Of a stretch of DNA of 64,000 bases, positions 1 to 64,000 are shown piece by piece. Positions within the stretch are counted from its first letter, which is position 1. Every line of letters begins with the position of its first letter. The stretch comes from an uncultured Eubacteriales bacterium. GTDB taxonomy: Bacteria; Bacillota; Clostridia; Peptostreptococcales; Anaerovoracaceae. The translations under genes were made by a program, and so were the position numbers. The stretch lies in the NCBI GenBank assembly GCA_902776285.1, contig CACYPK010000007.1:1-64000 (forward strand), written 5' to 3'. The notes beneath the pieces were generated by a model. It saw only the letters and a list, made by a program, of their open reading frames with translations, did not search any database and was not told where the DNA came from.

Positions 1-7
1 CTTTTCT

Positions 8-29
8 GAAAAATCCGCAACTGCGGAGA
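8..29 (-). terminator. Intrinsic terminator after the hydratase gene
   Basis: Read on the minus strand, a 6-bp stem (TCCGCA/TGCGGA) is followed directly by a T-run. It lies about 57 nt past the hydratase stop codon. No gene is visible in the first 85 bases. Confidence 0.7.
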
Positions 30-85
30 TGTGTTTGTATGCGTTGATTTGCTATATGCTTTTCAAAAAAGCTCTTGACACAGCA

Positions 86-2335
86 TTAGCAAGATTTGTT
101 CTGTGCCGCATAGTAATTCATGAGGCATCCTCTGAGGATGATTTCCTTTTCATCTGCGGTGAGACCCTTGACATACAGGGTCAGATCGCTGACTGATCCG
201 TCCTTGCGTACAGCCTTTGCAGGGATCTCTTCCTGTCCGCTCTCGATGGCGGCGCGGATACCGGGCACGAATACGAAGTCGCCCTCTTCATAAGGGAATC
301 CGTCTCCCTCTGCAAGTGTGAACGGCAGTATGCCCCAGTTGATGCAGTTGCTGCGGTATCTCTTGGTCGCATACTCATAGCAAATGTTGGCGAAACCGCC
401 AAGCACTTTCTGACAGGAAGCGGCCTGCTCACGGGCGGAACCGTCGCCGGGTTTGTTGGCGAATACGCAGGACCCGAACTGTGTGTTCTTCAGCAGTTCC
501 TCAGCATCCCCGACAGCTCCGAGTGCCCTGACCATCTTTTCCGGCTTCTCTCCGGCGCGGCGGGCTGCCTCGTCAGCGGCTACTGCCTTGGAGCGTCCGA
601 CATACTCAGGTACACGGCGCGAAAGCGCGAATTCCGAGAGCCTGAGCGGATTGCTCCTGTATGAGCTGGTCTCGCCCGAAGGGATGAGCTCATCCGTGGT
701 AGTGACAGGGTCTCTGATCACGGCGTCGAGTTCGAGCAGCATGTTGTCAGCCAGTTCGTACATCTTAGGCCAGTCGGTGATGTTCGGTCCGAGTATAAGT
801 TCCGCCTCAGGATCGGCTTTTCCGAATCCGTAGTAGCAGCGTTTTTTGTATACTTCGTTATCGAACGTGTAAGGGACCTGCTCCGTCTCGTAATCTATAT
901 CCGTCGCGGCGGTGATGTATCCGCCGTTCCTCGCCGTCGCGGCGATGGACCTCGAATCCATCAGAGCTACCGCGCTTATCTGTCCTTCACCCGGCTTCGA
1001 GCCTTCCCTGTTAGGGAAGTTCCTGGTGGTATGACGGAGCGAGAGGCCGTTGTTTGCCGGAACATCTCCTGCTCCGAAGCACGGACCGCAGAATGACGGC
1101 TTGATGACCGCACCCGCCTCAAGCAGCGCCTCTGTCTTGCCGGCTCTTGTAAGCGCCAGACTTGTAGGTACGCTTGTAGGATATACTGAAAGAGAAAAGT
1201 ATCCGTTACCGCAGCTTCCTCCTTCAAGGATGTCCGCGGCCTCTACGATGTTATCGAATATGCCGCCTGAGCATCCGGCTATGATGCCCTGATCGGCAAG
1301 AACGCCCTTGTCGCTAACCTTTGAACGCAGGTCAAGGTGAGCCTTCGGGAACTTCTTTGCGGCTTCAGCCTCAACACCGGCGAGGATCTCATCGGCGTTC
1401 TCGAGGAACTCATGTATCGTGTATGCGTTTGAAGGATGGAAAGGAAGAGCGATCATCGCTTCCATCCTGTCGAGCTCAATGGTTATGATCGCGTCATAAT
1501 ACGAGCCTTCCTTCGGCTCAAGTTTCTTATAGCATTCCGGACGTTTGTGGATCTCGTAATACTTCTCTATTTCCTTATCAGTAGCCCAGATGGACGAAAG
1601 GCATGTGGTCTCTGTCGTCATTACATCGATACCGCTTCTGAAATCATAAGGAAGGTATTCAAGACCCGGGCCGGCAAATTCGAGAACTTTATTTTTTACC
1701 AGTCCCTTACCGAATGTCTCCTTCACCAGGGCTATAGCCACGTCATGAGGCCCGATGCCTTTCCTTGGCTTGCCGGTCACATAGCATAGGACCACTTCAG
1801 GAGGCGTGATATCCCACGTATTCTTAAGGAGCTGCTTTACGAGTTCCGGTCCGCCTTCGCCGACGCCCATCGTTCCGAGCGCTCCGTAACGCGTATGACT
1901 GTCAGAGCCGAGTATCATGTTGCCGCATGCAGCCAGTTCTTCTCTCGCGTAGGAATGAATGACGCTCTGATTGGCAGGGACATAGATGCCGCCGTACTTT
2001 TTTGCGGCTGACAGACCGAAAACATGATCGTCTTCGTTTATCGTGCCTCCAACAGCGCAAAGGCTGTTATGGCAGTTTGTCATGGCATAAGGTATAGGAA
2101 ACTCCGAGAGGCCGCTTGCTCTGGCTGTCTGGATGATGCCGACGTAGGTGATATCGTGAGAAACGAGCGCGTCAAATCTGATATGGAAAATTCCGTCATC
2201 ACTTTGACTGCGATGGGCGTTCAGGATCTGATAGGCTATAGTGCCGTTTCTTCCTGCCTCCTTGTCGACATCCCGCGAAGCCTTTTGCGGCGCGCCGTTA
2301 TGCCACTCTGTACCTTGCTGGTTATACCTGATCAT
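86..2335 (-). CDS. Aconitase-family hydratase, YbhJ-like
   Basis: A 749-aa aconitase-superfamily protein. The three cysteines that would hold a [4Fe-4S] cluster are visible: C355 in a GCSGG context, and C416 and C419 in CGPC. An SDSHT motif typical of the superfamily is at 144-148. Length and layout resemble E. coli YbhJ, a hydratase whose substrate is unknown, more than citrate-cycle aconitase. The cytoplasmic (de)hydration of a hydroxy-acid is therefore a family inference. The ATG is preceded by AAAGGAAG. The gene stands alone and is transcribed away from a GntR regulator, which probably controls it. There is no citrate synthase or isocitrate dehydrogenase nearby, which argues against a TCA role. 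Confidence 0.85.
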   Translation of the reverse strand: MIRYNQQGTEWHNGAPQKASRDVDKEAGRNGTIAYQILNAHRSQSDDGIFHIRFDALVSHDITYVGIIQTARASGLSEFPIPYAMTNCHNSLCAVGGTINEDDHVFGLSAAKKYGGIYVPANQSVIHSYAREELAACGNMILGSDSHTRYGALGTMGVGEGGPELVKQLLKNTWDITPPEVVLCYVTGKPRKGIGPHDVAIALVKETFGKGLVKNKVLEFAGPGLEYLPYDFRSGIDVMTTETTCLSSIWATDKEIEKYYEIHKRPECYKKLEPKEGSYYDAIITIELDRMEAMIALPFHPSNAYTIHEFLENADEILAGVEAEAAKKFPKAHLDLRSKVSDKGVLADQGIIAGCSGGIFDNIVEAADILEGGSCGNGYFSLSVYPTSVPTSLALTRAGKTEALLEAGAVIKPSFCGPCFGAGDVPANNGLSLRHTTRNFPNREGSKPGEGQISAVALMDSRSIAATARNGGYITAATDIDYETEQVPYTFDNEVYKKRCYYGFGKADPEAELILGPNITDWPKMYELADNMLLELDAVIRDPVTTTDELIPSGETSSYRSNPLRLSEFALSRRVPEYVGRSKAVAADEAARRAGEKPEKMVRALGAVGDAEELLKNTQFGSCVFANKPGDGSAREQAASCQKVLGGFANICYEYATKRYRSNCINWGILPFTLAEGDGFPYEEGDFVFVPGIRAAIESGQEEIPAKAVRKDGSVSDLTLYVKGLTADEKEIILRGCLMNYYAAQNKSC

Positions 2336-2429
2336 TGTTTACTTCCTTTCCCGATACGTTCCCGTATTTTTCGTTTTATGGGTGCGAAAATGATTTCTGC
2401 TTTGCTTTGACTCCAATACAATTAAACAA

Positions 2430-2456
2430 AAAATGATAGACGGAGTCTATCATTTT
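2430..2456. promoter_or_regulatory. Perfect 12-bp hairpin in the hydratase leader
   Basis: Arms AAAATGATAGAC and GTCTATCATTTT with a GGA loop and T-rich sequence on both sides. It lies about 95 nt upstream of the hydratase start and inside its likely 5' leader. No plus-strand gene lies upstream that it could terminate. It could be an attenuator or an operator. Confidence 0.5.
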
Positions 2457-2545
2457 TATTGTTTTTTTGAGTCTGTTTTTATCCGCCGGAACCTTTCCGG
2501 CTGTCGACGTATTTTCTCCTGTGGTTAAACAAGTGATCTGCCTTA

Positions 2546-2587
2546 TTGACAACGGTGGATAAAAGGCTATACTAAATTGTATACAAT
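2546..2587 (+). promoter_or_regulatory. Promoter and palindromic operator of the GntR regulator
   Basis: TTGACA at 2546-2551, a 16-bp spacer and TATACT at 2568-2573 form a near-consensus promoter. The perfect palindrome ATTGTATACAAT at 2576-2587 covers the expected transcription start. Its TTGTATACAA core fits GntR/FCD operators, so autorepression is likely. Control of the divergent hydratase from the same site is an inference. Confidence 0.7.
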
Positions 2588-2620
2588 ATAGCATATTCGA
2601 AACAGACTGGGAGACACTTC

Positions 2621-3280
2621 ATGGATATCATCAGCGGAGACAAATCCGGCCAACCATTATTTACGGGTCTTTACGAAGAACTTCAGAAGGGTATTCTTTC
2701 GGGATCCATCCCCGACGGCAGCAAGCTTACAGAGAACGCTGTATGCAAAGAATATAACGTCAGCAGAACGCCTGTGAGGGAGGCTTTCAGACAGCTTGAA
2801 GTAGACGGGCTCATACGCAGCGTCCCTAACCGCGGCGCTTTTGTCACCGGCCTTACAAAGCGTGACATCTCGGATCTTTTCGATCTGAGGATACTGTTCG
2901 AAGTTCAGGCGGTGGAGTGGGCCATAAAGCGCATGAGCAGCGAGGATATAGATCGGCTTGCAGAAAGCCTGGAATTCATGGAGTTCTACACCCTCAAAGA
3001 AGACGTCGAGAAGGTGCTCTCATTCAATTCGCAGTTCCACAGTATTATCTGCGAGGGCACAGGGAACCGCATGATCCAAAGGACCCTGTCTATCTACCAT
3101 ACCTATCTGAAATACTCCGCGCCGCATAAGACATATAACGAGGACAGCCTCAAGGCCATACTCGAAGAGCATAAGGCCATTTTTGAGGCATTTGAAACGA
3201 AGAACGCCGCCGCGGGCCGCAAAGCGATGGAATACCACATGGAGCAGTCTAAGCTGCGCCGTATCGCCAACTATTTCTGA
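2621..3280 (+). CDS. GntR-family regulator, FCD subfamily
   Basis: 219 aa. The N-terminal winged helix (about residues 15-75) has the family signature around SRTPVREAFRQLE. The rest (about 85-210) is all-helical, as in FCD ligand-binding domains, which sense organic acids through a metal-bound pocket. It is divergent from the aconitase-family hydratase, so that enzyme's substrate or product is the likely effector (inference). The start is set by GGGAG upstream of the ATG. A strong terminator follows. Confidence 0.92.
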   Translation: MDIISGDKSGQPLFTGLYEELQKGILSGSIPDGSKLTENAVCKEYNVSRTPVREAFRQLEVDGLIRSVPNRGAFVTGLTKRDISDLFDLRILFEVQAVEWAIKRMSSEDIDRLAESLEFMEFYTLKEDVEKVLSFNSQFHSIICEGTGNRMIQRTLSIYHTYLKYSAPHKTYNEDSLKAILEEHKAIFEAFETKNAAAGRKAMEYHMEQSKLRRIANYF

Positions 3281-3295
3281 AATCATCAAAAAAGC

Positions 3296-3330
3296 AAAGG
3301 CTCCGGAGTTCCCTCCGGAGCCTGTTTTAT
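3296..3330. terminator. Bidirectional terminator between gntR and hypD
   Basis: A 10-bp stem (GGCTCCGGAG / CTCCGGAGCC) with a TTCC loop and TGTTTTATT on the plus side. On the minus side it ends in a T-rich run. It serves two convergent genes. Confidence 0.85.
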
Positions 3331-3367
3331 TGCCTGTTTATTGATTGCCGTGCGGGTCGCCGCCGCT

Positions 3368-5740
3368 CTAGAATGACTGCGCAGTACGGTTGATGATCTC
3401 GTTCTGGAGCTCCTCGTCGAGGTTCCTGAAGTAGTCTGAATAACCCGCGACACGGACTATCAGATCCCTGTAGTCGTCAGGATGCTTCTGCGCTTCAAGC
3501 AGAGTCTGCTTGTCGAAGACATTGAACTGGATGTGGTGACCGTCCATCGCGAAGTACGCGCGGATAAGGCTCGCCAGGTTTTCGAGGCCGGTGTCTCCCG
3601 CGAGAGCGCTCGGCGTGAATTTCTGGTTGAGCAGGGTGCCGCCCGTTGAACAGTGATCCATCTTGGCGCAGCTCTTGATGACTGCTGTCGGTCCGTATGT
3701 ATCAGCGAACTTTTCAGGCGAGATGCCCTCGGATACCGGCTTGTGGGCGCGTCTGCCGTTAGCTGTAGCTCCGATGACTTCGCCGAAGTATATGTGGCAG
3801 GTCGTAGGCAGCATGTCGACATGGTACTGACCGCCGCTCATGGTAGGTCTTCCCGTGATATCGTCCCTGTACAGCCTGAAGACTTCCTGCATGATATCGT
3901 CGGCATAGTCATCGTCGTTGCCGTACTTAGGCGTCCTGTTCATGACCATGTTGAGGATCTCCTCGTGACCGACAAAATCATCATCCATGGCCTTCAACAG
4001 TTCGTCCATCGTGAAGTTTTGGTTGTCGTAGATGTTGTACTTGATGGCCGCGAGGCAGTCGGTGATGGTCCCGATGCCTACGCCCTGGATGTACCTTGTG
4101 TTGTATCTGGAGCCGCCGTTATTATAGTCTTTGCCGTTCTTTATGCAGTCGTTGGTCACGATCGACAGGCAAGGAGCAGGCATGTACTGAGCGTAGAGTT
4201 TCTCGATGACATTGTTGCCGCGCACCTTGATGTCCGCCATGTAGTGCAGCTGCATCGCGAAAGCGTCCCAGAGTTCTTCATATGTTTTGAAATCGCGCGG
4301 ATCGCCGGTCTTTAGGCCGAGCTGCTTTCCGCTCTGGTTGTCAAATCCGTTATAAAGTGTCAGCTGGAATATCTTAGGGATGTTGAAGTATCCCGTGAGG
4401 ATGTACGCTTCGTTGCCCCAGCTTCCCGTCTCAACGCAGCCGGACGAGCCGCCCTGGCGCGCGTCAGGAAGAGTCTTGCCCGCGTTCAGGAGTTCCTGTA
4501 CTATCTCGTCAGTATTGTAGAACGCCGGCTGTCCCCAGCCTTCTCTTGAGATCTCGCAGGCCCTCTTGAGGAACCTATGCGGGGTCTTCTTGCTTATCTG
4601 CACGTTGGAATTAGGCTGCACCAGCTTCATCTCGTCCATGCAGTCGAGAATGAGATAGCTGACCGCGTTGACGCCGTTGCTTCCGTCCTCCCTGATCCCG
4701 CCGGTGTTGATGTTGGCAAAGTCTGTATATGTGCCGCTCTCTTTGAGTGTGACGCCTACCTTCACCGGCGCGGGCTGATTGTTGAACTTGACCCAGAGAC
4801 ACTCCAGGAGTTCCAGCGCCCTGTCGTCATCCAGTATGCCTTCCTCCACATCCTTCGCGTAGTAAGGATAGAGATGCTGGTCGAGCCTGCCCGGGCTGAA
4901 AGCGTCCCACGGATTGAGCTCGGATGTGACGGCAAGGTGGGTGAACCAGTAGAGCTGGATCGCCTGCCAGTAGGTCTGCGGAGCGTGAGCCGGGATGACG
5001 TCGAGGTTGGCAGCCATCTGCTCAAGTTCAGCCCTGCGTACAGGGTCTTCGCACTTCTTTGCTTCTTCTTCAAGCAGTTCCTGATATCTCTTGCCGAGTA
5101 TCATGACAGCATCGCAGTCGATCAGCATGGCCTCGAGTTCGTCCTTCTTTTCGACCGCCTCGGGATCGTTCATGAAATCCAGATCTTTTATCGCCTTGTG
5201 GATCTCCGTCTTGAATTCCGCGTATCCTTTGGTGAACACGTTCTTGCCGCCGCATGTATGTCCCGGTCCCCTCTGCTCCATGAACTCTGTAAACATTCCC
5301 GCCGCGTAGCATTCCATCCATTCTTCGGTCATGCCGGCGAGGATCTTGTCTCTCATGGACTTGCCTCTCCAGAAAGGAATGATGATCTCTTCCTGGTCTT
5401 TGAGGTCCTGCTCTGTCACCGTATAGTTGACGACAGCGCGGTCGTTCATGATGTGCATATCATCGAGAGTGTGGCAGGTGAGTTCAGGGAAGGTCGGCGA
5501 GGACTGCGGGTCTTTGCCCTTTTCGCCTACGATGAGTTCCCCCTCGCCAAGATAAAGAGTCTTTTTTGAAAAATACTCCTTCAGCACCATAGCTCTGAGT
5601 ACGGGCAGGGAAACCTTGCCTTCCCACTGCTTGTACACTTCTGTCTCGATTTTTGCTCTTTCGAGATCGATATGCGGCTGCGTCTCCATGCTGACTTTGC
5701 GAAGAGCTCTTATTCTTGCGTTCATTCCGCGTTCTTCCAT
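3368..5740 (-). CDS. hypD: Glycyl-radical enzyme, trans-4-hydroxy-L-proline dehydratase type
   Basis: 790 aa from the ATG at 5740, chosen for its AGGAGG 9 nt upstream; an in-frame ATG at 5788 lacks one. The radical glycine is G766 in RVAGYSDYF. The thiyl cysteine is C435 in SSGCVETG, with the base E437. H161, D279, S335, F341 and Y451 each fall one position after the residues I recall for Clostridioides difficile HypD (H160, D278, S334, F340, Y450, C434, E436). This makes hydroxyproline dehydration to pyrroline-5-carboxylate the best call, better than pyruvate formate-lyase or choline lyase. It follows its activase by 5 nt. Unlike many hypD loci, no proC reductase is adjacent. Confidence 0.85.
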   Translation of the reverse strand: MEERGMNARIRALRKVSMETQPHIDLERAKIETEVYKQWEGKVSLPVLRAMVLKEYFSKKTLYLGEGELIVGEKGKDPQSSPTFPELTCHTLDDMHIMNDRAVVNYTVTEQDLKDQEEIIIPFWRGKSMRDKILAGMTEEWMECYAAGMFTEFMEQRGPGHTCGGKNVFTKGYAEFKTEIHKAIKDLDFMNDPEAVEKKDELEAMLIDCDAVMILGKRYQELLEEEAKKCEDPVRRAELEQMAANLDVIPAHAPQTYWQAIQLYWFTHLAVTSELNPWDAFSPGRLDQHLYPYYAKDVEEGILDDDRALELLECLWVKFNNQPAPVKVGVTLKESGTYTDFANINTGGIREDGSNGVNAVSYLILDCMDEMKLVQPNSNVQISKKTPHRFLKRACEISREGWGQPAFYNTDEIVQELLNAGKTLPDARQGGSSGCVETGSWGNEAYILTGYFNIPKIFQLTLYNGFDNQSGKQLGLKTGDPRDFKTYEELWDAFAMQLHYMADIKVRGNNVIEKLYAQYMPAPCLSIVTNDCIKNGKDYNNGGSRYNTRYIQGVGIGTITDCLAAIKYNIYDNQNFTMDELLKAMDDDFVGHEEILNMVMNRTPKYGNDDDYADDIMQEVFRLYRDDITGRPTMSGGQYHVDMLPTTCHIYFGEVIGATANGRRAHKPVSEGISPEKFADTYGPTAVIKSCAKMDHCSTGGTLLNQKFTPSALAGDTGLENLASLIRAYFAMDGHHIQFNVFDKQTLLEAQKHPDDYRDLIVRVAGYSDYFRNLDEELQNEIINRTAQSF

Positions 5741-5745
5741 GGGTG

Positions 5746-6657
5746 TTATCCTCCTATTTTTACATTGCCGTACCCGGCATCTTCCCATTGTCTGACGAAG
5801 TTCTGCATCTCTTCGTCCGCCGGCGCCGTGAGCGCCTCTCCGGGATATGCCATCCCGAGTTTCCCGTATTTGTGAGAGCCCGTGCTGTGATACGGCAGCA
5901 GGTTCACCTGCAATGGCCGTATATCGTTGTCTTTCAGGAACCTGATAACAGCCTCCATCGACTCAGGGTCGCCGTTGACCTCTTTCACCACAGGTATACG
6001 GATGTATATCCTTGAGCCTGCCGCAGCAAGCCGCTTAAGGTTATCGAGTATGAGAGCGTTGCTCATTCCCATGTACTCACGGTGTTTTTCATCATCCATG
6101 ACCTTTATGTCATAAAGCCATGTATCGACGTACGGCATTATTGCCTCATAGTTACTGTACGGCGCCTGGCCGCAGGTGTCTATGGCGATGTTCACACCCT
6201 CCCTGTGCAGTTTTCTGACGAGTTCCTTTATGTAGCCGCTGTCCATAGCCATTACTTCGCCGCCGGAAAGAGTGACGCCGCCGCCTGACTCCTCATAGAA
6301 CATAAGATCCTGCATGCATATCTTCACGAGCTCATCGACTGTGTAGTCACGGCCTACCACAGTCCGGTAATTACCGGGGCATGCCGGTTCGCATCTGCCG
6401 CATACCACGCATTTCTCACGATCGGTCAGGGACTTTCCCTCTAAAGATATACTGACGGCGCCTTCAGGACATACCGCCGCGCATCTGCCGCAGCCCGTGC
6501 ACTTCGGGATATCCACCTGGAGTTCCTTATCAAAACTCTGTGTCTCCGGATTATGACACCATTGACATCTCAGATGGCAGCCCTTGAAGAACACTGTCGT
6601 CCTTATACCGTCGCCGTCATGTATAGAGTACTTTTGTATATTTGTAACTGAGTGCAT
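5746..6657 (-). CDS. hypE: Glycyl-radical enzyme activase (radical SAM)
   Basis: 303 aa. The radical-SAM cysteines are C27, C31 and C34 in GCHLRCQWCHN. A ferredoxin-like insert follows (about residues 50-95) with two CxxCxxC groups, as in activases of non-PFL glycyl-radical enzymes. It installs the glycyl radical on its partner by S-adenosylmethionine cleavage under anaerobic conditions. It ends 5 nt before the glycyl-radical enzyme start and begins 6 nt after the transporter gene stop, so all three are co-transcribed. The ribosome site is weak (AACAGG). The partner assignment rests on adjacency. Confidence 0.93.
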   Translation of the reverse strand: MHSVTNIQKYSIHDGDGIRTTVFFKGCHLRCQWCHNPETQSFDKELQVDIPKCTGCGRCAAVCPEGAVSISLEGKSLTDREKCVVCGRCEPACPGNYRTVVGRDYTVDELVKICMQDLMFYEESGGGVTLSGGEVMAMDSGYIKELVRKLHREGVNIAIDTCGQAPYSNYEAIMPYVDTWLYDIKVMDDEKHREYMGMSNALILDNLKRLAAAGSRIYIRIPVVKEVNGDPESMEAVIRFLKDNDIRPLQVNLLPYHSTGSHKYGKLGMAYPGEALTAPADEEMQNFVRQWEDAGYGNVKIGG

Positions 6658-6663
6658 CCTGTT

Positions 6664-8424
6664 TTAGATCGAGTATTTCTCCTTATACTCCGCAAAATGC
6701 GTTCTGAAGAATTCGTCCTGTCTGAAATCCGCCTGCAGATGATATGCATGAAGGCCTCCGACCTTAGTGACAGACTCCAGAACGTCCACGGCTATATTGC
6801 TGCAGTGGTCGGCTATACGCTCGTAGTCCGTGATCAGATCGTTGAAAACGAATCCGTGCTCATAGACGCATTCCTGACGGCTTATTCTTTCGACATGTCT
6901 GGCCTTTATCTCATCGCACAGATCGTCGATGACCTCTTCCAGCGGATCCACGAGCAGAGCCTTTTCGTAATTATCGTTCACAAAAGCAACAAGGGTAAGC
7001 TGTGATATATCCATTATCGCGTCTTCCAGGACCTGCAGCTCTTTGAGCGCCGCAGCAGTGAATTCGATCTTTTTCTCGTGTATCTCCTCGACGGCCTCTC
7101 CTACATTCCTCGCGTGGTCCGAAATTCTTTCGAAGTCCGAAAGAACTCTCAGATTCTTGCTGACTTCCTTAGAGTGTTCTTCATCAAGATCGGATACAGT
7201 GAGTTTGAAGAGATAGCTTCCGAGCTTGTCCTCGTAGCGGTCCAGCAGGCCCTCCAGGTCGTCCACCTTCTTGACGCCCTCCTTGCTGTACTCTCTTCTG
7301 ACCGCGACAGCGCTCTCCACGCTGTCCAGCGTCTTGACAGCCATCGAATCGATGACTTCCTTGCTCTGCGCAAGCGCGAGCGTAGGGTGGTCGAGGAATC
7401 TCGGCTCGAGTTTGTCCATGTCGGCTTTCTCGGCCAGAGCTTCTTCGCTCTCAGGGAAGAGGGCAACGACCAGTTTTTCGAGAAGTCCTATGCACGGCGA
7501 GAGTATTATTACTACCGCCAGCCTGTAGAGTGTATTCGTGAGCGCCACAGTGACCATGCTCATCTCCATCTGCATGAAGTCAAAATGGACAACGGCGTTG
7601 ATTATATAGAATATCCCTCCGACCAGTATAGCGCCGAGCACGTCTATGATCAGATATACAAACGCGGTGCGCTTGCCGTTAGTGCTGGCTCCGAGAGCGC
7701 TGAGCATGACAGGCACCGAGGCTCCGATGCCGATACCCATCAGAATAGGGAAGGCCATGTCGAACTCGACCGCGCCCGTGACGGCAAGAGCCTGGAGAAT
7801 ACCGACGGCAGCGCTCGCGCTCTGGATGACCGCGGTCACCAGCACGCCGATGAGCACTCCCAGTATAGGGTTCGTGAAGCTTGTCATCATGTCGATGAAC
7901 TTCGGATCCGATCTGAGCGGAACGATGGCCCCCGACATCATGCTCATGCCGTACATGAGGACGGCAAAGCCCAGCATGATACCGCCTATGTTCTTGTGTG
8001 ATGTCTTCTTGGCGAACATCCACAGGAGTATACCGATAAGAGCTACTACGCCTGTGAGTATCTCCGTACTGAAAATCGAAGCGACGCCTGCACCCGAGCC
8101 TCCTAAACTGTTGAGACAGAGGATCCAGCCGGTGATGCTGGTGCCGAGTATGGCTCCCAGCACTATGCCTATGGCCTGTTTTACCTGCATCATGCCGGAG
8201 TTTACGAAGCCGACTACCATTACCGATGTGGCAGATGATGACTGTATCGCCGCAGTTACTCCGGTACCGAGAAGTATTCCCTTTATCGGATTTCCTGCCA
8301 GCTTATACAGGATCATCTCCATCTTGCTTCCCGCAACTTTTTTGAGCGAGTCTCCCATGACCGACATTCCGAAGAGGAACATCGCGACTCCTCCGAACAG
8401 AGAGATTATATTAGTTGCATCCAT
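6664..8424 (-). CDS. Na/Pi-cotransporter family protein with PhoU-like domain
   Basis: 586 aa. Two inverted membrane repeats carry the family signature, QSSSA in the first and QSASA in the second, followed by several hydrophobic helices to about residue 320. A PhoU-like helical domain fills about 340-560. Family members move phosphate, or possibly other anions, with sodium. It is the first gene of the operon ahead of the activase and HypD-like enzyme, directly behind the riboswitch-like leader. Its link to hydroxyproline metabolism is not obvious; it may be the true target of the riboswitch, with the other two genes expressed downstream. Confidence 0.9.
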   Translation of the reverse strand: MDATNIISLFGGVAMFLFGMSVMGDSLKKVAGSKMEMILYKLAGNPIKGILLGTGVTAAIQSSSATSVMVVGFVNSGMMQVKQAIGIVLGAILGTSITGWILCLNSLGGSGAGVASIFSTEILTGVVALIGILLWMFAKKTSHKNIGGIMLGFAVLMYGMSMMSGAIVPLRSDPKFIDMMTSFTNPILGVLIGVLVTAVIQSASAAVGILQALAVTGAVEFDMAFPILMGIGIGASVPVMLSALGASTNGKRTAFVYLIIDVLGAILVGGIFYIINAVVHFDFMQMEMSMVTVALTNTLYRLAVVIILSPCIGLLEKLVVALFPESEEALAEKADMDKLEPRFLDHPTLALAQSKEVIDSMAVKTLDSVESAVAVRREYSKEGVKKVDDLEGLLDRYEDKLGSYLFKLTVSDLDEEHSKEVSKNLRVLSDFERISDHARNVGEAVEEIHEKKIEFTAAALKELQVLEDAIMDISQLTLVAFVNDNYEKALLVDPLEEVIDDLCDEIKARHVERISRQECVYEHGFVFNDLITDYERIADHCSNIAVDVLESVTKVGGLHAYHLQADFRQDEFFRTHFAEYKEKYSI

Positions 8425-8462
8425 TTATTGATATACCGCCCTTTCTCTCATATCTATAAATA

Positions 8463-8580
8463 AAGAGACTTTCACCGAAAAACCACAGTAAAAGTCTCGC
8501 TACTTCGAACATACCCCGGGGAATTCTTCCCGTACTGACGAAATATGTCACGCATCGCTGCGCAAGCTACTCCCTTATTA
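8463..8580 (-). promoter_or_regulatory. Candidate yybP-ykoY (Mn2+) riboswitch with overlapping terminator
   Basis: The minus-strand leader starts with AAGGGAGTAGC and ends its aptamer-like part with TAGCGAGACTTTT. These correspond to the conserved GGGGAGUAGC and AGCRAGACC elements of the yybP-ykoY class, and the two ends can pair as P1 with two G-U pairs. Between them GACATA and TATGTTC can form an inner helix, and CCCC/GGGG another. The 3' element GAGACTTT is also the left arm of a terminator whose right arm AAAGTCTC is followed by TTTATTT. Ligand-stabilised P1 would break the terminator, so this reads as an ON switch. No alignment was run. Confidence 0.6.
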
Positions 8581-8590
8581 ACTGTGTTAA

Positions 8591-8619
8591 ATATCACACA
8601 TTCAGCCCCGATTTGTCAA
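8591..8619 (-). promoter_or_regulatory. Promoter of the transporter-hypE-hypD operon
   Basis: On the minus strand, TTGACA (8614-8619), a 17-bp spacer and TGATAT (8591-8596). The predicted start lies a few bases before the riboswitch-like element. Confidence 0.7.
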
Positions 8620-8649
8620 CAGTTTGAAGACTTTGAGTGTTTACGGAAT

Positions 8650-9798
8650 CTACTCGAACAGTTCGCTTACTTTCTTCAGAAGTCCGCGTATCTCCAGGTG
8701 CTGCGGACATACTTCCTCGCACATTCCGCATTCTATGCAGTCGCTCGGTTTTCCGCTTTCATTTGTGATTTTCTCAAATGATGCCCAAGGATCGACCTTG
8801 CCGAACAGGACCTTACTGTTATATGCCGAGAACAGATTCGGTATCCTGATCTCCATAGGGCAATGGTTCTCCTCTACGCAGTATCTGCATCCCGTGCAAG
8901 GTATCGCTCCCATCGAGCCGAAAACAGCCACCACCTTATCGATCGCTTCAAGTTCCTTTTCGCTGAGAGGAGCAAAGTCTCCGTCATTGCAGCTGAAAGT
9001 ACAGATATTGTCTTTCATCTGCTCCATATTGCTCATTCCGGACAGCACCATCTCGATCCCGTCGAATCCCGCGGCAAACCTGAGGGCATAGCCCGCGTTG
9101 CTGCAGTCAGAACCTGTCTCAGCTCTCAGATCATCCAGCGTCTTCTGCGCTTCTTCAGGCAGATTCACAAGGTTTCCGCCCCTGACCGGCTCCATGACAA
9201 GTACAGGCTTGCCGTGCTTGCGGCAGACTTCGTACACCTTGCGGCTCTCTATGGATACGTTCTCGTAGTCGAGGTAGTTGAACTGTATCTGAACGATCTC
9301 GACTTCCGGATACTCCGTGAGTATGCGGTCAAGGACCTCTGCTTTATCATGGAACGACAGTCCGACGTGACGGACCTTGCCCTCTGCCTTCAGATCGAAG
9401 GCGGTCTCATAAGCGCGGCACTGTTTGAAGAACTCGAAGTTCTTGGCGTTCTGAGCGTGCATCAGCAGAAAGTCGAAATATTCGACTCCGCATGCCTCGA
9501 GCTGCGAGTCTATCAATGGCCTGATATCCTCTTCTGTCTTGAAATACGCGTCCGTAAGCTTGTCAGTCAGGACGTACTCGCCGCGCTCATGCCTTGAAGT
9601 AAGACACTCCTTTACCGCGACTTCGCTCAGTCCGTCGTGATAGCCGTGGGCGGTATCAAAGTAGTTGAATCCGCTCTCAAGGAATGTGTCGACCATTTCG
9701 CAGACCTGCTCATTATCGATCTTTCCGTCCTTCATCGGCAGTCTCATCATGCCGAACGCGAGATGCTTTTTGTTTTCACTGAATGCTCTGTTATTCAT
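8650..9798 (-). CDS. Aldo/keto reductase with C-terminal 4Fe-4S domain
   Basis: 382 aa from the ATG at 9798, chosen because GGAG sits 7 nt upstream. The N-terminal two-thirds is an aldo/keto reductase barrel, with the DTAHGYHDG stretch holding the usual Asp and Tyr, then a K (LTDKL) and an H (LLMHAQN). The C-terminus has a CxxCxxxxxxC group and a ferredoxin-type CIECGMCEEVCP. Such fusions occur in anaerobes and are annotated as ferredoxin-linked oxidoreductases. The substrate is unknown. It is separated from the riboswitch-led operon by that operon's promoter. Confidence 0.9.
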   Translation of the reverse strand: MNNRAFSENKKHLAFGMMRLPMKDGKIDNEQVCEMVDTFLESGFNYFDTAHGYHDGLSEVAVKECLTSRHERGEYVLTDKLTDAYFKTEEDIRPLIDSQLEACGVEYFDFLLMHAQNAKNFEFFKQCRAYETAFDLKAEGKVRHVGLSFHDKAEVLDRILTEYPEVEIVQIQFNYLDYENVSIESRKVYEVCRKHGKPVLVMEPVRGGNLVNLPEEAQKTLDDLRAETGSDCSNAGYALRFAAGFDGIEMVLSGMSNMEQMKDNICTFSCNDGDFAPLSEKELEAIDKVVAVFGSMGAIPCTGCRYCVEENHCPMEIRIPNLFSAYNSKVLFGKVDPWASFEKITNESGKPSDCIECGMCEEVCPQHLEIRGLLKKVSELFE

Positions 9799-9847
9799 TT
9801 TCTTTCTCCGTCCATGCACGGCGATTCATCAGCTGACCGGTCTTTCT

Positions 9848-10141
9848 TCACTTGAAGTATTTGCCTGTGTCGTCTTTATATACGAAGTCGGTCGTGCCCC
9901 CGCATGACCTGCACTTATAAGATCTGTATCCGAAGCCTTCTCCGCAGCCGCCGAAGCCGGACTGCAGATCTTCCGACCCGCAGAACGCGCATTTTACTGC
10001 CGCGTTCCCGCCGCGGTCATCGATCGCCTTATGCTGTCCGTAGTTCGGAAGTTCCTTAAGACCCGGCCGGTCTGCACCGCTGAAACTGAGGTCGACTCTC
10101 TTCGCGTCTTCTTCAGTCATTACCCATTTGCCGTCTGCCAT
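9848..10141 (-). CDS. Small zinc-ribbon-like protein
   Basis: 97 aa from the ATG at 10141 (GGAG 8 nt upstream). Two cysteine pairs, CAFC and CRSC, about 26 residues apart look like a zinc ribbon. A Gly-rich segment with one more Cys (GGCGEG) lies between them. No known function recognised. It follows the PIG-L gene by 34 nt on the same strand, so the two are probably co-expressed. Confidence 0.7.
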   Translation of the reverse strand: MADGKWVMTEEDAKRVDLSFSGADRPGLKELPNYGQHKAIDDRGGNAAVKCAFCGSEDLQSGFGGCGEGFGYRSYKCRSCGGTTDFVYKDDTGKYFK

Positions 10142-10175
10142 CAGGATCACTCCTTTGTTATATTACCATCGCGTT

Positions 10176-10946
10176 TCAGGCGTTTTCGGGCAGACAGTGC
10201 ATGTGTGTCTGTCCAAGCACGCGGAAGCCTTCTGCGTGAGAGCAGAACTTGCGGAGTCCGAAGTCCGCCGAACGCAGCTTCAGGTACAGCGCGAGCTGTT
10301 TTGCCTCGTCGCTGCCCTCCGGGAACTGGCTTGTGTGGCATCCGAACAGCGCTTCATTCTGAAGTTCAAACTGTTCCTTCGTGACCCTGACGAAGCGGTT
10401 GGCCTTTGCCGTCATGTAGAAAGCGATGCCTTTCACATCCGCAGATCCGGCGCCGTATTTTTCCATGATGCCCGGATACGGCGCAAAGTATGCGATGCGC
10501 GAAGCGGCGCGGCCCGTATTAAGGTGGTCTATATGACACTCCTGCCCGGTGTCCGGGTCGGGAGCAAAGATCAGATCGGGCTTTATCTCGCCAACAGCTT
10601 TCGCGATGCCTTTAAGCATGTCCTCGTAGTCGTAGAACCCTCCGTCAGAGAGGTCCAGAAAACGTACGTCAGTCGCACCCAGGATGCCGGCCGAACGGAT
10701 CGACTCCTGCTTTCTGAGTTCGACAAGATCGTCTCCCTTTATTCCCCCTGAAAAGCCGTCGCCGTATCTTCCGTCAGTCAGTATCAGGAAAGTGACCTTC
10801 TTTCCCGCTGCCGCGAGTTTGGCTGCGGTCGCGCCGCCGCCTATCTCTATGTCATCCGGATGCGGTCCTATAAAGAGGTAACTGGAAAATTCCTCTATCT
10901 TAGGCGCCGGCGCCGCTATCTTTAACGCGAGTCCTGTGAGTCCCAT
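10176..10946 (-). CDS. PIG-L/LmbE-family deacetylase
   Basis: 256 aa. HPDDIEIGGG near residue 28 and ECHIDHLNTG near residue 138 provide the zinc-binding and catalytic residues of the PIG-L N-acetylglucosaminyl deacetylase family. Members remove acetyl groups from amino-sugar conjugates, as in bacillithiol and mycothiol synthesis or cell-envelope sugars. No glycosyltransferase or thiol-synthesis gene is next to it, so the substrate is open. A GGAG site precedes the ATG. The nearest neighbour upstream is a divergent ATP-grasp ligase. Confidence 0.9.
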   Translation of the reverse strand: MGLTGLALKIAAPAPKIEEFSSYLFIGPHPDDIEIGGGATAAKLAAAGKKVTFLILTDGRYGDGFSGGIKGDDLVELRKQESIRSAGILGATDVRFLDLSDGGFYDYEDMLKGIAKAVGEIKPDLIFAPDPDTGQECHIDHLNTGRAASRIAYFAPYPGIMEKYGAGSADVKGIAFYMTAKANRFVRVTKEQFELQNEALFGCHTSQFPEGSDEAKQLALYLKLRSADFGLRKFCSHAEGFRVLGQTHMHCLPENA

Positions 10947-11129
10947 GTCGCTCTCCGATCGGCAGTACTATCTTCACATTTGCTAACAATTAATTATATA
11001 GGATTCAGCGTAAGAAATGTGGATATCCTCTCAAATAACTGAGGAAAAATATGGTATTATCAAAAGGAACATGAAGCACGGTTTTTGTGGATAAAATACC
11101 ACGGGTATTGAAAGAACCAGAGGTTACGC

Positions 11130-12350
11130 ATGAATTTCATTTTTATCTCACCTAACTTCCCGGAAAATTTCGTAAACTTCTGCGACAGGCTCAACGCTAA
11201 CGGAGTCAATGTGCTCGGCATCGGCGACGCCTCTTATGATTCGCTCAGCGATTCGCTCAAGAACTCTCTTACCGAGTATTACAAAGTCGATTCCATGGAG
11301 AACTATGACTCGGTGTACCGCGCCGCCGCTTTCTTTGCTTTCAAGTACGGGCGCATAGACTGGATAGAATCCAACAACGAGTACTGGCTGGAGCTTGACG
11401 CAAGGCTCAGGCAGGATTTCAATGTCACAACGGGAGTTCAGCCTGATGAGCTCGCTCTCTGGAAGAGCAAGGCTGCCATGAAGCCTGTTTACCGGGCCGC
11501 AGGCATTCCTTCCGCGCGCCAGCACAAAGTTTCCACCATGGAAGCCGCTCTGAAATTCATCGAAGAGGTCGGCGGATATCCGGTCTTCGCGAAGCCGAAC
11601 GTCGGTGTCGGCGCGAGCTCGACTTTCAAGATAGATAACGAGGAAGAACTGAAGTCCTTTTTTGAGGCGGTTGACGGCCTGGATTATGTGATGGAAGAAT
11701 ACATTTCCGGAGACATATACACGTATGACGCCATATGCGATGAGAACGGAGATCCCGTCTTCGAATCATCCTTCACCTGTGTCAATGTGGCCGATTCCGT
11801 CAACGACGACACGGAAGCTATCATATACGTTGTTCCCGAAGTTCCGGATCAGCTCCGCGATTACGGCCGCAGAGCCCTGAAGGGCTTCAAGGTCAAGAGC
11901 CGTTTTGTGCATTTCGAGTTCTTTAAGCTCACGGAGGCCCGCAAAGGCCTTGCTGAGGCCGGGGAATTCCTGGGGCTTGAAGTCAACATGCGTCCGGCGG
12001 GCGGATTCATCCCTGATATGATGAATTTCTCGCATTCCACGGATGTCTACAGGATATGGGCGGACATGGTATGCGGCAAGTCTGACGCTGACGCAAATAA
12101 CGGTCCGGATCGCTATTGTGTCTTCGTGGGCGCCAAGGACAGGTTCGACCACGTCCATGGGCACGATGAGATACTGGCTCGCTATGGGGACAGGATCACG
12201 ATGTGCCAGCGCATGCCTGCTGTCTTCTACGCGGCCATGGGGAGCCAGATGTACATGGCCCTGCTGGAAACGGAGAAAGAGGTCGGTGAGTTCGCGTATT
12301 ACATACTCGATGAAGAAGCTCCTAAGCTGATGCCGCACCTTTATAAATAG
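11130..12350 (+). CDS. ATP-grasp domain protein
   Basis: 406 aa. The central region (about 105-310) has the ATP-grasp pattern: a KP(N)VGVGASS nucleotide loop near residue 155, a MEEYISG hinge near 190, and metal-ligand residues in LEVNMRPAGG near 288. The N-terminal 100 residues look like a pre-ATP-grasp Rossmann-type fold. Such enzymes join a carboxylate to an amine or thiol with ATP. The specific substrate cannot be told from sequence. It is monocistronic, divergent from the PIG-L deacetylase, and closed by a strong terminator. Confidence 0.85.
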   Translation: MNFIFISPNFPENFVNFCDRLNANGVNVLGIGDASYDSLSDSLKNSLTEYYKVDSMENYDSVYRAAAFFAFKYGRIDWIESNNEYWLELDARLRQDFNVTTGVQPDELALWKSKAAMKPVYRAAGIPSARQHKVSTMEAALKFIEEVGGYPVFAKPNVGVGASSTFKIDNEEELKSFFEAVDGLDYVMEEYISGDIYTYDAICDENGDPVFESSFTCVNVADSVNDDTEAIIYVVPEVPDQLRDYGRRALKGFKVKSRFVHFEFFKLTEARKGLAEAGEFLGLEVNMRPAGGFIPDMMNFSHSTDVYRIWADMVCGKSDADANNGPDRYCVFVGAKDRFDHVHGHDEILARYGDRITMCQRMPAVFYAAMGSQMYMALLETEKEVGEFAYYILDEEAPKLMPHLYK

Positions 12351-12364
12351 AAACCGTACAAAGA

Positions 12365-12403
12365 AAAAGAGGCTTCCGGCCGTGGCCGGAAGCCTTTCTT
12401 TTA
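12365..12403. terminator. Bidirectional terminator between ATP-grasp and transaldolase genes
   Basis: A 12-bp perfect stem (AGGCTTCCGGCC / GGCCGGAAGCCT) with a 2-nt spacer, A-rich on the left and TTCTTTT on the right. It ends both the plus-strand ligase gene and the minus-strand polyol operon. Confidence 0.9.
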
Positions 12404-12409
12404 TTCTCT

Positions 12410-13063
12410 TTATTCTCCGAATACCGCTATATAGTCTTTTTTGAATTTCTCGATTCCGATATCGGTCAGCGGATGATCGATCATCTTCATCAGTACGCCG
12501 AACGGTACCGTCGCGATGTCTCCGCCCGCAAGAGCGCAGTCCGTGACATGCATCGGATTTCTGACGCTTGCGCAGATGATCTCTGTCTCGATGCCGGCTA
12601 CGGCAAAGATGTCCGCAATCTCTCTGATAAGGTCCGTGCCTCTGACCGAGATGTCATCGAGTCTTCCGAGGAAAGGCGATACATATGTAGCGCCTGCTCT
12701 TGCTGCCAGGAGCGCCTGGTTGGCTGTGAAGATCAGTGTCACATTCGTCTTGATGCCCTCCGCGGACAGCGCCTTGACTGCCTTCAGTCCCTCTGCTGTC
12801 ATAGGGATCTTGACTACCATGTTCGGATGGATGGCAGCTATCTCGCGGCCTTCCCTGATCATTCCCTCAGCGTCTGTCGTCGTTGCCTTGACCTCTCCGC
12901 TGATAGGGCCGTCTACTATCTCAGTGATCTCCTTGATGACTTCATTGAAGTCTCTGCCTTCCTTGGCGATCAGCGACGGATTTGTCGTCACGCCGCAGAT
13001 GATACCCATGTCATTGGCTGCTTTGATATCCTCGACCTTAGCTGTATCGATGAAAAATCTCAT
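12410..13063 (-). CDS. Small transaldolase (TalC type)
   Basis: 217 aa, the usual length of the TalC/FSA family. The Schiff-base lysine is in VVKIPMT. At the position that separates the two activities this protein has Glu (SGEVKATT), where fructose-6-phosphate aldolases have Gln. Transaldolase activity is therefore favoured. It would exchange dihydroxyacetone units between sugar phosphates beside the split transketolase. It is the last gene of the minus-strand polyol operon, about 25 nt after transketolase-C. GGAGG precedes the ATG. Confidence 0.92.
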
Positions 13064-13088
13064 TGCTTATTCCTCCATGCGCAAAGCG

Positions 13089-14027
13089 CTACTTCCATTC
13101 CTTTACGGTCTTAACTATATTCTCTGCCGAAAGTCCGAAATCCTTGAGCAGATCTGCCGCAGGACCCGAATGTCCGAACTCATCGTTTACTCCTATACGG
13201 CGTACCGGAGTCGGCAGTTTCTCTGCGAGAACAGCGCTCACCGCTTCACCGAGTCCTCCGATGATGGAGTGTTCTTCACATGTGACGATCTTTCCGCATT
13301 CCTTTGCAGCCTTGAGTACCAGATCCTCGTCAAGCGGCTTGATGGTAGCCATATTGATGACTCTGGCGTTGATGCCCTCTGCTTTCAGTTCTTCGCCCGC
13401 CTTCATGGCTTCACATACCATCAGGCCTGTCGCGATTATGGCCACGTCGTTGCCGTCCTGAAGGACCTCTCCCTTGCCGATCTCAAACTTGAAGCTGTCC
13501 TCATCATGGAACACAGGTACGCCGGAACGTCCGAATCTCAGATATACCGGACCTTCAAAGTCGTACGCGGCTCTTACCGCGGCGCGCGCTTCAACATCGT
13601 CCGAAGGGCAGATGACAGTCATGCCCGGGATGCTGCGCATCAGAGCGAAATCCTCGCAGCACTGGTGGGACGCGCCGTCTTCACCTACGGATATACCGCC
13701 GTGAGTCGCGCCGATCTTGACGTTCAGATGAGGATATCCGATGGAGTTGCGGACCTGCTCAAAAGCTCTGCCCGCGGCAAACATGGCGAATGTCGAAGCG
13801 AAAGGTACCAGTCCCATGGACGCAAGTCCTGCCGCGACGGCCATCATGTTGCCCTCTGCAATACCGCAGTCAAAATGTCTGTCAGGGAATTCCTTCTTGA
13901 ATGTGCTCGTCTTGGTGGCTCCTGCGAGGTCAGCGTCAAGAACGACCACATTATCGTGTTCTTTTCCGAGTTCTACGAGCGCGTTGCCGTAGCTTTCTCT
14001 TGTCGCGATCTTCTTTACATCTGCCAT
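13089..14027 (-). CDS. Transketolase, C-terminal subunit
   Basis: 312 aa from the ATG at 14027, which is 1 nt past the stop of the N-terminal subunit with GGAGG 10 nt upstream; a longer open frame begins inside that gene. It carries the pyrimidine-binding and C-terminal domains, including the catalytic Glu region (GIAEGNMM) and the H-G-G-I-S segment. Together with its partner it makes one thiamine-diphosphate transketolase. Split transketolases are known both as general pentose-phosphate enzymes and as specialised forms (for example in the apulose-4-phosphate pathway), so the substrate may be pathway-specific. Confidence 0.93.
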   Translation of the reverse strand: MADVKKIATRESYGNALVELGKEHDNVVVLDADLAGATKTSTFKKEFPDRHFDCGIAEGNMMAVAAGLASMGLVPFASTFAMFAAGRAFEQVRNSIGYPHLNVKIGATHGGISVGEDGASHQCCEDFALMRSIPGMTVICPSDDVEARAAVRAAYDFEGPVYLRFGRSGVPVFHDEDSFKFEIGKGEVLQDGNDVAIIATGLMVCEAMKAGEELKAEGINARVINMATIKPLDEDLVLKAAKECGKIVTCEEHSIIGGLGEAVSAVLAEKLPTPVRRIGVNDEFGHSGPAADLLKDFGLSAENIVKTVKEWK

Positions 14028-14028
14028 A

Positions 14029-14874
14029 TTACATCGCCTCCACTTCTTCGAGCTGCTTCCTGAGTTCTCCCATGGCCTGTTCGTACTGCTCATCGTTCGG
14101 AGCCTTGCCGTGCCATCCGGCCTGGTCTTCCATGAAGCTTACGCCCTTGCCCTTGAGAGTCTTCATGATTATAGCGGTCGGAACGCCCTTTGTTGCTCCG
14201 GCCTTATTGAAAGCGTCCTCTATCTGATCGAAATCATGGCCGTCGATCTCCACTACGTTGAGGCCGAACGCCTTGAACTTGTCAGGGATAGGATACGGGT
14301 CGATAACGTCCGCGATCCTGCCGTCGATCTGAAGATCGTTGTTGTCAACGATCACGCAGAGATTGTCCAGGCCGTAATGATGAGCGAACATCATCGCCTC
14401 CCATACCTGGCCTTCTTCGATCTCGCCGTCTCCGAGCAGTGTGTACACTCTCAGGTCCTTGCCCTGCTTTTTTGCGCCGAGCGCCATGCCGGCAGCGGCG
14501 GATACGCCCTGACCGAGAGATCCGGTGGACATGTCCACTCCCGGAGTCTCATTCATGTTAGGGTGTCCCTGCAGGCGGCTTCCGATGTGTCTCAGTGTCA
14601 GCAGTTCTTCAACAGGGAAGAATCCCCTGTTGGCCAGCACCGAATATAGACCCGGCGCGGTATGACCCTTCGACAGAACGAATCTGTCTCTGTCCGGATC
14701 TTTAGGGTTTTCAGGGTCGATATTCATTTCCCTGAAATACAGATATGTATACACATCCGCGGCGGAAAGGCTTCCGCCCGGATGACCTGACTTGGCGGCA
14801 TGGGTGCCTTCGATTATGCCCATCCTCACCTTGCAGGCAAGTTTCATAAGTTCTTTCTTTTCGTCTTTTGTCAT
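14029..14874 (-). CDS. Transketolase, N-terminal subunit
   Basis: 281 aa. Thiamine-diphosphate motif GDGEIEEGQVWEA followed by NNDLQIDG, and the conserved SGHPGGSLS and SKGHTAPGLY segments that hold catalytic histidines. Cytoplasmic. Downstream of Enzyme I by about 18 nt and directly coupled to the C-terminal subunit, which places pentose-phosphate-type interconversion inside the polyol operon. Confidence 0.95.
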   Translation of the reverse strand: MTKDEKKELMKLACKVRMGIIEGTHAAKSGHPGGSLSAADVYTYLYFREMNIDPENPKDPDRDRFVLSKGHTAPGLYSVLANRGFFPVEELLTLRHIGSRLQGHPNMNETPGVDMSTGSLGQGVSAAAGMALGAKKQGKDLRVYTLLGDGEIEEGQVWEAMMFAHHYGLDNLCVIVDNNDLQIDGRIADVIDPYPIPDKFKAFGLNVVEIDGHDFDQIEDAFNKAGATKGVPTAIIMKTLKGKGVSFMEDQAGWHGKAPNDEQYEQAMGELRKQLEEVEAM

Positions 14875-14892
14875 GACCGTCTCCTTATGCCG

Positions 14893-16599
14893 TTATTCTT
14901 TGGCAGCTGCCTTGAGCGCAGCTACGATCTCTTCCTGTGTGCTCATTGCCAGGACCTTCTCTGCGAGAGCGTCCGCCTCAGCCTTTGTCCACTTTGAAAT
15001 GATGCAGCGGGCCGTGAGAACGAGAACAGGGTTTACGCTGTACTCATCAAGACCGAACGACATCAGCAGCGGGATCATGAGAGGATCCGCGGCAGCTTCT
15101 CCGCACATTCCGACAGGTATTCCTTCTGCCTTACCGCACTCAATGATCCTCTTGATCGAACGGAGTACCGCAGGCTCGAACGCGGAGTAGAGATACGCGA
15201 CCTTGGCATTTCCTCTGTCTACGCCCATCGTGTAGCCCGTAAGGTCATTCGTTCCGATCGAGAAGAAGTCAGCCTCTTTCGCGAGGAGATCCGCGATCAT
15301 TGTAGACGCCGCTGTCTCCATCATGCATCCTACTTCGATGCCCTCGTCGAACGCTATGCCTTCCTTACGGAGATCCGCCTTGATCTCTTCGACCAGTTTC
15401 TTGACTTTTCTGACTTCCTCGACATTTGTTACCAGAGGCACCATGATCTTAGCCGAGCCGAACGCGCTGGCTCTTACGATGGCGCGCAGCTGCGTCTTAT
15501 ACATGTCAGGGTTGGCGAGGCAGTATCTGACAGCTCTGAAACCGAGGAACGGGTTGTCCTCTTTCTCGAAGTCCATGTAAGGGATGTCCTTGTCTCCGCC
15601 TATATCGAGTGTGCGGATGATGACGTTCTTTCCCTCCATGGTCTGGAGAGCCTCTTTATATGCCTCAAACTGCTCGTCCTCCGTAGGAAGATGTGTATTA
15701 TCCATGAACAGGAACTCGGTACGGAAGAGGCCTACGCCTTCTCCGTCGCACTCCATCGCTTTCTTCGCGTCCTTAGGGGTACCGATGTTGCAGTAGATCT
15801 CAAGCTTGTCGCCGTCGGCAGTAAGCGTTTCCTTACCGATGAACTTCCTGAGCTCCGCCTGCTTCTTTATGAACTCCTCACGCTTGATGATGTATTTCGA
15901 AAGAACATCGCCTTCCGGATTGATGAATACATCACCGGCTGTACCGTCAACGATGGCGGTATCCTTATCCTCTACCAGATCAACGATGCCCGGTACGGAA
16001 AGTACCGCCGGGATCTCAAGCGCTCTCGCCAGGATGGCAGAGTGGGATGTGACGCCTCCGATCTCCGTTATGATGCCGACAACGTTCTCTTTTACTATCT
16101 GGGATGTCATCGACGGCGTAAGATCTTTACATACGAGCACCGTGCCCGCAGGCAGCTTGCTGATCTCGATGTCCTGTATGCCCAGCAGCTTCTTGAGGAT
16201 GCACACCTTGACGTCCGCGATATCCGACGCTCTCTGACGCATCATCTCATCATCCATTGCGGAGAACATACCGTGGAACATGTCGCAGACAGCCGTAAGA
16301 GCCGCTTCGGCGCACTGTCCGGCATCTATCATGTTAAACATTTCTCCCGACATCGCGGGGTCCTGTATCATGATGGCATGGCCCATAAGTATGTCGGCTT
16401 CCTGAGGTCCGATATTCTTTCTTACGTCTTCTGCCATCGCGAATGTTTCCTCAACAAAGTCGTCTATGGCTTTCTGAAAACGGTCCTTCTCTGCAGCTGT
16501 ATCCGAGATCAGTTTTGCCTCAAAAGAAAGATCCTGCTCGACGATGCGGCAGATGCTGCCGATTCCGATCCCGCGTGACGCGGCTATTCCTTTATACAT
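14893..16599 (-). CDS. ptsI: PTS Enzyme I (phosphoenolpyruvate-protein phosphotransferase)
   Basis: 568 aa from the ATG at 16599 (GGAGG 7 nt upstream). The phospho-histidine lies in GGVTSHSAILAR. The PEP-binding TIM-barrel part has IGTNDLTGYTMGVDRGN and the active-site Cys in GMCGEAA. Full length for Enzyme I. It transfers phosphate from PEP to HPr. It sits inside the polyol operon between HPr and transketolase, not in a ptsHI housekeeping operon, so it may be dedicated to this sugar or be the cell's only Enzyme I. Confidence 0.95.
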   Translation of the reverse strand: MYKGIAASRGIGIGSICRIVEQDLSFEAKLISDTAAEKDRFQKAIDDFVEETFAMAEDVRKNIGPQEADILMGHAIMIQDPAMSGEMFNMIDAGQCAEAALTAVCDMFHGMFSAMDDEMMRQRASDIADVKVCILKKLLGIQDIEISKLPAGTVLVCKDLTPSMTSQIVKENVVGIITEIGGVTSHSAILARALEIPAVLSVPGIVDLVEDKDTAIVDGTAGDVFINPEGDVLSKYIIKREEFIKKQAELRKFIGKETLTADGDKLEIYCNIGTPKDAKKAMECDGEGVGLFRTEFLFMDNTHLPTEDEQFEAYKEALQTMEGKNVIIRTLDIGGDKDIPYMDFEKEDNPFLGFRAVRYCLANPDMYKTQLRAIVRASAFGSAKIMVPLVTNVEEVRKVKKLVEEIKADLRKEGIAFDEGIEVGCMMETAASTMIADLLAKEADFFSIGTNDLTGYTMGVDRGNAKVAYLYSAFEPAVLRSIKRIIECGKAEGIPVGMCGEAAADPLMIPLLMSFGLDEYSVNPVLVLTARCIISKWTKAEADALAEKVLAMSTQEEIVAALKAAAKE

Positions 16600-16617
16600 T
16601 TTCTGTCCTCCGTTCAA

Positions 16618-16841
16618 TCAGGAGCAAAGCCCCAACAAGCCCGCTTGATCGGAGCGGGCAACTTCTTTATCAGACGCCGGAGCTTCAGCTCCGGAGACCG
16701 CCGGCCGGAAAAACGCCCTTTGCCGACGCTCAAATACGTGACCCGCCGCCTTCCTCTTTTTAAATGCGGGGGCCATAAGGCGTCTGTTATTAAAGGCTCC
16801 CCCGCAAAAACGCAGGGGAGCACTATAATTTCGTCTCTTAT
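16618..16841 (-). promoter_or_regulatory. Structured spacer between HPr and Enzyme I genes
   Basis: 224 nt without a credible gene. On the minus strand, a terminator-like hairpin (arms CTCCCCTGCG and CGGGGGAG, around 16796-16825) follows the HPr stop. Then come a hairpin centred on CGGAGCTGAAGCTCCG (near 16680) and a perfect 7-bp stem GCCCGCT/AGCGGGC (16638-16658) ahead of the Enzyme I ribosome site. It may partly terminate or stabilise transcripts and so set HPr above Enzyme I (inference). Confidence 0.5.
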
Positions 16842-17105
16842 TTATTCACCCATGCCGGACTCAATGAATTCAGAGAGTTCAGCAAGCGCTTTTTCTTCAT
16901 CCGGACCATCGCAAACAAGTTCGATCTCCGAATTGTATTTAATGCAAGCGGTCATGAGCAGCATGACGCTCTTGCAGTCGAAAGATTTTCCATTGAAATT
17001 AACTTTTACACTGCTATCATAGCCTGCTGCCATTTTGGCAAGACGGCTGGCCGGACGCATGTGCATGCCCAGTGGGTCCTGAATAACGATGTTTTTTGAT
17101 ACCAT
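16842..17105 (-). CDS. ptsH: Phosphocarrier protein HPr
   Basis: 87 aa, standard HPr length. The phospho-His is in GMHMRPAS (usual form GLHARPA). The regulatory serine position is kept in CKSVMLL, although the surrounding residues differ from the common KSIMGVMS, so control by HPr kinase is possible but not assured. It relays phosphate from Enzyme I to the glucitol-type EIIA. It lies about 250 nt downstream of the EIIB(C) gene on the same strand. Confidence 0.93.
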   Translation of the reverse strand: MVSKNIVIQDPLGMHMRPASRLAKMAAGYDSSVKVNFNGKSFDCKSVMLLMTACIKYNSEIELVCDGPDEEKALAELSEFIESGMGE

Positions 17106-17354
17106 AATGTTCTTCTCCTTGATAATCGTGTTGCTTAACAGCCTGAATATCTTTGATTCTCTGGCCTGCGCGGCCGGATACGTTCATCCGACTGCGCAGA
17201 CTGAATCATCGGGTTTCCGCCTAACAGCGGTTCTTTGACCAAAATGGTCTGATCCTCTTGAGAAGGATCATGTGCAGATCTTCTTATTATGATCAAGCCG
17301 GGGCCTGACTGTCATAACAAGAAGCATTCCTCTGCACTCATTTTAACATCTGTT
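17106..17354 (-). other. Spacer between EIIBC and HPr genes
   Basis: 249 nt on the operon strand with no credible ORF. A GATCCT/AGGATC hairpin lies near 17250-17270. Nothing else recognised. Confidence 0.4.
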
Positions 17355-18371
17355 TTAGAAAAGTCCAATACTGAACGCGAAAGCAATCAGAACTGATACA
17401 GGGCCTGTTACGATACGGGAGAACAGAACTGCCGGAACACCATACTCGATGGTCTCTGGCTCAGCCTCTCCGAGGGACAGACCTACCGGTACGAAGTCGC
17501 ATCCTACCTGTCCGTCGATAGCGAACAGAGCCGGAAGTGCGTAAGCCGCAGGGATAGCTCCTACTGCGAACTGCTCACCCATGAGCACGCCTACGATCTG
17601 CGCGATTACAGCTCCAGGGCCGAGGATCGGCGACAGGAATGGCAGCGAGCAGATGAAGCAGATTACCAGCATGCCAGGAAGTGTTCCGGCAAGAGGTGCG
17701 ATCGTGTTAGCGATAACGTTACCGAGTCCGCTGGCGCTAATGATACCAAGGATAGTACTTGTGAACGCCATGAACGGGAGAATGTTCTTGATGACCATCT
17801 CGATGGTCTCACGGCCGGCCTGGAAGAACTGGCCTACTACGTAACCTACGCCCTTACCGAGGCGGACTACGAATCCCTGCTTCTTGCCTTCGTTGGCAGC
17901 AGCGATCTCAGCCTTAGCCTCAGCTTTTGTCTTAGGTCCCTTGTCAGCTGCTTCTGCCGCAGCGGCTGCTGCAGCTGCAGGTGCAGGTGCTGCCTCAGCA
18001 GCATCTCCGAGAACCTCGATGTCCTTTTCCTTTACAGCGGAGCAATAGATCTCCGGTGTGATGAACTGGGCGAGAGGGCCGGACTGTCCTACAGGCATCA
18101 GGTTTACTGTAAAGATACCCTTCTTAGGATAGACGCCGCATCTTGCTGTTCCGCCGCAGTCAACAACTGCAATCATGATCTCGTCATCAGGGAGAGTTGT
18201 CTTCCATCCGTCTACAGCTACGCCGCCGGAAAGATCGGCGAGAGCCTGAGCTACCGGGTGGATTCCGCCGCCTGTAACGCTGAGTACAGTGTGGCATTTT
18301 TCAGTCGGTGTTACTGTGAGAGGGCCGCCCCAGCCGCCGTCTCCAGCATTGATCTTAATAGTCTTATACAT
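17355..18371 (-). CDS. srlE: PTS glucitol/sorbitol-type EIIB(C) component
   Basis: 338 aa from the ATG at 18371; the open frame continues 6 codons upstream without support. The N-terminal EIIB part has C72 and C78 in DCGGTARCG, matching the phospho-cysteine region of E. coli SrlE. An Ala/Pro-rich linker (about 130-145) leads to a polytopic C-terminal membrane part. It overlaps or abuts the EIIC gene. It phosphorylates the incoming polyol. The family handles glucitol and related alditols, but substrate cannot be fixed by family alone. Confidence 0.9.
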   Translation of the reverse strand: MYKTIKINAGDGGWGGPLTVTPTEKCHTVLSVTGGGIHPVAQALADLSGGVAVDGWKTTLPDDEIMIAVVDCGGTARCGVYPKKGIFTVNLMPVGQSGPLAQFITPEIYCSAVKEKDIEVLGDAAEAAPAPAAAAAAAAEAADKGPKTKAEAKAEIAAANEGKKQGFVVRLGKGVGYVVGQFFQAGRETIEMVIKNILPFMAFTSTILGIISASGLGNVIANTIAPLAGTLPGMLVICFICSLPFLSPILGPGAVIAQIVGVLMGEQFAVGAIPAAYALPALFAIDGQVGCDFVPVGLSLGEAEPETIEYGVPAVLFSRIVTGPVSVLIAFAFSIGLF

Positions 18372-18388
18372 GTCTTTTCCTCCCCTCA

Positions 18389-18904
18389 CTAATTGTTCCT
18401 TGTCATGAACGCATAGATCCTTTCAGTGAGAAGACCCCTGATAAGAATGACTATGAGACCTACGATGAAATAACGAACAGCGAGTCCGCCAACACTGAGT
18501 CCGGCTCTCTGCAGACCTTCAGCGATGCCGAGGTATACAAACAGCTCGCCGGCATTGGCGTGCGGGAAGAGTCCTGTGATCGGGTGTACGAAACTTACTG
18601 TCGCATCATAGTAAGCAGGTTTATACTTCTCCTCTACGAAACGTCCGAATGTGTAGCACATCGGGTTTCCGAGGAAGAATACTGCCATGAGCGGGAGCAG
18701 CGTATACCTGAGGACTGCGAATCTGGTGATTCTCTTAGCAAAGGCTTCTACCTTTTCAGTTCCGACAAGCTTGATGATCGAGTTGACGAATGTCATCAGG
18801 CAGACAACCATAGGGATGATGCCCGATACCCAACCCATGAAGGTCTCGCCGCCGGCAGTGAACAGTGACATAAAGCCTTCTGCCAGTTTGCTAATAAATT
18901 CCAT
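18389..18904 (-). CDS. srlA: PTS glucitol/sorbitol-type EIIC component
   Basis: 171 aa from the ATG at 18904 (GGAGG 5 nt upstream). Several hydrophobic segments, with the family stretch GNPMCYTFGRF in the middle. With EIIB(C) it forms the membrane channel. It ends just before the EIIB(C) gene. Slightly shorter than E. coli SrlA (about 187 aa). Confidence 0.9.
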   Translation of the reverse strand: MEFISKLAEGFMSLFTAGGETFMGWVSGIIPMVVCLMTFVNSIIKLVGTEKVEAFAKRITRFAVLRYTLLPLMAVFFLGNPMCYTFGRFVEEKYKPAYYDATVSFVHPITGLFPHANAGELFVYLGIAEGLQRAGLSVGGLAVRYFIVGLIVILIRGLLTERIYAFMTRNN

Positions 18905-19042
18905 AAAATCCTCCATTCGATTTAGCTCTGTCTCCATATAATAGCTAATAGCACATATGGATCCAACGTACTTATATGTAACACCGGCCTTCGGCAGTGT
19001 GAGCCCCGGTTGCCGCGCTCCGGTGATGCATAACGAATTAAT

Positions 19043-19516
19043 TTATCTGAGCTTCTTTCCCTTTTTGCCTCTCTTCGTTTCCATATAAGCTTCCTGCTCC
19101 CTTGTCAGCTCCCTGTCAGTGAGCCTGACCTCAAGCGCTTCGAAAGCTCTGAAGTATCCCTGCAGTCTCTTCCATTCTTTTTTGTCGAGTCCTGCCGCGA
19201 TGTCAAGGAATGTATAGATGCTGTTGCCTACAAGAGGTTCCCCTATAAGAGACTCTTTTTTATGGAAGCGGGACAGTACACCAATCCCGTCCATTACCTC
19301 AGCGCCTGTGATTATGCCTTCATTGTCACATGCGATTATGGCAACATGTCCGTCCAGAAGTTTTCCGCGCTTCTGTCCCAGACCGACGTTTCCGAGCTGA
19401 TGCATCCTGCGCACCGCTTTTCTGTAGTCCTGGATCTGAAGGACTCCGCCGATGGACTGTAATATAAGCAGTATGAGTAAAGCCAGAAGCAGAACGGATA
19501 TTCCGCTGAGTTTCAT
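19043..19516 (-). CDS. gutM: GutM-type glucitol operon activator
   Basis: 157 aa. One N-terminal membrane helix (about 5-25), then the GutM pattern of QDYRKAVRRMHQLGNVGLGQ and a soluble C-terminus. GutM proteins accompany glucitol PTS genes and are described as operon activators in E. coli; the mechanism for membrane-anchored forms is unclear. First gene of the minus-strand polyol operon. AGGAGG precedes the ATG. Confidence 0.88.
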   Translation of the reverse strand: MKLSGISVLLLALLILLILQSIGGVLQIQDYRKAVRRMHQLGNVGLGQKRGKLLDGHVAIIACDNEGIITGAEVMDGIGVLSRFHKKESLIGEPLVGNSIYTFLDIAAGLDKKEWKRLQGYFRAFEALEVRLTDRELTREQEAYMETKRGKKGKKLR

Positions 19517-19575
19517 TATATATCCTCCTGGTATATCCTCCCGTACAAACAGATTATCCCATTTTCGTTGTAACC

Positions 19576-19604
19576 ATTTTAAACTCTATAAATCAAGATA
19601 TCAA
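19576..19604 (-). promoter_or_regulatory. Promoter of the gutM-transaldolase operon
   Basis: On the minus strand, TTGATA (19599-19604), a 17-bp spacer and TAAAAT (19576-19581), about 60 nt before the gutM start. It lies in a 364-bp divergent intergenic region (19517-19880) that otherwise holds the opposite promoter and the motifs ATTGTTAAC (19638-19646) and ACAATTGT (19786-19793). Confidence 0.65.
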
Positions 19605-19782
19605 GCATTATGTTCTGAGCAAATGATTTAATTGCACATTGTTAACTTTACGTTTGAGTCTTTTGTTTCTATGTTTCCGTAATATGCCGATATTTATGCA
19701 TATACATCTATTATCAACGGCTTTGACGTCTGCGGCTATATAAATAAGGAAAAGAATTTTTATAATATCTACGCAAATGTTC

Positions 19783-19811
19783 TTGACAATTGTTTAAATA
19801 TCGATTATGAT
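19783..19811 (+). promoter_or_regulatory. Promoter of the TIM-like/yjbQ/aldolase operon
   Basis: TTGACA at 19783-19788, a 17-bp spacer and TATGAT at 19806-19811. The palindrome ACAATTGT (19786-19793) overlaps the -35 box. The same 8-mer occurs upstream of the SorC regulator at 23131-23138, so it is a candidate SorC operator half. Confidence 0.75.
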
Positions 19812-19880
19812 GGACTCGAAAAATGGAACTACAGCGTGTTTTTTGCATAAGGTATATAAAAGGAAAGAGAGGAACATATC

Positions 19881-20573
19881 ATGGCAAAAGCAGAAAGACC
19901 ATTCCTGATCGTAAATCCTAAATCTTATCTCTATGGACAGAAGAGCCTCGAGCTCGCTCTCGCGGCAGACAAGACAGCTGCTGAGACAGGACTCCAGATC
20001 TTCTTCACATGTCCATACGCCGACATCCGTCTTATCAAAGAGAATACCAGCCACGTGGTCGTCTGCGCTCAGTCTCTCGACCCGCTGACACCGGGCCGCG
20101 GCATGGGTCATGTCCTTCCGGAATCACTTAAGGAAGCCGGAGCTGACGCTGTATTTCTCAATCACGCAGAAAACCCTAAGACAGTCGCTGATCTTTCCGC
20201 CTGCGTAAAGCGCGCTAAGGAGCTCGATATGATCACTGTCGTATGCGCTGACAGCACCATGGAAGCCGCTGCAGTAGCATGCCTCGATCCTGACATCGTC
20301 CTGGCAGAGCCTACCGACCTGATCGGCACAGGCAAGACCGCTGACGACTCCTACGTAACGGAAACAGTAGCAGCTCTCAATAAGGTAAACCCGAACGTGC
20401 TGGTCATGATCGCCTCCGGCGTCGTTACAGCCGATGACTGCTACAACGTCGTAAGGCTCGGCGCTGACGGAACAGGCGCCACATCCGGCATACTGAACGC
20501 TCCGTCTCCGGCCGTCCGCGTACAGGAAATGGCAGAAGCGATCGTGAAAGCATACAAAGAAAGAACCAAATAG
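19881..20573 (+). CDS. Triosephosphate-isomerase-family enzyme, divergent
   Basis: 230 aa. The catalytic set of the TIM family is in place: N and K in NPKSY near residue 12-16 (NWKMN in ordinary enzymes), the electrophile His in LNHAEN, and the base Glu in LAEPTDLIGTG. Phosphate-binding loops SGVVTADD and GADGTGATSG are present. It is short, with altered loop flanks, so its substrate may not be glyceraldehyde-3-phosphate. Related tetrulose-phosphate isomerases (EryH/TpiA2) belong to this family. Shares an operon with yjbQ and a class II aldolase. Confidence 0.82.
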   Translation: MAKAERPFLIVNPKSYLYGQKSLELALAADKTAAETGLQIFFTCPYADIRLIKENTSHVVVCAQSLDPLTPGRGMGHVLPESLKEAGADAVFLNHAENPKTVADLSACVKRAKELDMITVVCADSTMEAAAVACLDPDIVLAEPTDLIGTGKTADDSYVTETVAALNKVNPNVLVMIASGVVTADDCYNVVRLGADGTGATSGILNAPSPAVRVQEMAEAIVKAYKERTK

Positions 20574-20623
20574 TATATATAAATAGAAGATAATTCTGAG
20601 AGCAGAAAAGGACAGGTAAGCAA

Positions 20624-21154
20624 ATGAAAATCTACAAAGAGCAGATCGATCTGAGATCGCACGGAACCACACCTACTTTTATCAACATCACGCCTCAGGT
20701 AAAGGAAGCCATCGCAAAGAGCGGCATCCAGAGCGGGATCGTAACTATCATCTCCCCACACACAACCTGCTCCGTTTTCTTTGAGGAGTTCGTACACGAC
20801 ACTACAGAAGACGGCACGGAATTCCTGCAGGTAGACCTGAACGCTGCGCTGGCCAAGATCATTCCTGACCAGACAGAGATCCCACCGGCAGGCCCGTATA
20901 TGTATCCGGGTCCGGAACACTATGCTGACGTTGCTTCATGGCCTGATGCCGAAGCGTATCTGCCGGGCGGCGACAAGACGGCTCTTCTCAACTGCGACGC
21001 ACACATGAAGGCTACACTTCTCGGCAACAGCGCTACGCTTGAAGTCGAAGGCGGCAGGCTCGCGGTCGGAACGACAGGATATGTATATTTCGTGGACTTC
21101 GACAGGACAAGAGAACGTCCTAGGAAGTGCAGAGTCGTGATCATGGGCGAGTAA
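20624..21154 (+). CDS. YjbQ/UPF0047 family protein
   Basis: 176 aa, slightly longer than the usual 140-150. The family signature SPHTTCSVFFEE and the DAHMKATLLG segment carry the conserved His residues, and GRLAVGTTGYVYFVDFD closes the fold. E. coli YjbQ has weak thiamine-phosphate synthase activity, but its real role is unknown. Its place between an isomerase and an aldolase in a sugar operon suggests a catabolic reaction, perhaps aldose/ketose or epimer interconversion (inference only). Confidence 0.88.
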   Translation: MKIYKEQIDLRSHGTTPTFINITPQVKEAIAKSGIQSGIVTIISPHTTCSVFFEEFVHDTTEDGTEFLQVDLNAALAKIIPDQTEIPPAGPYMYPGPEHYADVASWPDAEAYLPGGDKTALLNCDAHMKATLLGNSATLEVEGGRLAVGTTGYVYFVDFDRTRERPRKCRVVIMGE

Positions 21155-21174
21155 GAGATAAGGAGGAAACAGAA

Positions 21175-22008
21175 ATGCTCGTTAATTCGAAAGTAATTTT
21201 CCAGAAGGCCCAGGAAGGGCATTACGCCGTTCCTTCAGCAAACGTGCTCGACATGGAGAGCATCAAGAACCATATCAGTCTGGCCGAGAAGCTCGGTCTC
21301 CCTCTGATCGTAGGTGTCGCTGAGAGCCACCTCGGCGACAACATCAGTCTTGAGGACGCCGCTGTGGTAGGCAGAAAATATGCCGCCGAGGCAAGCGTTC
21401 CTGTAGTTCTGCACCTTGACCACGGTGAAAGCTTCGAAACATGCAAGAAGGCCATCGACCTCGGATTCACTTCCGTCATGATCGACGCTTCCATGAAGAG
21501 CTTCGAGGAGAACGTCGAGACGACACGCAAGGTAGTTGAGTACGCTCACGCGCGCGGAGTCACCGTAGAGGCTGAGATCGGTCACGTAGCCAGCAACTTC
21601 GACGAGAACGACACAGAGACGATGTACACTACAGCTGCTGAGGCCAAGGCGTTCGCTGAGCAGTCCGGCTGCGACTCCCTCGCTATCTCGATCGGAACGG
21701 CTCACGGTGTATACAAGGCAAAGGCCATTCCTGAGATCAGCTTCAACTCGCTCGCGGCTATCCGTCAGGCGACAAACGTTCCTCTCGTCCTTCACGGCGG
21801 TTCCGGCTCCGGAGATGATAACCTCAGCCGCTGCGCCAAAGAGGGCATCTGCAAGGTCAACATCTACACAGACCTTTACCTTGCGGCAATGAAGTCCCTC
21901 GGAGAGGCGGACGCATCCGACTACTTCAAGGTAAGAAATGCCCTGCAGAAGGGAATGAATGACTGCCTCGAGCATTACTACAAGGTATTCGGCACAAAAG
22001 CTCAGTAA
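21175..22008 (+). CDS. Class II ketose-bisphosphate aldolase
   Basis: 277 aa from the ATG at 21175 (AGGAGG 8 nt upstream). Zinc-dependent aldolase pattern: HLDHGE, the Glu in EIGHVA, His in GTAHGVYK, LHGGSGSGDD and the phosphate loop KVNIYTDL. The family includes fructose- and tagatose-bisphosphate aldolases and enzymes for other ketose phosphates. It would cleave the phosphorylated intermediate to trioses. Last gene of the plus-strand trio, followed by a strong terminator. Confidence 0.93.
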   Translation: MLVNSKVIFQKAQEGHYAVPSANVLDMESIKNHISLAEKLGLPLIVGVAESHLGDNISLEDAAVVGRKYAAEASVPVVLHLDHGESFETCKKAIDLGFTSVMIDASMKSFEENVETTRKVVEYAHARGVTVEAEIGHVASNFDENDTETMYTTAAEAKAFAEQSGCDSLAISIGTAHGVYKAKAIPEISFNSLAAIRQATNVPLVLHGGSGSGDDNLSRCAKEGICKVNIYTDLYLAAMKSLGEADASDYFKVRNALQKGMNDCLEHYYKVFGTKAQ

Positions 22009-22027
22009 TAAGGGTTTAATATAATAT

Positions 22028-22081
22028 AAAAAAGGCGGGCGTCCCGGATTCAGGGCTGGATTCAGGGCCTCCCGCTTTTTT
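22028..22081. terminator. Terminator between aldolase and SorC regulator
   Basis: AAAAAAGGCGGG pairs with CCCGCTTTTTT across a GC-rich loop that contains a direct repeat GGATTCAGGG. It works on either strand between two convergent genes. Confidence 0.85.
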
Positions 22082-22104
22082 ATGCCGTTTTCTGATCGCT
22101 TTTC

Positions 22105-23091
22105 CTACGCTTCTTTATGTTCAGCCAGTTCAATCATCTTCTGGGCGCACTCGGTGTCCGTTATCAGGATATTGATGTAGCCGCCCCTGATAGCGCTGAC
22201 CACGGCTTCAACTTTCTTCTCCCTGCCGGCAATGCCGATCTTGCTCGGCACCTTGCGTATGTCCTCCAGGCGCATCGCCGCCACCCGATCATTGAAGAAA
22301 CAGAATTCGTCCGTATTCCCGTCTTTATCATAGAACTGCAGGCACATGTCTCCCACGGCGCCGTACTCAACGAGAGTTCTGCGTTCGTCGGCCGTCATGT
22401 ATCCGGCCTTACCCAGTGTGTGTTCCGTATTGTCAGGAACGCCTATTCCGACGACTACCACGTTCAGATCCTTGAATTCATCCAGGATATAGTTGACCGC
22501 CTTCTCCTTCATGAAGAACTCCAGGACTTTCCGGTCTGAAAAGACCGCCGGTGAAAGGAACTGCGTATATGTGCCTCCGAACTTGTCCGCGAATTTTCTC
22601 GCGATCTCATTTCCCTGCACATCCGTACCGTCGACTGTTATGCGGCTGATGCTTCCCTCCAGCGCGACAAACATCAGATCTTTACCATCATAGGTCTTGT
22701 TGGTGCTCACGACGTTGTTCAGCGTATTGCCCATCGCCACGCCTATCCTGTCACCATCTTTAAAAAAACCGTAGAGATAGTCCGACGCGCTTCCGAACAT
22801 GTAGGAAGCGGCTTCCTGTCTGGTATCCAGCACGCTGTTTTCTACGATCAGCACATCCTTTAAGCCGTACGCTCTTTCAAGCCTCTTCTCCATGTCTCCG
22901 TAATCATAAAAGCGCGGATTGTGAAGCTCGATGGTGACTATCCCGAGTTCTTTGCCTTTCTGCAGCATGCGCAGCACAGAGGATCTTGAGACACCCAGAA
23001 AATCCCCCACTTCCTGCTGGTTCATATCATCCTGATAGTACAGACTGCACACCTTGTATATAAGCCGCTCATCGTCTACGATCTTTTTCAT
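22105..23091 (-). CDS. SorC/DeoR-type sugar-binding transcriptional regulator
   Basis: 328 aa. N-terminal helix-turn-helix (about 10-60, LYYQDDMNQQEVGDFLGVSR) and a C-terminal sugar-phosphate-binding domain with GVGIPDN-like and GAVGDMCLQFYD motifs typical of the SorC family. Such regulators respond to phosphorylated sugars of the operon they control; EryD of the erythritol locus is one. It lies in the middle of the polyol genes, divergent from the EIIA gene, and probably regulates all three transcripts. Confidence 0.93.
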   Translation of the reverse strand: MKKIVDDERLIYKVCSLYYQDDMNQQEVGDFLGVSRSSVLRMLQKGKELGIVTIELHNPRFYDYGDMEKRLERAYGLKDVLIVENSVLDTRQEAASYMFGSASDYLYGFFKDGDRIGVAMGNTLNNVVSTNKTYDGKDLMFVALEGSISRITVDGTDVQGNEIARKFADKFGGTYTQFLSPAVFSDRKVLEFFMKEKAVNYILDEFKDLNVVVVGIGVPDNTEHTLGKAGYMTADERRTLVEYGAVGDMCLQFYDKDGNTDEFCFFNDRVAAMRLEDIRKVPSKIGIAGREKKVEAVVSAIRGGYINILITDTECAQKMIELAEHKEA

Positions 23092-23130
23092 GACAAAACA
23101 CCATCTTCAAAATGTTACAAAAGAATAAAC

Positions 23131-23210
23131 ACAATTGTTGTAATCACATGTGTATTATACCGAATCAGGTTAACAAAAGCAACTCTGCGCAAATATTGTA
23201 AGTTAACAAT
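23131..23210. promoter_or_regulatory. Candidate SorC operator region
   Basis: Contains ACAATTGT (23131-23138), GTTAAC (23169-23174) and GTTAACAAT (23202-23210). The first and last are repeated, the latter inverted, in the 19.5-19.9 kb intergenic region of the same locus. Confidence 0.5.
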
Positions 23211-23294
23211 TTCTCAACGCTTTCGACATAAAAGCATATGTCCGAAAATACAATGTAAGGCCCTTCACTTAATCAAATGTTCAGAACAAAATGG

Positions 23295-23323
23295 TTGAAG
23301 TTCTTTCTTTTGCAACATATAAT
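23295..23323 (+). promoter_or_regulatory. Promoter of the EIIA/SAF-dehydrogenase operon
   Basis: TTGAAG at 23295-23300, a 17-bp spacer and TATAAT at 23318-23323, about 45 nt before the EIIA start. Confidence 0.7.
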
Positions 23324-23368
23324 ACAGATGATAAAAAACTTATTACTGAAGAATACAGGAGGTCCAAA

Positions 23369-23740
23369 ATGAAATACGACGTTACCGTTACCGGACTCGG
23401 TCCTATGGCGATGGAATTCCTCAGCCCTGAAATGGAGATGCAGTTCGTGATCCTTTTCAACGATGACGCACCTGCCGAACTCGCGGAGCTGGCGATCCTG
23501 CACACACCGGGCGAGCTTAAGGAAGCACCTGCCCCTGGTGACACCATGAGGATCGGAGAAAAGACTTATACGATCACCGCAGTCGGTGACGAGGCAGTAC
23601 AGACACTCGCTACGCTGGGACACTGCACACTCGCGTTCAGCGCGGATCCGGAACCGTACCGCCCGGGATGCATCATGCTTGACGGCGAAATCGTCACAGC
23701 AGAAGACGTTGTAAACGGGGCAGTCGTACAGATCTTCTAA
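23369..23740 (+). CDS. srlB: PTS glucitol/sorbitol-type EIIA component
   Basis: 123 aa from the ATG at 23369 (AGGAGG 6 nt upstream); an open frame extends further 5' across the promoter and is ignored. The likely phospho-His is in LAILHTPGEL, with a second conserved His in LGHCTLAF and the C-terminal PGCIMLDGE. Cytoplasmic carrier between HPr and EIIB. It is encoded apart from EIIB and EIIC, paired with the SAF-domain dehydrogenase. Confidence 0.92.
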   Translation: MKYDVTVTGLGPMAMEFLSPEMEMQFVILFNDDAPAELAELAILHTPGELKEAPAPGDTMRIGEKTYTITAVGDEAVQTLATLGHCTLAFSADPEPYRPGCIMLDGEIVTAEDVVNGAVVQIF

Positions 23741-23813
23741 AACCAATATCAATTCACTCAGAAAAACATAAAACCACATTAGAGCATAGGATCGATTAAG
23801 GAGGATTACTATT

Positions 23814-25133
23814 ATGCTTAACATGAACTGGAAACTCGAGCAGAGAGAAAAAGAAGGCAACATCATCAAGGTTGGTATCGTTGGCGCCGGACAGATGGGA
23901 CGCGGAATGGTTACACAGATGGTCATCATGAAGGGAATGTCCCCGGCAATCGTTTCTGATATCAACATCGATCTCGCAGTACATGCATTCAAGTATGCTG
24001 AGGTCGCAGATGAGGATATCGTAATTGCAAACACTCTCGAAGAAGCAAACGCAGGAATCGCAGCTCACAAATACGTTGCCTGCTCCAATGCAGATTTCGT
24101 TGCACAGGTAGAAGGCGTTCACGCTGTAGTAGACTGCACAGGAGTTCCTGATGTTGGCGCAAAGGTAGCTACAGACGCTATGGAGCACGGCAAGCACGTT
24201 GTAATGCTGAACGTTGAGACAGACGTTGTTATCGGACCTTACCTCGACAAGTTCGCAAAGGATCACGGCGTAATCTACACAGGTTCTGCCGGAGACGAGC
24301 CTGGCGCTGTTATGGAGCTCTACTGCTTCGCAAAGGCTATGGGCCTCAACGTAGAAGTTATGGGCAAGGGCAAGAACAACAAGCTCGACTATGAGTGCAA
24401 CCCTGACACAGTTCTCGAAGAGGCTACACGCCGCAAGATGAGCCCAAGAATGCTCTGCGCTTTCAAGGACGGCACAAAGACAATGGTAGAGATGACTGCT
24501 ATGTGCAACTACACAGGTCTTGTTCCTGACGTAATCGGCGGACACGGCCCTGCAACAGCTCCTGGAACAGAGGGCGTTAAGCAGCTCAACGAGATCTTCA
24601 AGCTGAAGAAAGACGGCGGAATCCTCAACAAGCACGGCGTAGTTGAGTACGTAAACGGAATCGCTCCTGGAGTATTCGTAACAGTCTCCACAGACAACGC
24701 TGAGATCGCTTATCAGCTGCAGTACCACAGCATGGGTCCTGGACCGCTCTGGACACTCTACAGACCGTATCACCTCTGCAACCTCGAGACACCGCTCACA
24801 GTTGCCAAGGCTGTTATCGACGGAGAGAAGACATGCGTAGCTAAGGACGGACTCGTAGCAGAGTGCATCACAAGAGCTAAGATCGACCTCAAGGCCGGCC
24901 AGAACCTCGACGGAATCGGCGGATACACAACACTCGGTTCGATCTGCACAGAGGCAGAAGCAACAGAGAAGGGTTATGTACCGTTCGGTCTGATCAACAA
25001 GAACGCTGTTATGAAGGTTGACTGCAAGAAGGGCGACCTGATCACATACGACATGGTAGAGCTCGACAAGAACACTCTGATCTACAAGCTCAGAAAAGAG
25101 CAGGACGCTATGTACGGAAAGCACGTTCTGTAA
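23814..25133 (+). CDS. NAD(P)-dependent oxidoreductase with C-terminal SAF domain
   Basis: 439 aa. Rossmann motif VGIVGAGQMGRGMV at about 22-35; a homoserine-dehydrogenase-like middle; and a C-terminal part (about 340-430) resembling SAF domains. This is the architecture of predicted homoserine dehydrogenases (COG4091-like). In this locus it is the only dehydrogenase and so the likely oxidant of the polyol phosphate delivered by the PTS (inference). AAGGAGG lies upstream of the ATG. Its codon choice is strongly biased, suggesting very high expression. Confidence 0.85.
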   Translation: MLNMNWKLEQREKEGNIIKVGIVGAGQMGRGMVTQMVIMKGMSPAIVSDINIDLAVHAFKYAEVADEDIVIANTLEEANAGIAAHKYVACSNADFVAQVEGVHAVVDCTGVPDVGAKVATDAMEHGKHVVMLNVETDVVIGPYLDKFAKDHGVIYTGSAGDEPGAVMELYCFAKAMGLNVEVMGKGKNNKLDYECNPDTVLEEATRRKMSPRMLCAFKDGTKTMVEMTAMCNYTGLVPDVIGGHGPATAPGTEGVKQLNEIFKLKKDGGILNKHGVVEYVNGIAPGVFVTVSTDNAEIAYQLQYHSMGPGPLWTLYRPYHLCNLETPLTVAKAVIDGEKTCVAKDGLVAECITRAKIDLKAGQNLDGIGGYTTLGSICTEAEATEKGYVPFGLINKNAVMKVDCKKGDLITYDMVELDKNTLIYKLRKEQDAMYGKHVL

Positions 25134-25164
25134 TCAAGGAACCTCTTTAATAACAAAACATAAA

Positions 25165-25203
25165 GAAAAAACTGCCGGATCTTAAAGGTCCAGCAGTTTT
25201 TTC
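25165..25203. terminator. Bidirectional terminator after the SAF dehydrogenase
   Basis: AAAACTGCCGGA pairs with TCCAGCAGTTTT apart from one mismatch, with A-run and T-run on the two sides. It overlaps the 3' end of the SHOCT gene. Confidence 0.8.
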
Positions 25204-25562
25204 TTTTTTGTTTCAAATTCTTCTTCAGTGACTATGCCCAGGTCCAGCAGCTCCTTGAGTTTTTTCAGTTCCTCATAAGGATCGAGCACTGCCGGAGGCG
25301 CGGGCTCTTTTGGTTCGCGCATCTTTTCAAATTCTCTCAGCGCCAGCTCCAGCTTGCTTTTTCTGGAGCGGTAAAAGGGGATCGGTATTTCCCTGCCCTG
25401 AGTCCGAAGAGTCAGCACGCCATATGACGAGAAAAGGGGCGCGCTGGTTATCTCCAGCGACTCGATCTCGGAATACGGGTAATGTTTCCCGCGCGCTATC
25501 AGTTCCTCTTCATCAAATATTATAGGCTCTATGCTGAGCTGTCCTTCTATCTCATGATACAT
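25182..25562 (-). CDS. SHOCT-domain protein
   Basis: 126 aa from the ATG at 25562 (GGAGG 8 nt upstream). The first 85 residues look like a PH-like/bPH beta domain. The last 30 form a SHOCT motif: a short Leu/Lys helix, then LLDLGIVTEEEFETKKKKLL. Such proteins are often small membrane- or complex-associated factors of unknown role. Stands alone. Confidence 0.75.
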   Translation of the reverse strand: MYHEIEGQLSIEPIIFDEEELIARGKHYPYSEIESLEITSAPLFSSYGVLTLRTQGREIPIPFYRSRKSKLELALREFEKMREPKEPAPPAVLDPYEELKKLKELLDLGIVTEEEFETKKKKLLDL

Positions 25563-25628
25563 GGCCGGTTCCTCCATTCATGCCGGATCGCGATCCTTAT
25601 GGTGAGATGATATCATACAAAGCCGTTC

Positions 25629-26759
25629 TTACGGAAGAATGACCGTGATCCTTGTTCCTATATCTTTTCTTGAGATCACCTCAAAGCGGCCTCCGTGGCG
25701 CTCAACTATCCACTTGGCGATGGCCAGTCCAAGACCGCTCCCGCCTGTCTGCTTTGAGCGGGAATCGTCCGCCCGGTAAAATCGGTCAAAGATATACGGT
25801 ATGTCACTTTCGCTTATGCCGATACCGCTGTCCTGCACAGAAAATGCCGGATGGCCGTCCGAAACCAGGCTCCTCAGCTTTATCTCTCCGCCTTCCGGAG
25901 TGTATTTGGAAGCGTTCTCGATCAGTATTCTTGCCGCCTGCTTGATAAGTGATATGTCTCCGTGGGCCGGGATCTCTCCTCCGTCCTCAAAGATGTATTC
26001 GTGGACCTTGTCTATCATGACGGATTCTTCATAGACCTCTTTCATCATGGCCGACATATCGAAGTCGGATATGTTCAGAGGTGTCCGCCCGCTGTCGCCA
26101 CGCGCCAGAAAGAGCAGCTGCTCTACAAGGTGCTGCATGCTCTCGCTCTCGTCCTTGATGGCCTCGATGGACTCCTCAAGGATCTTTTCATCGGTCTTGC
26201 CCCAGCGGTCGAGCATATCCGCGTATCCCCTGATTACGGATATCGGCGTCCGGAGCTCGTGTGAGGCATCGGATACGAAACGCGCCTGCTGTCTGTATGA
26301 ATCTCTCATTCGAGTCATGAGCTTGTTGATCGCTGTCTCAAGGCCGGCGAGCTCGGCGTATCCCGTGTCAAGCTTCTCATCTTCATCCGCGGGACTCAGC
26401 ATGTCGATGGCGTTTTCCATCTTCAGGGCGGCATCCGCGAGATCCTTAAGAGGTCTCAGCCTCGCGCGGACCTTGAGGGTCTCAAACAGCACCCAGAGCA
26501 GCACCATAAAGCCTTCCACTCTCAGCAATATGTCCACCCTCCACTCCCTGATGAACTGTCTGAAGGCATCGTAACTGTCAAAGGTGACTTCCACGGCTCC
26601 GGGGCTGTCTTTAAGGACCGGTATCAGGAATACACAAAGCAGCACGATATCGATCACTAAAAAGACGAGCAGCAGGTTGAGACCTGAACTCAGTCCTATT
26701 CTGAACGCTATTGAACCGGTGCTGACCGGTCTTTCTCTTCTTCTTTTTCTATTGCTCAT
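25629..26759 (-). CDS. Sensor histidine kinase
   Basis: 376 aa from the ATG at 26759. Two membrane helices (about 15-45 and 80-100) bracket a short outer loop. A HAMP-like linker follows, then the phospho-His in SHELRTPISVIRGYA and the ATPase part with NASKYTPEGG, DSGIGI and GGSGLGLAIAKW. It overlaps the response regulator gene by 11 nt, so the pair is translationally coupled. The signal is unknown. Confidence 0.95.
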   Translation of the reverse strand: MSNRKRRRERPVSTGSIAFRIGLSSGLNLLLVFLVIDIVLLCVFLIPVLKDSPGAVEVTFDSYDAFRQFIREWRVDILLRVEGFMVLLWVLFETLKVRARLRPLKDLADAALKMENAIDMLSPADEDEKLDTGYAELAGLETAINKLMTRMRDSYRQQARFVSDASHELRTPISVIRGYADMLDRWGKTDEKILEESIEAIKDESESMQHLVEQLLFLARGDSGRTPLNISDFDMSAMMKEVYEESVMIDKVHEYIFEDGGEIPAHGDISLIKQAARILIENASKYTPEGGEIKLRSLVSDGHPAFSVQDSGIGISESDIPYIFDRFYRADDSRSKQTGGSGLGLAIAKWIVERHGGRFEVISRKDIGTRITVILP

Positions 26760-27456
26760 TCCCGTCTCTGATAACGTAGCCCACTCCACGAACTGTCTGG
26801 ATCAGGCTGATGCCGTACACTTCGTCGATCTTGCTGCGAAGATATCTGACATACACATCGACCACATTGGTCTCTCCCATGTAATCATATCCCCAGACCT
26901 TGCCCAGAAGCTGATCTCTGGACAGCACTATATTCTTATTGATAAGCAGGGTGTTGAGCAGGTCGAACTCCCTGCCGGTGAGGTCTATCTCGTTGCCCGC
27001 GTATTTCACCTCGTGACGGCTCTCCGACAGCGTGAGTTCACCGCAGCTTAGCTGATCGTCCGGGGTCACCGGGGCGGCTTCGTGTCCGCCGCCTGACCTG
27101 CGGCGCAGCACCAGCCTTATCCTCGCCAGGAGTTCTTCAATGGCGAAAGGCTTGGTTATGTAGTCGTCAGCGCCCTGATCCAGTCCGGCCACCTTATCCA
27201 TGACCGCGTCCCTGGCCGTGAGCATTATAACCGGCACATCCGAACTCCTTCTGAGTCTCCTGAGTACTTCCAGCCCGTTCAGTTCCGGAAGCATTATATC
27301 AAGCAGAACAAGGCTGAAGTCTCCGCCTTCAGCCATTTCCAGCCCCGTTCTGCCGTCCGCGCATTTCCCGACTTCGTAGCCCTCGTGAATGAGCTCAAGT
27401 TCTATGAAGCGCGCTATCTTTTCTTCGTCTTCAATTATCAGTATTCTGTCTTTCAT
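26749..27456 (-). CDS. OmpR-family response regulator
   Basis: 235 aa. Receiver domain with EDEEK acidic pocket, phospho-Asp in LVLLDIMLPELNG, and a C-terminal winged helix (about 135-230) ending VRGVGYVIR. It overlaps both neighbours: 26 nt with the DUF4342 gene upstream and 11 nt with the kinase downstream. Confidence 0.96.
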   Translation of the reverse strand: MKDRILIIEDEEKIARFIELELIHEGYEVGKCADGRTGLEMAEGGDFSLVLLDIMLPELNGLEVLRRLRRSSDVPVIMLTARDAVMDKVAGLDQGADDYITKPFAIEELLARIRLVLRRRSGGGHEAAPVTPDDQLSCGELTLSESRHEVKYAGNEIDLTGREFDLLNTLLINKNIVLSRDQLLGKVWGYDYMGETNVVDVYVRYLRSKIDEVYGISLIQTVRGVGYVIRDGNEQ

Positions 27457-28045
27457 TTGCCTTGTTTGTCAGGTCGCTCTTGACCTTCGTGGCGTAATCC
27501 GTCGCCTTGTCCATGGTGCTGTTGATATTTGTCTTCCCGAGGTCTTCGCCCTCAAAGTGGAAGCGGCATCCGAACAGCATAGCTATCACCGCCAGGATCA
27601 GCGTTGCCCAGAAGAAAGCTATGAGCGCTATGACCGGAATTATGATCGGAAGATCCACGATCTGCTGGCCGGTGCTCTTGAAGACGATCATCCTGTTGTT
27701 CATCATGATGCCCTTGATGCGCTTCCACAGCTTGTGCTCGCGCTTCGGAGCGTCCTTTTTACCGGCGTTCTCCCGGCTGCTGTCCTCACCGCCATAGCTG
27801 TATGTGACCTTGCTGCTGAAGTTGCCTTCGATCTTCTCTGACGACACTTCCGGAACTACTTCTACAGGTTCCTCCGCGTACTGCACGGCCATTCCCGATT
27901 CTTCCCTTTTTACCTTGCCCTCTCTTTCAAGACTGACGACAGCATCTATCATGTCCCAGCCGCATGCCTCCAGGGCTGTCTTGGCTTCTTCAAAGGTGCA
28001 TCCCGCCTTGCTGACGAGCTGTTCTACTTTCTGATAATTTTCCAT
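27431..28045 (-). CDS. DUF4342 protein with UBA-like N-terminus
   Basis: 204 aa from the ATG at 28045 (GAGGAGG 6 nt upstream). Residues 1-45 resemble a UBA/TS-N helical bundle (VEQLVSKAGCTFEEAKTALEACGWDMIDAV). After a charged linker, a DUF4342 region (about 105-170) holds one long hydrophobic segment near 125-160. The C-terminus is polar. Function unknown. It is the first gene of the two-component operon and overlaps the regulator gene by 26 nt, so it may take part in that signalling pathway. Confidence 0.8.
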   Translation of the reverse strand: MENYQKVEQLVSKAGCTFEEAKTALEACGWDMIDAVVSLEREGKVKREESGMAVQYAEEPVEVVPEVSSEKIEGNFSSKVTYSYGGEDSSRENAGKKDAPKREHKLWKRIKGIMMNNRMIVFKSTGQQIVDLPIIIPVIALIAFFWATLILAVIAMLFGCRFHFEGEDLGKTNINSTMDKATDYATKVKSDLTNKANERQNTDN

Positions 28046-28235
28046 TTCTGCCTCCTCGTTTATTCTAACAGTTTGCCGGGCCGTTTGTGACCCCCTTTTG
28101 ATGGTTTTATGATAAGACGTCAAAATGAAAACACCATTCAAAGGCGGTTAGGAAAACATTAGAAAATGATTAGAAAGGCTCCCGTGGGAAGTCTTTGCTT
28201 GCAGAGTCATTTTCCCCTGTTGATATCCAAAGTAA

Positions 28236-28265
28236 TTGACATTACAAACCCTTTATAAATAGAAT
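28236..28265 (+). promoter_or_regulatory. Promoter of the CorA-like gene
   Basis: TTGACA at 28236-28241, an 18-bp spacer and TAGAAT at 28260-28265, followed by AGGAGG and the ATG at 28298. Confidence 0.6.
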
Positions 28266-28297
28266 ACAAACAGGCAATAACAAGGAGGAACAATAAG

Positions 28298-29065
28298 ATG
28301 ATCATTCAGGAAAGCCGTGATAAATTGCTTGCGCATGTCGATGAAACCACTGTCAGAAGAGTAAAAACTTCCAAAGATTATGTAGTCAGTACCGCGGACG
28401 GCGGTATACTGCTGTCATCCCGCTGGATGGATAACTCCGCGTTCATGATCTATTCAACGCCTTCTGAAACCTATTTCTGGGCGAGAAACAAAAAGATCCT
28501 TGAGATCCTGAAAGGTGTTGATGTTCCGAAAGAAAGGGAACTGTTTGGGGCTTTACTTGCGATCGCTACATATGATCTTTCGGTCATAGACGATCTGGAC
28601 GACCGGGTCGTTGCATTTGAGGAAAACCTGTTTGACGGCAAGGGGGTCACCGAAGAGAACTTTGCGACCCTTCACGATTTCCGCAAGGACGGCTGGAGCA
28701 AAAGACGTTATTTTGAAAGGATGGAACTGGTGACTGATGACCTGATGAAGATCGATGACAGCTACGGGTTCATCGACAGCAAATATGACAAGCTTCTTAA
28801 CCACAGCCTCCGCACGCAGGAGTACCTGGACCAGATACGTCAGTCCTATGAAGCCCATATCGGCATAGAGCAGAATAACCTCATGAAGTTCTTCACCGTT
28901 ATTACTTCCATATTCCTTCCGCTCTCTCTGATCGCCGGATGGTATGGAATGAACCTCATGATGCCTGAATTCAACTGGATATACAGCTATCCTTTCGTCA
29001 TAGCGCTCAGCGTAGGGATCATCGCCCTCATGCTGTGGCTGTTTCGCAGGAACAAATGGCTATAA
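28298..29065 (+). CDS. CorA-family divalent-cation transporter, short form
   Basis: 255 aa, shorter than the usual 310-350, with a reduced cytoplasmic part. The signature YGMN ends the first of two C-terminal membrane helices (about 200-222 and 232-250), and basic residues close the chain (RRNKWL). Family members pass Mg2+, Co2+ or Zn2+. Monocistronic with a terminator. Confidence 0.88.
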   Translation: MIIQESRDKLLAHVDETTVRRVKTSKDYVVSTADGGILLSSRWMDNSAFMIYSTPSETYFWARNKKILEILKGVDVPKERELFGALLAIATYDLSVIDDLDDRVVAFEENLFDGKGVTEENFATLHDFRKDGWSKRRYFERMELVTDDLMKIDDSYGFIDSKYDKLLNHSLRTQEYLDQIRQSYEAHIGIEQNNLMKFFTVITSIFLPLSLIAGWYGMNLMMPEFNWIYSYPFVIALSVGIIALMLWLFRRNKWL

Positions 29066-29077
29066 ACCAAATAACCT

Positions 29078-29110
29078 AAAAAGGCTCAGAAACGAGCCTT
29101 TTCTTTTTTA
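29078..29110. terminator. Terminator after the CorA-like gene
   Basis: AAAAAGGCTC / GAGCCTTTTC with loop AGAAAC, then a T-run. Confidence 0.85.
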
Positions 29111-29142
29111 TTGATGCTGAATATCGGCTTCTTTGTATCAGC

Positions 29143-30108
29143 CTACTTTTCGAGTATGTCCTCAAAGACTGCAAGCGCATCATTCCAGCTTGCATAGGCA
29201 GGATCTTCTTTGTGGTTGGTCAGCAATCCTGTTTGCGTCAGATACTCTGACAACCAGTCTGTGGTCTTACATGCTCCGGCGTAATTAAGATGGCTGCCTT
29301 CGTCCCTTGTATCTTTGCTCCAGTCGATCCCGAGTTCCTCTGACATCATATTCATATCAATGAACTCACAGTCAAGCTCAGATGCCAATGCGGTCGTTCT
29401 GTTATGTCGTTTATAAGTAAAATATGACGTACTCGGCGAACTGATCAGCACGAGTTTTATATCTTTTTTGTCACACAATTTTTTGATTCTTTTTACATAA
29501 TAAAGGTTTACCGGTCTGATACGCGCCTTTTCATCGGTATAATCTTGATCCAGATATTCCGGCTCTTCGCACGGTACTATATCCGTAATGAATCGATAAC
29601 CTTTGTCGGGATCTGTCCATGTATACTCAGGCTTCTGAGTAAAGTCATCCCTCTTCAGCGTTTTCCATCTGTTATGATAGCGGAATACCGGAAGCATGTC
29701 ACAAAGCTTTGCATATAGTATTTCTTTCGATTCCAGATTGTAGATCGCATTTGCCTCCAGGAATACGATTTTGAGGTCCTGATTTTTGGTTACTCTTTTC
29801 AACAACGTATATGAATAATCCAAGGTCTGGTCACCTGTTCCGCAGTTATATGAAGTATATCCTGTATCACTCCATATCCGGAGCGGAACAAATGTACTGT
29901 GTGCTTCGCTGTCACCCAGGAACAAAACATCGACCGTGCCGGGTTTTTCTCCTAAGACCCCGTTAGCGTCTATTTGCTCTATTCCACTATCCGGATCGTT
30001 GTTTTTAGGAACAGTAACATATGATGCTGCCAGCAGTATGCAGACAAGCCCGATCATAAACAGGAGCGCCGTGATGAACTGTTTTGTATATTTCTTCATA
30101 TCACACAC
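29143..30108 (-). CDS. SGNH-hydrolase-like membrane-anchored protein
   Basis: 321 aa; an ATG three codons in (30099) is an equally good start. One N-terminal membrane anchor (about 8-30), then an outer domain. FLGDSEAHS (about residue 63) holds the nucleophile Ser and EGSHLNYAG (about 275) the His, as in DltD/AlgX-like partners of MBOAT acyltransferases. It probably finishes O-acyl transfer to an envelope polymer outside the membrane. It starts 4 nt after the MBOAT stop. Confidence 0.82.
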   Translation of the reverse strand: MCDMKKYTKQFITALLFMIGLVCILLAASYVTVPKNNDPDSGIEQIDANGVLGEKPGTVDVLFLGDSEAHSTFVPLRIWSDTGYTSYNCGTGDQTLDYSYTLLKRVTKNQDLKIVFLEANAIYNLESKEILYAKLCDMLPVFRYHNRWKTLKRDDFTQKPEYTWTDPDKGYRFITDIVPCEEPEYLDQDYTDEKARIRPVNLYYVKRIKKLCDKKDIKLVLISSPSTSYFTYKRHNRTTALASELDCEFIDMNMMSEELGIDWSKDTRDEGSHLNYAGACKTTDWLSEYLTQTGLLTNHKEDPAYASWNDALAVFEDILEK

Positions 30109-30111
30109 CTC

Positions 30112-31710
30112 CTAGAAATCCGCATAGATCGGGTTGACCGGAAGATAATCCGCTCCGTATGCGCCGAAAATAACGATGATCAGAATGAACACATAATACA
30201 CTGCCAGCCGGAATACGACATTCTTCTTATTGATTTCATCTCTGATGATTATTCCCTTTTCCTGAATGATGCCTATAACCAGGAGGAACAAAGCAAATGC
30301 GCCGAGGACTATATAATCCTTCGGGTCCATTCCGAATGTGAAAATCGAACCGTCTCTAAGTGTAGCAAATGTAAAATCAGTGAACATCTTCCTGAACATC
30401 TTGATTCCCGCAGCCAGACCGTGCGCGCGGAAAAAGAGTTCGCCGATGCATACTAAGATAGCTGTCCTGATGATCTGGATGATTCGATACCAGAGGCAGT
30501 TGCGGTCAATGTGCAGTCTCTGAGCTGTTTTGATCACAGTTGGCTGGACAATGTTTCCGCACAGGATAAATGCAAAATGATACATTCCGAAGAAGATATA
30601 CTTCCATCCGGCGCCGTGCCAGATGCCGTTGGCGATCCATACACAGAAGAGAGCGATGCTGCCTGCAACCAGTGAAGCAACGTGATTTCCGTATTTCTTC
30701 TTAGCGAGCATGCTGAGTTTTGTGACCCGCTTCGACATCGAGACCGGATAGAATATGTAATCCTTGAGCCACGCTCCGAGAGTGATATGCCACCTTTGCC
30801 AGAACTCGGAAATAGTTCTGGAGAAAAACGGTCTTCTGAAATTCTCCGGCAGCGTCACACCGAAGATCTGCCCGCTTCCCAATGCTACGTCGATCGTCCC
30901 CGAAAAATCCATATACAGCTGGAAAGTATATCCGACCATTGCGACCGCAATGATAAAACCGTCATAATTGTCAAAGTTCAGATATACATCCTTGATAAAC
31001 AGATTCAGCCTGTCTGCTACGATCAGCTTTTTCATGATACCGAACGCGATCCTCTGAGAGCCGGCGATGAAATTCCAGTAGTTGATTTTCTCAGCTTTCC
31101 AGAGAGAATGCGCGGTATCGGAATATCTGCAGATCGGGCCTTCCATGATTTCAGGAAAGAAGCTCATAAAAAGAGCGAGTCGCAGCAGGTTCCTGTCGGC
31201 CGGTATGACTTTGCGGTAAACATCAGTAAGGTACGATACTGCCTGAAGCGTATAGAATGAAATACCGATAGGGACCAGATAATCCGGGATATCGATACTG
31301 TAAGAAATGTGCAGCAGCCTCAGAACGGTGTTGATATTGCTGATTGCGAAAGGACTGTATTTAAGTACAGCAAGAACGCCTATGTGGACTACTACCGCCA
31401 GGCCCATGATCAGGTTCTGCTTTTTCTTAAACTTCGCTGATAAAGCCTTTTTTTGGTCTTTCTCCACAGCTTTGAGCTGCTGCTTGCCCTCTTTCTGTAC
31501 ATCATCAAGCCAGATGCCGAAATGATGGACCGAGAGCGTCGAAAAGAGTAGATAGCAGATCAGTTTTCCGCTGATCAGATAGAAAAACAGATAGCTGAAT
31601 AAAAGCAATACCCACCTTCTGCCTTTCTGCGAAAAAAGTTCATAAAAAATGATTGCCAGAACCAGCAACTCAATATATGTAAATGAAAATAAAGTTGTGA
31701 TAGTCAGCAA
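30112..31710 (-). CDS. MBOAT-family O-acyltransferase
   Basis: 532 aa with about ten membrane helices. The start is a TTG at 31710 with GGAGG 7 nt upstream; no ATG is suitably placed. The conserved MBOAT pattern WQRWHITLGAWLKDYIFYP and the active-site His in NGIWHGAGWKY are present, as in AlgI/DltB/PatA. It passes acyl groups across the membrane to the SGNH partner. No dltA or alginate genes are near, so the acceptor polymer is unknown. Confidence 0.92.
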   Translation of the reverse strand: MLTITTLFSFTYIELLVLAIIFYELFSQKGRRWVLLLFSYLFFYLISGKLICYLLFSTLSVHHFGIWLDDVQKEGKQQLKAVEKDQKKALSAKFKKKQNLIMGLAVVVHIGVLAVLKYSPFAISNINTVLRLLHISYSIDIPDYLVPIGISFYTLQAVSYLTDVYRKVIPADRNLLRLALFMSFFPEIMEGPICRYSDTAHSLWKAEKINYWNFIAGSQRIAFGIMKKLIVADRLNLFIKDVYLNFDNYDGFIIAVAMVGYTFQLYMDFSGTIDVALGSGQIFGVTLPENFRRPFFSRTISEFWQRWHITLGAWLKDYIFYPVSMSKRVTKLSMLAKKKYGNHVASLVAGSIALFCVWIANGIWHGAGWKYIFFGMYHFAFILCGNIVQPTVIKTAQRLHIDRNCLWYRIIQIIRTAILVCIGELFFRAHGLAAGIKMFRKMFTDFTFATLRDGSIFTFGMDPKDYIVLGAFALFLLVIGIIQEKGIIIRDEINKKNVVFRLAVYYVFILIIVIFGAYGADYLPVNPIYADF

Positions 31711-31825
31711 CTGAAAGCCTCCAGGTGTTAATGTTTGTCATATTTGCCCGGGAATCCACAGACTCCTTCCCGCAGCGGCGGGTATTGGGCCAATGCTTAT
31801 AATAACAGAAAAACATCTCCGAGAC

Positions 31826-31854
31826 AAAAGGAACTCCCGTTGGGAGAACCTTTT
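31826..31854. terminator. Terminator after the solute-binding protein gene
   Basis: AAAGGAACTCCC / GGGAGAACCTTTT hairpin. On the minus strand it follows the solute-binding gene by about 40 nt. Confidence 0.7.
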
Positions 31855-31867
31855 GCTTGGAGCTGAT
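31852..31867 (+). repeat. Direct repeat, copy 1 (tRNA-Thr 3'-end-like)
   Basis: TTTGCTTGGAGCTGAT, identical to 53449-53464. Its TGGAGCTGAT part equals the CCA-end complement of the tRNA-Thr gene at 57769. Confidence 0.65.
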
Positions 31868-31894
31868 TGTCATAACCGGAGTTTTGCAAGCCGG

Positions 31895-33190
31895 TCATTG
31901 TGTAAAAGTGCCGTATGCGGCAACAGCCTCGTCTATGGTCATTGTGCCAGTTGCGACACCGTAGACCGCCTGCCTCAGCTGTATGACCGCGTCATCTGTC
32001 AGTCCGATCACTTCCGGCGACAGTATGCGCGATTCATCAACCTCTCCGAACGCAGCGTACACGCTGTTGAACGACAGGTCTTTAGTCGGTGACATAAGAC
32101 CTTTGTTCTGCGCCATCTTGTTCAGTTCCTGCGGCCTGATCAGGAAACGCATGAATTCGTTTGCCATGTCCAGATTCTCGCTGTCTTTGTTTACTGAGAA
32201 CTGCAGATTGGACATGTCAAGGAAGTTAGCGCCTTCATCCGACATAGGGACCGGTACAAAGGTGTATGTGAACGGGCTTGCGATAAACGCCTCGGAGCGG
32301 CTCTCGCGTTTCTTTGTTCCGGATACAGTATCTCCGGAGCAGGTCATCATAGGTACGTCACCTTCAAAGAAGCGCAGGATCACGGCTTCGTAGTTGTCTG
32401 CGATCTCCGCGCAGGCGTCAGTATCCACACAGCCGTCGTTCATGAACTGCGTCATCTTCTCAAGTGTAGGTCTCATATACTCGCCGGCCGAAGGATCCAG
32501 GGCATTGAGTTTTTTGACAGCCTCCGCGTCATTTGCAACAGTCTCGCAGAAGTACGGATAAGCCGTCAGGGTGAAGACGGATGTCGTCTCCTCGTTGGTG
32601 AATCCCATCATCGGGTTTTCATAGCCCTTTTCGCGGAACGCGTTACAGACATCCACCAGTTCCTTATAGGTAGTCGGAACACTCAGACCTTCTTTTTCAA
32701 AGAGATCGTTGTTCACAAGCATGCCGTAGGTGTTGGCAAAGACCGGAACCATCGGAAGCGTGCCGTCGCTTGTATTCAGGATTATATTGCTGCGGATACA
32801 GTCCAGATCAAGACCCAGCGCCGGATCGGACAGATCCTCCGCGTGATCGATAGATGATTTATACTGATCGCGGCCATACATCCAGGAGTAATTGACGTAG
32901 ATGTCCGGGGCGTCGTTTCCGTCAAGGACCATGCCGATCATGTTGTTATAGTCATCGACCTTTGTAAACGTCAATTCCACATTAGGATAATACTCGTTGA
33001 AGCTGTCGAATTCAGCTTCAAGAGCTTCAAAATTGTCGTAGCCGCCCGCAACGGTGATATGGCAGTCAGTGGAAGTATCCAGAGCCGGACTGAAACCTTC
33101 CTCAGTCGTCGGTTCCTGCGTCTCTGAGCCGCACGCAGCCAGTCCCAGGATCATCAGCACCGTTAAAAGCAAGCCCAACGTCTTTTTCAT
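31895..33190 (-). CDS. Extracellular solute-binding lipoprotein (family 1)
   Basis: 431 aa from the ATG at 33190 (GGAGGAGG upstream). Lipoprotein signal with lipobox LAAC at C20. The rest matches ABC sugar-type binding proteins (for example DAPDIYVNYSWMYG and the C-terminal region rich in NEFMRF-type helices). No permease or ATPase gene is nearby. Its ATG overlaps the stop of the hybrid kinase (ATGA), which points to a sensing partnership. The ligand is unknown, most likely a carbohydrate by family. Confidence 0.88.
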   Translation of the reverse strand: MKKTLGLLLTVLMILGLAACGSETQEPTTEEGFSPALDTSTDCHITVAGGYDNFEALEAEFDSFNEYYPNVELTFTKVDDYNNMIGMVLDGNDAPDIYVNYSWMYGRDQYKSSIDHAEDLSDPALGLDLDCIRSNIILNTSDGTLPMVPVFANTYGMLVNNDLFEKEGLSVPTTYKELVDVCNAFREKGYENPMMGFTNEETTSVFTLTAYPYFCETVANDAEAVKKLNALDPSAGEYMRPTLEKMTQFMNDGCVDTDACAEIADNYEAVILRFFEGDVPMMTCSGDTVSGTKKRESRSEAFIASPFTYTFVPVPMSDEGANFLDMSNLQFSVNKDSENLDMANEFMRFLIRPQELNKMAQNKGLMSPTKDLSFNSVYAAFGEVDESRILSPEVIGLTDDAVIQLRQAVYGVATGTMTIDEAVAAYGTFTQ

Positions 33191-35727
33191 AATTGTCCTC
33201 CTCCATCCTTGATTCTTCGGATCTCTTTTATAACTAATTTGACATCGACAGGCTTCGCGATATGCCCGTTCATTCCCGCTTCCAGACATTCCGTGACATT
33301 TTCGGAGAACGCGTCCGCGGTCATCGCGACGATAGGGATGGAGGATGCCCAAGGATCCTCCAGTTTCCGGATCGCCCTGGTCGCGTCAAGACCGTTCATC
33401 TCCGGCATCTGTATATCCATGAAGATCAGTTCATAGCTGCCCTTCGCGGCCTCACGCATCATGTCCACACAGATCCGCCCGTTTTCCGCGCGTTCGGTGG
33501 TGATCCCATACATGGCCAGTATGGCGGATATGATCTCCCAGTTGATGTCATTATCTTCGGCTATCAGGATGTGCAGCCCGTGCAGGTCGGAATAGTCATC
33601 CTCAGGTTCAACGGAGCTTGACTCTTTCCCGATAAGGTCGTTGATCTTGTCGTAGAGCGTTGAGCGGAAGAGCGGTTTGCTGACAAAGGCGTTCGCTCCC
33701 GCCGCTTTTGCTTTATCCTCAATATCCGACCAGTCATACGCGGAAATCAGTAAGATCGGGATATCTGCGTCTATCTCCGCGCGGATGCGTTTGATCGTCT
33801 CAAGACCGTCTATTTCCGGCATCTTCCAGTCAGTAATGATGGCATCATAGTCCCGCCCGGAGAGATGTCTGTGCTCGATCATGCCGAGGGCTTCCAATCC
33901 GTTCTGCGCCTGCTCCGCTGACGCGCCGAGGGACTCAAGAATGTCAACAGTTGTCTGAAGCATGGTCTCGTCGTCATCAACGATCAGGACCTCTATGGAG
34001 TCAAGCTGCATGTCTTCACGCTGCCTGTCAGCCACAGGGATGTCCAGCACGACAGTGAAGGTCGTCCCCTTGCCCTGTTCGCTCTGACATTCGATCGTTC
34101 CGTCAAGAAGCTCGACCATCTGCTTTGTGATTGCCAGGCCAAGGCCGGTTCCCTGAATGCTGTTGACACGGCTGTCTGTCTGACGCGAGAAAGGCTGATA
34201 CATGTTTGCCATGAATTCCGGACTCATACCGATACCCGTATCTGATACGACATAGGTCAGCTTGATGCAGCCCGGCTTTTCGCTCTTTTCCTGACGCATA
34301 TCTACGCTGACGCGCCCGCCGGGTTCCGTGTATTTAATGGCGTTGGAGAGGATATTGATATAGATCTGATTCAGACGCAGCTGGTCTGTATACAGATACT
34401 CTTTTTCCATCTGGTTGATGTGGAAGCTGAATTCAATATTCTTTTCCTTGATCATCGGCTGTGAAACAGTGACAAGGTTCTCGACAGTTTCCACAATGGA
34501 GAACGTCAGAGGGCTCAGTTTCAGTTTTCCGCTTTCCACCTTCGATATATCCAGAATGTCGTTGATCAGTGTCAGCAGATGATTGCTGGCAAGACTGATC
34601 TTGCGAAGACTTTCCCTTGTCGATTCAACATCCCCCAGATTCTTGTCGGCTATCGTCGTAAGTCCTATGATGGCGTTCATCGGAGTACGGATGTCGTGGG
34701 ACATGGTAGAGAGAAAGTCGGTCTTTGCCTTGTTCGCGGATTCAGCTTCTCTGGCTGTGGCCTGAAGACGCTTGTTCAGGTAAAGCATATAGAACAGGTC
34801 ACAGATGAACATCATCAGTAATCCGGCAGAAATAACTCCGACCAGCAGCCAGTTTTCGGTATCTATATTGAGATCCTTCGTCGGCACGAGGCCAAGCAGC
34901 GTCCAGCCGGAAGCCGCCGATACAGGAGTAAAAGCAAGTATGCACTCCTGTTTGTGCGAGTTGATCATCGGAACAGAACCCGTCGACGAAGTGATCCTGT
35001 CAAACAGTTCGCCCGACGATCCAGGATCCGTTGAATTGTAAGATTTGTAGAACTCAAAGAAGCTGGCGTTCTTAAAGCTGTCTCCCTTAAGGATGTAATC
35101 GCCGTTGGCATCGATCAGGGACAGCTCCGCGTTCACCAGTTCTGTCTGCGGAAAGACCCATTTCTGTTCAAGCACCGAGACAGGAATGACACGCAGCAGG
35201 ACAGCGTCCCTTGGTGTTCCGTTTTCCCGATCATACAGCTTAATGGCATTGCAGAAAGCCAGTGACTGCTCGCCGTTCATCGGGTTGGTGTAAGCGCGGG
35301 TTATGTTGACAGATTCACCGACCTCATCGATCCAGCCTGTATTTTCCAAAAGCCCGATCCGTTGATATGAAACAGCGTAGTCATCGTCCGTGCCCTGTTT
35401 CGGTCGCGAAGAGAGCCCCGTAAGTGTATCGAGGGAAATCAGATGCGCCGAAGTGCTCCCAAGCACATGCGAGGAGCGGATATATTCGGCCGCTTCTTCC
35501 ATTGACATTTTCTCGTTGCTGATATAGCGAGCCCATACATCGCATATCCTCTGCTCGCTTTCCAGGTAATTCTCCGTCACCTGCTCCATGGTGACCGTTG
35601 AGTCTTCAAAATGCTCTATCTGTCTCCGGTATGAAGCGGCGCTTTCGGATCTGGAGTAGAGCACAACAAAGACCAGTATGGCAGCCATGATGACCACATT
35701 GACGATAAGAATAAAAGTCTTCTTCAT
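33187..35727 (-). CDS. Hybrid sensor histidine kinase with two receiver domains
   Basis: 846 aa from the ATG at 35727 (GGAG 9 nt upstream). Membrane helix at about 5-25, a large outer Cache-like sensor (about 30-285), a second helix at about 293-315, then the kinase with H344 in SHDIRTPMNAIIGL and ATPase motifs NAIKYTEPGG and GTGLGLAITKQM. Two receivers follow, with Asp in IITDWKMPEIDG (about 600-710) and in LIFMDIQMPEMNG (about 730-840). No DNA-binding output domain is present. The 4-nt overlap with the binding-protein gene suggests that protein feeds signal to the sensor domain. Confidence 0.93.
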   Translation of the reverse strand: MKKTFILIVNVVIMAAILVFVVLYSRSESAASYRRQIEHFEDSTVTMEQVTENYLESEQRICDVWARYISNEKMSMEEAAEYIRSSHVLGSTSAHLISLDTLTGLSSRPKQGTDDDYAVSYQRIGLLENTGWIDEVGESVNITRAYTNPMNGEQSLAFCNAIKLYDRENGTPRDAVLLRVIPVSVLEQKWVFPQTELVNAELSLIDANGDYILKGDSFKNASFFEFYKSYNSTDPGSSGELFDRITSSTGSVPMINSHKQECILAFTPVSAASGWTLLGLVPTKDLNIDTENWLLVGVISAGLLMMFICDLFYMLYLNKRLQATAREAESANKAKTDFLSTMSHDIRTPMNAIIGLTTIADKNLGDVESTRESLRKISLASNHLLTLINDILDISKVESGKLKLSPLTFSIVETVENLVTVSQPMIKEKNIEFSFHINQMEKEYLYTDQLRLNQIYINILSNAIKYTEPGGRVSVDMRQEKSEKPGCIKLTYVVSDTGIGMSPEFMANMYQPFSRQTDSRVNSIQGTGLGLAITKQMVELLDGTIECQSEQGKGTTFTVVLDIPVADRQREDMQLDSIEVLIVDDDETMLQTTVDILESLGASAEQAQNGLEALGMIEHRHLSGRDYDAIITDWKMPEIDGLETIKRIRAEIDADIPILLISAYDWSDIEDKAKAAGANAFVSKPLFRSTLYDKINDLIGKESSSVEPEDDYSDLHGLHILIAEDNDINWEIISAILAMYGITTERAENGRICVDMMREAAKGSYELIFMDIQMPEMNGLDATRAIRKLEDPWASSIPIVAMTADAFSENVTECLEAGMNGHIAKPVDVKLVIKEIRRIKDGGGQL

Positions 35728-35945
35728 GCTCTGGTCTCCACAAGTCGCGATTGCCGGTCGTCCGATTGTCCCGGACGACAAAATTATACATATATATTAT
35801 ATACCAAGATGATGTAAAAATGATGACAGTCCCCGAAAAATGCCATTCGGAATAGTATCCGGAGCCAACGGCACAACGCGTTTTGATTCCGCCCTGCCTC
35901 TTTGTTACAATAATTAATGAACAAACAAAGGCGGTGATGCGCAAA

Positions 35946-36815
35946 ATGAACACACAGAAAATCAGGATCTTACTGGCTGCCATAGACAAAGGCAGTCTCA
36001 CCAAGGCGGGTCAGGCTCTCGGTTACACACAGTCATACCTTACACAGATAATGAAAGCTTTTGAGGACGAGGTCGGTTTCCCTCTTCTCGTCAAGACCAA
36101 CCGCGGTGTTGAACCAACACAGGAGGCCAGAACTCTTCTGCCGGCAATGAGAAGGCTGATCGAAGGAGAGGAGATGTTCGAGCAGGAAGTAGCGGAACTC
36201 CAGGGACTGCGCAAAGGCACCATTAGAATAGGGACGTACGTCAGCACTTCAGTTTACTGGGTACCGCAGATCATAGAATACTTCCGGAATAATTATCCGC
36301 AGGTCATGTTTCAGATCGAAGAGCTTGGTCATGATGAAATGATAGACCTCCTTGTCGATGGTTCTCTTGACATTGCTCTTATGAGTTATCCGGGGGACAA
36401 GGTCAACATAGATTTCATACCGGTCCTTGAGGATCCGATGCTTGTTGTCTTCCCTCCCGGTCATGAACTGAGTAAGTATGATTTTGTGCCTGTCAATAAG
36501 CTGAAGGACCATCCGTTCATCATGACCTATAAGAGTTATGACCAGGATCCGCACCGGGTTTTTGAAGACGCGGGCTTCTTTCCTGAGGTAAGGTATTATT
36601 CAAGAGATGATTTCGCTGTTTTGTCCATGGTACAGCGCGGGCTGGGACTTGCCATACTTCCGGAGCTTACAATCAATGAATTCCCGGGGAATTATGACAC
36701 CCGAATGCTCGATCCCGAAGCTTATCGCACGCTTGGGATAGGTATCCGATCATATGATTACGCGGGGCCTCTTGCAAAATTCGTCATCAAATACATCATG
36801 AACAACATACGCTAA
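35946..36815 (+). CDS. LysR-family transcriptional regulator
   Basis: 289 aa from the ATG at 35946; an in-frame ATG at 35937 is possible but sits too close to the AAGGCGG site. N-terminal helix-turn-helix (about 5-60, KGSLTKAGQALGYTQSYLTQ) and a periplasmic-binding-like effector domain. Divergent from the hybrid kinase gene, which it may regulate. No metabolic gene lies next to it. A strong terminator follows. Confidence 0.93.
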   Translation: MNTQKIRILLAAIDKGSLTKAGQALGYTQSYLTQIMKAFEDEVGFPLLVKTNRGVEPTQEARTLLPAMRRLIEGEEMFEQEVAELQGLRKGTIRIGTYVSTSVYWVPQIIEYFRNNYPQVMFQIEELGHDEMIDLLVDGSLDIALMSYPGDKVNIDFIPVLEDPMLVVFPPGHELSKYDFVPVNKLKDHPFIMTYKSYDQDPHRVFEDAGFFPEVRYYSRDDFAVLSMVQRGLGLAILPELTINEFPGNYDTRMLDPEAYRTLGIGIRSYDYAGPLAKFVIKYIMNNIR

Positions 36816-36824
36816 AAAAAGAAC

Positions 36825-36852
36825 GATCCGGCTTGTGCCGGATCATTTTCTT
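36825..36852. terminator. Bidirectional terminator
   Basis: GATCCGGC / GCCGGATC with loop TTGT, an A-run on the left and ATTTTC on the right. It ends the lysR gene and the minus-strand small ORF. Confidence 0.85.
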
Positions 36853-36892
36853 TCTTGGTTAATATGGAATTTATACCAGTTCTTTGTTTTGA

Positions 36893-36985
36893 TTAGTTGT
36901 TCTTTGGAGCGATCTTCTCTTCAAATTCGTAAGTGATGACTCCGGATACTGCAAAGATTCCTACTGCTGCGATGATTCCTACCAT
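36893..36985 (-). CDS. Small membrane peptide, 30 aa
   Basis: An ATG preceded by AGGAGG opens a 30-codon frame that starts MVGIIAAVGIFAVSGVITYE and ends in a charged tail EFEEKIAPKNN. One hydrophobic helix of about 18 residues. The terminator lies about 40 nt downstream. No family recognised. The intact ribosome site, a single helix and a matching terminator argue that it is translated. Confidence 0.6.
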   Translation of the reverse strand: MVGIIAAVGIFAVSGVITYEFEEKIAPKNN

Positions 36986-37153
36986 TTTTATTTCCTCCTA
37001 TTATACTGTTTCTTTTATCTTCCATACCGCCTGCATCATTGTACTGATGTGCGGCTGTTTCTTTCTGATAAAAAAATAACATTCTGATAGCTAATAGTAA
37101 AATGGTTCTTTTGCATATCCGATATTACAAAAACTAATGGCCGCGACACAGTT

Positions 37154-39718
37154 TCACACCGCCGGACCGTTTTTCGGATTGGGATCATTATCCGGAGCGA
37201 TCCGCGGAATTATAAATCCGCTTCCCGTACCGGCCAGTGTGCAGACAGCAATATAATACAGGGCCGCGGAAGCAACGCCTACCCATATATTGATGAACGG
37301 CTCCGTGTTCAGAATCCTCAGTATCCCTGATATAAGCAGCAGTACCGAACCGGAAGAAGCCCGGGTGGAATATGTAAAGGCGGACACCACGAGCGCCGCT
37401 CCCGTAACGACATAAGCTATGTCAAGATACCGATAATATCCGGAATGGAACGTCATAATTTTCATGAGAAAGATCAGCCCCGCTGACAAAATCACCCATA
37501 CGATGATCCGGAATACCCCCGGCTTGTCCACCCTGATGAAGTTAACACAGAGCAGGATAAACGCGGCGATCTGCAGCTCGGTCCCCACGGTAACGTTCGT
37601 TGTCATCATAATATCCGCGCCGGCCAGCAGAAGCACGGCGAAGATGATGATCATATAGAATGGGTTTTTTACTCTCCGGTATCCGTAAAACGCGATGACC
37701 AGAGTCAGAAGCCCGATAACACCCTTGAAAATGTTGATGACTCCCGGATGAGAGTGATATAGAGCAGTATAAAACTCCTTTGCGAGGAAGATCTGCATGA
37801 TCAGAAAGACACAGATGATCGGAAGAGGCCGGAATTTGGTATCTTTCGGGATATACCCGCGGTCACGCTTATAGCGATGCCGGATCCATATCGACAACAG
37901 GGATACGGCAAACAAAACGGTTGTGATCAGCAGGACTCCCGCCATAAGGATAAGGATGATCACATCTCTCCAGCTTAAGGCATCCGGATAACTGTAAACA
38001 TCGCGCAGCAGATCGACATCTGTAAGGGTCTTTTCCGTTTGAAACTGCGCGAACTCTTTGAGAGAACCTCCGGGAGCCGCGGTACCTCCTGATCCCTCGT
38101 ACACGATATTCATCACATCACCGGTTTTCATATCACTGGAATACTTGACCGTTTCTTCCGGCGCTTGTCTTCCGGTCCGGCATCCTGCCTCATAAACATC
38201 CACGGTCTGATCTCTGTTGGAGAGTATGGATACGCTGTAATCGCGATCACGCGGGATCAGTACTGAGATCTTGTCATCGCGTACGCTGAAATAATGATAG
38301 GAGCTGACATCTCTGTCTCCGCTCTCCAGCCATTCCACTTTCTCCTTATCCCTGTAAAGCGTGACAGTCGTATCACCGCCGACATAAAGCAGGGTATACG
38401 CGTCATAATCACTGTACAGATCCGCGGCATCATCCACAGAGAATATCCAGGATACATATATCTCAGGAGTGTGTGTCTGCACGAAATTCGATCCGACAGA
38501 CGCGTTGCGGTTAAACCGCCTGAATGAATTCCCCGCGGTAGCATAGTCCAGCAGCATATACGTGATCTGATTCATCATAACATTCGCTTCCAACCGGTTC
38601 TCATCGTTGATGAGGATCGGATCATCTGCCATGTCCAGAAGACGTGACATAATGCTTATGACATCATGCTTTTCCCAAAGGGCGATAAGATTATTCTGCA
38701 GACTGCCGGAATAGGTTTCCACATCAGGGCAGATAGTCAGCAGGCAGTCCATAAGGATCCTCAGCTGGTTGTTCATGTCGGCATTTGCCCAATAGGGAAT
38801 GCCGGTGATGTCCTCGTAGATCTTGTCTGCTTCCTTCCGTTTTTCCCAGAAATCAGAATCTGTTTCCATCGTAGGGGTATAATAAGTGATCCCATACCGG
38901 GAATACCCCCAATCCTTGAAAGGAACATTCGGTACCGGATCCATCTTTCCGCAGATATTGAAGATGTTCCTGTATGGTTTCGGTTCCGTGTCGCGTACGG
39001 TCATCGGTGTCGCGAATGTGTAGGCAAATACGTTTTCCTGTGAGAAAGTATCCGAGTCTGATAAAAGCGACGCGCTGATATTTGAAACAGCCGCGGCTCT
39101 CGAGAAGCCGGAGATCCATATCTTTATATTTCCCTTCAGATGATTCTCGGAAATATAGCCGAACACGCGGTCATACACAAGATGCGCGGCGCCATAGAAT
39201 CCTTCAGGGTTCTCTCCGGTCCCGACAGAAAGATTGGACTCCCATTCATCCATGTATCCCTGGCCGCAAACACCGACAGCGATCAGCTCAAATGATCCAT
39301 CCCCGTCGCTGACCGTCTGATGTCCCATGACCGTAGAAATGGTATACATGCTCGGATTTTTATCATAATCATCACTGCGAAGATCGGTAAATCCTGCCTG
39401 TTCCATAAAAGAGCGGGCATTATAGTCTGTCCCTTTTTTTGCTTCATCATCCTGTTCGTTGGCGCGGAATGCTGAAGTCGCGAGTCCAAGAGACAACTTC
39501 GCCAGATCATGATTATAATCACGCGCGTCATTCCTGAACCATGAAAGGCTGAAAGGGACCTTAAGCGAATACTCCACCCCGGTAGTCGGCACATAGAAAG
39601 TATCGGTCAGGTCCGTTGTTTCCGCGGATCCCGCTTTTGCGCATACCGGAGCAGCCTGACTCAGCAGTAAGGCTAAAGCAAGACAACATATCAAGCCCTT
39701 TTTCATTATCTTTGACAT
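37154..39718 (-). CDS. Secreted lipase-like domain fused to polytopic membrane domain
   Basis: 854 aa. A signal peptide (about 5-28) leads to an outer alpha/beta-hydrolase region. It has S206 in SGFSRAAAVS and D260 in GKMDPVPNVP, the latter like class 3 lipases (DPVPRLP). The C-terminus (about 595-840) has eight or nine membrane helices. Phrases such as LLAGADIMM and LLLISGILRIL recall the lysoplasmalogenase family YhhN/TMEM86, but this is a weak match by eye. If right, the protein would deacylate lipid outside and split vinyl-ether or lysolipid in the membrane. The catalytic His is not located. Confidence 0.6.
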   Translation of the reverse strand: MSKIMKKGLICCLALALLLSQAAPVCAKAGSAETTDLTDTFYVPTTGVEYSLKVPFSLSWFRNDARDYNHDLAKLSLGLATSAFRANEQDDEAKKGTDYNARSFMEQAGFTDLRSDDYDKNPSMYTISTVMGHQTVSDGDGSFELIAVGVCGQGYMDEWESNLSVGTGENPEGFYGAAHLVYDRVFGYISENHLKGNIKIWISGFSRAAAVSNISASLLSDSDTFSQENVFAYTFATPMTVRDTEPKPYRNIFNICGKMDPVPNVPFKDWGYSRYGITYYTPTMETDSDFWEKRKEADKIYEDITGIPYWANADMNNQLRILMDCLLTICPDVETYSGSLQNNLIALWEKHDVISIMSRLLDMADDPILINDENRLEANVMMNQITYMLLDYATAGNSFRRFNRNASVGSNFVQTHTPEIYVSWIFSVDDAADLYSDYDAYTLLYVGGDTTVTLYRDKEKVEWLESGDRDVSSYHYFSVRDDKISVLIPRDRDYSVSILSNRDQTVDVYEAGCRTGRQAPEETVKYSSDMKTGDVMNIVYEGSGGTAAPGGSLKEFAQFQTEKTLTDVDLLRDVYSYPDALSWRDVIILILMAGVLLITTVLFAVSLLSIWIRHRYKRDRGYIPKDTKFRPLPIICVFLIMQIFLAKEFYTALYHSHPGVINIFKGVIGLLTLVIAFYGYRRVKNPFYMIIIFAVLLLAGADIMMTTNVTVGTELQIAAFILLCVNFIRVDKPGVFRIIVWVILSAGLIFLMKIMTFHSGYYRYLDIAYVVTGAALVVSAFTYSTRASSGSVLLLISGILRILNTEPFINIWVGVASAALYYIAVCTLAGTGSGFIIPRIAPDNDPNPKNGPAV

Positions 39719-39883
39719 AATTAAAAGCCTTTCCCCTCAGTTGACCGGCTGCGCCCGGGAAATAAGTGTTATGGATATTGTACCATATCACAGCAATAGA
39801 AAACTCCGGAACAAGCCCGGAGTCCCCGGAGCTGAATCCCCCGGTGTCTGTTATAATGTTGTCCGCCAAAAGCCCGGATGTTC

Positions 39884-40414
39884 TTAAAAATCGGAGTCCG
39901 GCCGGCCCATGTTTTTCCAGCCGAAGCGTATCACTGAAATGATTATCGATAAAAGCGTGATCGTCTCGTTCAGCACTCCGCCCCAGGATCTTATGAGCAC
40001 GTCATACAGGAGTACACAAGGAGAACCTATGAACTGTGACAGCCTTATCTTCTGCGCGTTGTTGCTCCAGTATCCTATCGTAGTCACCGCTACCATGATG
40101 AACGGAAGCAGGCTTATGATGCCATCCCAGGTGTATACAGTCATCGCAGTCAGAAGCGCCAGGATAACCAGCATCGTTGATCTTCGGTCTACCCACTTCC
40201 AGTCGGCCCTCTTAACAAGAAGCAGATTCCTTATTATATTGATGATAAGGCTGACCGCTCCGGTATACGCGCCCATAATAAAAAACTGCACACAGAAAAT
40301 GATGCAGCCGATCATCTGGCACAGGAACAGCGCCTTATTCGATTTTATCTGATATGAGGCGATGAAGAACGCGACTCCAACGAAGCCTATCGCCTGAACA
40401 GCCAGCTCGCTCAT
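39884..40414 (-). CDS. YgjV-family inner membrane protein
   Basis: 176 aa with about six membrane helices. The N-terminal FVGVAFFIASYQIKSNKALF and the RNLLLVKRADWKW segment fit the YgjV family. Function unknown. The ATG lacks a clear ribosome site. It follows the fusion gene by about 20 nt on the same strand and is probably co-transcribed with it. Confidence 0.8.
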   Translation of the reverse strand: MSELAVQAIGFVGVAFFIASYQIKSNKALFLCQMIGCIIFCVQFFIMGAYTGAVSLIINIIRNLLLVKRADWKWVDRRSTMLVILALLTAMTVYTWDGIISLLPFIMVAVTTIGYWSNNAQKIRLSQFIGSPCVLLYDVLIRSWGGVLNETITLLSIIISVIRFGWKNMGRPDSDF

Positions 40415-40433
40415 AGTTATATAATACCCGTAA

Positions 40434-42314
40434 TCAAGAATCCTCTGTCCTCTGTTTTAAATTTTGATCCTCTTCTTCGTCGTATCTGTCTGCCAGCAGC
40501 TTGATCACCACCATCGACGCGATGGACAGTCCTACGTAAGCAATTGCCGCCGCGGCAGTCCTGCTTATATCGAGGTCTCCAAGGCCGCGTCCTATCATCG
40601 CGTAGAGAATGATGTCCGGCAGTATCCCCAGAAGACTGCCTGCTGTGTACTGCAGCAGTTTAACTCTCGCGGCGCCCATATACATGCTCCCTATGTCGTA
40701 GTTCATCATCTTCAGGAGCCTGAGCAGCAGCACAAAGATGAACGGTTTCTCGTTCTTCAGCCTGACAAGTCCGCGCAGATTCGAATACTTCTCTTCGATG
40801 TCCTGCAGCTGCTCGCCGGCAAGCCTGTTGCCGATAAAATATCCTTCGAACATCATGACAAGGGCGCCCGCGATGTTCATCGCGATGGCTGCAGGGAGGC
40901 TGAACAGTGTTCCGTTTGCCAGGAAGAGAACCCCCGAGTAAAAGAACACCGAAAGCGTCTTCAGCGCAAACATCATCAGCATCACTATAGCCGCCAGATA
41001 CGGTTCTGAAGGTGTATATGACAATATGGCGCTGAGAGATATCCTGTCGTGCAGGCAAAGCGCGACTATCATGACCATGACCCACAGCGAAATGACGAGC
41101 GTCCTTGATACAGCGGAAACATTTGCCGAATAATCATCACCCCAAACGACCTGCAGGTACATGCGCGTGTACATCAGCAGCGTAAAAAGCACAATTACAG
41201 AGCATGTGATGATCATCAGATTGGCCGCCGGCCTTGGGATGCTCTGCCACAGGATCAGCACCGCAGTGACAGCGGTCATGGAAGCCTTGCAGATCTTTCC
41301 ATACCACTTCGAACTATACGCCCTGTCATATCTTGAGAACAGAATATAACTGTATATAATCTGGCTCAGCTCCCTGAACATCATTACCATCAGAAGGAGC
41401 CACATCCATCTGTACTCAGGCACCAGACATATTATGAGCACGGCAATCAGCACCTTGCTTACCGCCGAGTCGAAGAACTTTCCGAAATCCGTAACGCAGC
41501 CTGTCCGCCTCGCGACCGCTCCGTCGATCAGGTCGGTAATTACCGCAACTACGATCACGCCGAAGCTGCCCGCATACATCTTTCCGAGATACAGGCGTAC
41601 GATAACCGGGATCAGAAGCAGTCTGAACAGTGTTATGGCATTAGGAAGATTTACTATATTCTTTCTGCTCATCACCTCCCGCAGCTTTTCACCGACCTCC
41701 GGGCTTGCGTCATTGAATGACAGGCCCCATGCGGCGAAGCTGACAGGAAGCGCAACCACAGCGTCGACTATTGAATGCTGTTTAACAAAGAGTGTGGATA
41801 CACATATGAAGAATACGGTCACAGCCATAGCGGTCTTGGCCCGGATCGACAATTTCTCATTCGCGTACATCGCGGCGAACATAATGCCCATCGAGCCGAT
41901 AACGTGCATGGACGGGCAAACGTTGGTGGGTGTGTCGACAAGGTATATCATCGATACTATCCATGTGAGCATGTTATCTCGCTCAAAGCTGTCCGGCCTC
42001 AGCGAGTGGCAGCTCGGATATATAAGAAACATCGCAAAAGACATGATCGCTCCGACGATGAAGAACTGCATCATCTTCCTGAATACTTCCCTGTCATTTC
42101 TGTATAGGTAAATGATCATTGCCACCGTGACAACGTGCCATGAAAGATATGGGATCACAAAAATTTCGCTGAAAGGTATCAGGTCGTCCATGAACATATG
42201 GATGGTGTGATACTCAGCGCCTATATTGACCCTTTCAACGATCAAGAAAGCGAGAAGATACAGTGGCAGAAACCACAGATATTGATGATCATTATCTCTT
42301 TTTCCGCTGTTCAT
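40434..42314 (-). CDS. PAP2 / CDP-alcohol phosphatidyltransferase / VTT triple-domain membrane protein
   Basis: 626 aa from the ATG at 42314; the frame is open 40 codons further but that stretch looks non-coding. Domain 1 (about 40-200) is PAP2-like, with CPSMH at 133-137 and KQHSIVD at 178-184. Domain 2 (about 220-400) is a CDP-alcohol phosphatidyltransferase with D261, D264, G265, A268, R269, G278 and D282; the eighth position, normally the catalytic Asp, is S286. Domain 3 (about 440-610) resembles VTT/DedA proteins. All three families work on phospholipids or their transbilayer movement. The substituted Asp suggests altered or lost transferase chemistry. Confidence 0.8.
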   Translation of the reverse strand: MNSGKRDNDHQYLWFLPLYLLAFLIVERVNIGAEYHTIHMFMDDLIPFSEIFVIPYLSWHVVTVAMIIYLYRNDREVFRKMMQFFIVGAIMSFAMFLIYPSCHSLRPDSFERDNMLTWIVSMIYLVDTPTNVCPSMHVIGSMGIMFAAMYANEKLSIRAKTAMAVTVFFICVSTLFVKQHSIVDAVVALPVSFAAWGLSFNDASPEVGEKLREVMSRKNIVNLPNAITLFRLLLIPVIVRLYLGKMYAGSFGVIVVAVITDLIDGAVARRTGCVTDFGKFFDSAVSKVLIAVLIICLVPEYRWMWLLLMVMMFRELSQIIYSYILFSRYDRAYSSKWYGKICKASMTAVTAVLILWQSIPRPAANLMIITCSVIVLFTLLMYTRMYLQVVWGDDYSANVSAVSRTLVISLWVMVMIVALCLHDRISLSAILSYTPSEPYLAAIVMLMMFALKTLSVFFYSGVLFLANGTLFSLPAAIAMNIAGALVMMFEGYFIGNRLAGEQLQDIEEKYSNLRGLVRLKNEKPFIFVLLLRLLKMMNYDIGSMYMGAARVKLLQYTAGSLLGILPDIILYAMIGRGLGDLDISRTAAAAIAYVGLSIASMVVIKLLADRYDEEEDQNLKQRTEDS

Positions 42315-42382
42315 AACGCATAGTATACCACAAACGGCACTCCTGTTTGCCCCCTCCGTTTTTACCGCAATCACTGCAAAAT

Positions 42383-42409
42383 AAAAAACTCCGGAGTTAT
42401 CCGGAGTTC
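42383..42409 (-). terminator. Terminator after the small lipoprotein gene
   Basis: On the minus strand AACTCCGGA / TCCGGAGTT followed by TTTTATTTT. Confidence 0.75.
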
Positions 42410-42484
42410 TGTAGATGTGCTTTGCCCTATTCATGTTTTCATGGACCGGAACACCGAAAGAAGCGTTTATCTCCGTATAAATAA

Positions 42485-42856
42485 TTACTGTTTCACAAAG
42501 ACCAGATCAACGATGAAAATCCTTGCTTTGATATTGTCGCCATCATCCTTGAATGTCACCTTCATATCGCCCTTGGTCTTGAATCCTCCGTCAATAGGTG
42601 TCCAGGTGAATTCGTTGAGGCCGTCGTCGCCTGTCATTGTCCCCGTTCCGTCTGCGTTAATGATCAGAAGATATTTATCTTCGAGCTCTTCGGAATCATC
42701 ACCTACATTCACGCTTTGAGCTTTCCACGTGCCTACATATTTGCTGTCAGAAAGATCCGCATCGCTACTGCCGCTGCCGCCGCCTCCGCATGCCGTAAAT
42801 GCAAGTGCTGACAGGATCATTATCGATATCAAGGCTATTGAGATAAATCTTTTCAT
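42485..42856 (-). CDS. Small lipoprotein
   Basis: 123 aa from the ATG at 42856 (GGAGGG about 10 nt upstream). Signal peptide MKRFISIALISIMILSAL with lipobox LAFTAC and a Gly/Ser linker. The mature part looks like a small beta domain (YVGTWKAQSVNVGD... TGDDGLNEFTW), similar in style to lipocalin-like DUF5640-type proteins. No certain family. Followed by its own terminator. Confidence 0.75.
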   Translation of the reverse strand: MKRFISIALISIMILSALAFTACGGGGSGSSDADLSDSKYVGTWKAQSVNVGDDSEELEDKYLLIINADGTGTMTGDDGLNEFTWTPIDGGFKTKGDMKVTFKDDGDNIKARIFIVDLVFVKQ

Positions 42857-43151
42857 TGTGCGATACCCTCCTATCTTAACGACCAATAGTCCCATTGCAG
42901 AATTGTAATATGTATTATAATAACATTTTTTGTGCAAATTGCACTCTGCATAATAACTCAACGATTTCAGCAATTCCACCCAATATGGTGGATAGTCATC
43001 GCTCCCATAGATATCAGTTTTTTATTGTTTTCTGCAGTAATACTTACACCTGTATACTGAGCCCCTTTGATTGTATGCGAGAAGGTTGGGGGTTCCCCCA
43101 GCGTTATCTAGGGCTATGTATCTCTGAGTATAGTCTGAACAGATCTTTCTG

Positions 43152-43799
43152 TCAGTTTGTGACATCCAGTTCCTTCACTACTTTTCCTTTTGTTGTGATA
43201 ATCTGTATCTTCTCAAGCTTTGCCATGTGCTCTCTTGACAGTGAATCTGAATAATCATCGGTGTTTACAGGTGTTCTCATGATATTGTTGTCCTTACGGT
43301 TTTTTCCGAAGCCATAGCAGATCGTGACCTGTGCAATAGTGCCCGTATCATCAATATCAATCCACCAGTCGCGCTGTCCGTAGTAATTTGGGGTATCTAC
43401 TTCGATCACAAGCTGATCGTTCTCGATCTTCATCTCTTTCACCTGCTCAGGCTTGCTGATCTCTGCTGACCAGCCGAAAAAGAGATATACAACACCAATC
43501 AGCAATACTGCCAGTACCGCGATCACTCCCTTTAACTGTTTTGCCTTTTCTCTGAGTTTTTTGCTTTCATTCGTATCATTTGCTATCTTCTCCACCACGT
43601 TCGTGTCTCCTTTCAATAGTGCATCCAAAGAAATATTCAACTCTTCGGAGATCTGAACGATGATCTGGAGATCTGGATAGTTCTTGCCTGTCTCCCAGTT
43701 TGATATGGCAGATCTGGATACAGCCAGTCTATCGGCTATATCCTGCTGTGTCATCCCGATTTCTATCCTGCGCGCCTTGATTTGCTCTCCAATATTCAT
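43152..43799 (-). CDS. XRE-family regulator with membrane helix
   Basis: 215 aa from the ATG at 43799; the frame is open further upstream but GGCGGGAAC sits before this ATG. Residues 3-58 form an XRE helix-turn-helix (KARRIEIGMTQQDIADRL, SRSAISNWETG). One membrane helix at about 112-132, then an outer domain of about 80 residues. Such one-piece membrane regulators can signal from outside. Target unknown; the small lipoprotein and the peptide ORF flank it. Confidence 0.85.
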   Translation of the reverse strand: MNIGEQIKARRIEIGMTQQDIADRLAVSRSAISNWETGKNYPDLQIIVQISEELNISLDALLKGDTNVVEKIANDTNESKKLREKAKQLKGVIAVLAVLLIGVVYLFFGWSAEISKPEQVKEMKIENDQLVIEVDTPNYYGQRDWWIDIDDTGTIAQVTICYGFGKNRKDNNIMRTPVNTDDYSDSLSREHMAKLEKIQIITTKGKVVKELDVTN

Positions 43800-43940
43800 T
43801 GTTCCCGCCTCCTTGGCCACACTATAACGAACGCCGAAATCATTATAAAGCGAGGCACGCTTACACTCAAGGAAACGCAGTGTCAGTATCTCTGACATCC
43901 TGATTTTCCATTCGTTCGAGACAAAAAACATTGACAATGA

Positions 43941-44042
43941 TCAGACATTCCCTACATTCTGCAGTAAAGACTCATACTCGTAATCCATTTCTGTTGTTAG
44001 TGTCATATCTACCATGTCATCTGCCATTATTTCTTTTTTCAT
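43941..44042 (-). CDS. Possible 33-aa acidic peptide
   Basis: AAGGAGG lies about 9 nt before an ATG that opens 33 codons: start MKKEIMADDMVDMTLTTEMD, end LLQNVGNV. Rich in Asp, Glu and Met, with no hydrophobic helix and no Cys. It lies on the same strand, about 140 nt upstream of the XRE regulator. It could be a signalling or precursor peptide, or chance. Confidence 0.4.
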   Translation of the reverse strand: MKKEIMADDMVDMTLTTEMDYEYESLLQNVGNV

Positions 44043-44214
44043 CACTACTATCCTCCTTGCAAATCAGCTCCTAAAGATGCCAACGCTTCTAAATAAGGCA
44101 ACAAAAAAGACAGAGAGCCCTCCGTCTTGTAACCTGTGTATAGATGGCTTGATTATAACAAGAATTGTCGATTTTTCAACCAGATTACTGTGAAGATTTG
44201 CTTGCAGATAAAAG

Positions 44215-44240
44215 AAAACTCCGGAACATGTCCGGAGTCC
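44215..44240 (-). terminator. Terminator of the eight-gene operon
   Basis: On the minus strand CTCCGGA / TTCCGGAG with loop CATG and a T-run, just past the glycerate kinase stop. Confidence 0.8.
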
Positions 44241-44248
44241 TGGATCTG

Positions 44249-45496
44249 CTACCGGACTGCAGAGTTATGGTCTCCTGATATCAGAGCAACTGACACATCG
44301 TTTACGTTCGTTCCGGTTGGCCCGGTCATTATCAGACCGTTTATGCATGAAAGCGCATGGTATGCATCATTATCTGCAAGGGCTGTCTCAACATCCCATC
44401 CATTCTGCTCAAGAAGCTGCAATGAATCTCCATCAACATATCCCCCGGCTGCATCTGTTGGCCCGTCAGTTCCATCGCTGCCAAAAGAGAATACTGCTGC
44501 ATCAAGGTTTGCTATTATCGGAGCTGCAGCAAGTGCTATCTCCTGATTGCGACCACCGAGTCCGTTTCCTGTTAAATGAACTACAGTTTCTCCGCCGGCG
44601 ATAAATGCCAGTTTTTCGCCGGTTCCGATGTTTTCTTTTATTCTTTCCCCCAGCATTGTTCCTGCATCACGTGCCTCACACTCGAGGCAGTCTGTAAGAA
44701 TCACCGACTTATACCCAAGTTCTTCACACTTTGTACTTACTGCCTTACATAGTTCACGTACACTTCCGGTTACAAGAGTAGTTACGTTATCAAGAGTCTT
44801 AGGCGTTTCCAAATTCATAAGTGCAATAGCCTCATCAGTTAATTTAAGGCTGTATTTGCTGACTATGTCCATAGCCTCCTGACATGTTGAACTGTCAGGA
44901 TAGGCAGGCCCACTTGCAATCATATCCAAAGGATCTCCGATTATATCACTAAGCACTATAGTGAAGACCTGTGCCGGTGAGCATATTTCAGCAAATCTTC
45001 CGCCTTTCACCTGGCTCAGTCTCTTGCGTATGGTATTCATTTCGACTATATCTGCACCGCATGCAAGCAACTGTCTGGTAATGCCCTGCAGTTCATCGCC
45101 TGAGACAAATGGCACTTCAAACAGAGCACTGCCCCCGCCTGACAACAGAAATAGGACAAGATCTTTTTCAGACAGATTGCTGACCAGATCGAGGACCTTA
45201 GCAGTTGCTTCAAACCCATTCTGATCTGGTACCGGATGACCAGCTTCAAAACACTTCAGTCCCGGCAGATCCCCTTTGACGTGATTGTATTTTGTAATAA
45301 CGATGCCGGCATCTGCCTTGACTTCGCCGACAGCTGCTTTAGCCATCTGCCAGGCTGCCTTTCCTGCTGCAACAAGTATCAGCTTCCCTGATGGGACAGG
45401 CATTTCTTTCATAGCTTTTTTGACAGCTTCATCAGGCAAAACAGCACTTATTCCTGCAGTGATTATTGCGTCAGCTTCTCTTCTCAACTTTTCCAT
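44249..45496 (-). CDS. Glycerate 2-kinase, MOFRL family
   Basis: 415 aa. The glycerate-kinase core contains LLSGGGSALF, and the C-terminal MOFRL domain has NQEIALAAAP and GSDGTDGPTDAAGG. Family members phosphorylate D-glycerate (or hydroxypyruvate) to the 2-phospho form. It begins 2 nt after the dehydrogenase stop, so its substrate is probably that enzyme's product. Unrelated in sequence to the second glycerate kinase at 53669. Confidence 0.93.
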   Translation of the reverse strand: MEKLRREADAIITAGISAVLPDEAVKKAMKEMPVPSGKLILVAAGKAAWQMAKAAVGEVKADAGIVITKYNHVKGDLPGLKCFEAGHPVPDQNGFEATAKVLDLVSNLSEKDLVLFLLSGGGSALFEVPFVSGDELQGITRQLLACGADIVEMNTIRKRLSQVKGGRFAEICSPAQVFTIVLSDIIGDPLDMIASGPAYPDSSTCQEAMDIVSKYSLKLTDEAIALMNLETPKTLDNVTTLVTGSVRELCKAVSTKCEELGYKSVILTDCLECEARDAGTMLGERIKENIGTGEKLAFIAGGETVVHLTGNGLGGRNQEIALAAAPIIANLDAAVFSFGSDGTDGPTDAAGGYVDGDSLQLLEQNGWDVETALADNDAYHALSCINGLIMTGPTGTNVNDVSVALISGDHNSAVR

Positions 45497-45498
45497 GA

Positions 45499-46467
45499 CT
45501 ACTCGTTTACTACATTTACTGGTGCACCGGCAACGAATGCTTTAACATTCTCTACTGTCGTATCCATGATACGCTGGCGGCTGCCCTTGGATGCCCATGA
45601 AATGTGTGGCGTTATTATACAGTTCTTTGCCTTGAGCAGAGGATTGTCTCCACGAATAGGTTCAGTTGAAACAACATCCAACGCAGCGCAGGCTACCTTG
45701 CCACTGTTCAACGCATCTGCAAGATCCTGTTCGACCACCATCTGTCCGCGGCTGTTATTTATGATGATGACTCCATCCTTCATCTTAGAAATATTTTCTT
45801 TGTTTATGATTCCTGTATTGAACGGGAATAGCGGCATTTGAAGTCCGAGTACATCAGATCTGGCAAACAGCTCATCAAGCTCCACGTACTCAACGCCAAG
45901 TGCTAAAGCTTCTTCTCTCTGTCTTCCATCGTAGGTGATAACGTTCATTCCCAGAGCTTTCGCTATTTCAGCAGTATGGATACCAATATTGCCGCAGCCA
46001 AGAAGCCCATATGTCATGCCCGCAAGCTCAATCAGCGGATAATCCCAGTAACACCAGTCCACGTTACTCTCCCACTCACCACGATAAACACTGTCACTGT
46101 GATGACCGATATGGTGGCATGCTTCGAGCAGCAACGCGATGGCGAACTGACTTACTGAACGAGTTCCATAGACGGGTACATTGGATACAGATATTCCTTT
46201 TTCCTTAGCATAGGCAACGTCAATGACGTTATAGCCTGTTGCAAGGACCGAAATAAATTTCAGATTCGGGCACTTGTCTATCGTTTCTTTTGAGATAGGG
46301 GTCTTGTTGGTTATAGCTATATCTGCATCACCAATAACTTCAGCAATAACAGATGATTCCTCATAAGACACCCGGTCATATACCTTGACTTCTCCAAAAG
46401 CCTCAAGCCCGCTCCAAGAAAGGTCTCCCGGGTTCTCTGTATATCCATCTAATACTACAATCTTCAT
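45499..46467 (-). CDS. D-2-hydroxyacid dehydrogenase, glycerate-dehydrogenase-like
   Basis: 322 aa from the ATG at 46467 (AGGAG 6 nt upstream); a GTG just before it is too close to the site. NAD motif GLLGCGNIGIHTAEIA, catalytic Arg in NNSRGQMV, Glu in STEPIRGDNP and His in PHISWASKGSRQR. The last segment is very like hydroxypyruvate reductase HprA. It reduces a 2-oxo acid to the D-hydroxy acid (hydroxypyruvate or glyoxylate as first guesses). Confidence 0.92.
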   Translation of the reverse strand: MKIVVLDGYTENPGDLSWSGLEAFGEVKVYDRVSYEESSVIAEVIGDADIAITNKTPISKETIDKCPNLKFISVLATGYNVIDVAYAKEKGISVSNVPVYGTRSVSQFAIALLLEACHHIGHHSDSVYRGEWESNVDWCYWDYPLIELAGMTYGLLGCGNIGIHTAEIAKALGMNVITYDGRQREEALALGVEYVELDELFARSDVLGLQMPLFPFNTGIINKENISKMKDGVIIINNSRGQMVVEQDLADALNSGKVACAALDVVSTEPIRGDNPLLKAKNCIITPHISWASKGSRQRIMDTTVENVKAFVAGAPVNVVNE

Positions 46468-46501
46468 CACGTTCTCCTTTCTTACTATACCGCTTTCGTT
46501 T

Positions 46502-47680
46502 TTACGCCTTTAGCTCTGCAAAAGCTTTTCTCATGCGGGACATTGCTTCAACGATCTGCTCATATGCGGTTGCATAAGACAGGCGGATATAGCCTTCACC
46601 GCCTTCTCCAAATGCGGTTCCCGGAACCGTTGCTACATGCGCATGGTCAAGCAGGTAGTCAGCAACTTCAGCAGATGTTTTTCCAAGTTCCTTTATATTT
46701 ACAAATATGTAGAATGCTCCGCCCGGCATGCGGCAGCTCACTCCATCCATTGAGTTAAGTTCTTTTACCGTATAGTTGCGGCGTCTCTCGTACTCTTTGA
46801 CCATTACCTGCACATCCGGCTCAGCTTCCCGCAGAGCAGTTATACCGGCTTCCTGCACGAACGAAGATGCACAGGTATTTATATACTGATGTACTCTTAC
46901 CATTCCCTGGATCATCGATTCAGGTGCGGCGGCATAACCAAGCCTCCAGCCGGTCATGGAATAGCACTTTGAAAAGCCATTCAGTGTGATCGTACGCTCC
47001 TTCATACCTGGCAGCGAAGCAAAGCTTACATGTTTTGTATCGCCATATACCAGTTTTTCATATATTTCATCAGAGATGACGATCAGATTGTATTCTTCTG
47101 CCAAAGCAGCAAGTTTTTCAAGAGTCTCTCTTGTCTGTACTGCTCCGGTAGGGTTTCCCGGACTGTTGATGACCATCATTCTGGTCTTATCAGTGATCTT
47201 GCTTCTTATTTCCTCTGCATCTATCTGATAATCATTCTCTTCCAGCAGATCATATGCAACCGGTACGACTTTGAAGAAGTTCGGAACATGAATGTAATTA
47301 AGCCACACCGGGTTTGGAACCAATATCTCATCACCTTCGTTGCAGAATGCAGCTATAGCTGCATAAGTTCCTTCTCCAACACCGATTGTGACCAGAACCT
47401 CTGACGGAGAATAATCAATACCGTTTTCACGTGTCAGTTTTTCGGCAATCGCAGCACGAAGCTCGGGGGTTCCGTAATTTGAAGTGTAAAAAACATTTCC
47501 TTTTTCAAGGCTGCTGAATGCAGCCTTTTTGATCACTTCCGGCGTATCGAAATCCGGACGGCCGATTTCCATATGGATGATATCTTTGCCTTCTCTTTGC
47601 ATTCTGTTGGCACGTTCCATCATTACTCTAATACCTGAAAACGGCAGTGCTTCCATACGTCTCGCGGTATCAAAACTCAT
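46502..47680 (-). CDS. PLP-dependent aminotransferase, class I
   Basis: 392 aa. The PLP lysine is in NGFSKCYSMTGWRLGY. The substrate-binding Arg is in YIRLSYA, and NSPGNPTGAV and SDEIYEKLVY are standard. Fold type I. It would convert an amino acid to the 2-oxo acid taken by the adjacent dehydrogenase. Sequence alone does not choose between Ser, Asp, Ala or a less common amino acid. Confidence 0.93.
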   Translation of the reverse strand: MSFDTARRMEALPFSGIRVMMERANRMQREGKDIIHMEIGRPDFDTPEVIKKAAFSSLEKGNVFYTSNYGTPELRAAIAEKLTRENGIDYSPSEVLVTIGVGEGTYAAIAAFCNEGDEILVPNPVWLNYIHVPNFFKVVPVAYDLLEENDYQIDAEEIRSKITDKTRMMVINSPGNPTGAVQTRETLEKLAALAEEYNLIVISDEIYEKLVYGDTKHVSFASLPGMKERTITLNGFSKCYSMTGWRLGYAAAPESMIQGMVRVHQYINTCASSFVQEAGITALREAEPDVQVMVKEYERRRNYTVKELNSMDGVSCRMPGGAFYIFVNIKELGKTSAEVADYLLDHAHVATVPGTAFGEGGEGYIRLSYATAYEQIVEAMSRMRKAFAELKA

Positions 47681-47755
47681 TTTTATGTCCTTGCCTTTCT
47701 AATTTATGGAGGTTTTGGGGGCGGCAATTATCAAACCGCCCCCTCTGGTGAATTC

Positions 47756-49102
47756 TTATGAATTGTATACTTCTTTATCCAGTTCGCCTTCACTTGCATT
47801 CACGAGCACGTTTACTGCTGCGTCACCGATTACATTGAGTGGCAGAAGAGCCATCTCAACCGGTCTGTTTATTGCAACTACGAGTGCATAGCCAAGAAGA
47901 CACGCATCTGTAGTCCAACCCATTCCCGAAAGAACTGTGAAGATCATTGTAGTTCCGGCAATTGGAATCGCCGGTGTTCCTGCTGCAGCGCAGATCGAGA
48001 GCAGTGCCATTACGATCATGTTGCCCGGTGTTACATTGATTCCTGCTGCTGTAGCAATGAATGTTACAGCGAACATGTGCATCATTGTTGTACCGTTCAT
48101 GTTGATTGTCATTCCTGTAGGAAGTACGAAGCTTGTTATCTCTTCGCCGCAGCCGAGCTCCTGCAGGTTAGTTCTTGTATTCAGCGGAAGTGTAGCAGCT
48201 GACGAGTTTACAGAGAAACCGAACAGTCCGACTTTAGCCATCTTCTTGATGAACTGGAAAGGATTCAGTTTTGCAATCAGCATGATGGCAAGAGGATAAA
48301 GTACTACGCATGTGATCAGCAGAGTCAGCATAGCAGATACGACGTATGTTGCCGCAGGTGCAAGATATTCTACTCCGTAGATAGCGAATGTACGTGTTAC
48401 CAGGCAGAAGATCGCAATAGGTCCAACTTTCTCAATGAGGAAGTTCAGATACATCTGAATGATATCGTTTGCGCTCTGGAAAACCTTCTTCAGTGGATCA
48501 GCCTTTTCTCCGAGAGCATTCATGCAGATACCAATGACTACCGCGGTGAATACTACTGCAAGAATGCTGTTGTTGGTGCTGAAAGCAGATGTGATATTGT
48601 TCGGAACTGCATTTACGATAACTGCCAGCGGGTTGAAAGCTTCAATCGTTGCTGCCTCACCGAGTCCATCTCCGGCAATCGTTACATTGAACAGGCCTAG
48701 AGACTTGATCAGATATGAAATCACACATGCAATTGCCGCACCACAGCAGTAGAATCCGAAGAAGCCTGCGAGAGACTTGCCCGCGATACGTCCGAGTTTA
48801 GTGGAGTTCGAAATACTGCAGAGTGCCAGACTTAGTGATACAAGTACCAGCGGAACTACTGCCGCCTGCAGACCTTTCATGAAGATCTGACCGATGATAT
48901 AAAACAGTCCGATTGCCCCTACACCTTCCGGAACTGTAATGTCCTGGAACAACAGTTTATTGATCGTGATCCACGCAGCTTCATTTCCGCCCTTTACAAG
49001 GCTCTGATGGAGCAGCATAAAGATAATACCTACGACGAGACCACCCACCAAAGCGATCAGCATCTTTTTGGAAATACTCATTCCACCTTTCTTCTGGTTC
49101 AT
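47756..49102 (-). CDS. Dicarboxylate/amino acid:cation symporter family protein
   Basis: 448 aa. Serine-rich hairpin SSAATLPLN and helical layout of the DAACS (glutamate transporter) family. Two departures are visible. The NMDGT sodium-site motif reads NMNGT. In helix 8, before NVIGD, the position of the Arg that binds the acidic side chain in GltPh is Leu by my alignment. An acidic amino acid is therefore unlikely; a neutral substrate such as serine is plausible. It lies between the oxoprolinase-like genes and the aminotransferase. Confidence 0.88.
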   Translation of the reverse strand: MNQKKGGMSISKKMLIALVGGLVVGIIFMLLHQSLVKGGNEAAWITINKLLFQDITVPEGVGAIGLFYIIGQIFMKGLQAAVVPLVLVSLSLALCSISNSTKLGRIAGKSLAGFFGFYCCGAAIACVISYLIKSLGLFNVTIAGDGLGEAATIEAFNPLAVIVNAVPNNITSAFSTNNSILAVVFTAVVIGICMNALGEKADPLKKVFQSANDIIQMYLNFLIEKVGPIAIFCLVTRTFAIYGVEYLAPAATYVVSAMLTLLITCVVLYPLAIMLIAKLNPFQFIKKMAKVGLFGFSVNSSAATLPLNTRTNLQELGCGEEITSFVLPTGMTINMNGTTMMHMFAVTFIATAAGINVTPGNMIVMALLSICAAAGTPAIPIAGTTMIFTVLSGMGWTTDACLLGYALVVAINRPVEMALLPLNVIGDAAVNVLVNASEGELDKEVYNS

Positions 49103-49169
49103 TACCTCTCTCCTTTTCTAGATTTCAGGTGATAATTGATATTGTATATAAACGCGTTTGTATCTCTAT

Positions 49170-49928
49170 TTAGCGGAAAGTACGGATCTCAATTCCTTCC
49201 TTCTCAAATTCCTCACGTATGCGCTTTACGAAAGCGATCGCTTTCGGTCCGTCACCGTGAACACAGAGTGTGTCCCCTTTGATGTCCAGTTCTTTGCCGG
49301 AATAAGATGTAACTTTGCCTTCCTTTACCATTCTGATGCAGCGTCTGATAGACTCTTCTTCATCGGTTATCATTGCTCCCGGCAGTTTTCTTGATCTGAG
49401 CGAAAGATCATCTTCATATGCTCTGTCTGCGAATATCTCACAAGCTGTCCTGAGCCCCATCTTTTCTGCTTCCTCGCCGAGAACTGCACCAGCGCAATAG
49501 TATATGATTATCTCAGGGTCTATATCGTAAACTGCTTCGCATATCGCTCTGGCAAGCTCACGATCATCCTGACACATATTTCCCATTGCTCCATGTGGAG
49601 CAAGGTGATGTATCTTAACTCCATATGTCTTTGTAAAAGCGGAAAGGGCTCCGACCTGGTACTTGACGTAGTTTTTAGCTTCTTCGAAGGAAATGTTCAT
49701 CTTTCTGCGTCCAAACCCCATCAGATCCGGAAAGCTTGGATGCGCTCCCACAGCTACTCCTCTTTCTGCTGCTGTACGGACTACTTTGTCCATTATCATC
49801 GGGTCTCCGGCGTGCCATCCGCATGCAACCTGTGCAGCAGTTATATATTTCAGGATCTCATTGTCATCCCCCATCGTGTAAGCGCCGAAACCTTCACCGA
49901 TGTCACTGTTCAAATCTACCGAATACAT
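49170..49928 (-). CDS. pxpA: 5-oxoprolinase subunit A-like protein (LamB/YcsF family)
   Basis: 252 aa. DLNSDIGEGFG start, ACGWHAGDP, GAHPSFPD and VHGDGP are kept. The lysine-containing VKPHG(A/M)LYN motif reads HLAPHGAMGN, losing Lys and Tyr, and FADRAY..DG(S/T)LVPR reads DDLSLRSR. This is a divergent branch and may act on something other than pyroglutamate. GGAG precedes the ATG. It is co-transcribed with PxpC and PxpB. Confidence 0.85.
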   Translation of the reverse strand: MYSVDLNSDIGEGFGAYTMGDDNEILKYITAAQVACGWHAGDPMIMDKVVRTAAERGVAVGAHPSFPDLMGFGRRKMNISFEEAKNYVKYQVGALSAFTKTYGVKIHHLAPHGAMGNMCQDDRELARAICEAVYDIDPEIIIYYCAGAVLGEEAEKMGLRTACEIFADRAYEDDLSLRSRKLPGAMITDEEESIRRCIRMVKEGKVTSYSGKELDIKGDTLCVHGDGPKAIAFVKRIREEFEKEGIEIRTFR

Positions 49929-49941
49929 TGTTTTCTCCTTT

Positions 49942-50889
49942 TCATGCTCTCCAGCGCTCTTCTATCTCTTTTCTCGACCTGCACTCTCTAAGGTATAATT
50001 CCTGAGCCAGTTCGATACTTACTTCTATAAAGTTCACCCTCATTCCCGGCTTAGCTTGTGCCAGCAGCGGAAGGTCAACTGATATTACAGTGCCGATTTT
50101 CGGATATCCTCCTACTGTCTGACGGTCTGCCATCATGATGATTGGCTGTCCGTTAGGTGGTATCTGGATAGACCCAAAGGCTATGCCATCACTGATAATG
50201 TTTCCGTCCCCAATATGTTGTACCGGTATTTCACGGTTCAATCTGATGCCTTGGCGATCGCACTCGTTTGCGATAGTCGCACTGAACCAGAAAAACTTTC
50301 TGAACTCTTTTCGTGAGAATCCGTCATCCTGAGGTCCTGCAACCACACGTACGTTGATCGTTTCTGCCGAATACACTGGCTGTGGCAGCACTCTTTTTTC
50401 CTGAAGCGGTATTTCACTTACCGTTGCTGTGAAGGTGATTTCATCTCCCTTTTGCAGCTTTCTTCCATCTATTCCTCCGAGATGCTTGCTTGTCAGAGTC
50501 GACTTTGATCCCATCACGAGAGGGATGTCCATGCCTCCTGATACTGAAAGATATGTACGGCATCCCACTTCAGCGAAGCCCAGCGCCAGTTCGTCACCAG
50601 CGTGAACGCTTACCGCCTGATACATGGGTATCGGCTCCCCGTTTATCTGAGGTTTCATATCCGCACCGGTCAGTGCGATAACTGCATCGGTATCGAATTT
50701 ATATCTTCCCCCGGCAAATGTCATTTCCAGTTCTTCTGTACCGGCTTGATTGCCCGTCAGCAGATTGGCAAGAGCAAATGCTCTTTCATCCATTGGACCA
50801 GAAGGAGTTACCCCATACTGCTGATATCCGATCCTGCCGCCATCCTGAACTGTAGTAAGGATCCCCGGGTCAATTACTTGTATTCCCAT
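49942..50889 (-). CDS. pxpC: 5-oxoprolinase subunit C-like protein (KipA/carboxyltransferase AHS2)
   Basis: 315 aa. The N-terminal signature DPGILTTVQDGGRIGYQQYGV and SGPMDERAFALANLL is canonical for the family. In E. coli and B. subtilis, PxpABC together open 5-oxoproline to glutamate with ATP. It lies 11 nt after PxpB with AGGAGG before the ATG. Confidence 0.9.
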   Translation of the reverse strand: MGIQVIDPGILTTVQDGGRIGYQQYGVTPSGPMDERAFALANLLTGNQAGTEELEMTFAGGRYKFDTDAVIALTGADMKPQINGEPIPMYQAVSVHAGDELALGFAEVGCRTYLSVSGGMDIPLVMGSKSTLTSKHLGGIDGRKLQKGDEITFTATVSEIPLQEKRVLPQPVYSAETINVRVVAGPQDDGFSRKEFRKFFWFSATIANECDRQGIRLNREIPVQHIGDGNIISDGIAFGSIQIPPNGQPIIMMADRQTVGGYPKIGTVISVDLPLLAQAKPGMRVNFIEVSIELAQELYLRECRSRKEIEERWRA

Positions 50890-50900
50890 CGTGTCCTCCT

Positions 50901-51620
50901 TTATTCAATGATCCTTGGCTTCCATTTTCCCGCTTCGACCTGTTTTCGTATCTTCCGGAATTCTTCCGGTGATACCGGACGGTATCTTGTCCATTCACCT
51001 GCATGTACAAGGAACGGATCTTTGCGGGAATAATCACATATCTCACATGGTGTCTGCCCGATTATGTTCCATCCGCAAGGCTGATCAAAAGGGATCAGAT
51101 CTGAAAGATTCTGCTGAACTACTACCGACCTTGCAGGTATCATGACTCTCGCGGTTTCTCTGCGCTTAAAGCTGAATGGTTCTTCAAATCTTGCTGCATA
51201 TGGATGTCCCGGAGCAAAGCCAAGCATATAAACGTAGTAATCATGCTGTGAATGTTTGCGGATGATTTCTTCAGGTGTGGTATGCTCGAGTTCAGCACAG
51301 TACTCGAGATCAGGACCGTACTCACCGCCGTAACAGATAGGTACTTCTACTATCCGCTTTTTCCCAGCGGCAATATCCTGCATAGTCTGAGTTCTTTTCA
51401 TGATTTCTTCTGACAGTTCTTTGACTCGTACGATTTCCGGGTTGTAATGAACCATCAGGCTTGCATATGTCGGAAGAGTTTCTGTCACTCCTGCGATTGG
51501 ATTCTTCTCAAGTTCTGCCTGCAGCATCAAAACCTTGCGGTTTACTTCAAGGCTGATTTCGGAACCCATCTGTACGGAGATCGCCTTGTCTCCCGAAATG
51601 AGGATCTTAATATCTTCCAT
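50901..51620 (-). CDS. pxpB: 5-oxoprolinase subunit B-like protein (KipI/AHS1)
   Basis: 239 aa. Family features YGGEYGPDLEY, LGFAPGHPY and CGWNIIGQTP are present. The conserved loop GQTGIYP before (S)PGGW is replaced by NLSDLIPFDQP, and the preceding PR..VP.GSV reads ARVMIPARSVVV. Like its PxpA partner it is therefore divergent at a conserved site. Confidence 0.87.
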   Translation of the reverse strand: MEDIKILISGDKAISVQMGSEISLEVNRKVLMLQAELEKNPIAGVTETLPTYASLMVHYNPEIVRVKELSEEIMKRTQTMQDIAAGKKRIVEVPICYGGEYGPDLEYCAELEHTTPEEIIRKHSQHDYYVYMLGFAPGHPYAARFEEPFSFKRRETARVMIPARSVVVQQNLSDLIPFDQPCGWNIIGQTPCEICDYSRKDPFLVHAGEWTRYRPVSPEEFRKIRKQVEAGKWKPRIIE

Positions 51621-51639
51621 ACTGTATGCTCCTTGTTAA

Positions 51640-52326
51640 TCAATCAGGTTCCTCTGTCAGGTCAAGCTTTTCTACAATCTTATTGAATCCACTAAGATCA
51701 TAAGTTGTTCCTTCGCGATTGAGTATCCGCTGAAGCAGCTTTGCTTCTTTCTCTTCTCTGGCCAGAGTCTTATCATAGATTTCCTGTGCCATCTCTCTAG
51801 GTACGATCACAACATCATCATTGTCTGCAAATACCAGATCGCCAGGATGAATCGTCACTCCGCACATCACGATTGGATGGTTGATGGTTCCCGGAAAAGC
51901 TTTTGTAGTTCCTACTACATTGATCCCTGCTGAGAATACCGGGAAGTCCAGTTCCTTCATTAGCATGGTATCGCGAACGGAACCATCCGTAATGAGTCCC
52001 GCACAGCCCTGCATTTTTGCTGAAGCACTCATCATGCCTCCCCACATTCCTCCGGTTCTTGTATCTCCTGAATATGCAACCATCAGGACATCGCCTGGTT
52101 TAAGCATTGAGATCGCTTTATGGAGAATAGCATTATCTCCGGGACGTACTTCTGCGGTAAAAGCTACTCCGCAAATCCTGGATCCCGGCCATACCGGATG
52201 AACTTTACCGCCAAAAGCATTTTTTCTTCCCATGCATTCATGAATGGAAGCGCTTTCTTCAAATTCTGCAAACTTTGCAACCAATTCCGGCGATACTTTC
52301 TCATAATGCTTGATAACATCGAACAT
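51640..52326 (-). CDS. RraA-like class II aldolase/decarboxylase
   Basis: 228 aa from the ATG at 52326 (AAGGAG 8 nt upstream). The HMG/CHA aldolase signature is present: a Gly-rich WGGMMSASA loop, then the metal-binding and catalytic DGSVRD about 20 residues on, and HECMGRKNA near the N-terminus. Such enzymes split 4-hydroxy-2-oxo acids to pyruvate plus another oxo acid, or decarboxylate oxaloacetate. It lacks features special to RNase E inhibitors. First gene of the operon. Confidence 0.88.
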   Translation of the reverse strand: MFDVIKHYEKVSPELVAKFAEFEESASIHECMGRKNAFGGKVHPVWPGSRICGVAFTAEVRPGDNAILHKAISMLKPGDVLMVAYSGDTRTGGMWGGMMSASAKMQGCAGLITDGSVRDTMLMKELDFPVFSAGINVVGTTKAFPGTINHPIVMCGVTIHPGDLVFADNDDVVIVPREMAQEIYDKTLAREEKEAKLLQRILNREGTTYDLSGFNKIVEKLDLTEEPD

Positions 52327-52515
52327 GATAGAAACTCCTTTTTTCTTCAAGTTGGGTTTTTCATCTGTAATATTGATATCACATAAGCAGTAATAAGTGA
52401 AATGAATAATATTTCTTTAATTTATAATCATTTCTTATATTTTTAAAATATGATATTATCTGAATATACTAGTTTCCATCTGTAATAAAACTGATTCCCA
52501 TATGGAGCGGCAAAT
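52327..52515. promoter_or_regulatory. Divergent control region between rraA-like and lysR genes
   Basis: 189 bp, very AT-rich, between divergent starts. It must hold both promoters and the LysR site. No single clear box was chosen. Confidence 0.5.
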
Positions 52516-53415
52516 ATGAAACAAATTGACATAGAAACATTTCTGACCCTGAACAAAACCGGCAGTCTGACAAAAGCAGCAGAGACACTTTACGTCTCGC
52601 AGCCTACTGTCAGCCACCGTCTGAAAGATCTGGAAGAGGAACTGGGAATTTCGTTGCTGATGCGTGGAAAAGGGCAACGTCGTATCGAACTTACACAGAA
52701 AGGCGAGGAATTTGTCGCAATTGCTGAACGCTGGCTGGCTCTGATGGCCGAGACCTCTGCTTTGCGTAATCAGGAAGATGAGATCTATCTTCGTATCGGA
52801 TGTCCGGATACACTAAACAACACCGTCATGCTTCCATTTTATCGTCGTATCCTGAATGATCCGACAATTAATCTGAAACTTAACCTATCTACTCACTATT
52901 CCCATAACATTTATGACCTTCTTGAGCAGCATGCCATTGATTTAGGTTTCGTTTTCCATCTTCTTAAATTTAAGAATATTATTGTGGAACCTGTGCTAAG
53001 AGAGCGGATGGTTCTGGTCCAGGAATCCAGTGGTGCTGTTTCCGGCGACCGTATTTATCTTAATGAACTCGACCCGGCAAATGAGATCTGTTTCTATTGG
53101 GAAAGCAATTATCAGATATGGCACGACCAGATGATAAGCAAAGGAAAAAGAAACTCTATAGAGGTAGATATCTTTCAGCTTCTATCCTTCTTCCTTGAAG
53201 AGCCTTGTAAATGGACTATAGCACCTCTTTCTGTCGCTAGATACCTCAAGCAGAAACAGAATGTTGTGATAAGTGATATTGCTGACAAAAGAAAGCCTCC
53301 TGAACGAATCACATATATGATCAAACACAAAGATCTCAGTGAAGCACGGGAAGCTGATGTAAATCTGATTCGGGATCAGTTTCTGGAATACTTCTCAGAA
53401 AGCATCAATGAGTGA
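52516..53415 (+). CDS. LysR-family regulator of the oxoprolinase/glycerate operon
   Basis: 299 aa. N-terminal helix-turn-helix (NKTGSLTKAAETLYVSQPTVSHRLKDLE) and a C-terminal effector domain. Divergent from the eight-gene operon, so it is its probable regulator. GGAG lies before the ATG. Followed by a terminator. Confidence 0.92.
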   Translation: MKQIDIETFLTLNKTGSLTKAAETLYVSQPTVSHRLKDLEEELGISLLMRGKGQRRIELTQKGEEFVAIAERWLALMAETSALRNQEDEIYLRIGCPDTLNNTVMLPFYRRILNDPTINLKLNLSTHYSHNIYDLLEQHAIDLGFVFHLLKFKNIIVEPVLRERMVLVQESSGAVSGDRIYLNELDPANEICFYWESNYQIWHDQMISKGKRNSIEVDIFQLLSFFLEEPCKWTIAPLSVARYLKQKQNVVISDIADKRKPPERITYMIKHKDLSEAREADVNLIRDQFLEYFSESINE

Positions 53416-53425
53416 ATGCAAAAAA

Positions 53426-53452
53426 AAAGGGCCGGATAATGCCGGTCCTTTG
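53426..53452 (+). terminator. Terminator after lysR
   Basis: AAGGGCCGG / CCGGTCCTT hairpin followed by TTGC. It is directly followed by the second copy of the 16-bp direct repeat. The rest of 53465-53668 shows no gene. Confidence 0.65.
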
Positions 53453-53464
53453 CTTGGAGCTGAT
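53449..53464 (+). repeat. Direct repeat, copy 2 (tRNA-Thr 3'-end-like)
   Basis: TTTGCTTGGAGCTGAT, identical to 31852-31867, in the same orientation and again abutting a hairpin terminator. Confidence 0.65.
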
Positions 53465-53668
53465 AACGAGATTCGTATTTTTGAATTCCTTGCAATTACT
53501 GGGCTTCAACTTGTGAAATTCCTGTCCACCCACAAACATGATCAAAAATCTCATTCATTTGCGACCTTCGCGAAATTCAGATGTATTCTCTCCTAAAGTT
53601 TCTCCAGCACATTAGGAGAGTCGAAGTTTTGTGTTCATGTTATTGCAATGGGCATCGGTTGTCGCGCT

Positions 53669-54805
53669 TCATATTTCCATCCCTGTTCTGACAAAACGAA
53701 ACATCCGGAGAGCTCCCTCATAGTAGAGCTCTTCTGCCCGTTCCAGTGCCTCACTGAGAGGCATCGGCGCGTTCACCGTCGTCATGAGAGAGGATATGCC
53801 GCAGCTGCAGATATCCATTGCATTTTTTCCCAGCGAACCTGAGAGTCCCAGAACAGGGATGCCTTTTGCCTTAGCCCGCATTCCGACACCCTGCATTACT
53901 TTTCCGAAACAGCTTTGCCAGTCGGTACGTCCTTCTCCTGTTACGACGAGATCAACACCCTCGAGGCGCTCGTCAAACCGGATCAGATCCAGTACGGTAT
54001 CGATACCGGACTTCATCTCTCCCCCGAGAAATACCATGAGCGCTGCACCGAGCCCGCCTGCAGCTCCTGTACCCGGGATCCCGTCACAGTCTATGCCGAA
54101 AGTTTCCCTGATGACATCGCGGTAGCTGCACATGCCCTTTTCAAGCTCTTCCTGGATCTCGAGAGTCGCACCTTTCTGCTTTCCGAAGGTCCATGTGGCT
54201 CCGTCCTTTCCGCAGAGAGGATTTGTTACATCGCACATTACAGTGATCTTCGAGTCTTTTACGCGCTCATCCAGACCGGAAATATCTATCGCCGCCACTC
54301 TGGCGAGATCGCGCCCGAAACCTTCGAGTTCGTTTCCGTCCTGATCCAGGAATTTTACGCCGAGCGCTCTGGCACAGCCCATGCCGCCGTCATTTGTCGC
54401 GGAGCCGCCGATAGCGATTGAGATATCGCGAAAGCCCCGTTTCAGTGCATCCAGGATCAGCTCACCGGTGCCGAAGGTGGTAGTATTCAGCGGATTCCGC
54501 AGTTCTTCAGGCACCATTGGCAATCCTGAAGCTGCAGCCATCTCTATGACAGCCTTGTTTCCGTCAAAGGTCCCGTAAAAGCTTTCGGTTTCTTCCATGA
54601 GCGGACCATGAACTTTTACATTGATATATTCGCCATGCTCTGCAGCAATTACCGCTTCAACAGTTCCTTCACCGCCGTCAGCGACCGGAACTCCGGAGCA
54701 TTCACACTCGCCAAATACTTCCCTGGCAGCCCTGCTGAGCAATTCTACGGTTTTTTCGCTTGTCAGACTCCCTTTAAATGAGTCTGATGCAAATAAGAGT
54801 TTCAT
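53669..54805 (-). CDS. Glycerate 2-kinase, GlxK/GarK family
   Basis: 378 aa, standard length. The family N-terminus APDSFKGSL-like (ASDSFKGSLTS), VADGGEGTVEA, IGGSATNDGGMG and TGEGRTDWQS are present. It phosphorylates D-glycerate to 2-phosphoglycerate for lower glycolysis. Co-directional with the GntP permease 31 nt upstream, which fits uptake followed by phosphorylation. Confidence 0.94.
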   Translation of the reverse strand: MKLLFASDSFKGSLTSEKTVELLSRAAREVFGECECSGVPVADGGEGTVEAVIAAEHGEYINVKVHGPLMEETESFYGTFDGNKAVIEMAAASGLPMVPEELRNPLNTTTFGTGELILDALKRGFRDISIAIGGSATNDGGMGCARALGVKFLDQDGNELEGFGRDLARVAAIDISGLDERVKDSKITVMCDVTNPLCGKDGATWTFGKQKGATLEIQEELEKGMCSYRDVIRETFGIDCDGIPGTGAAGGLGAALMVFLGGEMKSGIDTVLDLIRFDERLEGVDLVVTGEGRTDWQSCFGKVMQGVGMRAKAKGIPVLGLSGSLGKNAMDICSCGISSLMTTVNAPMPLSEALERAEELYYEGALRMFRFVRTGMEI

Positions 54806-54836
54806 ATGGTTTTCTCCTTACGCCATCAAAAGGCAA

Positions 54837-56228
54837 TCAGTGAAGGATCAGACTGAGAAGTGCAATTTCAACGATTGCTGCAATGCCCATCACCAGAGTA
54901 TTCATAGTTTGTGTTTTATAACCGCGATCCGGAGACATTGCTCCGAAATTTGTAACGACCCAGAAATATGAATCGTTCGCGTGAGAAACTGTCATTGCGC
55001 CTGCGCCTATAGCCATGCAGACCAATGTGACCTGAACAGGTGTTGTAAAGCCCAGTACCGGAAGGAGCGGTGCGACTATTCCTGCAGTAGTTGTCAGTGC
55101 AACAGTAGAAGATCCCTGTGCGGACTTCAGAATCGCCGAGAGCAGGAATGGGAAGAAGATTCCCATCGCAGAAAGCACCTCCGCATGTGAGGAAATATAG
55201 TTTACCATGTCAGATGCCGAAATGACTTTTCCAAGCACACCGCCGGCAGCTGTTACAAAGAGGATCGGTCCTACCGTCTTCAGTGTTTCGTTGCAGATAT
55301 TGTAGAACTCGCTCATCTTACCTGCACCTGAGAGCTGTGCTGTTGCAAACACCGTGCCGACTGCGAGCGCGATGATCGGTGTACCGAGGAAGGCAACAAT
55401 ATCAGCGAATATTCCTGTCATTTGCGCCATGGAGAAGATGGAAGCAAGCGCCATGAGAATGATTGGAACAATAATCGGAGCCAGCGAGGAGAATCCGCTC
55501 GGCAGCTTTCCGTATTCTGCAATCAGTTCCTCATAAGTTTTAACGACTTCAGCATTGTCGACTTCATCATCTGCCTTTACCCGCTTTCCAATGAATTTTG
55601 CATAGAAATAACCTGCTATCAGCGGGAAAATGGAACAAACAACGCCAAGGCCCATGACGAGAAGCAGGTTGTCACCGATGCCGAGTGTGGATGCTGCCGC
55701 GATCGGACCAGGAGTCGGCGGTATAAACACATGCGCGATGTAAAGTCCTGAAGCGAGTCCGATAGTCATAGACACGGATGACTCCCTTGTGCGCTGCACC
55801 AGTGCTTTACGGATTGGGTTCAGAATGACGAATCCCGAATCACAGAAAACAGGGATTGATACAACCCATCCCATGAGTTCCATGGCAAGAACCGGATTAT
55901 TCTGTCCGACCAGGCGGATGACCATGTCTGCCAGCTTGAGTGCTGCACCGGTTACCTCAAGTATGCTGCCAATCAGAGCGCCAAGGATAATGACGATACC
56001 GATGCTTGAAAATGTTCCGGAAAAGCCGGCTCCGATTACACTTGCGAGGCCACTTACTGTAGTTCCGTCCTCCAGTGTCTTATCAACGATTGGAATACCT
56101 GCAACAATGCCGAGAACGAGCGATATCAGCATGATCGAGATAAACGGATGAATCTTGAATTTGGAGATCATAATGATCATCAGTATGATGGCCAGAATGA
56201 AGACCAGGATGAGTGGTAAACCTGTCAT
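54837..56228 (-). CDS. GntP-family permease
   Basis: 463 aa with about twelve membrane helices. Family features include PTPGPIAAA in the middle and SHANDSYFWVV near the C-terminus. Members take up gluconate, glycerate and similar hydroxy acids. Between a glycerate kinase and a CdaR regulator, D-glycerate is the likely substrate (inference). AGGAGGG precedes the ATG. Confidence 0.92.
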   Translation of the reverse strand: MTGLPLILVFILAIILMIIMISKFKIHPFISIMLISLVLGIVAGIPIVDKTLEDGTTVSGLASVIGAGFSGTFSSIGIVIILGALIGSILEVTGAALKLADMVIRLVGQNNPVLAMELMGWVVSIPVFCDSGFVILNPIRKALVQRTRESSVSMTIGLASGLYIAHVFIPPTPGPIAAASTLGIGDNLLLVMGLGVVCSIFPLIAGYFYAKFIGKRVKADDEVDNAEVVKTYEELIAEYGKLPSGFSSLAPIIVPIILMALASIFSMAQMTGIFADIVAFLGTPIIALAVGTVFATAQLSGAGKMSEFYNICNETLKTVGPILFVTAAGGVLGKVISASDMVNYISSHAEVLSAMGIFFPFLLSAILKSAQGSSTVALTTTAGIVAPLLPVLGFTTPVQVTLVCMAIGAGAMTVSHANDSYFWVVTNFGAMSPDRGYKTQTMNTLVMGIAAIVEIALLSLILH

Positions 56229-56368
56229 AATATTCCCTCCTGTTATGAAATGAAAATAGAGTGTATTGTTTTTCTGTGTTTGTGATCATAACATATATTT
56301 AGAGGGATTATGAGGCTTATTTCTACCAATATAAGCGCCATTTTTGTTCTGTTAGCACAGATTCTTTA

Positions 56369-57520
56369 TCAAGGATCGAGTTCTTTCGAACTCTGTTCTC
56401 CGCTTCTTGAAAGATACAGATAGAATCCTCCGAGAAATGCCCTGTCTCTGGAAGAGGCGACAGGATCTATCCCGAGGAGTTCCTTCAGCTGCCCATACCG
56501 GTAAACAAGTGTGTTTTTGTGTATATACAGCAATTCCGCTGCCCTTGGAAAGTTAAAGTTAGTTTGCATAAGTGCGCCGGACACTTCCAGAACCATTGAA
56601 CGTTTTTCACGGGGGAGCTTTTTTTCGTAGAGATAGTATATCCGGTGAAGTTCTTTCATCGGAACGGCATCCTCCAGATATTCGCCTATGTGATCCTGGA
56701 AAAAAGCCGGCAGCTCTCCTGTCTTCCTCTGTTCCAGCCATCTGCAGTGCTGATATGCAGAGTAATACTCCGGAAAGTGGCTCTGGAAACTTCCGACTGA
56801 AATTCGTACATCTTTTCCGTATTTTTGTGTCATTCTGATGATAGGGTCCAGATACGACAGAATAAGTTCACGATATTCTGAAAAGAGCTGCTCCGGATCC
56901 GTAGGGAGTGTCTTAAAAATGACAAAATGATGAGGGCTGAGCTTAAAACTGATATCTTCTTTTGTGTGGGCTGAGCCTGCCCGTACGGCATCCATTGCTT
57001 TATCTATTTCTGCTTTTCCGGCGCGGACCAGAATCGGAATCCGTATAATATCCTCATGATAGCCCAGCTCTTCTGCCATCTGCCGCAGCTCGCCGGGATC
57101 ACTATACTTTTCACGTATAAGCAAGTGGACGAAGCGCTCCTTGCGGCTTCTGCGCAGACGGAGCTCCTGCTGGCTGCGTTCGTATTTCAGCATGGTCTCT
57201 ATCGCCATTTTAATGATAAGGGCTACAGAGCGGATTTCCTCGGGATCACCGGTAACTCCGACTACACCTTCTCTCCTGCCATTGTCTTCAATAACCATAT
57301 TTATACCGGGCAGTACAGTAGAATAGTCACGGGTATCTGTGGTAACAACGATGTTTTCCTGCCCCTGAAGGATTCTGTATGCTACTTCATGGAACTGACC
57401 GATACGACCAGGATCACGACTGGCGATAATGGTGCCATTGGCATCCATGATATTTACGTTAAACTCCGTATATTGAGTGACCTGTTCTATAAATTTCCGG
57501 GCGAGGTCTTTGCTTATCAT
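56369..57520 (-). CDS. CdaR-family sugar-diacid/D-glycerate regulator
   Basis: 383 aa. The N-terminal CdaR sensor domain (about 1-130, FNVNIMDANGTIIASRDPGRIG) and a C-terminal PucR-type helix-turn-helix (about 310-370, FNFPRAAELLYIHKNTLVYRYGQLKELLG). In E. coli CdaR answers to D-glycerate and activates glycerate/glucarate genes. Co-directional and upstream of GntP and the kinase, it is their likely activator. AAAGGAAG precedes the ATG. Confidence 0.93.
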   Translation of the reverse strand: MISKDLARKFIEQVTQYTEFNVNIMDANGTIIASRDPGRIGQFHEVAYRILQGQENIVVTTDTRDYSTVLPGINMVIEDNGRREGVVGVTGDPEEIRSVALIIKMAIETMLKYERSQQELRLRRSRKERFVHLLIREKYSDPGELRQMAEELGYHEDIIRIPILVRAGKAEIDKAMDAVRAGSAHTKEDISFKLSPHHFVIFKTLPTDPEQLFSEYRELILSYLDPIIRMTQKYGKDVRISVGSFQSHFPEYYSAYQHCRWLEQRKTGELPAFFQDHIGEYLEDAVPMKELHRIYYLYEKKLPREKRSMVLEVSGALMQTNFNFPRAAELLYIHKNTLVYRYGQLKELLGIDPVASSRDRAFLGGFYLYLSRSGEQSSKELDP

Positions 57521-57600
57521 GAAGAGCTTCCTTTCTTTTACCTGAGATGCCGCACGGATACTGTTTTGATTATAGCATATGAATCAGCCCCGCGATGCGG

Positions 57601-57735
57601 ACTGCGCTCCTTGACCTTCCATCGCAGTCGCTGACTTCCGTCCTTGAGCCCCGTTTTCGGCGTTTGGGACGGAAGTTGATCCTCAGAATTGCGTTTGGAA
57701 AGGTTGGGGTTCGATCCCTCAGTCAAATTCCACAA
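57601..57735 (+). other. Two inverted repeats and a 3' tRNA-like remnant
   Basis: GACTGCG...CGCAGTC (57600-57633) and ACTTCCGTCC...GGACGGAAGT (57643-57677) are perfect inverted repeats. They are followed by a T-arm-like TGGGG-TTCGATC-CCTCA, then GTCAAAT, T and CCA (ends near 57733). No matching 5' acceptor ATTTGAC was found upstream, so this is a tRNA 3' fragment and not a whole gene. Confidence 0.5.
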
Positions 57736-57767
57736 AAATAGCGGTGGTTTTCACCACCGCTATTTTC
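57736..57767. terminator. Bidirectional terminator by tRNA-Thr
   Basis: AAAATAGCGGTGG / CCACCGCTATTTT, a 13-bp stem. The symmetry extends through TCCA on both sides apart from one mismatch. Confidence 0.85.
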
Positions 57768-57768
57768 G

Positions 57769-57843
57769 TGGAGCTGATGGAGGGAGTCGAACCCTCAACC
57801 TCAGCGTTACGAATGCTGTGCTCTGCCATTAAGCTACATCAGC
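57769..57843 (-). tRNA. tRNA-Thr (anticodon CGT)
   Basis: On the minus strand the acceptor GCTGATG pairs with CATCAGC, followed by discriminator T and an encoded CCA. The D-arm is GCTTAATGGCAGAGC, the anticodon loop TTCGTAA gives CGU (reads ACG, threonine), and the T-arm is GAGGG-TTCGACT-CCCTC. The anticodon stem has one A-C mismatch next to the loop. A terminator follows at once. Confidence 0.9.
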
Positions 57844-57898
57844 GCATCGCGCTCTGTAAATATAACAGAGCGGCAATGATAATTCAAACTTTTTTTGC

Positions 57899-58051
57899 CT
57901 ATTCCTCTTTTTCGAGCTTAGGTACTTCCTCGGTAACTGTCTCCACGAGTTTTACGACCAGAAGCGCTACGTTGAGGAACGCTATCGCGACCGTAAGTCC
58001 GGTCGATGCTCCCGCTGCCTTTTCCATTAGTTTCTTCGTGTTTATAGCCAT
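57899..58051 (-). CDS. Small helical peptide, 50 aa
   Basis: AGGAGG 6-7 nt before an ATG that opens 50 codons. A basic N-terminus (MAINTKKLMEKAAG) leads to a hydrophobic helix (about 16-36, LTVAIAFLNVALLVVKLV) and an acidic tail (EEVPKLEKEE). One membrane segment is likely. It lies about 40 nt downstream of the DUF1846 gene on the same strand. No family recognised. Confidence 0.65.
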   Translation of the reverse strand: MAINTKKLMEKAAGASTGLTVAIAFLNVALLVVKLVETVTEEVPKLEKEE

Positions 58052-58092
58052 AACGTACCTCCTTTTTCAGTACCCGGGATCAGTGCCGGTCA

Positions 58093-59604
58093 TTACTTTG
58101 AGTAAAGGTTGTTATTTGAGAACTCCGGATTTGAAGTTATGTCTATTCCGAGCGCCTTTACGGCCTGTTCGTCCTTGTCGGAGAGGATGGCCGTGCAATG
58201 CGCGACGCAGCCGTTCAGAAGAGGGATCTCGCGGAGCGCAAGCTCGGCGAACGGATTCGTCAGTTTCGTCAGCGTGAGAGCCATGATGACCTCTTCGAGG
58301 TTGAGGCTCGTCTTGTCATGCAGCACGTTCTTCTTGGTGCTGGACATGCTCTCGAAAATGGTAGGCGAGATGATCATCATCTCATCCTGGATGCCCGCCA
58401 GTTTCTTGATGGCGTTCAGCACCATGGCCGCCGTCGCCACCATGCGGCGCGAAGACCTTCCGGTAACGATGCTCCCGTCAGGCAGCTGCATCGCGGATAC
58501 TACGACGTTCTCGTATCTCTCCGGATTCTGCGCCCTCTTGATCTCCGCGTATTCCTCAGCTGCGGCAACAGCCGGTCTGTCGTATCTCGAAGCTCCGACT
58601 TCTTCCATCAGCAGCTTGCATCTTTCGAGTGTGGCCGCGTCGATAGTGCCCTTTCTGTAAGAGCACTCCGCGATTAGGTATCTGCGGATGATCTCCTGTA
58701 TGGCCGCTTCTCTGCAGGCCTCATCATCGGTGATGGCAAAGCCGCATCTGTTGACTCCCATGTCTGTAGGCGACTTATAGCCCTCGTCCGAGCCGGTGAT
58801 GGCATGCAGTATCCTGCGGAGCACAGGGAAGGCGTCTACGTCCCTGTTGTAGTTGACCGCCGTCTGACCGTAGGCTTCGAGGTGGAACGGGTCGATCATG
58901 TTGAAGTCCTTAAGGTCTGCCGTCGCCGCTTCATAGGCGATGTTGACCGGATGCTTCAGCGGCAGGTTCCAGATAGGGAAGGTCTCGAACTTCGCGTATC
59001 TGGCCTTGCGGCCGCGCTTATATTCGTGATAGACCTGCGAGAGCGATGTGGCCAGCTTGCCCGATCCGCCTCCCGGGCCGGTAACAACGATAAGCGGCTT
59101 GCTTACTTCTATATAAGGGTTGGCTCCGTAGCCCGCTTCAGACACGATGGTGTCTACGTCGGTCGGGTAGCCCTTTGTGAACATGTGCTTGTAGGTGCGG
59201 ATGCCGCGTCTCTCCAGTTTGGCCATGAACTGATTGACCGAAGGAGCGTCTTCGTATCTGGTAACGACTACCGAGTTGACCGAAAGATCGTAACTTCGGA
59301 ACGCGTCTATCAGGCGCATTACCTCAAGATCGTACGTGATGCCGAAGTCCTGACGCGTCTTGCTCTTTACGATGTCGCCGGCGTAGATGCAGATGATTAT
59401 CTCCGCCTGGTCGCTCATCCTCTGCAGGAGCTTGATCTTGGCGTTCTCGTCGAATCCCGGCAGCACCCTCATGGCGTGCTTGTCCTGGACCAGCTTGCCT
59501 CCGAATTCCAGATAGAGTCTGCCTTCGCCGCTCTCTATCCTCTCAAGGATGTACTTTGACTGCTCTTCGATGTACTTTTCTGCGCTGAACCCTTCCTTGT
59601 ACAT
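58093..59604 (-). CDS. DUF1846 family protein
   Basis: 503 aa, the normal length of this family, which is common in Bacillota. Residues VTGPGGGSGKLATSLSQ (about 172-188) look like a nucleotide-binding loop. DUF1846 proteins of known structure have an ATP-binding-like fold, but the cellular role is not established. GGGAG precedes the ATG. It lies 18 nt after the DUF1934 gene, so these form an operon. Confidence 0.93.
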   Translation of the reverse strand: MYKEGFSAEKYIEEQSKYILERIESGEGRLYLEFGGKLVQDKHAMRVLPGFDENAKIKLLQRMSDQAEIIICIYAGDIVKSKTRQDFGITYDLEVMRLIDAFRSYDLSVNSVVVTRYEDAPSVNQFMAKLERRGIRTYKHMFTKGYPTDVDTIVSEAGYGANPYIEVSKPLIVVTGPGGGSGKLATSLSQVYHEYKRGRKARYAKFETFPIWNLPLKHPVNIAYEAATADLKDFNMIDPFHLEAYGQTAVNYNRDVDAFPVLRRILHAITGSDEGYKSPTDMGVNRCGFAITDDEACREAAIQEIIRRYLIAECSYRKGTIDAATLERCKLLMEEVGASRYDRPAVAAAEEYAEIKRAQNPERYENVVVSAMQLPDGSIVTGRSSRRMVATAAMVLNAIKKLAGIQDEMMIISPTIFESMSSTKKNVLHDKTSLNLEEVIMALTLTKLTNPFAELALREIPLLNGCVAHCTAILSDKDEQAVKALGIDITSNPEFSNNNLYSK

Positions 59605-59622
59605 GTTCTCTTCTCCCGTTCC

Positions 59623-60099
59623 TTATGATGGCTTGACTTCTATCTCGAGTATGTTGCGCCTCGAGAAAAACCTGTCGAATTTGATCTTGTAATCCACGGA
59701 GACCGTGCCGTAACCCTCTTCATTGAGGTTATCCTCGAGCTTATTGGTATAGACCTCCAGGTTCACGGACGACATCATCGGTATCTGATACCTTGTAATG
59801 TTCAGCATCCCGGGCGTGAGAGTCATGTCCATGCCCTCGTCATCTTCATCCCTGCCGTATTTGCGTATGCGGATAGAGCCGTCCTCGAGCTTGAACAGCG
59901 TGCGGATATCCTCCGACCCGAAGGCTTCCGCTTCTTCATAGGCAATGTATCTCGCGTTGTTGCGCGAATACATGGTACCCTCGGTCAGGATCTCCATCGA
60001 ATCCTCCAGCTCGAGCTCGCGGCGGAACGCCTCACCGCTCGGCTTCAGATTCTCTATATATTGAGTGCTTTTGATTTTGAGATTAACGTTTTTCTTCAT
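59623..60099 (-). CDS. DUF1934 (YwiB-like) protein
   Basis: 158 aa, mostly beta-strand, with ISTRY-type phrases LNITRYQIPMMSSVNLEVYTNKLE and a C-terminal DYKIKFDRFFSRRNILEIEV, as in the calycin-like DUF1934 family. Function unknown. The ATG lacks a clear ribosome site. Confidence 0.85.
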   Translation of the reverse strand: MKKNVNLKIKSTQYIENLKPSGEAFRRELELEDSMEILTEGTMYSRNNARYIAYEEAEAFGSEDIRTLFKLEDGSIRIRKYGRDEDDEGMDMTLTPGMLNITRYQIPMMSSVNLEVYTNKLEDNLNEEGYGTVSVDYKIKFDRFFSRRNILEIEVKPS

Positions 60100-60241
60100 A
60101 ACAGAGTTATTTTATAACAATTAACACGACTGACACAATAACGACATATTTGAAAATTACAATATTTCGTGTACAATTAAGACTTGATGAATATATATAG
60201 TCGCTTTCAGCGATTTAGCATATATAAGAAGGGGTAATCAA

Positions 60242-61567
60242 ATGGATGAAAACGAAAGACATGTAGTCAGCTTTGACAGTTTCGATGAGGAGCCTGAAAA
60301 AGGCAAGACCGTCGAGATAGAATCTCCGAAGCCGGCAGAGCCTGCGCCTGAAGTAAGCACTGTCGTCGAGCCTGCCTCAGTCGAGCCTGTCTCGTACGAG
60401 GCTCCGGCGCACGCTGCTCCGACAGGTCCGGCGCACAGCAGGCCGAAAGAAAAGAAATACGTCACACGCGGCGCTCTCATCGCCTGCATGATAGCAACGA
60501 TGCTCGTAAGCTCGGTGCTGGGAGGAATGATCGGCGGGACGCTCTCGCGGGTAAATACTGAAAGCGGAAGGGCGACAAGGGATGATTCCGAGTTGTCACA
60601 GCTCGACCTCGGCGACGCCACGGGAAGCGGTCTGACGGTCTCGCAGATAGTAGACAAGAACGAAAACGCGGTAGTCGAGATAGTCGTATCCGGCACGGCC
60701 CAGAACATGTGGGGACAGATGCAGCTGGTGCAGGGCGCGGGTTCCGGTGTCATTGTCAGCGATGACGGTTACATCGCGACAAACTACCACGTCATACAGG
60801 GCGCAAACAAGGTCGAAGTCACGCTGCATAACGGCAAGACCTACACGGCCCGCATAATCGGCAGCGACCCATCAAATGACATCGCGGTCATCAAGATCGA
60901 CGCCAAAGATCTCACGACTGTCACCATAGGCGACAGCAGCACGGTGGACGTAGGCGACCTGGCAGTTGCTATCGGCAACCCTCTGGGACAGCTTGGCGGA
61001 ACCGCTACGACAGGCATCATCAGCGCGCTCGACAGAACTCTCGAAGTTGAAGGCACGACTCTCACGTTGCTTCAGACTGACGCGGCCATCAACGGCGGAA
61101 ACTCCGGCGGCGGGCTCTTCAACTCGAAGGGCGAACTCATCGGCATCGTCGAGTCCAAGGCGTCCGCGGTAGGTGTCGAGGGTCTGGCTTTCGCTCTGCC
61201 TATAAACAACGTATCAGGCATAATCAACGACATGATAGAAAACGGCGGATCGGCTCAGGCCGCGGCGGGAACTCCTGCGGTAGGTGTCGTCATCAGTGAA
61301 GTCTCGGAAGACAACGCCCAGTACTACGGCCTTGAGTCGGCAGGCGTATACATCGCTCAGGTCACAGGCGCAAACGCTCAGAGCGCGGGCTTCCAGGAAA
61401 TGGACCGCATCGTTTCATTCAACGGTCAGGAGATCAAGAGCAGCAACGAGTTCATCACACTCGTCCGCAAGTGCAAGATCGGTGACACGGTAACGATCGT
61501 GGTCAGCCGCAACGGTCAAGAGATAGAGATCAAGACCGTGCTTGAAGAACTGCAGACAAACAACTAG
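60242..61567 (+). CDS. htrA: HtrA/DegP-type serine protease with PDZ domain
   Basis: 441 aa. An acidic, Pro-rich cytoplasmic N-terminus of about 75 residues, one membrane helix (about 78-100), then the protease: His in TNYHVIQG, Asp in SNDIAVIKID, Ser in NGGNSGGGLF. One PDZ domain at about 335-430. It is an outer-surface quality-control protease of the HtrA class. AAGGGG precedes the ATG. Its terminator is split by the IS element. Confidence 0.95.
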   Translation: MDENERHVVSFDSFDEEPEKGKTVEIESPKPAEPAPEVSTVVEPASVEPVSYEAPAHAAPTGPAHSRPKEKKYVTRGALIACMIATMLVSSVLGGMIGGTLSRVNTESGRATRDDSELSQLDLGDATGSGLTVSQIVDKNENAVVEIVVSGTAQNMWGQMQLVQGAGSGVIVSDDGYIATNYHVIQGANKVEVTLHNGKTYTARIIGSDPSNDIAVIKIDAKDLTTVTIGDSSTVDVGDLAVAIGNPLGQLGGTATTGIISALDRTLEVEGTTLTLLQTDAAINGGNSGGGLFNSKGELIGIVESKASAVGVEGLAFALPINNVSGIINDMIENGGSAQAAAGTPAVGVVISEVSEDNAQYYGLESAGVYIAQVTGANAQSAGFQEMDRIVSFNGQEIKSSNEFITLVRKCKIGDTVTIVVSRNGQEIEIKTVLEELQTNN

Positions 61568-61580
61568 CTGAAAGCAAAAT

Positions 61581-61594
61581 AAGATCCCGCGCAA
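61581..61594 (+). terminator. Left arm of the split htrA terminator plus target repeat
   Basis: AAGATCCCGCGCAA. Its mate TGCGCGGGATCTTTT lies at 63051-63065 on the far side of the IS. Rejoined at CAA, they form a near-perfect stem with a T-run. Confidence 0.8.
61592..61594. repeat. Target-site duplication CAA (left)
   Basis: CAA here is repeated at 63048-63050. A 3-bp duplication is normal for IS3-type elements. Confidence 0.75.
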
Positions 61595-61634
61595 TGAACT
61601 GACCCCAAAATGTTAGACACATTTTGGCAGGACA

Positions 61635-62384
61635 CTAGGCTACTAACAAGGACTGAATTCTGTACTGAACAGGGCTCAGTCCTTTTAGCTTGCCCTTGAT
61701 CCGTTGATGATTGTAATAATAGATATATTTCTCAAGTTCCTCTCGGAATTCTTCTATATTTTCGAATTCTCTAAGATACAGCAGCTCCGACTTCAGCAAG
61801 CCGAAGAAGTTCTCCATAACAGCATTGTCCAAGCAATTGCCTTTCCTCGACATGCTTTGACGTATGCCTTTCTCTTTTAAACGATGTTGGTATCTTTTGT
61901 GCTGGTATTGCCAACCCTGATCCGAATGGAAGATCAGGTCAGTGTTATTCGGGATCTTCTCAAATGCCTTGTCGAGCATGTCCATGACTTGCCCAAGATG
62001 AGGCCGCTCGCTTATGTTGTAACTTATGATCTCGCCGTTATACATATCCAGGATCGGAGACAGATACAGTTTCTTTCCAAACAACGAGAATTCTGTTATG
62101 TCTGTCGTCCATTTCTGGTTTGGCGCATCAGCGTGGAAGTTTCTGTCGATCAGGTTAGGAGCGACTTTTCCTATCTCGCCCTTGTATGAGCGGTACCTCT
62201 TGATGCGGACCTGGCACTTCAGTCCCAGATCTTTCATAAGCCGACTCACGGTCTTATGGTTGATGACATATCCGCGGTTCCTCATCTCCAAAGTTATCCT
62301 GCGATAACCGTATCTTCCTTGGTTTTCATGGTAGATAGCGGTTATCTCTTCTTTTTCGACGCGATACTTGTCCGGCCGCAGCAT
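61635..62384 (-). CDS. IS3-family transposase OrfB (DDE integrase core)
   Basis: 249 aa from its first ATG; the frame is open further upstream to about 62490, through PRSTYYYYLKR, which is normally part of the OrfAB fusion. Catalytic residues: Asp in WTTDITEF, Asp in FHSDQGWQY and Glu in NAVMENFFGLLKSE. Expressed as a fusion by frameshift at the end of orfA. Confidence 0.93.
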   Translation of the reverse strand: MLRPDKYRVEKEEITAIYHENQGRYGYRRITLEMRNRGYVINHKTVSRLMKDLGLKCQVRIKRYRSYKGEIGKVAPNLIDRNFHADAPNQKWTTDITEFSLFGKKLYLSPILDMYNGEIISYNISERPHLGQVMDMLDKAFEKIPNNTDLIFHSDQGWQYQHKRYQHRLKEKGIRQSMSRKGNCLDNAVMENFFGLLKSELLYLREFENIEEFREELEKYIYYYNHQRIKGKLKGLSPVQYRIQSLLVA

Positions 62385-62479
62385 CCGTTTCAGATAGTAG
62401 TAATAGGTGCTTCTTGGAACACCTGCAACCTTTAGAAGATCGTTGAGCGGATACTTCTGCCTTAGCTCGGAAATGACCG

Positions 62480-62998
62480 TTACTTTTTCTTCTGTTCTGA
62501 TTTTTCCCGCTCGAGAACTAAGGCGTTCAATTTTTTTAAGTATTCATTCTCCATGCGAAGACGCTGGACTTCCGCCAGAAGGTCTTCGTTCTCATTGACA
62601 TTTTTCTTTGGTTTGGAGGAATTCTTCTTTCCCATGTTTTTTCGTCCTCGTCGTTCTTCAAGAAGGGCTTCTGGGCCTTCTTCATAATATATGCGCTCCC
62701 ATTTGCCTACTGTTGTAGCACTAGGGATGCAAAAAAGATTAGCTGCCTCTGTTATTGAAAGGCTGTTTGTGTGCATATATTCTACGACATGTATTTTGAA
62801 TTCACCACTATATGTTGCTGATACTTTTAATAAGCCTTCCGCACCATGTTGTTCATACAAATGAACCCAGCGCCTCAATTGTGCTTTTGGCATCTCGTAT
62901 TTCCTTGACAACGTTTCAAATCCACCATTCGTTCCTGATAGGTACTCTTTGACTACGCTAAGTCTAAACTCATCTGAATACTTTCTTTTTCTTGACAT
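62480..62998 (-). CDS. IS3-family transposase OrfA
   Basis: 172 aa. Two helix-turn-helix units (about 1-55 and 60-115, each with a Trp at the end, RRWVHLYE and GKWERIYYEEG) and a C-terminal leucine-zipper-like coil. Near the stop the sequence GAAAAAG (minus strand, 62483-62489) offers an A-rich slip site for a -1 frameshift into OrfB. Confidence 0.92.
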   Translation of the reverse strand: MSRKRKYSDEFRLSVVKEYLSGTNGGFETLSRKYEMPKAQLRRWVHLYEQHGAEGLLKVSATYSGEFKIHVVEYMHTNSLSITEAANLFCIPSATTVGKWERIYYEEGPEALLEERRGRKNMGKKNSSKPKKNVNENEDLLAEVQRLRMENEYLKKLNALVLEREKSEQKKK

Positions 62999-63047
62999 AA
63001 CAAAACCCCTTTCGTCAGATTCTGTCTAACAAAAGGGGTTCACTTCA

Positions 63048-63066
63048 CAATGCGCGGGATCTTTTA
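63048..63066 (+). terminator. Right target repeat and right arm of the split htrA terminator
   Basis: CAA (63048-63050) then TGCGCGGGATCTTTTA. Confidence 0.75.
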
Positions 63067-63087
63067 TTGCTGATTTATAGGTGGTGG

Positions 63088-63774
63088 TCAGTCGATGTCG
63101 CCCATGGACTCCATCTTCTTGCCCAGCGCGAAGACGAATTCCTTCAGAGCCTTCACGTGCGCGTCGGCCTCGAGCCTTGCCTCATTGGCGCGGCCCCCGT
63201 TTATGGCCTCCATGATGCGGTTGTGCTGCTCAGCGGTCGACTCATAAAGCGAGAAATCGTCATAGTACAGATATCTGAATCTGAGCGAGAGCTCCTGCAC
63301 ATACTTGACCAGTTCGCTCAGAGTCTCGTTGCCGCTGCACTTCACGATGAAGTTGTGGAACTTCTCGTCGAGATCGATGATGATCTCTTTGTCATCGGCT
63401 TTTTCTATAGCCTCTTCGTATTCGCCGGCAATGGCCTTGAGTTCTTTCTTCTCATCTTCGGTGATCCTCTGGGCGGCCAGCTTGGCTACGAAGCCCTCCA
63501 TATCTTCTCTGACTTCGAATACGTCAAGCATGTCTTTGATGGAGATGTTGGCGACGTAAGCGCCGCGTCTCGGCTCCACCTTGACAAGACCGTCATCGGC
63601 AAGCCTTTTGATAGCCTCTCTTATCGGCGTACGGCTCACATTCATCTTCTCGGAAAGGTCTATCTCCATCAGTCTCGTCTGAGAGACGATTTCTCCGGTA
63701 AGGATCTTGTGCTTTAATTCCAGATACACCAGGTCCTTTAACGGCTTCTGCACCTTAAGTTGAATATCAGTCAT
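63088..63774 (-). CDS. GntR-family regulator, FCD subfamily
   Basis: 228 aa. N-terminal winged helix (about 12-75, signature NVSRTPIREAIKRLADDGL) and an all-helical FCD domain with metal-ligand-type Asp/His positions (DLDEKFHNFIVK, TAEQHNRIMEAI). It starts 15 nt after ispE on the same strand. The regulon is not evident; co-transcription with ispE is common in Clostridia. Confidence 0.93.
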   Translation of the reverse strand: MTDIQLKVQKPLKDLVYLELKHKILTGEIVSQTRLMEIDLSEKMNVSRTPIREAIKRLADDGLVKVEPRRGAYVANISIKDMLDVFEVREDMEGFVAKLAAQRITEDEKKELKAIAGEYEEAIEKADDKEIIIDLDEKFHNFIVKCSGNETLSELVKYVQELSLRFRYLYYDDFSLYESTAEQHNRIMEAINGGRANEARLEADAHVKALKEFVFALGKKMESMGDID

Positions 63775-63789
63775 AAATTCCCCCTCTAT

Positions 63790-64000
63790 TTATCTGCCGC
63801 TGTCTGTCAGCCATGCTCTTATCGAGCAGTCTTCTTCGATCAGCTCAGCCAGAGCGGTCATGCCTCTTCTGGCTTTATTTACATCTTCATAATAGGCGAC
63901 CATTGTAGGGCCGCTCCCGCTCATCAGAAGTTCCTTCGCGTCGAGCCTTTCTTCCATAAAGCTCTTTAGGATAGCAGCCTTCCGGTCTGCCTTGAGCGTG
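63790..64000 (-). CDS. ispE: 4-diphosphocytidyl-2-C-methyl-D-erythritol kinase, C-terminal part
   Basis: The last 69 or so codons of a gene that continues beyond the window. The GHMP-kinase phosphate loop near the C-terminus reads LMSGSGPTMVAYYED, as in IspE of the MEP isoprenoid pathway. Ends in SIRAWLTDSGR. Confidence 0.8.
   Translation of the reverse strand, partial: TLKADRKAAILKSFMEERLDAKELLMSGSGPTMVAYYEDVNKARRGMTALAELIEEDCSIRAWLTDSGR

Follow-up and report, generated by a model that had tools for sequence, protein, structure and literature searches.

The locus poses the question of what kind of RNA precedes a gene for a Na/Pi cotransporter-PhoU fusion, and what an element resembling a manganese sensor would do in front of a phosphate transporter. 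In the window (the whole 64-kb stretch of DNA that was analysed), the original prediction had placed a yybP-ykoY-like (Mn2+) riboswitch before this gene, with conserved ends, a P1 helix and a competing terminator following a promoter. All of these elements are present, on the minus strand and in the order promoter, aptamer, terminator and Na/Pi gene. We consider it very likely, judging from sequence comparison, that the leader belongs to the yybP-ykoY class of Mn2+ riboswitches and works by antitermination, as an ON switch for the Na/Pi cotransporter-PhoU gene. The sequences themselves show homology to the class, conservation of the metal-site nucleotides, two helices that exclude each other, and linkage to the gene; Mn2+ as the ligand and the ON direction in the cell are inferred from these.

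Layout and conservation of the leader

The features of the locus, all on the minus strand, are as follows.

8590..8619, minus: sigma-70 type promoter (TTGACA 8619-8614, 18-nt spacer, extended -10 TGT-GATATT 8595-8590), predicted start near 8583
8484..8586, minus: yybP-ykoY-type Mn2+ riboswitch aptamer, P4-less form, recognized by covariance models R2 and R3 (below) and conserved in 21 relatives
8574..8586, minus: P1 5' strand CACAGUUAAUAAG (CACAGU..AAG), pairing with 8494-8484
8566..8573, minus: L1 5' half GGAGUAGC, of which GGAGTA is invariant in 26 exporter leaders
8574-8566, minus: conserved 5' motif GGGAGTAGC, spanning the last P1 base and the L1 5' half
8550..8563, minus: P2 hairpin GCGC-AGCGAU-GCGU, from free folding and the genus alignment; relatives differ in its length and sequence
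8509..8548, minus: P3.1 (8548-8542 / 8515-8509), L3 CGUCAGUAC...CGG and P3.2 GGG/CCC, with the discriminator A at 8536
8540-8529 and 8521-8516, minus: L3-region motifs CGTCAGTACGGG and CCCCGG, respectively
8494..8501, minus: L1 3' half AGCGAGA together with the first C of P1 (AGCGAGAC)
8484..8494, minus: P1 3' strand CUUUUACUGUG, also part of the terminator 5' arm
8458..8498, minus: intrinsic terminator overlapping the aptamer, with a 13-bp hairpin GAGACUUUUACUGUG..CGGUGAAAGUCUC (8498-8465; -18.3 kcal/mol) and a U-rich tail to 8458
8436..8445, minus: probable ribosome binding site GAAAGGGCGG, from sequence inspection
6664..8424, minus: regulated gene, Na/Pi cotransporter-PhoU fusion of 586 aa, ATG at 8424 (PF02690, 6.5e-53; PF01895, 8.3e-20)
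5746..6657, minus: trans-4-hydroxyproline dehydratase activase (NF043069 over cut-off), 6 nt after Na/Pi
3368..5788, minus: trans-4-hydroxy-L-proline dehydratase HypD, a glycyl radical enzyme (NF043068 over cut-off)

The 5' neighbour of the leader (8650-9819, minus strand) encodes an aldo/keto reductase whose C-terminal part is a ferredoxin-type domain. Helices P1, P2 and P3 all emerge from free folding of the aptamer alone, and given the predicted start near 8583 the outermost P1 pairs may be missing from the transcript. The entire leader folds better than all 200 of 200 shuffled versions (z -3.4), a test that is good by itself, not decisive. A pattern scan alone did not place the promoter and terminator above chance (2 found against 1.9 and 1.4 expected), and the case for the leader therefore rests on conservation.

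With respect to conservation, Na/Pi orthologues were gathered from 60 genomes and 30 loci were fetched, 21 of which carry the full leader 60-220 bases 5' of the start codon. Across these 21 leaders the segments GGAGTAGC, CGTCA, CGG and AGCGAGAC are invariant, and the variable positions lie in the P1 strands and in the P2, P3.2 and terminator loops. When the leaders of the genus are aligned, both partners have changed in five of the P1 pairs, and native pairing of the P1 strands is better than swapped pairing (p 0.015, permutation), a modest value given that the terminator makes use of the 3' strand as well. The terminator hairpin is kept in all 21 leaders (-13.3 to -23.9 kcal/mol), and TTGAC..TGTGATA-type sequences are found 5' of the leader in most relatives. 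All of the P1 3' strand (8494-8484) is contained in the 5' arm of the terminator (8498-8484), an arrangement that is likewise kept in the 21 relatives and that places P1 in competition with the expression platform.

Other Na/Pi loci carry altered leaders, and the losses in some close relatives (L106, L014, L025) count against the riboswitch reading. The 5' half of the aptamer is lost at locus L014, the promoter and leader are wholly missing at L106 (Na/Pi 91% identical), and a promoter and riboswitch-like terminator remain without an aptamer at L025, L028 and L029. In the last two, two Na/Pi genes stand in tandem with this remnant separating them, and the full switch precedes the first of the pair. 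At a further locus (L118:4838-6734), a leader and N-terminus as in the window are followed by a different Na/Pi paralogue, which marks either a recombinant or a chimeric assembly.

The putative metal site can be compared with crystal structures of the class, in which L1 and L3 phosphates together with N7 of one invariant A (A41 in L. lactis, A48 in X. oryzae) bind Mn2+, and A10 makes an A-minor contact to the C44-G66 pair (PMC6754395). Placing A41/A48 from that work on our alignment, we find that the L1 letters, the C-G pair and the discriminator A (8536) are all retained in the window. The C44-G66 pair does not vary, and the metal-site nucleotides of L1 and L3, including the discriminator A, are invariant both in the Na/Pi leaders and in the 26 exporter leaders. 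The window aptamer does not form the four-way junction with P4 seen in the crystal structures: only ~8 bases lie between P3 and AGCGAGA, which leaves no room for P4 and reduces the junction to a three-way one at best, a point against the assignment. P4-less forms also stand 5' of exporter genes in other genera (L053, L175, L176, L187), and for this reason we do not regard P4 as obligatory and take the window form as a variant within the class.

Class assignment by covariance models

At Rfam gathering thresholds the single match in the window is a tRNA, and RF00080, the yybP-ykoY model, which was run on the window, on its own genome and on 99 relatives, gave no match in the window even with permissive settings. 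The same cut-off is passed by one of 99 related genomes and missed by the other 98, bona fide exporter leaders included. As better-matched models do find the window, the RF00080 miss is best regarded as a false negative, that is, a problem of sensitivity. Taken literally, the RF00080 search that the original prediction had proposed as a check thus came out negative, and the class assignment it was meant to check stands nonetheless. The RF00080 threshold tests the model more than it tests class membership, and the model misses most members in this order.

Homology was examined in both directions. A covariance model built from the Na/Pi leaders of the genus only (R1) was applied to a 398-genome draw of the phylum and a 198-genome draw of the order, where it matched leaders of P-type ATPases, MntP, UPF0016, TerC, CaCA antiporters and OadB-like proteins; it also recovers the leaders of other families that had been detected with RF00080, most at E 1e-7 to 1e-2. 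Conversely, a model from 26 metal-exporter leaders outside the genus (R2), whose members show strong covariation in P1, P3.1 and P3.2 (score 0.667 versus 0.213 in shuffles), scored the window at 60.8 bits (E 6.7e-14), a result that is partly circular because many R2 members were found with R1. This circularity is removed by R3, built solely from 11 leaders of other families found by RF00080, which gives a single match in the 64-kb window (8583-8484, 39 bits, E 1.1e-7) and finds the leaders of 21 of 21 relatives, most at E 1e-4 or better. Taken together, R3, R2 and the reciprocal R1 searches establish sequence-plus-structure homology to accepted yybP-ykoY members, and with the conserved core they bear out the prediction of a yybP-ykoY-type riboswitch, with Mn2+ as its predicted ligand. 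A new riboswitch family is not supported; the class is a known one.

Two further groups of leaders were observed in these searches. Manganese-riboswitch-like leaders stand 5' of OadB-like genes in several families (L062, L066, L076, L174, L188, L189, L195); we take these genes to be Na+-translocating decarboxylase beta subunit-like from inspection of their sequences, not from a family search. At L073 and L075 the same aptamer type precedes an ORF that by eye resembles a YugP-type zinc metallopeptidase.

With permissive settings, the sole Rfam family matching the leader was RF02617 (SSRC10), at 25.1 bits, below its gathering threshold of 56 bits; the alignment nevertheless runs through the full 113-nt model end to end, terminator included (window positions 8460-8579). 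SSRC10 is a short sRNA of S. pyogenes, verified by Northern blot and encoded 5' of a 'putative calcium transporter' (PMC3675131). These two points would favour reading the leader as an SSRC10-type small RNA that acts in trans and stands 5' of Na/Pi by chance. We hold this to be highly improbable and rejected it, as the match falls under the cut-off, the genus retains the position immediately 5' of Na/Pi, and SSRC10 itself, besides preceding a calcium transporter gene, carries the same L1/L3 letters as the manganese riboswitch. SSRC10 is better read as an attenuated leader of this class, which suggests that the Rfam 'sRNA' is the terminated leader of a streptococcal manganese riboswitch, mis-typed. 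In S. pneumoniae, a yybP-ykoY riboswitch in the 5' leader controls mgtA, the gene for a Mn/Ca ATPase (PMC11434433). An unrelated terminator or attenuator with a chance likeness to the motif would agree with promoter and terminator patterns at chance level, and its probability is close to nil: the covariance models, with E-values of 1e-7 to 1e-14 in both directions, refute it, and the core is conserved in 21 relatives.

Genes under the proposed switch

The predicted regulon was counted by running R1 over 47 genomes of the genus, which its named relatives place among Mogibacterium-like MAGs from gut and rumen, and assigning targets from coordinates and downstream ORFs. This yielded 44 aptamers, 31 of them 5' of Na/Pi genes: 28 precede the window-type Na/Pi gene and three a second Na/Pi paralogue that is about 30% identical. 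The others precede a PacL-type P-type ATPase (nine, the window's own genome among them), a CitMHS/ArsB-family membrane transporter (three, in three genomes; L160, L162, L164) and a Ca/Na antiporter (one). In its own genome R2 gave one match besides the window, 5' of the PacL-type ATPase (Ca2+/Mn2+ type), so that one aptamer copy precedes a Ca/Mn-type ATPase and the other precedes Na/Pi. A third Na/Pi paralogue of this genome (L169) has no such leader, and neither R1 nor R2 matched near the MntP gene of the genome (C17:84878-85342). Outside the genus, no Na/Pi gene under the switch was seen among the phylum and order matches examined, with the exception of one MAG contig labelled Erysipelotrichaceae (L104). 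The simplest history would be that, within the genus, a switch once belonging to an exporter gene was moved to Na/Pi genes.

The prediction of a Na/Pi-family gene under the switch held, with both PF02690 and PF01895 recognized in the protein. Solved SLC34 structures match its residues 3-109, the first half-repeat, and the SLC34-like QSSSAT core is kept. In the window the activase is probably co-transcribed with Na/Pi; the listed hypD ORF overlaps the activase, and the true start of HypD is therefore probably later than the listed ATG. The hypD and activase genes directly follow Na/Pi in the window and at L080, and lie ~1.1 kb further on at L082, L083 and L087; beyond these five linked loci, an intact hypD pair beside Na/Pi was not found at the loci examined. 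A conserved Na/Pi and glycyl-radical operon was rejected on account of this linkage in few relatives. The aptamer, as far as these gene orders indicate, travels with Na/Pi.

Proposed mechanism and relation to known systems

In terms of mechanism, the position of the P1 3' strand inside the terminator 5' arm means that a metal-stabilized P1 would prevent termination; only one of the two helices can form at a time, and the switch is accordingly predicted to be ON with Mn2+. This agrees with the antitermination logic proposed for the class, in which a weak P1.1 is stabilized by Mn2+ (PMC6754395). At low Mn2+, the P1 3' strand CUUUUACUGUG would pair with the downstream CGGUGAAAGUCUC arm to form the terminator, and Na/Pi would not be made. 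With Mn2+ as the presumed ligand, the ion would be held between L1 (GGAGUAGC/AGCGAGA) and L3 (CGUCAGUAC...CGG), N7 of the A at 8536 acting as the discriminator; in this bound state P1 would be stabilized and the terminator blocked, and Na/Pi, here also hypD and the activase, would be transcribed, the ON direction being that expected in the cell. Under Mn2+ overload, Na/Pi may then move phosphate outward, like its relative YjbB, or otherwise lower free cytosolic Mn-phosphate, working beside the PacL-type ATPase that is under the same switch in this genome. We prefer this physiological step because YjbB promotes Pi export in Salmonella (PMC11389368), yet it is the least certain part of the explanation.

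Several other readings accept the RNA and differ in what it senses or achieves. Mn2+ could instead turn on phosphate import, the incoming Pi binding Mn2+ as Mn-phosphate or refilling Pi pools tied up by Mn2+. Na-coupled import gave the family its name, the SLC34-like core is kept, and a Deinococcus PitA homologue enriches intracellular Mn-Pi (PMC13188870); we regard import as possible, if on the unlikely side, as the nearest described bacterial relative, YjbB, is the Pi exporter noted above and, within the genus, cation exporters or antiporters make up most of the other genes under the switch. It is rather doubtful that manganese detoxification is carried out by the Na/Pi-PhoU protein itself, through export of Pi together with Mn2+ as metal-phosphate; if it were, the Mn2+ riboswitch would give the genus a route of Mn2+ efflux coupled to phosphate. 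A yybP-ykoY fold with a shifted ligand (Ca2+, Mg2+, another divalent ion, or Mn2+ together with phosphate) would account for a phosphate-transporter target that is unusual for the class, and would fit the absence of P4 and the response of the streptococcal relative to Mn and Ca (PMC11434433). We judge it improbable, given that neither the L1/L3 core nor the discriminator A varies and that ordinary Ca/Mn ATPase genes, in this genus and also in this genome, have the same P4-less aptamer in front of them.

Compared with RF00080 yybP-ykoY riboswitches, the window leader has the same L1 (GGGAGUAGC/AGCGAGA), L3 (CGUCAnUAC..CGG), helices P1-P3, discriminator A and P1/terminator switching, and it differs in having no P4 hairpin, in falling below detection by the model and in preceding Na/Pi instead of a cation exporter. 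The streptococcal mgtA (pacL) Mn/Ca riboswitch and SSRC10 share with it the L1/L3 letters, the lack of P4, the overlapping terminator and the full-length sub-threshold alignment, whereas their target is a P-type ATPase and Rfam lists SSRC10 among the sRNAs. The encoded protein has the domain order and QSSSAT core of the Na/Pi cotransporter-PhoU family (YjbB/NptA-like, PF02690 and PF01895). In the literature searched we found neither manganese-riboswitch control of this family nor any yybP-ykoY riboswitch associated with phosphate transporters or cotransporters. Fluoride riboswitches, which also sense an ion and occasionally stand 5' of phosphate transporters (PMC9971707), are a different RNA with a different ligand, and the same review states that no riboswitch class is commonly associated with phosphate transporters (PMC9971707), which makes the present pairing of interest even though the RNA class is known. 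As far as the literature searched extends, the riboswitch class is known and the phosphate-transporter target is new, and the placement of Na/Pi genes, in two paralogues, behind a predicted manganese switch in most genomes of one genus connects manganese overload directly with phosphate flux in a way that can be tested.

Follow-up and report, generated by a model that had tools for sequence, protein, structure and literature searches.

A PAP2/CDP-alcohol phosphatidyltransferase/VTT triple fusion with serine at the position of the general-base aspartate

The window, by which is meant the whole stretch of 64,000 nucleotides analysed here, carries on its minus strand an open reading frame that runs from an ATG at 42314 to a stop codon at 40434-40436 and encodes a protein of 626 amino acids (Table 1). 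The original prediction had described the protein as a fusion of PAP2, CDP-alcohol phosphatidyltransferase (CDP-AP), and VTT domains, and all three pass the curated cut-offs of Pfam: PAP2_3 (PF14378) at residues 36-197 (28.6 bits against a cut-off of 27, E = 1.4e-6), CDP-OH_P_transf (PF01066) at residues 222-373 (97.6 bits against 22, E = 1.2e-27), and VTT (PF09335) at residues 461-576 (48.4 bits against 33.9, E = 1.6e-12). The score for PAP2_3 is only marginal in the window protein; it is 42.6 and 34.2 in the more distant relatives from genomes G313 and G040, respectively. The architecture is genuinely new, built from known families. The orthologues are recorded as coming from Mogibacterium and uncultured Clostridiales, several of them sampled from the guts of sheep, goats, and horses.

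An in-frame ATG lies upstream, at 42434, but it is disfavoured as the start, because the orthologues share a start at 42314 with the sequence MN(S/G/N)G and with TATAMT just 5' to it. The shared start codon is ATG in most orthologues and GTG in some. Most of the 12 orthologues have a near-consensus extended -10 sequence, TGTGGTATAMT, separated from the start codon by about 7 nt, and the genes farther upstream differ. The element falls within 42315-42345 (minus strand) of the window and at the same place in loci L003-L006, L008, L009, L011, and L012, and in several orthologues a hairpin of varying sequence immediately abuts it. The nearness of the extended -10 to the start codon (GTG in some cases) suggests a leaderless mRNA. 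The gene for a YgjV-family membrane protein that follows the fusion gene is possibly cotranscribed with it; a YgjV gene lies downstream of the orthologue in one other genome only (G003). A search of the neighbourhoods of the orthologues for a conserved operon partner found none, the neighbours differing from species to species. Two genes downstream of the fusion gene, at 37154-39718 (minus strand), is a gene whose product, a membrane protein of 854 amino acids, contains a lipase-type domain of class 3 (PF01764).

Table 1. Features of the fusion gene and its surroundings (positions in the window)
Feature	Position	Strand	Evidence
Gene for 626-aa PAP2_3 - CDP-AP (pseudo) - VTT protein	40434..42314	-	Full-length orthologues in 11 further genomes, 83-95% identity
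Putative extended -10 promoter, TGTGGTATACT, 7 nt 5' of start codon	42322..42332	-	TATAMT at same place in 11/12 orthologues
PAP2_3 domain, residues 8-204, SMSr/Aur1-like fold	41703..42293	-	Pfam; VIA-align Z 14.8 to SMSr (8ijq)
His137 codon, PSMH motif of PAP2	41904..41906	-	Alignment of orthologues
His180 codon, presumed PAP2 nucleophile, STLFVKQHSIVD motif	41775..41777	-	Alignment of orthologues
Asp184 codon, Asp of PAP2 triad	41763..41765	-	Alignment of orthologues
CDP-alcohol phosphatidyltransferase domain, residues 221-395, PgsA-like fold, all of signature but D4	41130..41654	-	Pfam E 1.2e-27; Z 18.7, 164 aligned residues, to PgsA (7drk)
Asp261 codon, D1 of CDP-AP signature	41532..41534	-	Asp in 12/12 orthologues
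Ser286 codon (AGC), D4 position, replacing general-base Asp	41457..41459	-	Ser in 12/12 orthologues, AGC or AGT
VTT (DedA/TVP38) domain, residues 431-600, COG0398-like	40515..41024	-	Pfam 48.4 bits; charged-residue list
YgjV-family membrane protein, downstream, 19-nt gap	39884..40414	-	Pfam PF10688, E 2e-37

The catalytic residues expected of a PAP2 enzyme are intact in the window protein (R106 and P107; P134, S135, and H137; S173 and T174; H180; D184), and those listed, R106, P107, H137, H180, and D184 included, are invariant in all 15 PAP2-bearing rows of the alignment. An AlphaFold model was made from an alignment of 48 sequences (mean pLDDT 85, pTM 0.68), and its N-terminal domain was matched by VIA-align to human SMSr (8ijq, Z 14.8), inositol-phosphorylceramide synthase (9vj4, Z 14.6), and Aur1 (9ivc, Z 14.1), with further matches to LpxE (6ebu, Z 13.0) and a B. 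subtilis protein (5jki, Z 10.9). The domain thus resembles the SMSr/Aur1 proteins (Z 14-15) in its six-helix PAP2-type fold and its His-His-Asp site, but unlike them it is bacterial, is only 8-10% identical in sequence, and has neither a SAM domain nor a Kei1 partner. The PAP2-type site of SMSr hydrolyses PA, PI, PE, and PC (PMC7988496). The supposition that PAP2 does the chemistry of the fusion protein is plausible, as its active-site residues are intact.

Among close relatives of the PAP2 domain of the window, some stand alone, some have a PlsC-type acyltransferase or a HAD hydrolase as fusion partner, and some are encoded next to a PlsC-type gene, company that fits a role in glycerolipid metabolism. 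Fusions of this PAP2 subtype to other enzymes (PlsC-type acyltransferase-PAP2 or HAD hydrolase-PAP2) are found at L051:7744-9234 and L082:3976-5526, both confirmed by Pfam, and more such fusions at L084:4818-6284 and in the 506-aa frames of L136 and L141. In three relatives in which the genes are split (L043:4567-8003, L044:4800-8548, and L045:5871-9925), a TetR regulator gene and a gene for VTT alone diverge from a cluster with PAP2, PlsC-like, and 2-oxoacid-dehydrogenase-acyltransferase-like (CAT-like) genes.

CDP-APs are a near-universal family of phospholipid makers. The signature of the family in the window protein is D261-LI-D264-G-AV-A-R269-(x8)-G278-KFF-D282-SAV-S286-K287, in which the first three aspartates (D1-D3) are intact and the fourth (D4) is Ser286. 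This is exactly as the original prediction had read it, a motif DxxDGxxAR(x8)GxxxD in which the last Asp, the general base, is replaced by S286. The role assigned to that Asp agrees with published mutagenesis: the substitution D93N at D4 of the PIP synthase of M. tuberculosis (MtPIPS) nearly abolishes activity and leaves substrate binding uncompromised (PMC4634129). By analogy with the MtPIPS mutant, which loses activity and keeps binding, the middle domain of the window protein should bind substrate without turning it over.

In the model, the middle domain superimposes on bacterial PgsA (7drk) with a Z of 18.7 and 2.4 Å over 164 residues at 24% identity, and it shares with PgsA (7drj/7drk) not only the fold but also D1-D3 and the Arg and Lys of the signature. 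It differs in having Ser for the general-base Asp and in sharing its chain with PAP2 on one side and VTT on the other, and it scores 64.8 against a cut-off of 109.1 with the profile of bacterial PgsA (TIGR00560). The only other CDP-AP of the genome is an intact PgsA with Asp at D4. The middle domain is a CDP-AP by descent and fold, and since it lacks the general base, it is not classed here as a working one. The literature was searched for CDP-AP pseudoenzymes and none was found, in a search that covered subscription journals poorly.

Ser286 is not peculiar to one strain. It is fixed in all 12 of the species of the window's genus that carry the gene, encoded by AGC in some and by AGT in others, which rules out a private mutation or a sequencing error. 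D1, D2, D3, and K287 are likewise invariant among the 12 orthologues, as are the Gly, Ala, Arg, and second Gly of the signature, and the block TGCVTDFGKFFDSAVSK is the same in all of them. The fixation of Ser in homologues of the same architecture holds within the genus and fails beyond it: the other triple fusion, found in another genus (G313), has His at D4.

To gauge how often such a motif is encountered, 398 Bacillota genomes were scanned for versions with D1-D3 intact and a D4 codon whose first base is A, C, or T, a definition that leaves out replacements by Ala, Gly, Val, or Glu. There were seven matches, only two of them like a CDP-AP: the gene of the window and a partial frame of 113 amino acids with His at D4. 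The version with Asp at D4 gave 78 matches, in only 51 genomes of the Bacillota phylum. A chance motif is ruled out by these counts together with the fold match and the HMM score. The partial frame (L121 of genome G788, 1417-1755 of the reverse complement) is an independent replacement of D4; a transposase is encoded at the same locus.

Four more distant relatives set the fusion in context. The triple fusion of G313, which belongs to the same family as the window's genus, is 51% identical to the window protein and keeps D1-D3. G040 encodes a 41%-identical PAP2-CDP-AP fusion without VTT, in which the Asp at D4 is kept and D1, D2, and D3 are lost, the domain still matching PF01066 (26 bits). In G010, PAP2 is fused to VTT with no middle domain at all. 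G152, of the same family, has a CDP-AP-VTT fusion (L069:5730-6959), 36% identical over query residues 212-594; it is like the window protein in its middle and C-terminal domains but has no PAP2, and all four of its aspartates are kept, so with Asp at D4 it looks catalytically intact.

In a maximum-likelihood tree, the CDP-AP domains fused to PAP2 form one clade (ultrafast bootstrap 98, SH-aLRT 93), within which G040 is a long branch whose placement is less sure. The nearest unfused CDP-APs beside the clade have the complete motif, D4 included. Judged by the residues aligned, then, the CDP-AP catalytic site has been lost across the whole PAP2-fused clade, and it has been broken by at least two routes, since D4 is replaced in the window protein (Ser) and in G313 (His) and G040 has lost D1-D3, all while the PAP2 residues stayed invariant. 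What recurs in proteins fused to PAP2 is thus the breakage of the CDP-AP site, not a special serine.

The middle domain is nonetheless maintained. Among the 12 orthologues (dS about 0.9), dN/dS is 0.052 for PAP2, 0.090 for CDP-AP, and 0.070 for VTT, values that mean strong purifying selection on each of the three, the low one for CDP-AP indicating that it too is kept. At greater distances, however, the middle domain is conserved less well than the domains on either side. The fusion itself is missing from most of the genus and family, where the best three or fewer candidates per genome were scored. A survey of 391 Clostridia and 398 Bacillota genomes on the same basis, in which a very diverged fusion could be missed, found single-domain matches only, apart from the genome of the window.

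Turning to the C-terminal domain, K452, R532, and D540 are kept in every VTT-bearing row of the alignment. No Asp or Glu occurs between residues 438 and 489, the region of the first re-entrant helix. The UndP flippases of COG0586 carry acidic residues at the tip of this helix, and these are absent in COG0398 (PMC10127716), so the domain is probably of the COG0398 (scramblase-like) type rather than the COG0586 (UndP flippase) type. COG0586 includes DedA-PAP2 fusions (PMC10127716), which, like the window protein, have DedA/VTT and PAP2 within one protein; in the window protein, in contrast, the acidic flippase residues are lacking and a CDP-AP domain sits between the two. Identity with an UndP-recycling DedA-PAP2 flippase is disfavoured on the strength of the missing residues. 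A PDB fold search with the VTT model, made to find a solved DedA/VTT relative, gave no clear match.

The helices of the model bear on how the protein lies in the membrane. Positively charged loops adjoin the PAP2 helices opposite the PAP2 active site, on the side where the CDP-AP motif also lies. Under the positive-inside rule, these charges place the two active sites most likely on opposite faces of the membrane, and they agree with a PAP2 site that would be extracytoplasmic and a CDP-AP site that would be cytoplasmic.

How might such a protein work? We give an even chance to its being a one-chain lipid machine, composed of an active, outward-facing PAP2, a pseudoenzyme CDP-AP that serves as a dock or sensor, and a scramblase-like VTT. 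PAP2_3, which belongs to the SMSr/Aur1 fold class, would be enzymatically active, as a lipid phosphatase or as a head-group phosphotransferase, and its His-His-Asp site would lie outside the cytoplasm. The middle domain, keeping the signature for binding Mg and CDP-lipid (D1-D3, R269, T228, and K287), would no longer join an alcohol to CDP-diacylglycerol, because the general base is gone; its loss of transfer activity is what the MtPIPS mutant leads one to expect. Most likely it would serve for docking or sensing, by binding a CDP-lipid or phospholipid on the cytoplasmic side of the membrane. Lipid binding by the middle domain, also part of the original prediction, is plausible given that loss of D4 in MtPIPS spares the binding of substrate. 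The COG0398-type VTT would presumably scramble lipids, giving them access to the outward PAP2 site or shifting the product. Candidates for the substrate are PA, PGP, or another phospholipid. The PAP2_3 score of the window protein, so near its cut-off, counts against the lipid machine, although the score is higher in G313 and the fold match is strong. Two of the relatives count against it as well. G010, with PAP2-VTT and nothing in the middle, shows that some lineages can do without the middle domain, which may be a mere scaffold, and since G040 has lost the metal-binding aspartates, binding of lipid by the former active site cannot be a general property.

Perhaps, then, the middle domain binds no lipid and has a purely structural or dimerising part to play, as a relic that keeps PAP2 and VTT joined or that associates with the intact PgsA encoded elsewhere in the genome. 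CDP-APs are dimers (PMC6506517), the intact PgsA is the one other CDP-AP of the genome, G010 shows that PAP2 and VTT can be joined directly, and D1-D3 are wrecked in G040 with the PAP2 site intact. The CDP-AP domain is also the less conserved of the two, 45% identical to that of the window in G313 vs 59% for PAP2, and 34% vs 51% in G040. Yet a signature strictly kept in 12 of 12 orthologues, along with the invariant TGCVTDFGKFFDSAVSK, exceeds what a spacer would need, and we consider this explanation unlikely, though the least so of the three alternatives weighed here. The same invariance, of D1-D3 and of the nucleotide-contacting residues in the 12 orthologues, might instead reflect a middle domain that is still catalytic but with altered chemistry, Ser (His in G313) or a metal-bound water substituting for the base; it might, for example, hydrolyse CDP-diacylglycerol and so supply PAP2 with phosphatidic acid. 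The His of G313 could serve as a base, and PA phosphatases are found within the PAP2 fold class. Against this, even the change from D to N at D4 nearly abolishes the activity of MtPIPS (PMC4634129), and with D4 differing between genera (Ser vs His) and the metal ligands lost in G040, no common new chemistry is conserved; altered catalysis is accordingly improbable.

A different solution would make the fusion protein the missing PGP phosphatase: PgsA makes PGP, the pseudo-CDP-AP binds it, VTT flips it, and PAP2 dephosphorylates it. In 11 genomes there is no match to PgpA (PF04608) and none above the cut-off to the YqeG type (TIGR01668), PgsA is the nearest fold match of the middle domain, and some PAP2 enzymes, such as the B. 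subtilis protein matched above (5jki, Z 10.9), are PGP phosphatases. However, most of the 11 genomes have at least one other canonical PAP2 protein that could serve, HAD-type PGP phosphatases more distant than TIGR01668 may exist in them, and most of the genus and family lack the fusion yet presumably make PG. The idea deserves no more credence than altered catalysis.

Returning to the lipid machine with its docking or sensing middle domain, a broader proposal can be put forward, tentatively and with somewhat more doubt than hope: that a clade of CDP-AP pseudoenzymes was born on the fusion to PAP2, the broken site becoming a sensor of CDP-lipid or phospholipid, or a loading dock, that gates an outward head-group phosphatase or transferase and a scramblase. 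One protein would then take a lipid from the inner leaflet, move it, and remodel its head group. Head-group chemistry and the movement of lipids across the bilayer are as a rule the work of separate proteins, and the fusion joins them in one chain. It also offers a handle on the function of bacterial VTT proteins of COG0398. As to the purpose of a dead CDP-AP site, a natural series lies within one family: the intact standalone enzyme, the intact CDP-AP-VTT, D4 as His, D4 as Ser, the loss of D1-D3, and PAP2-VTT.
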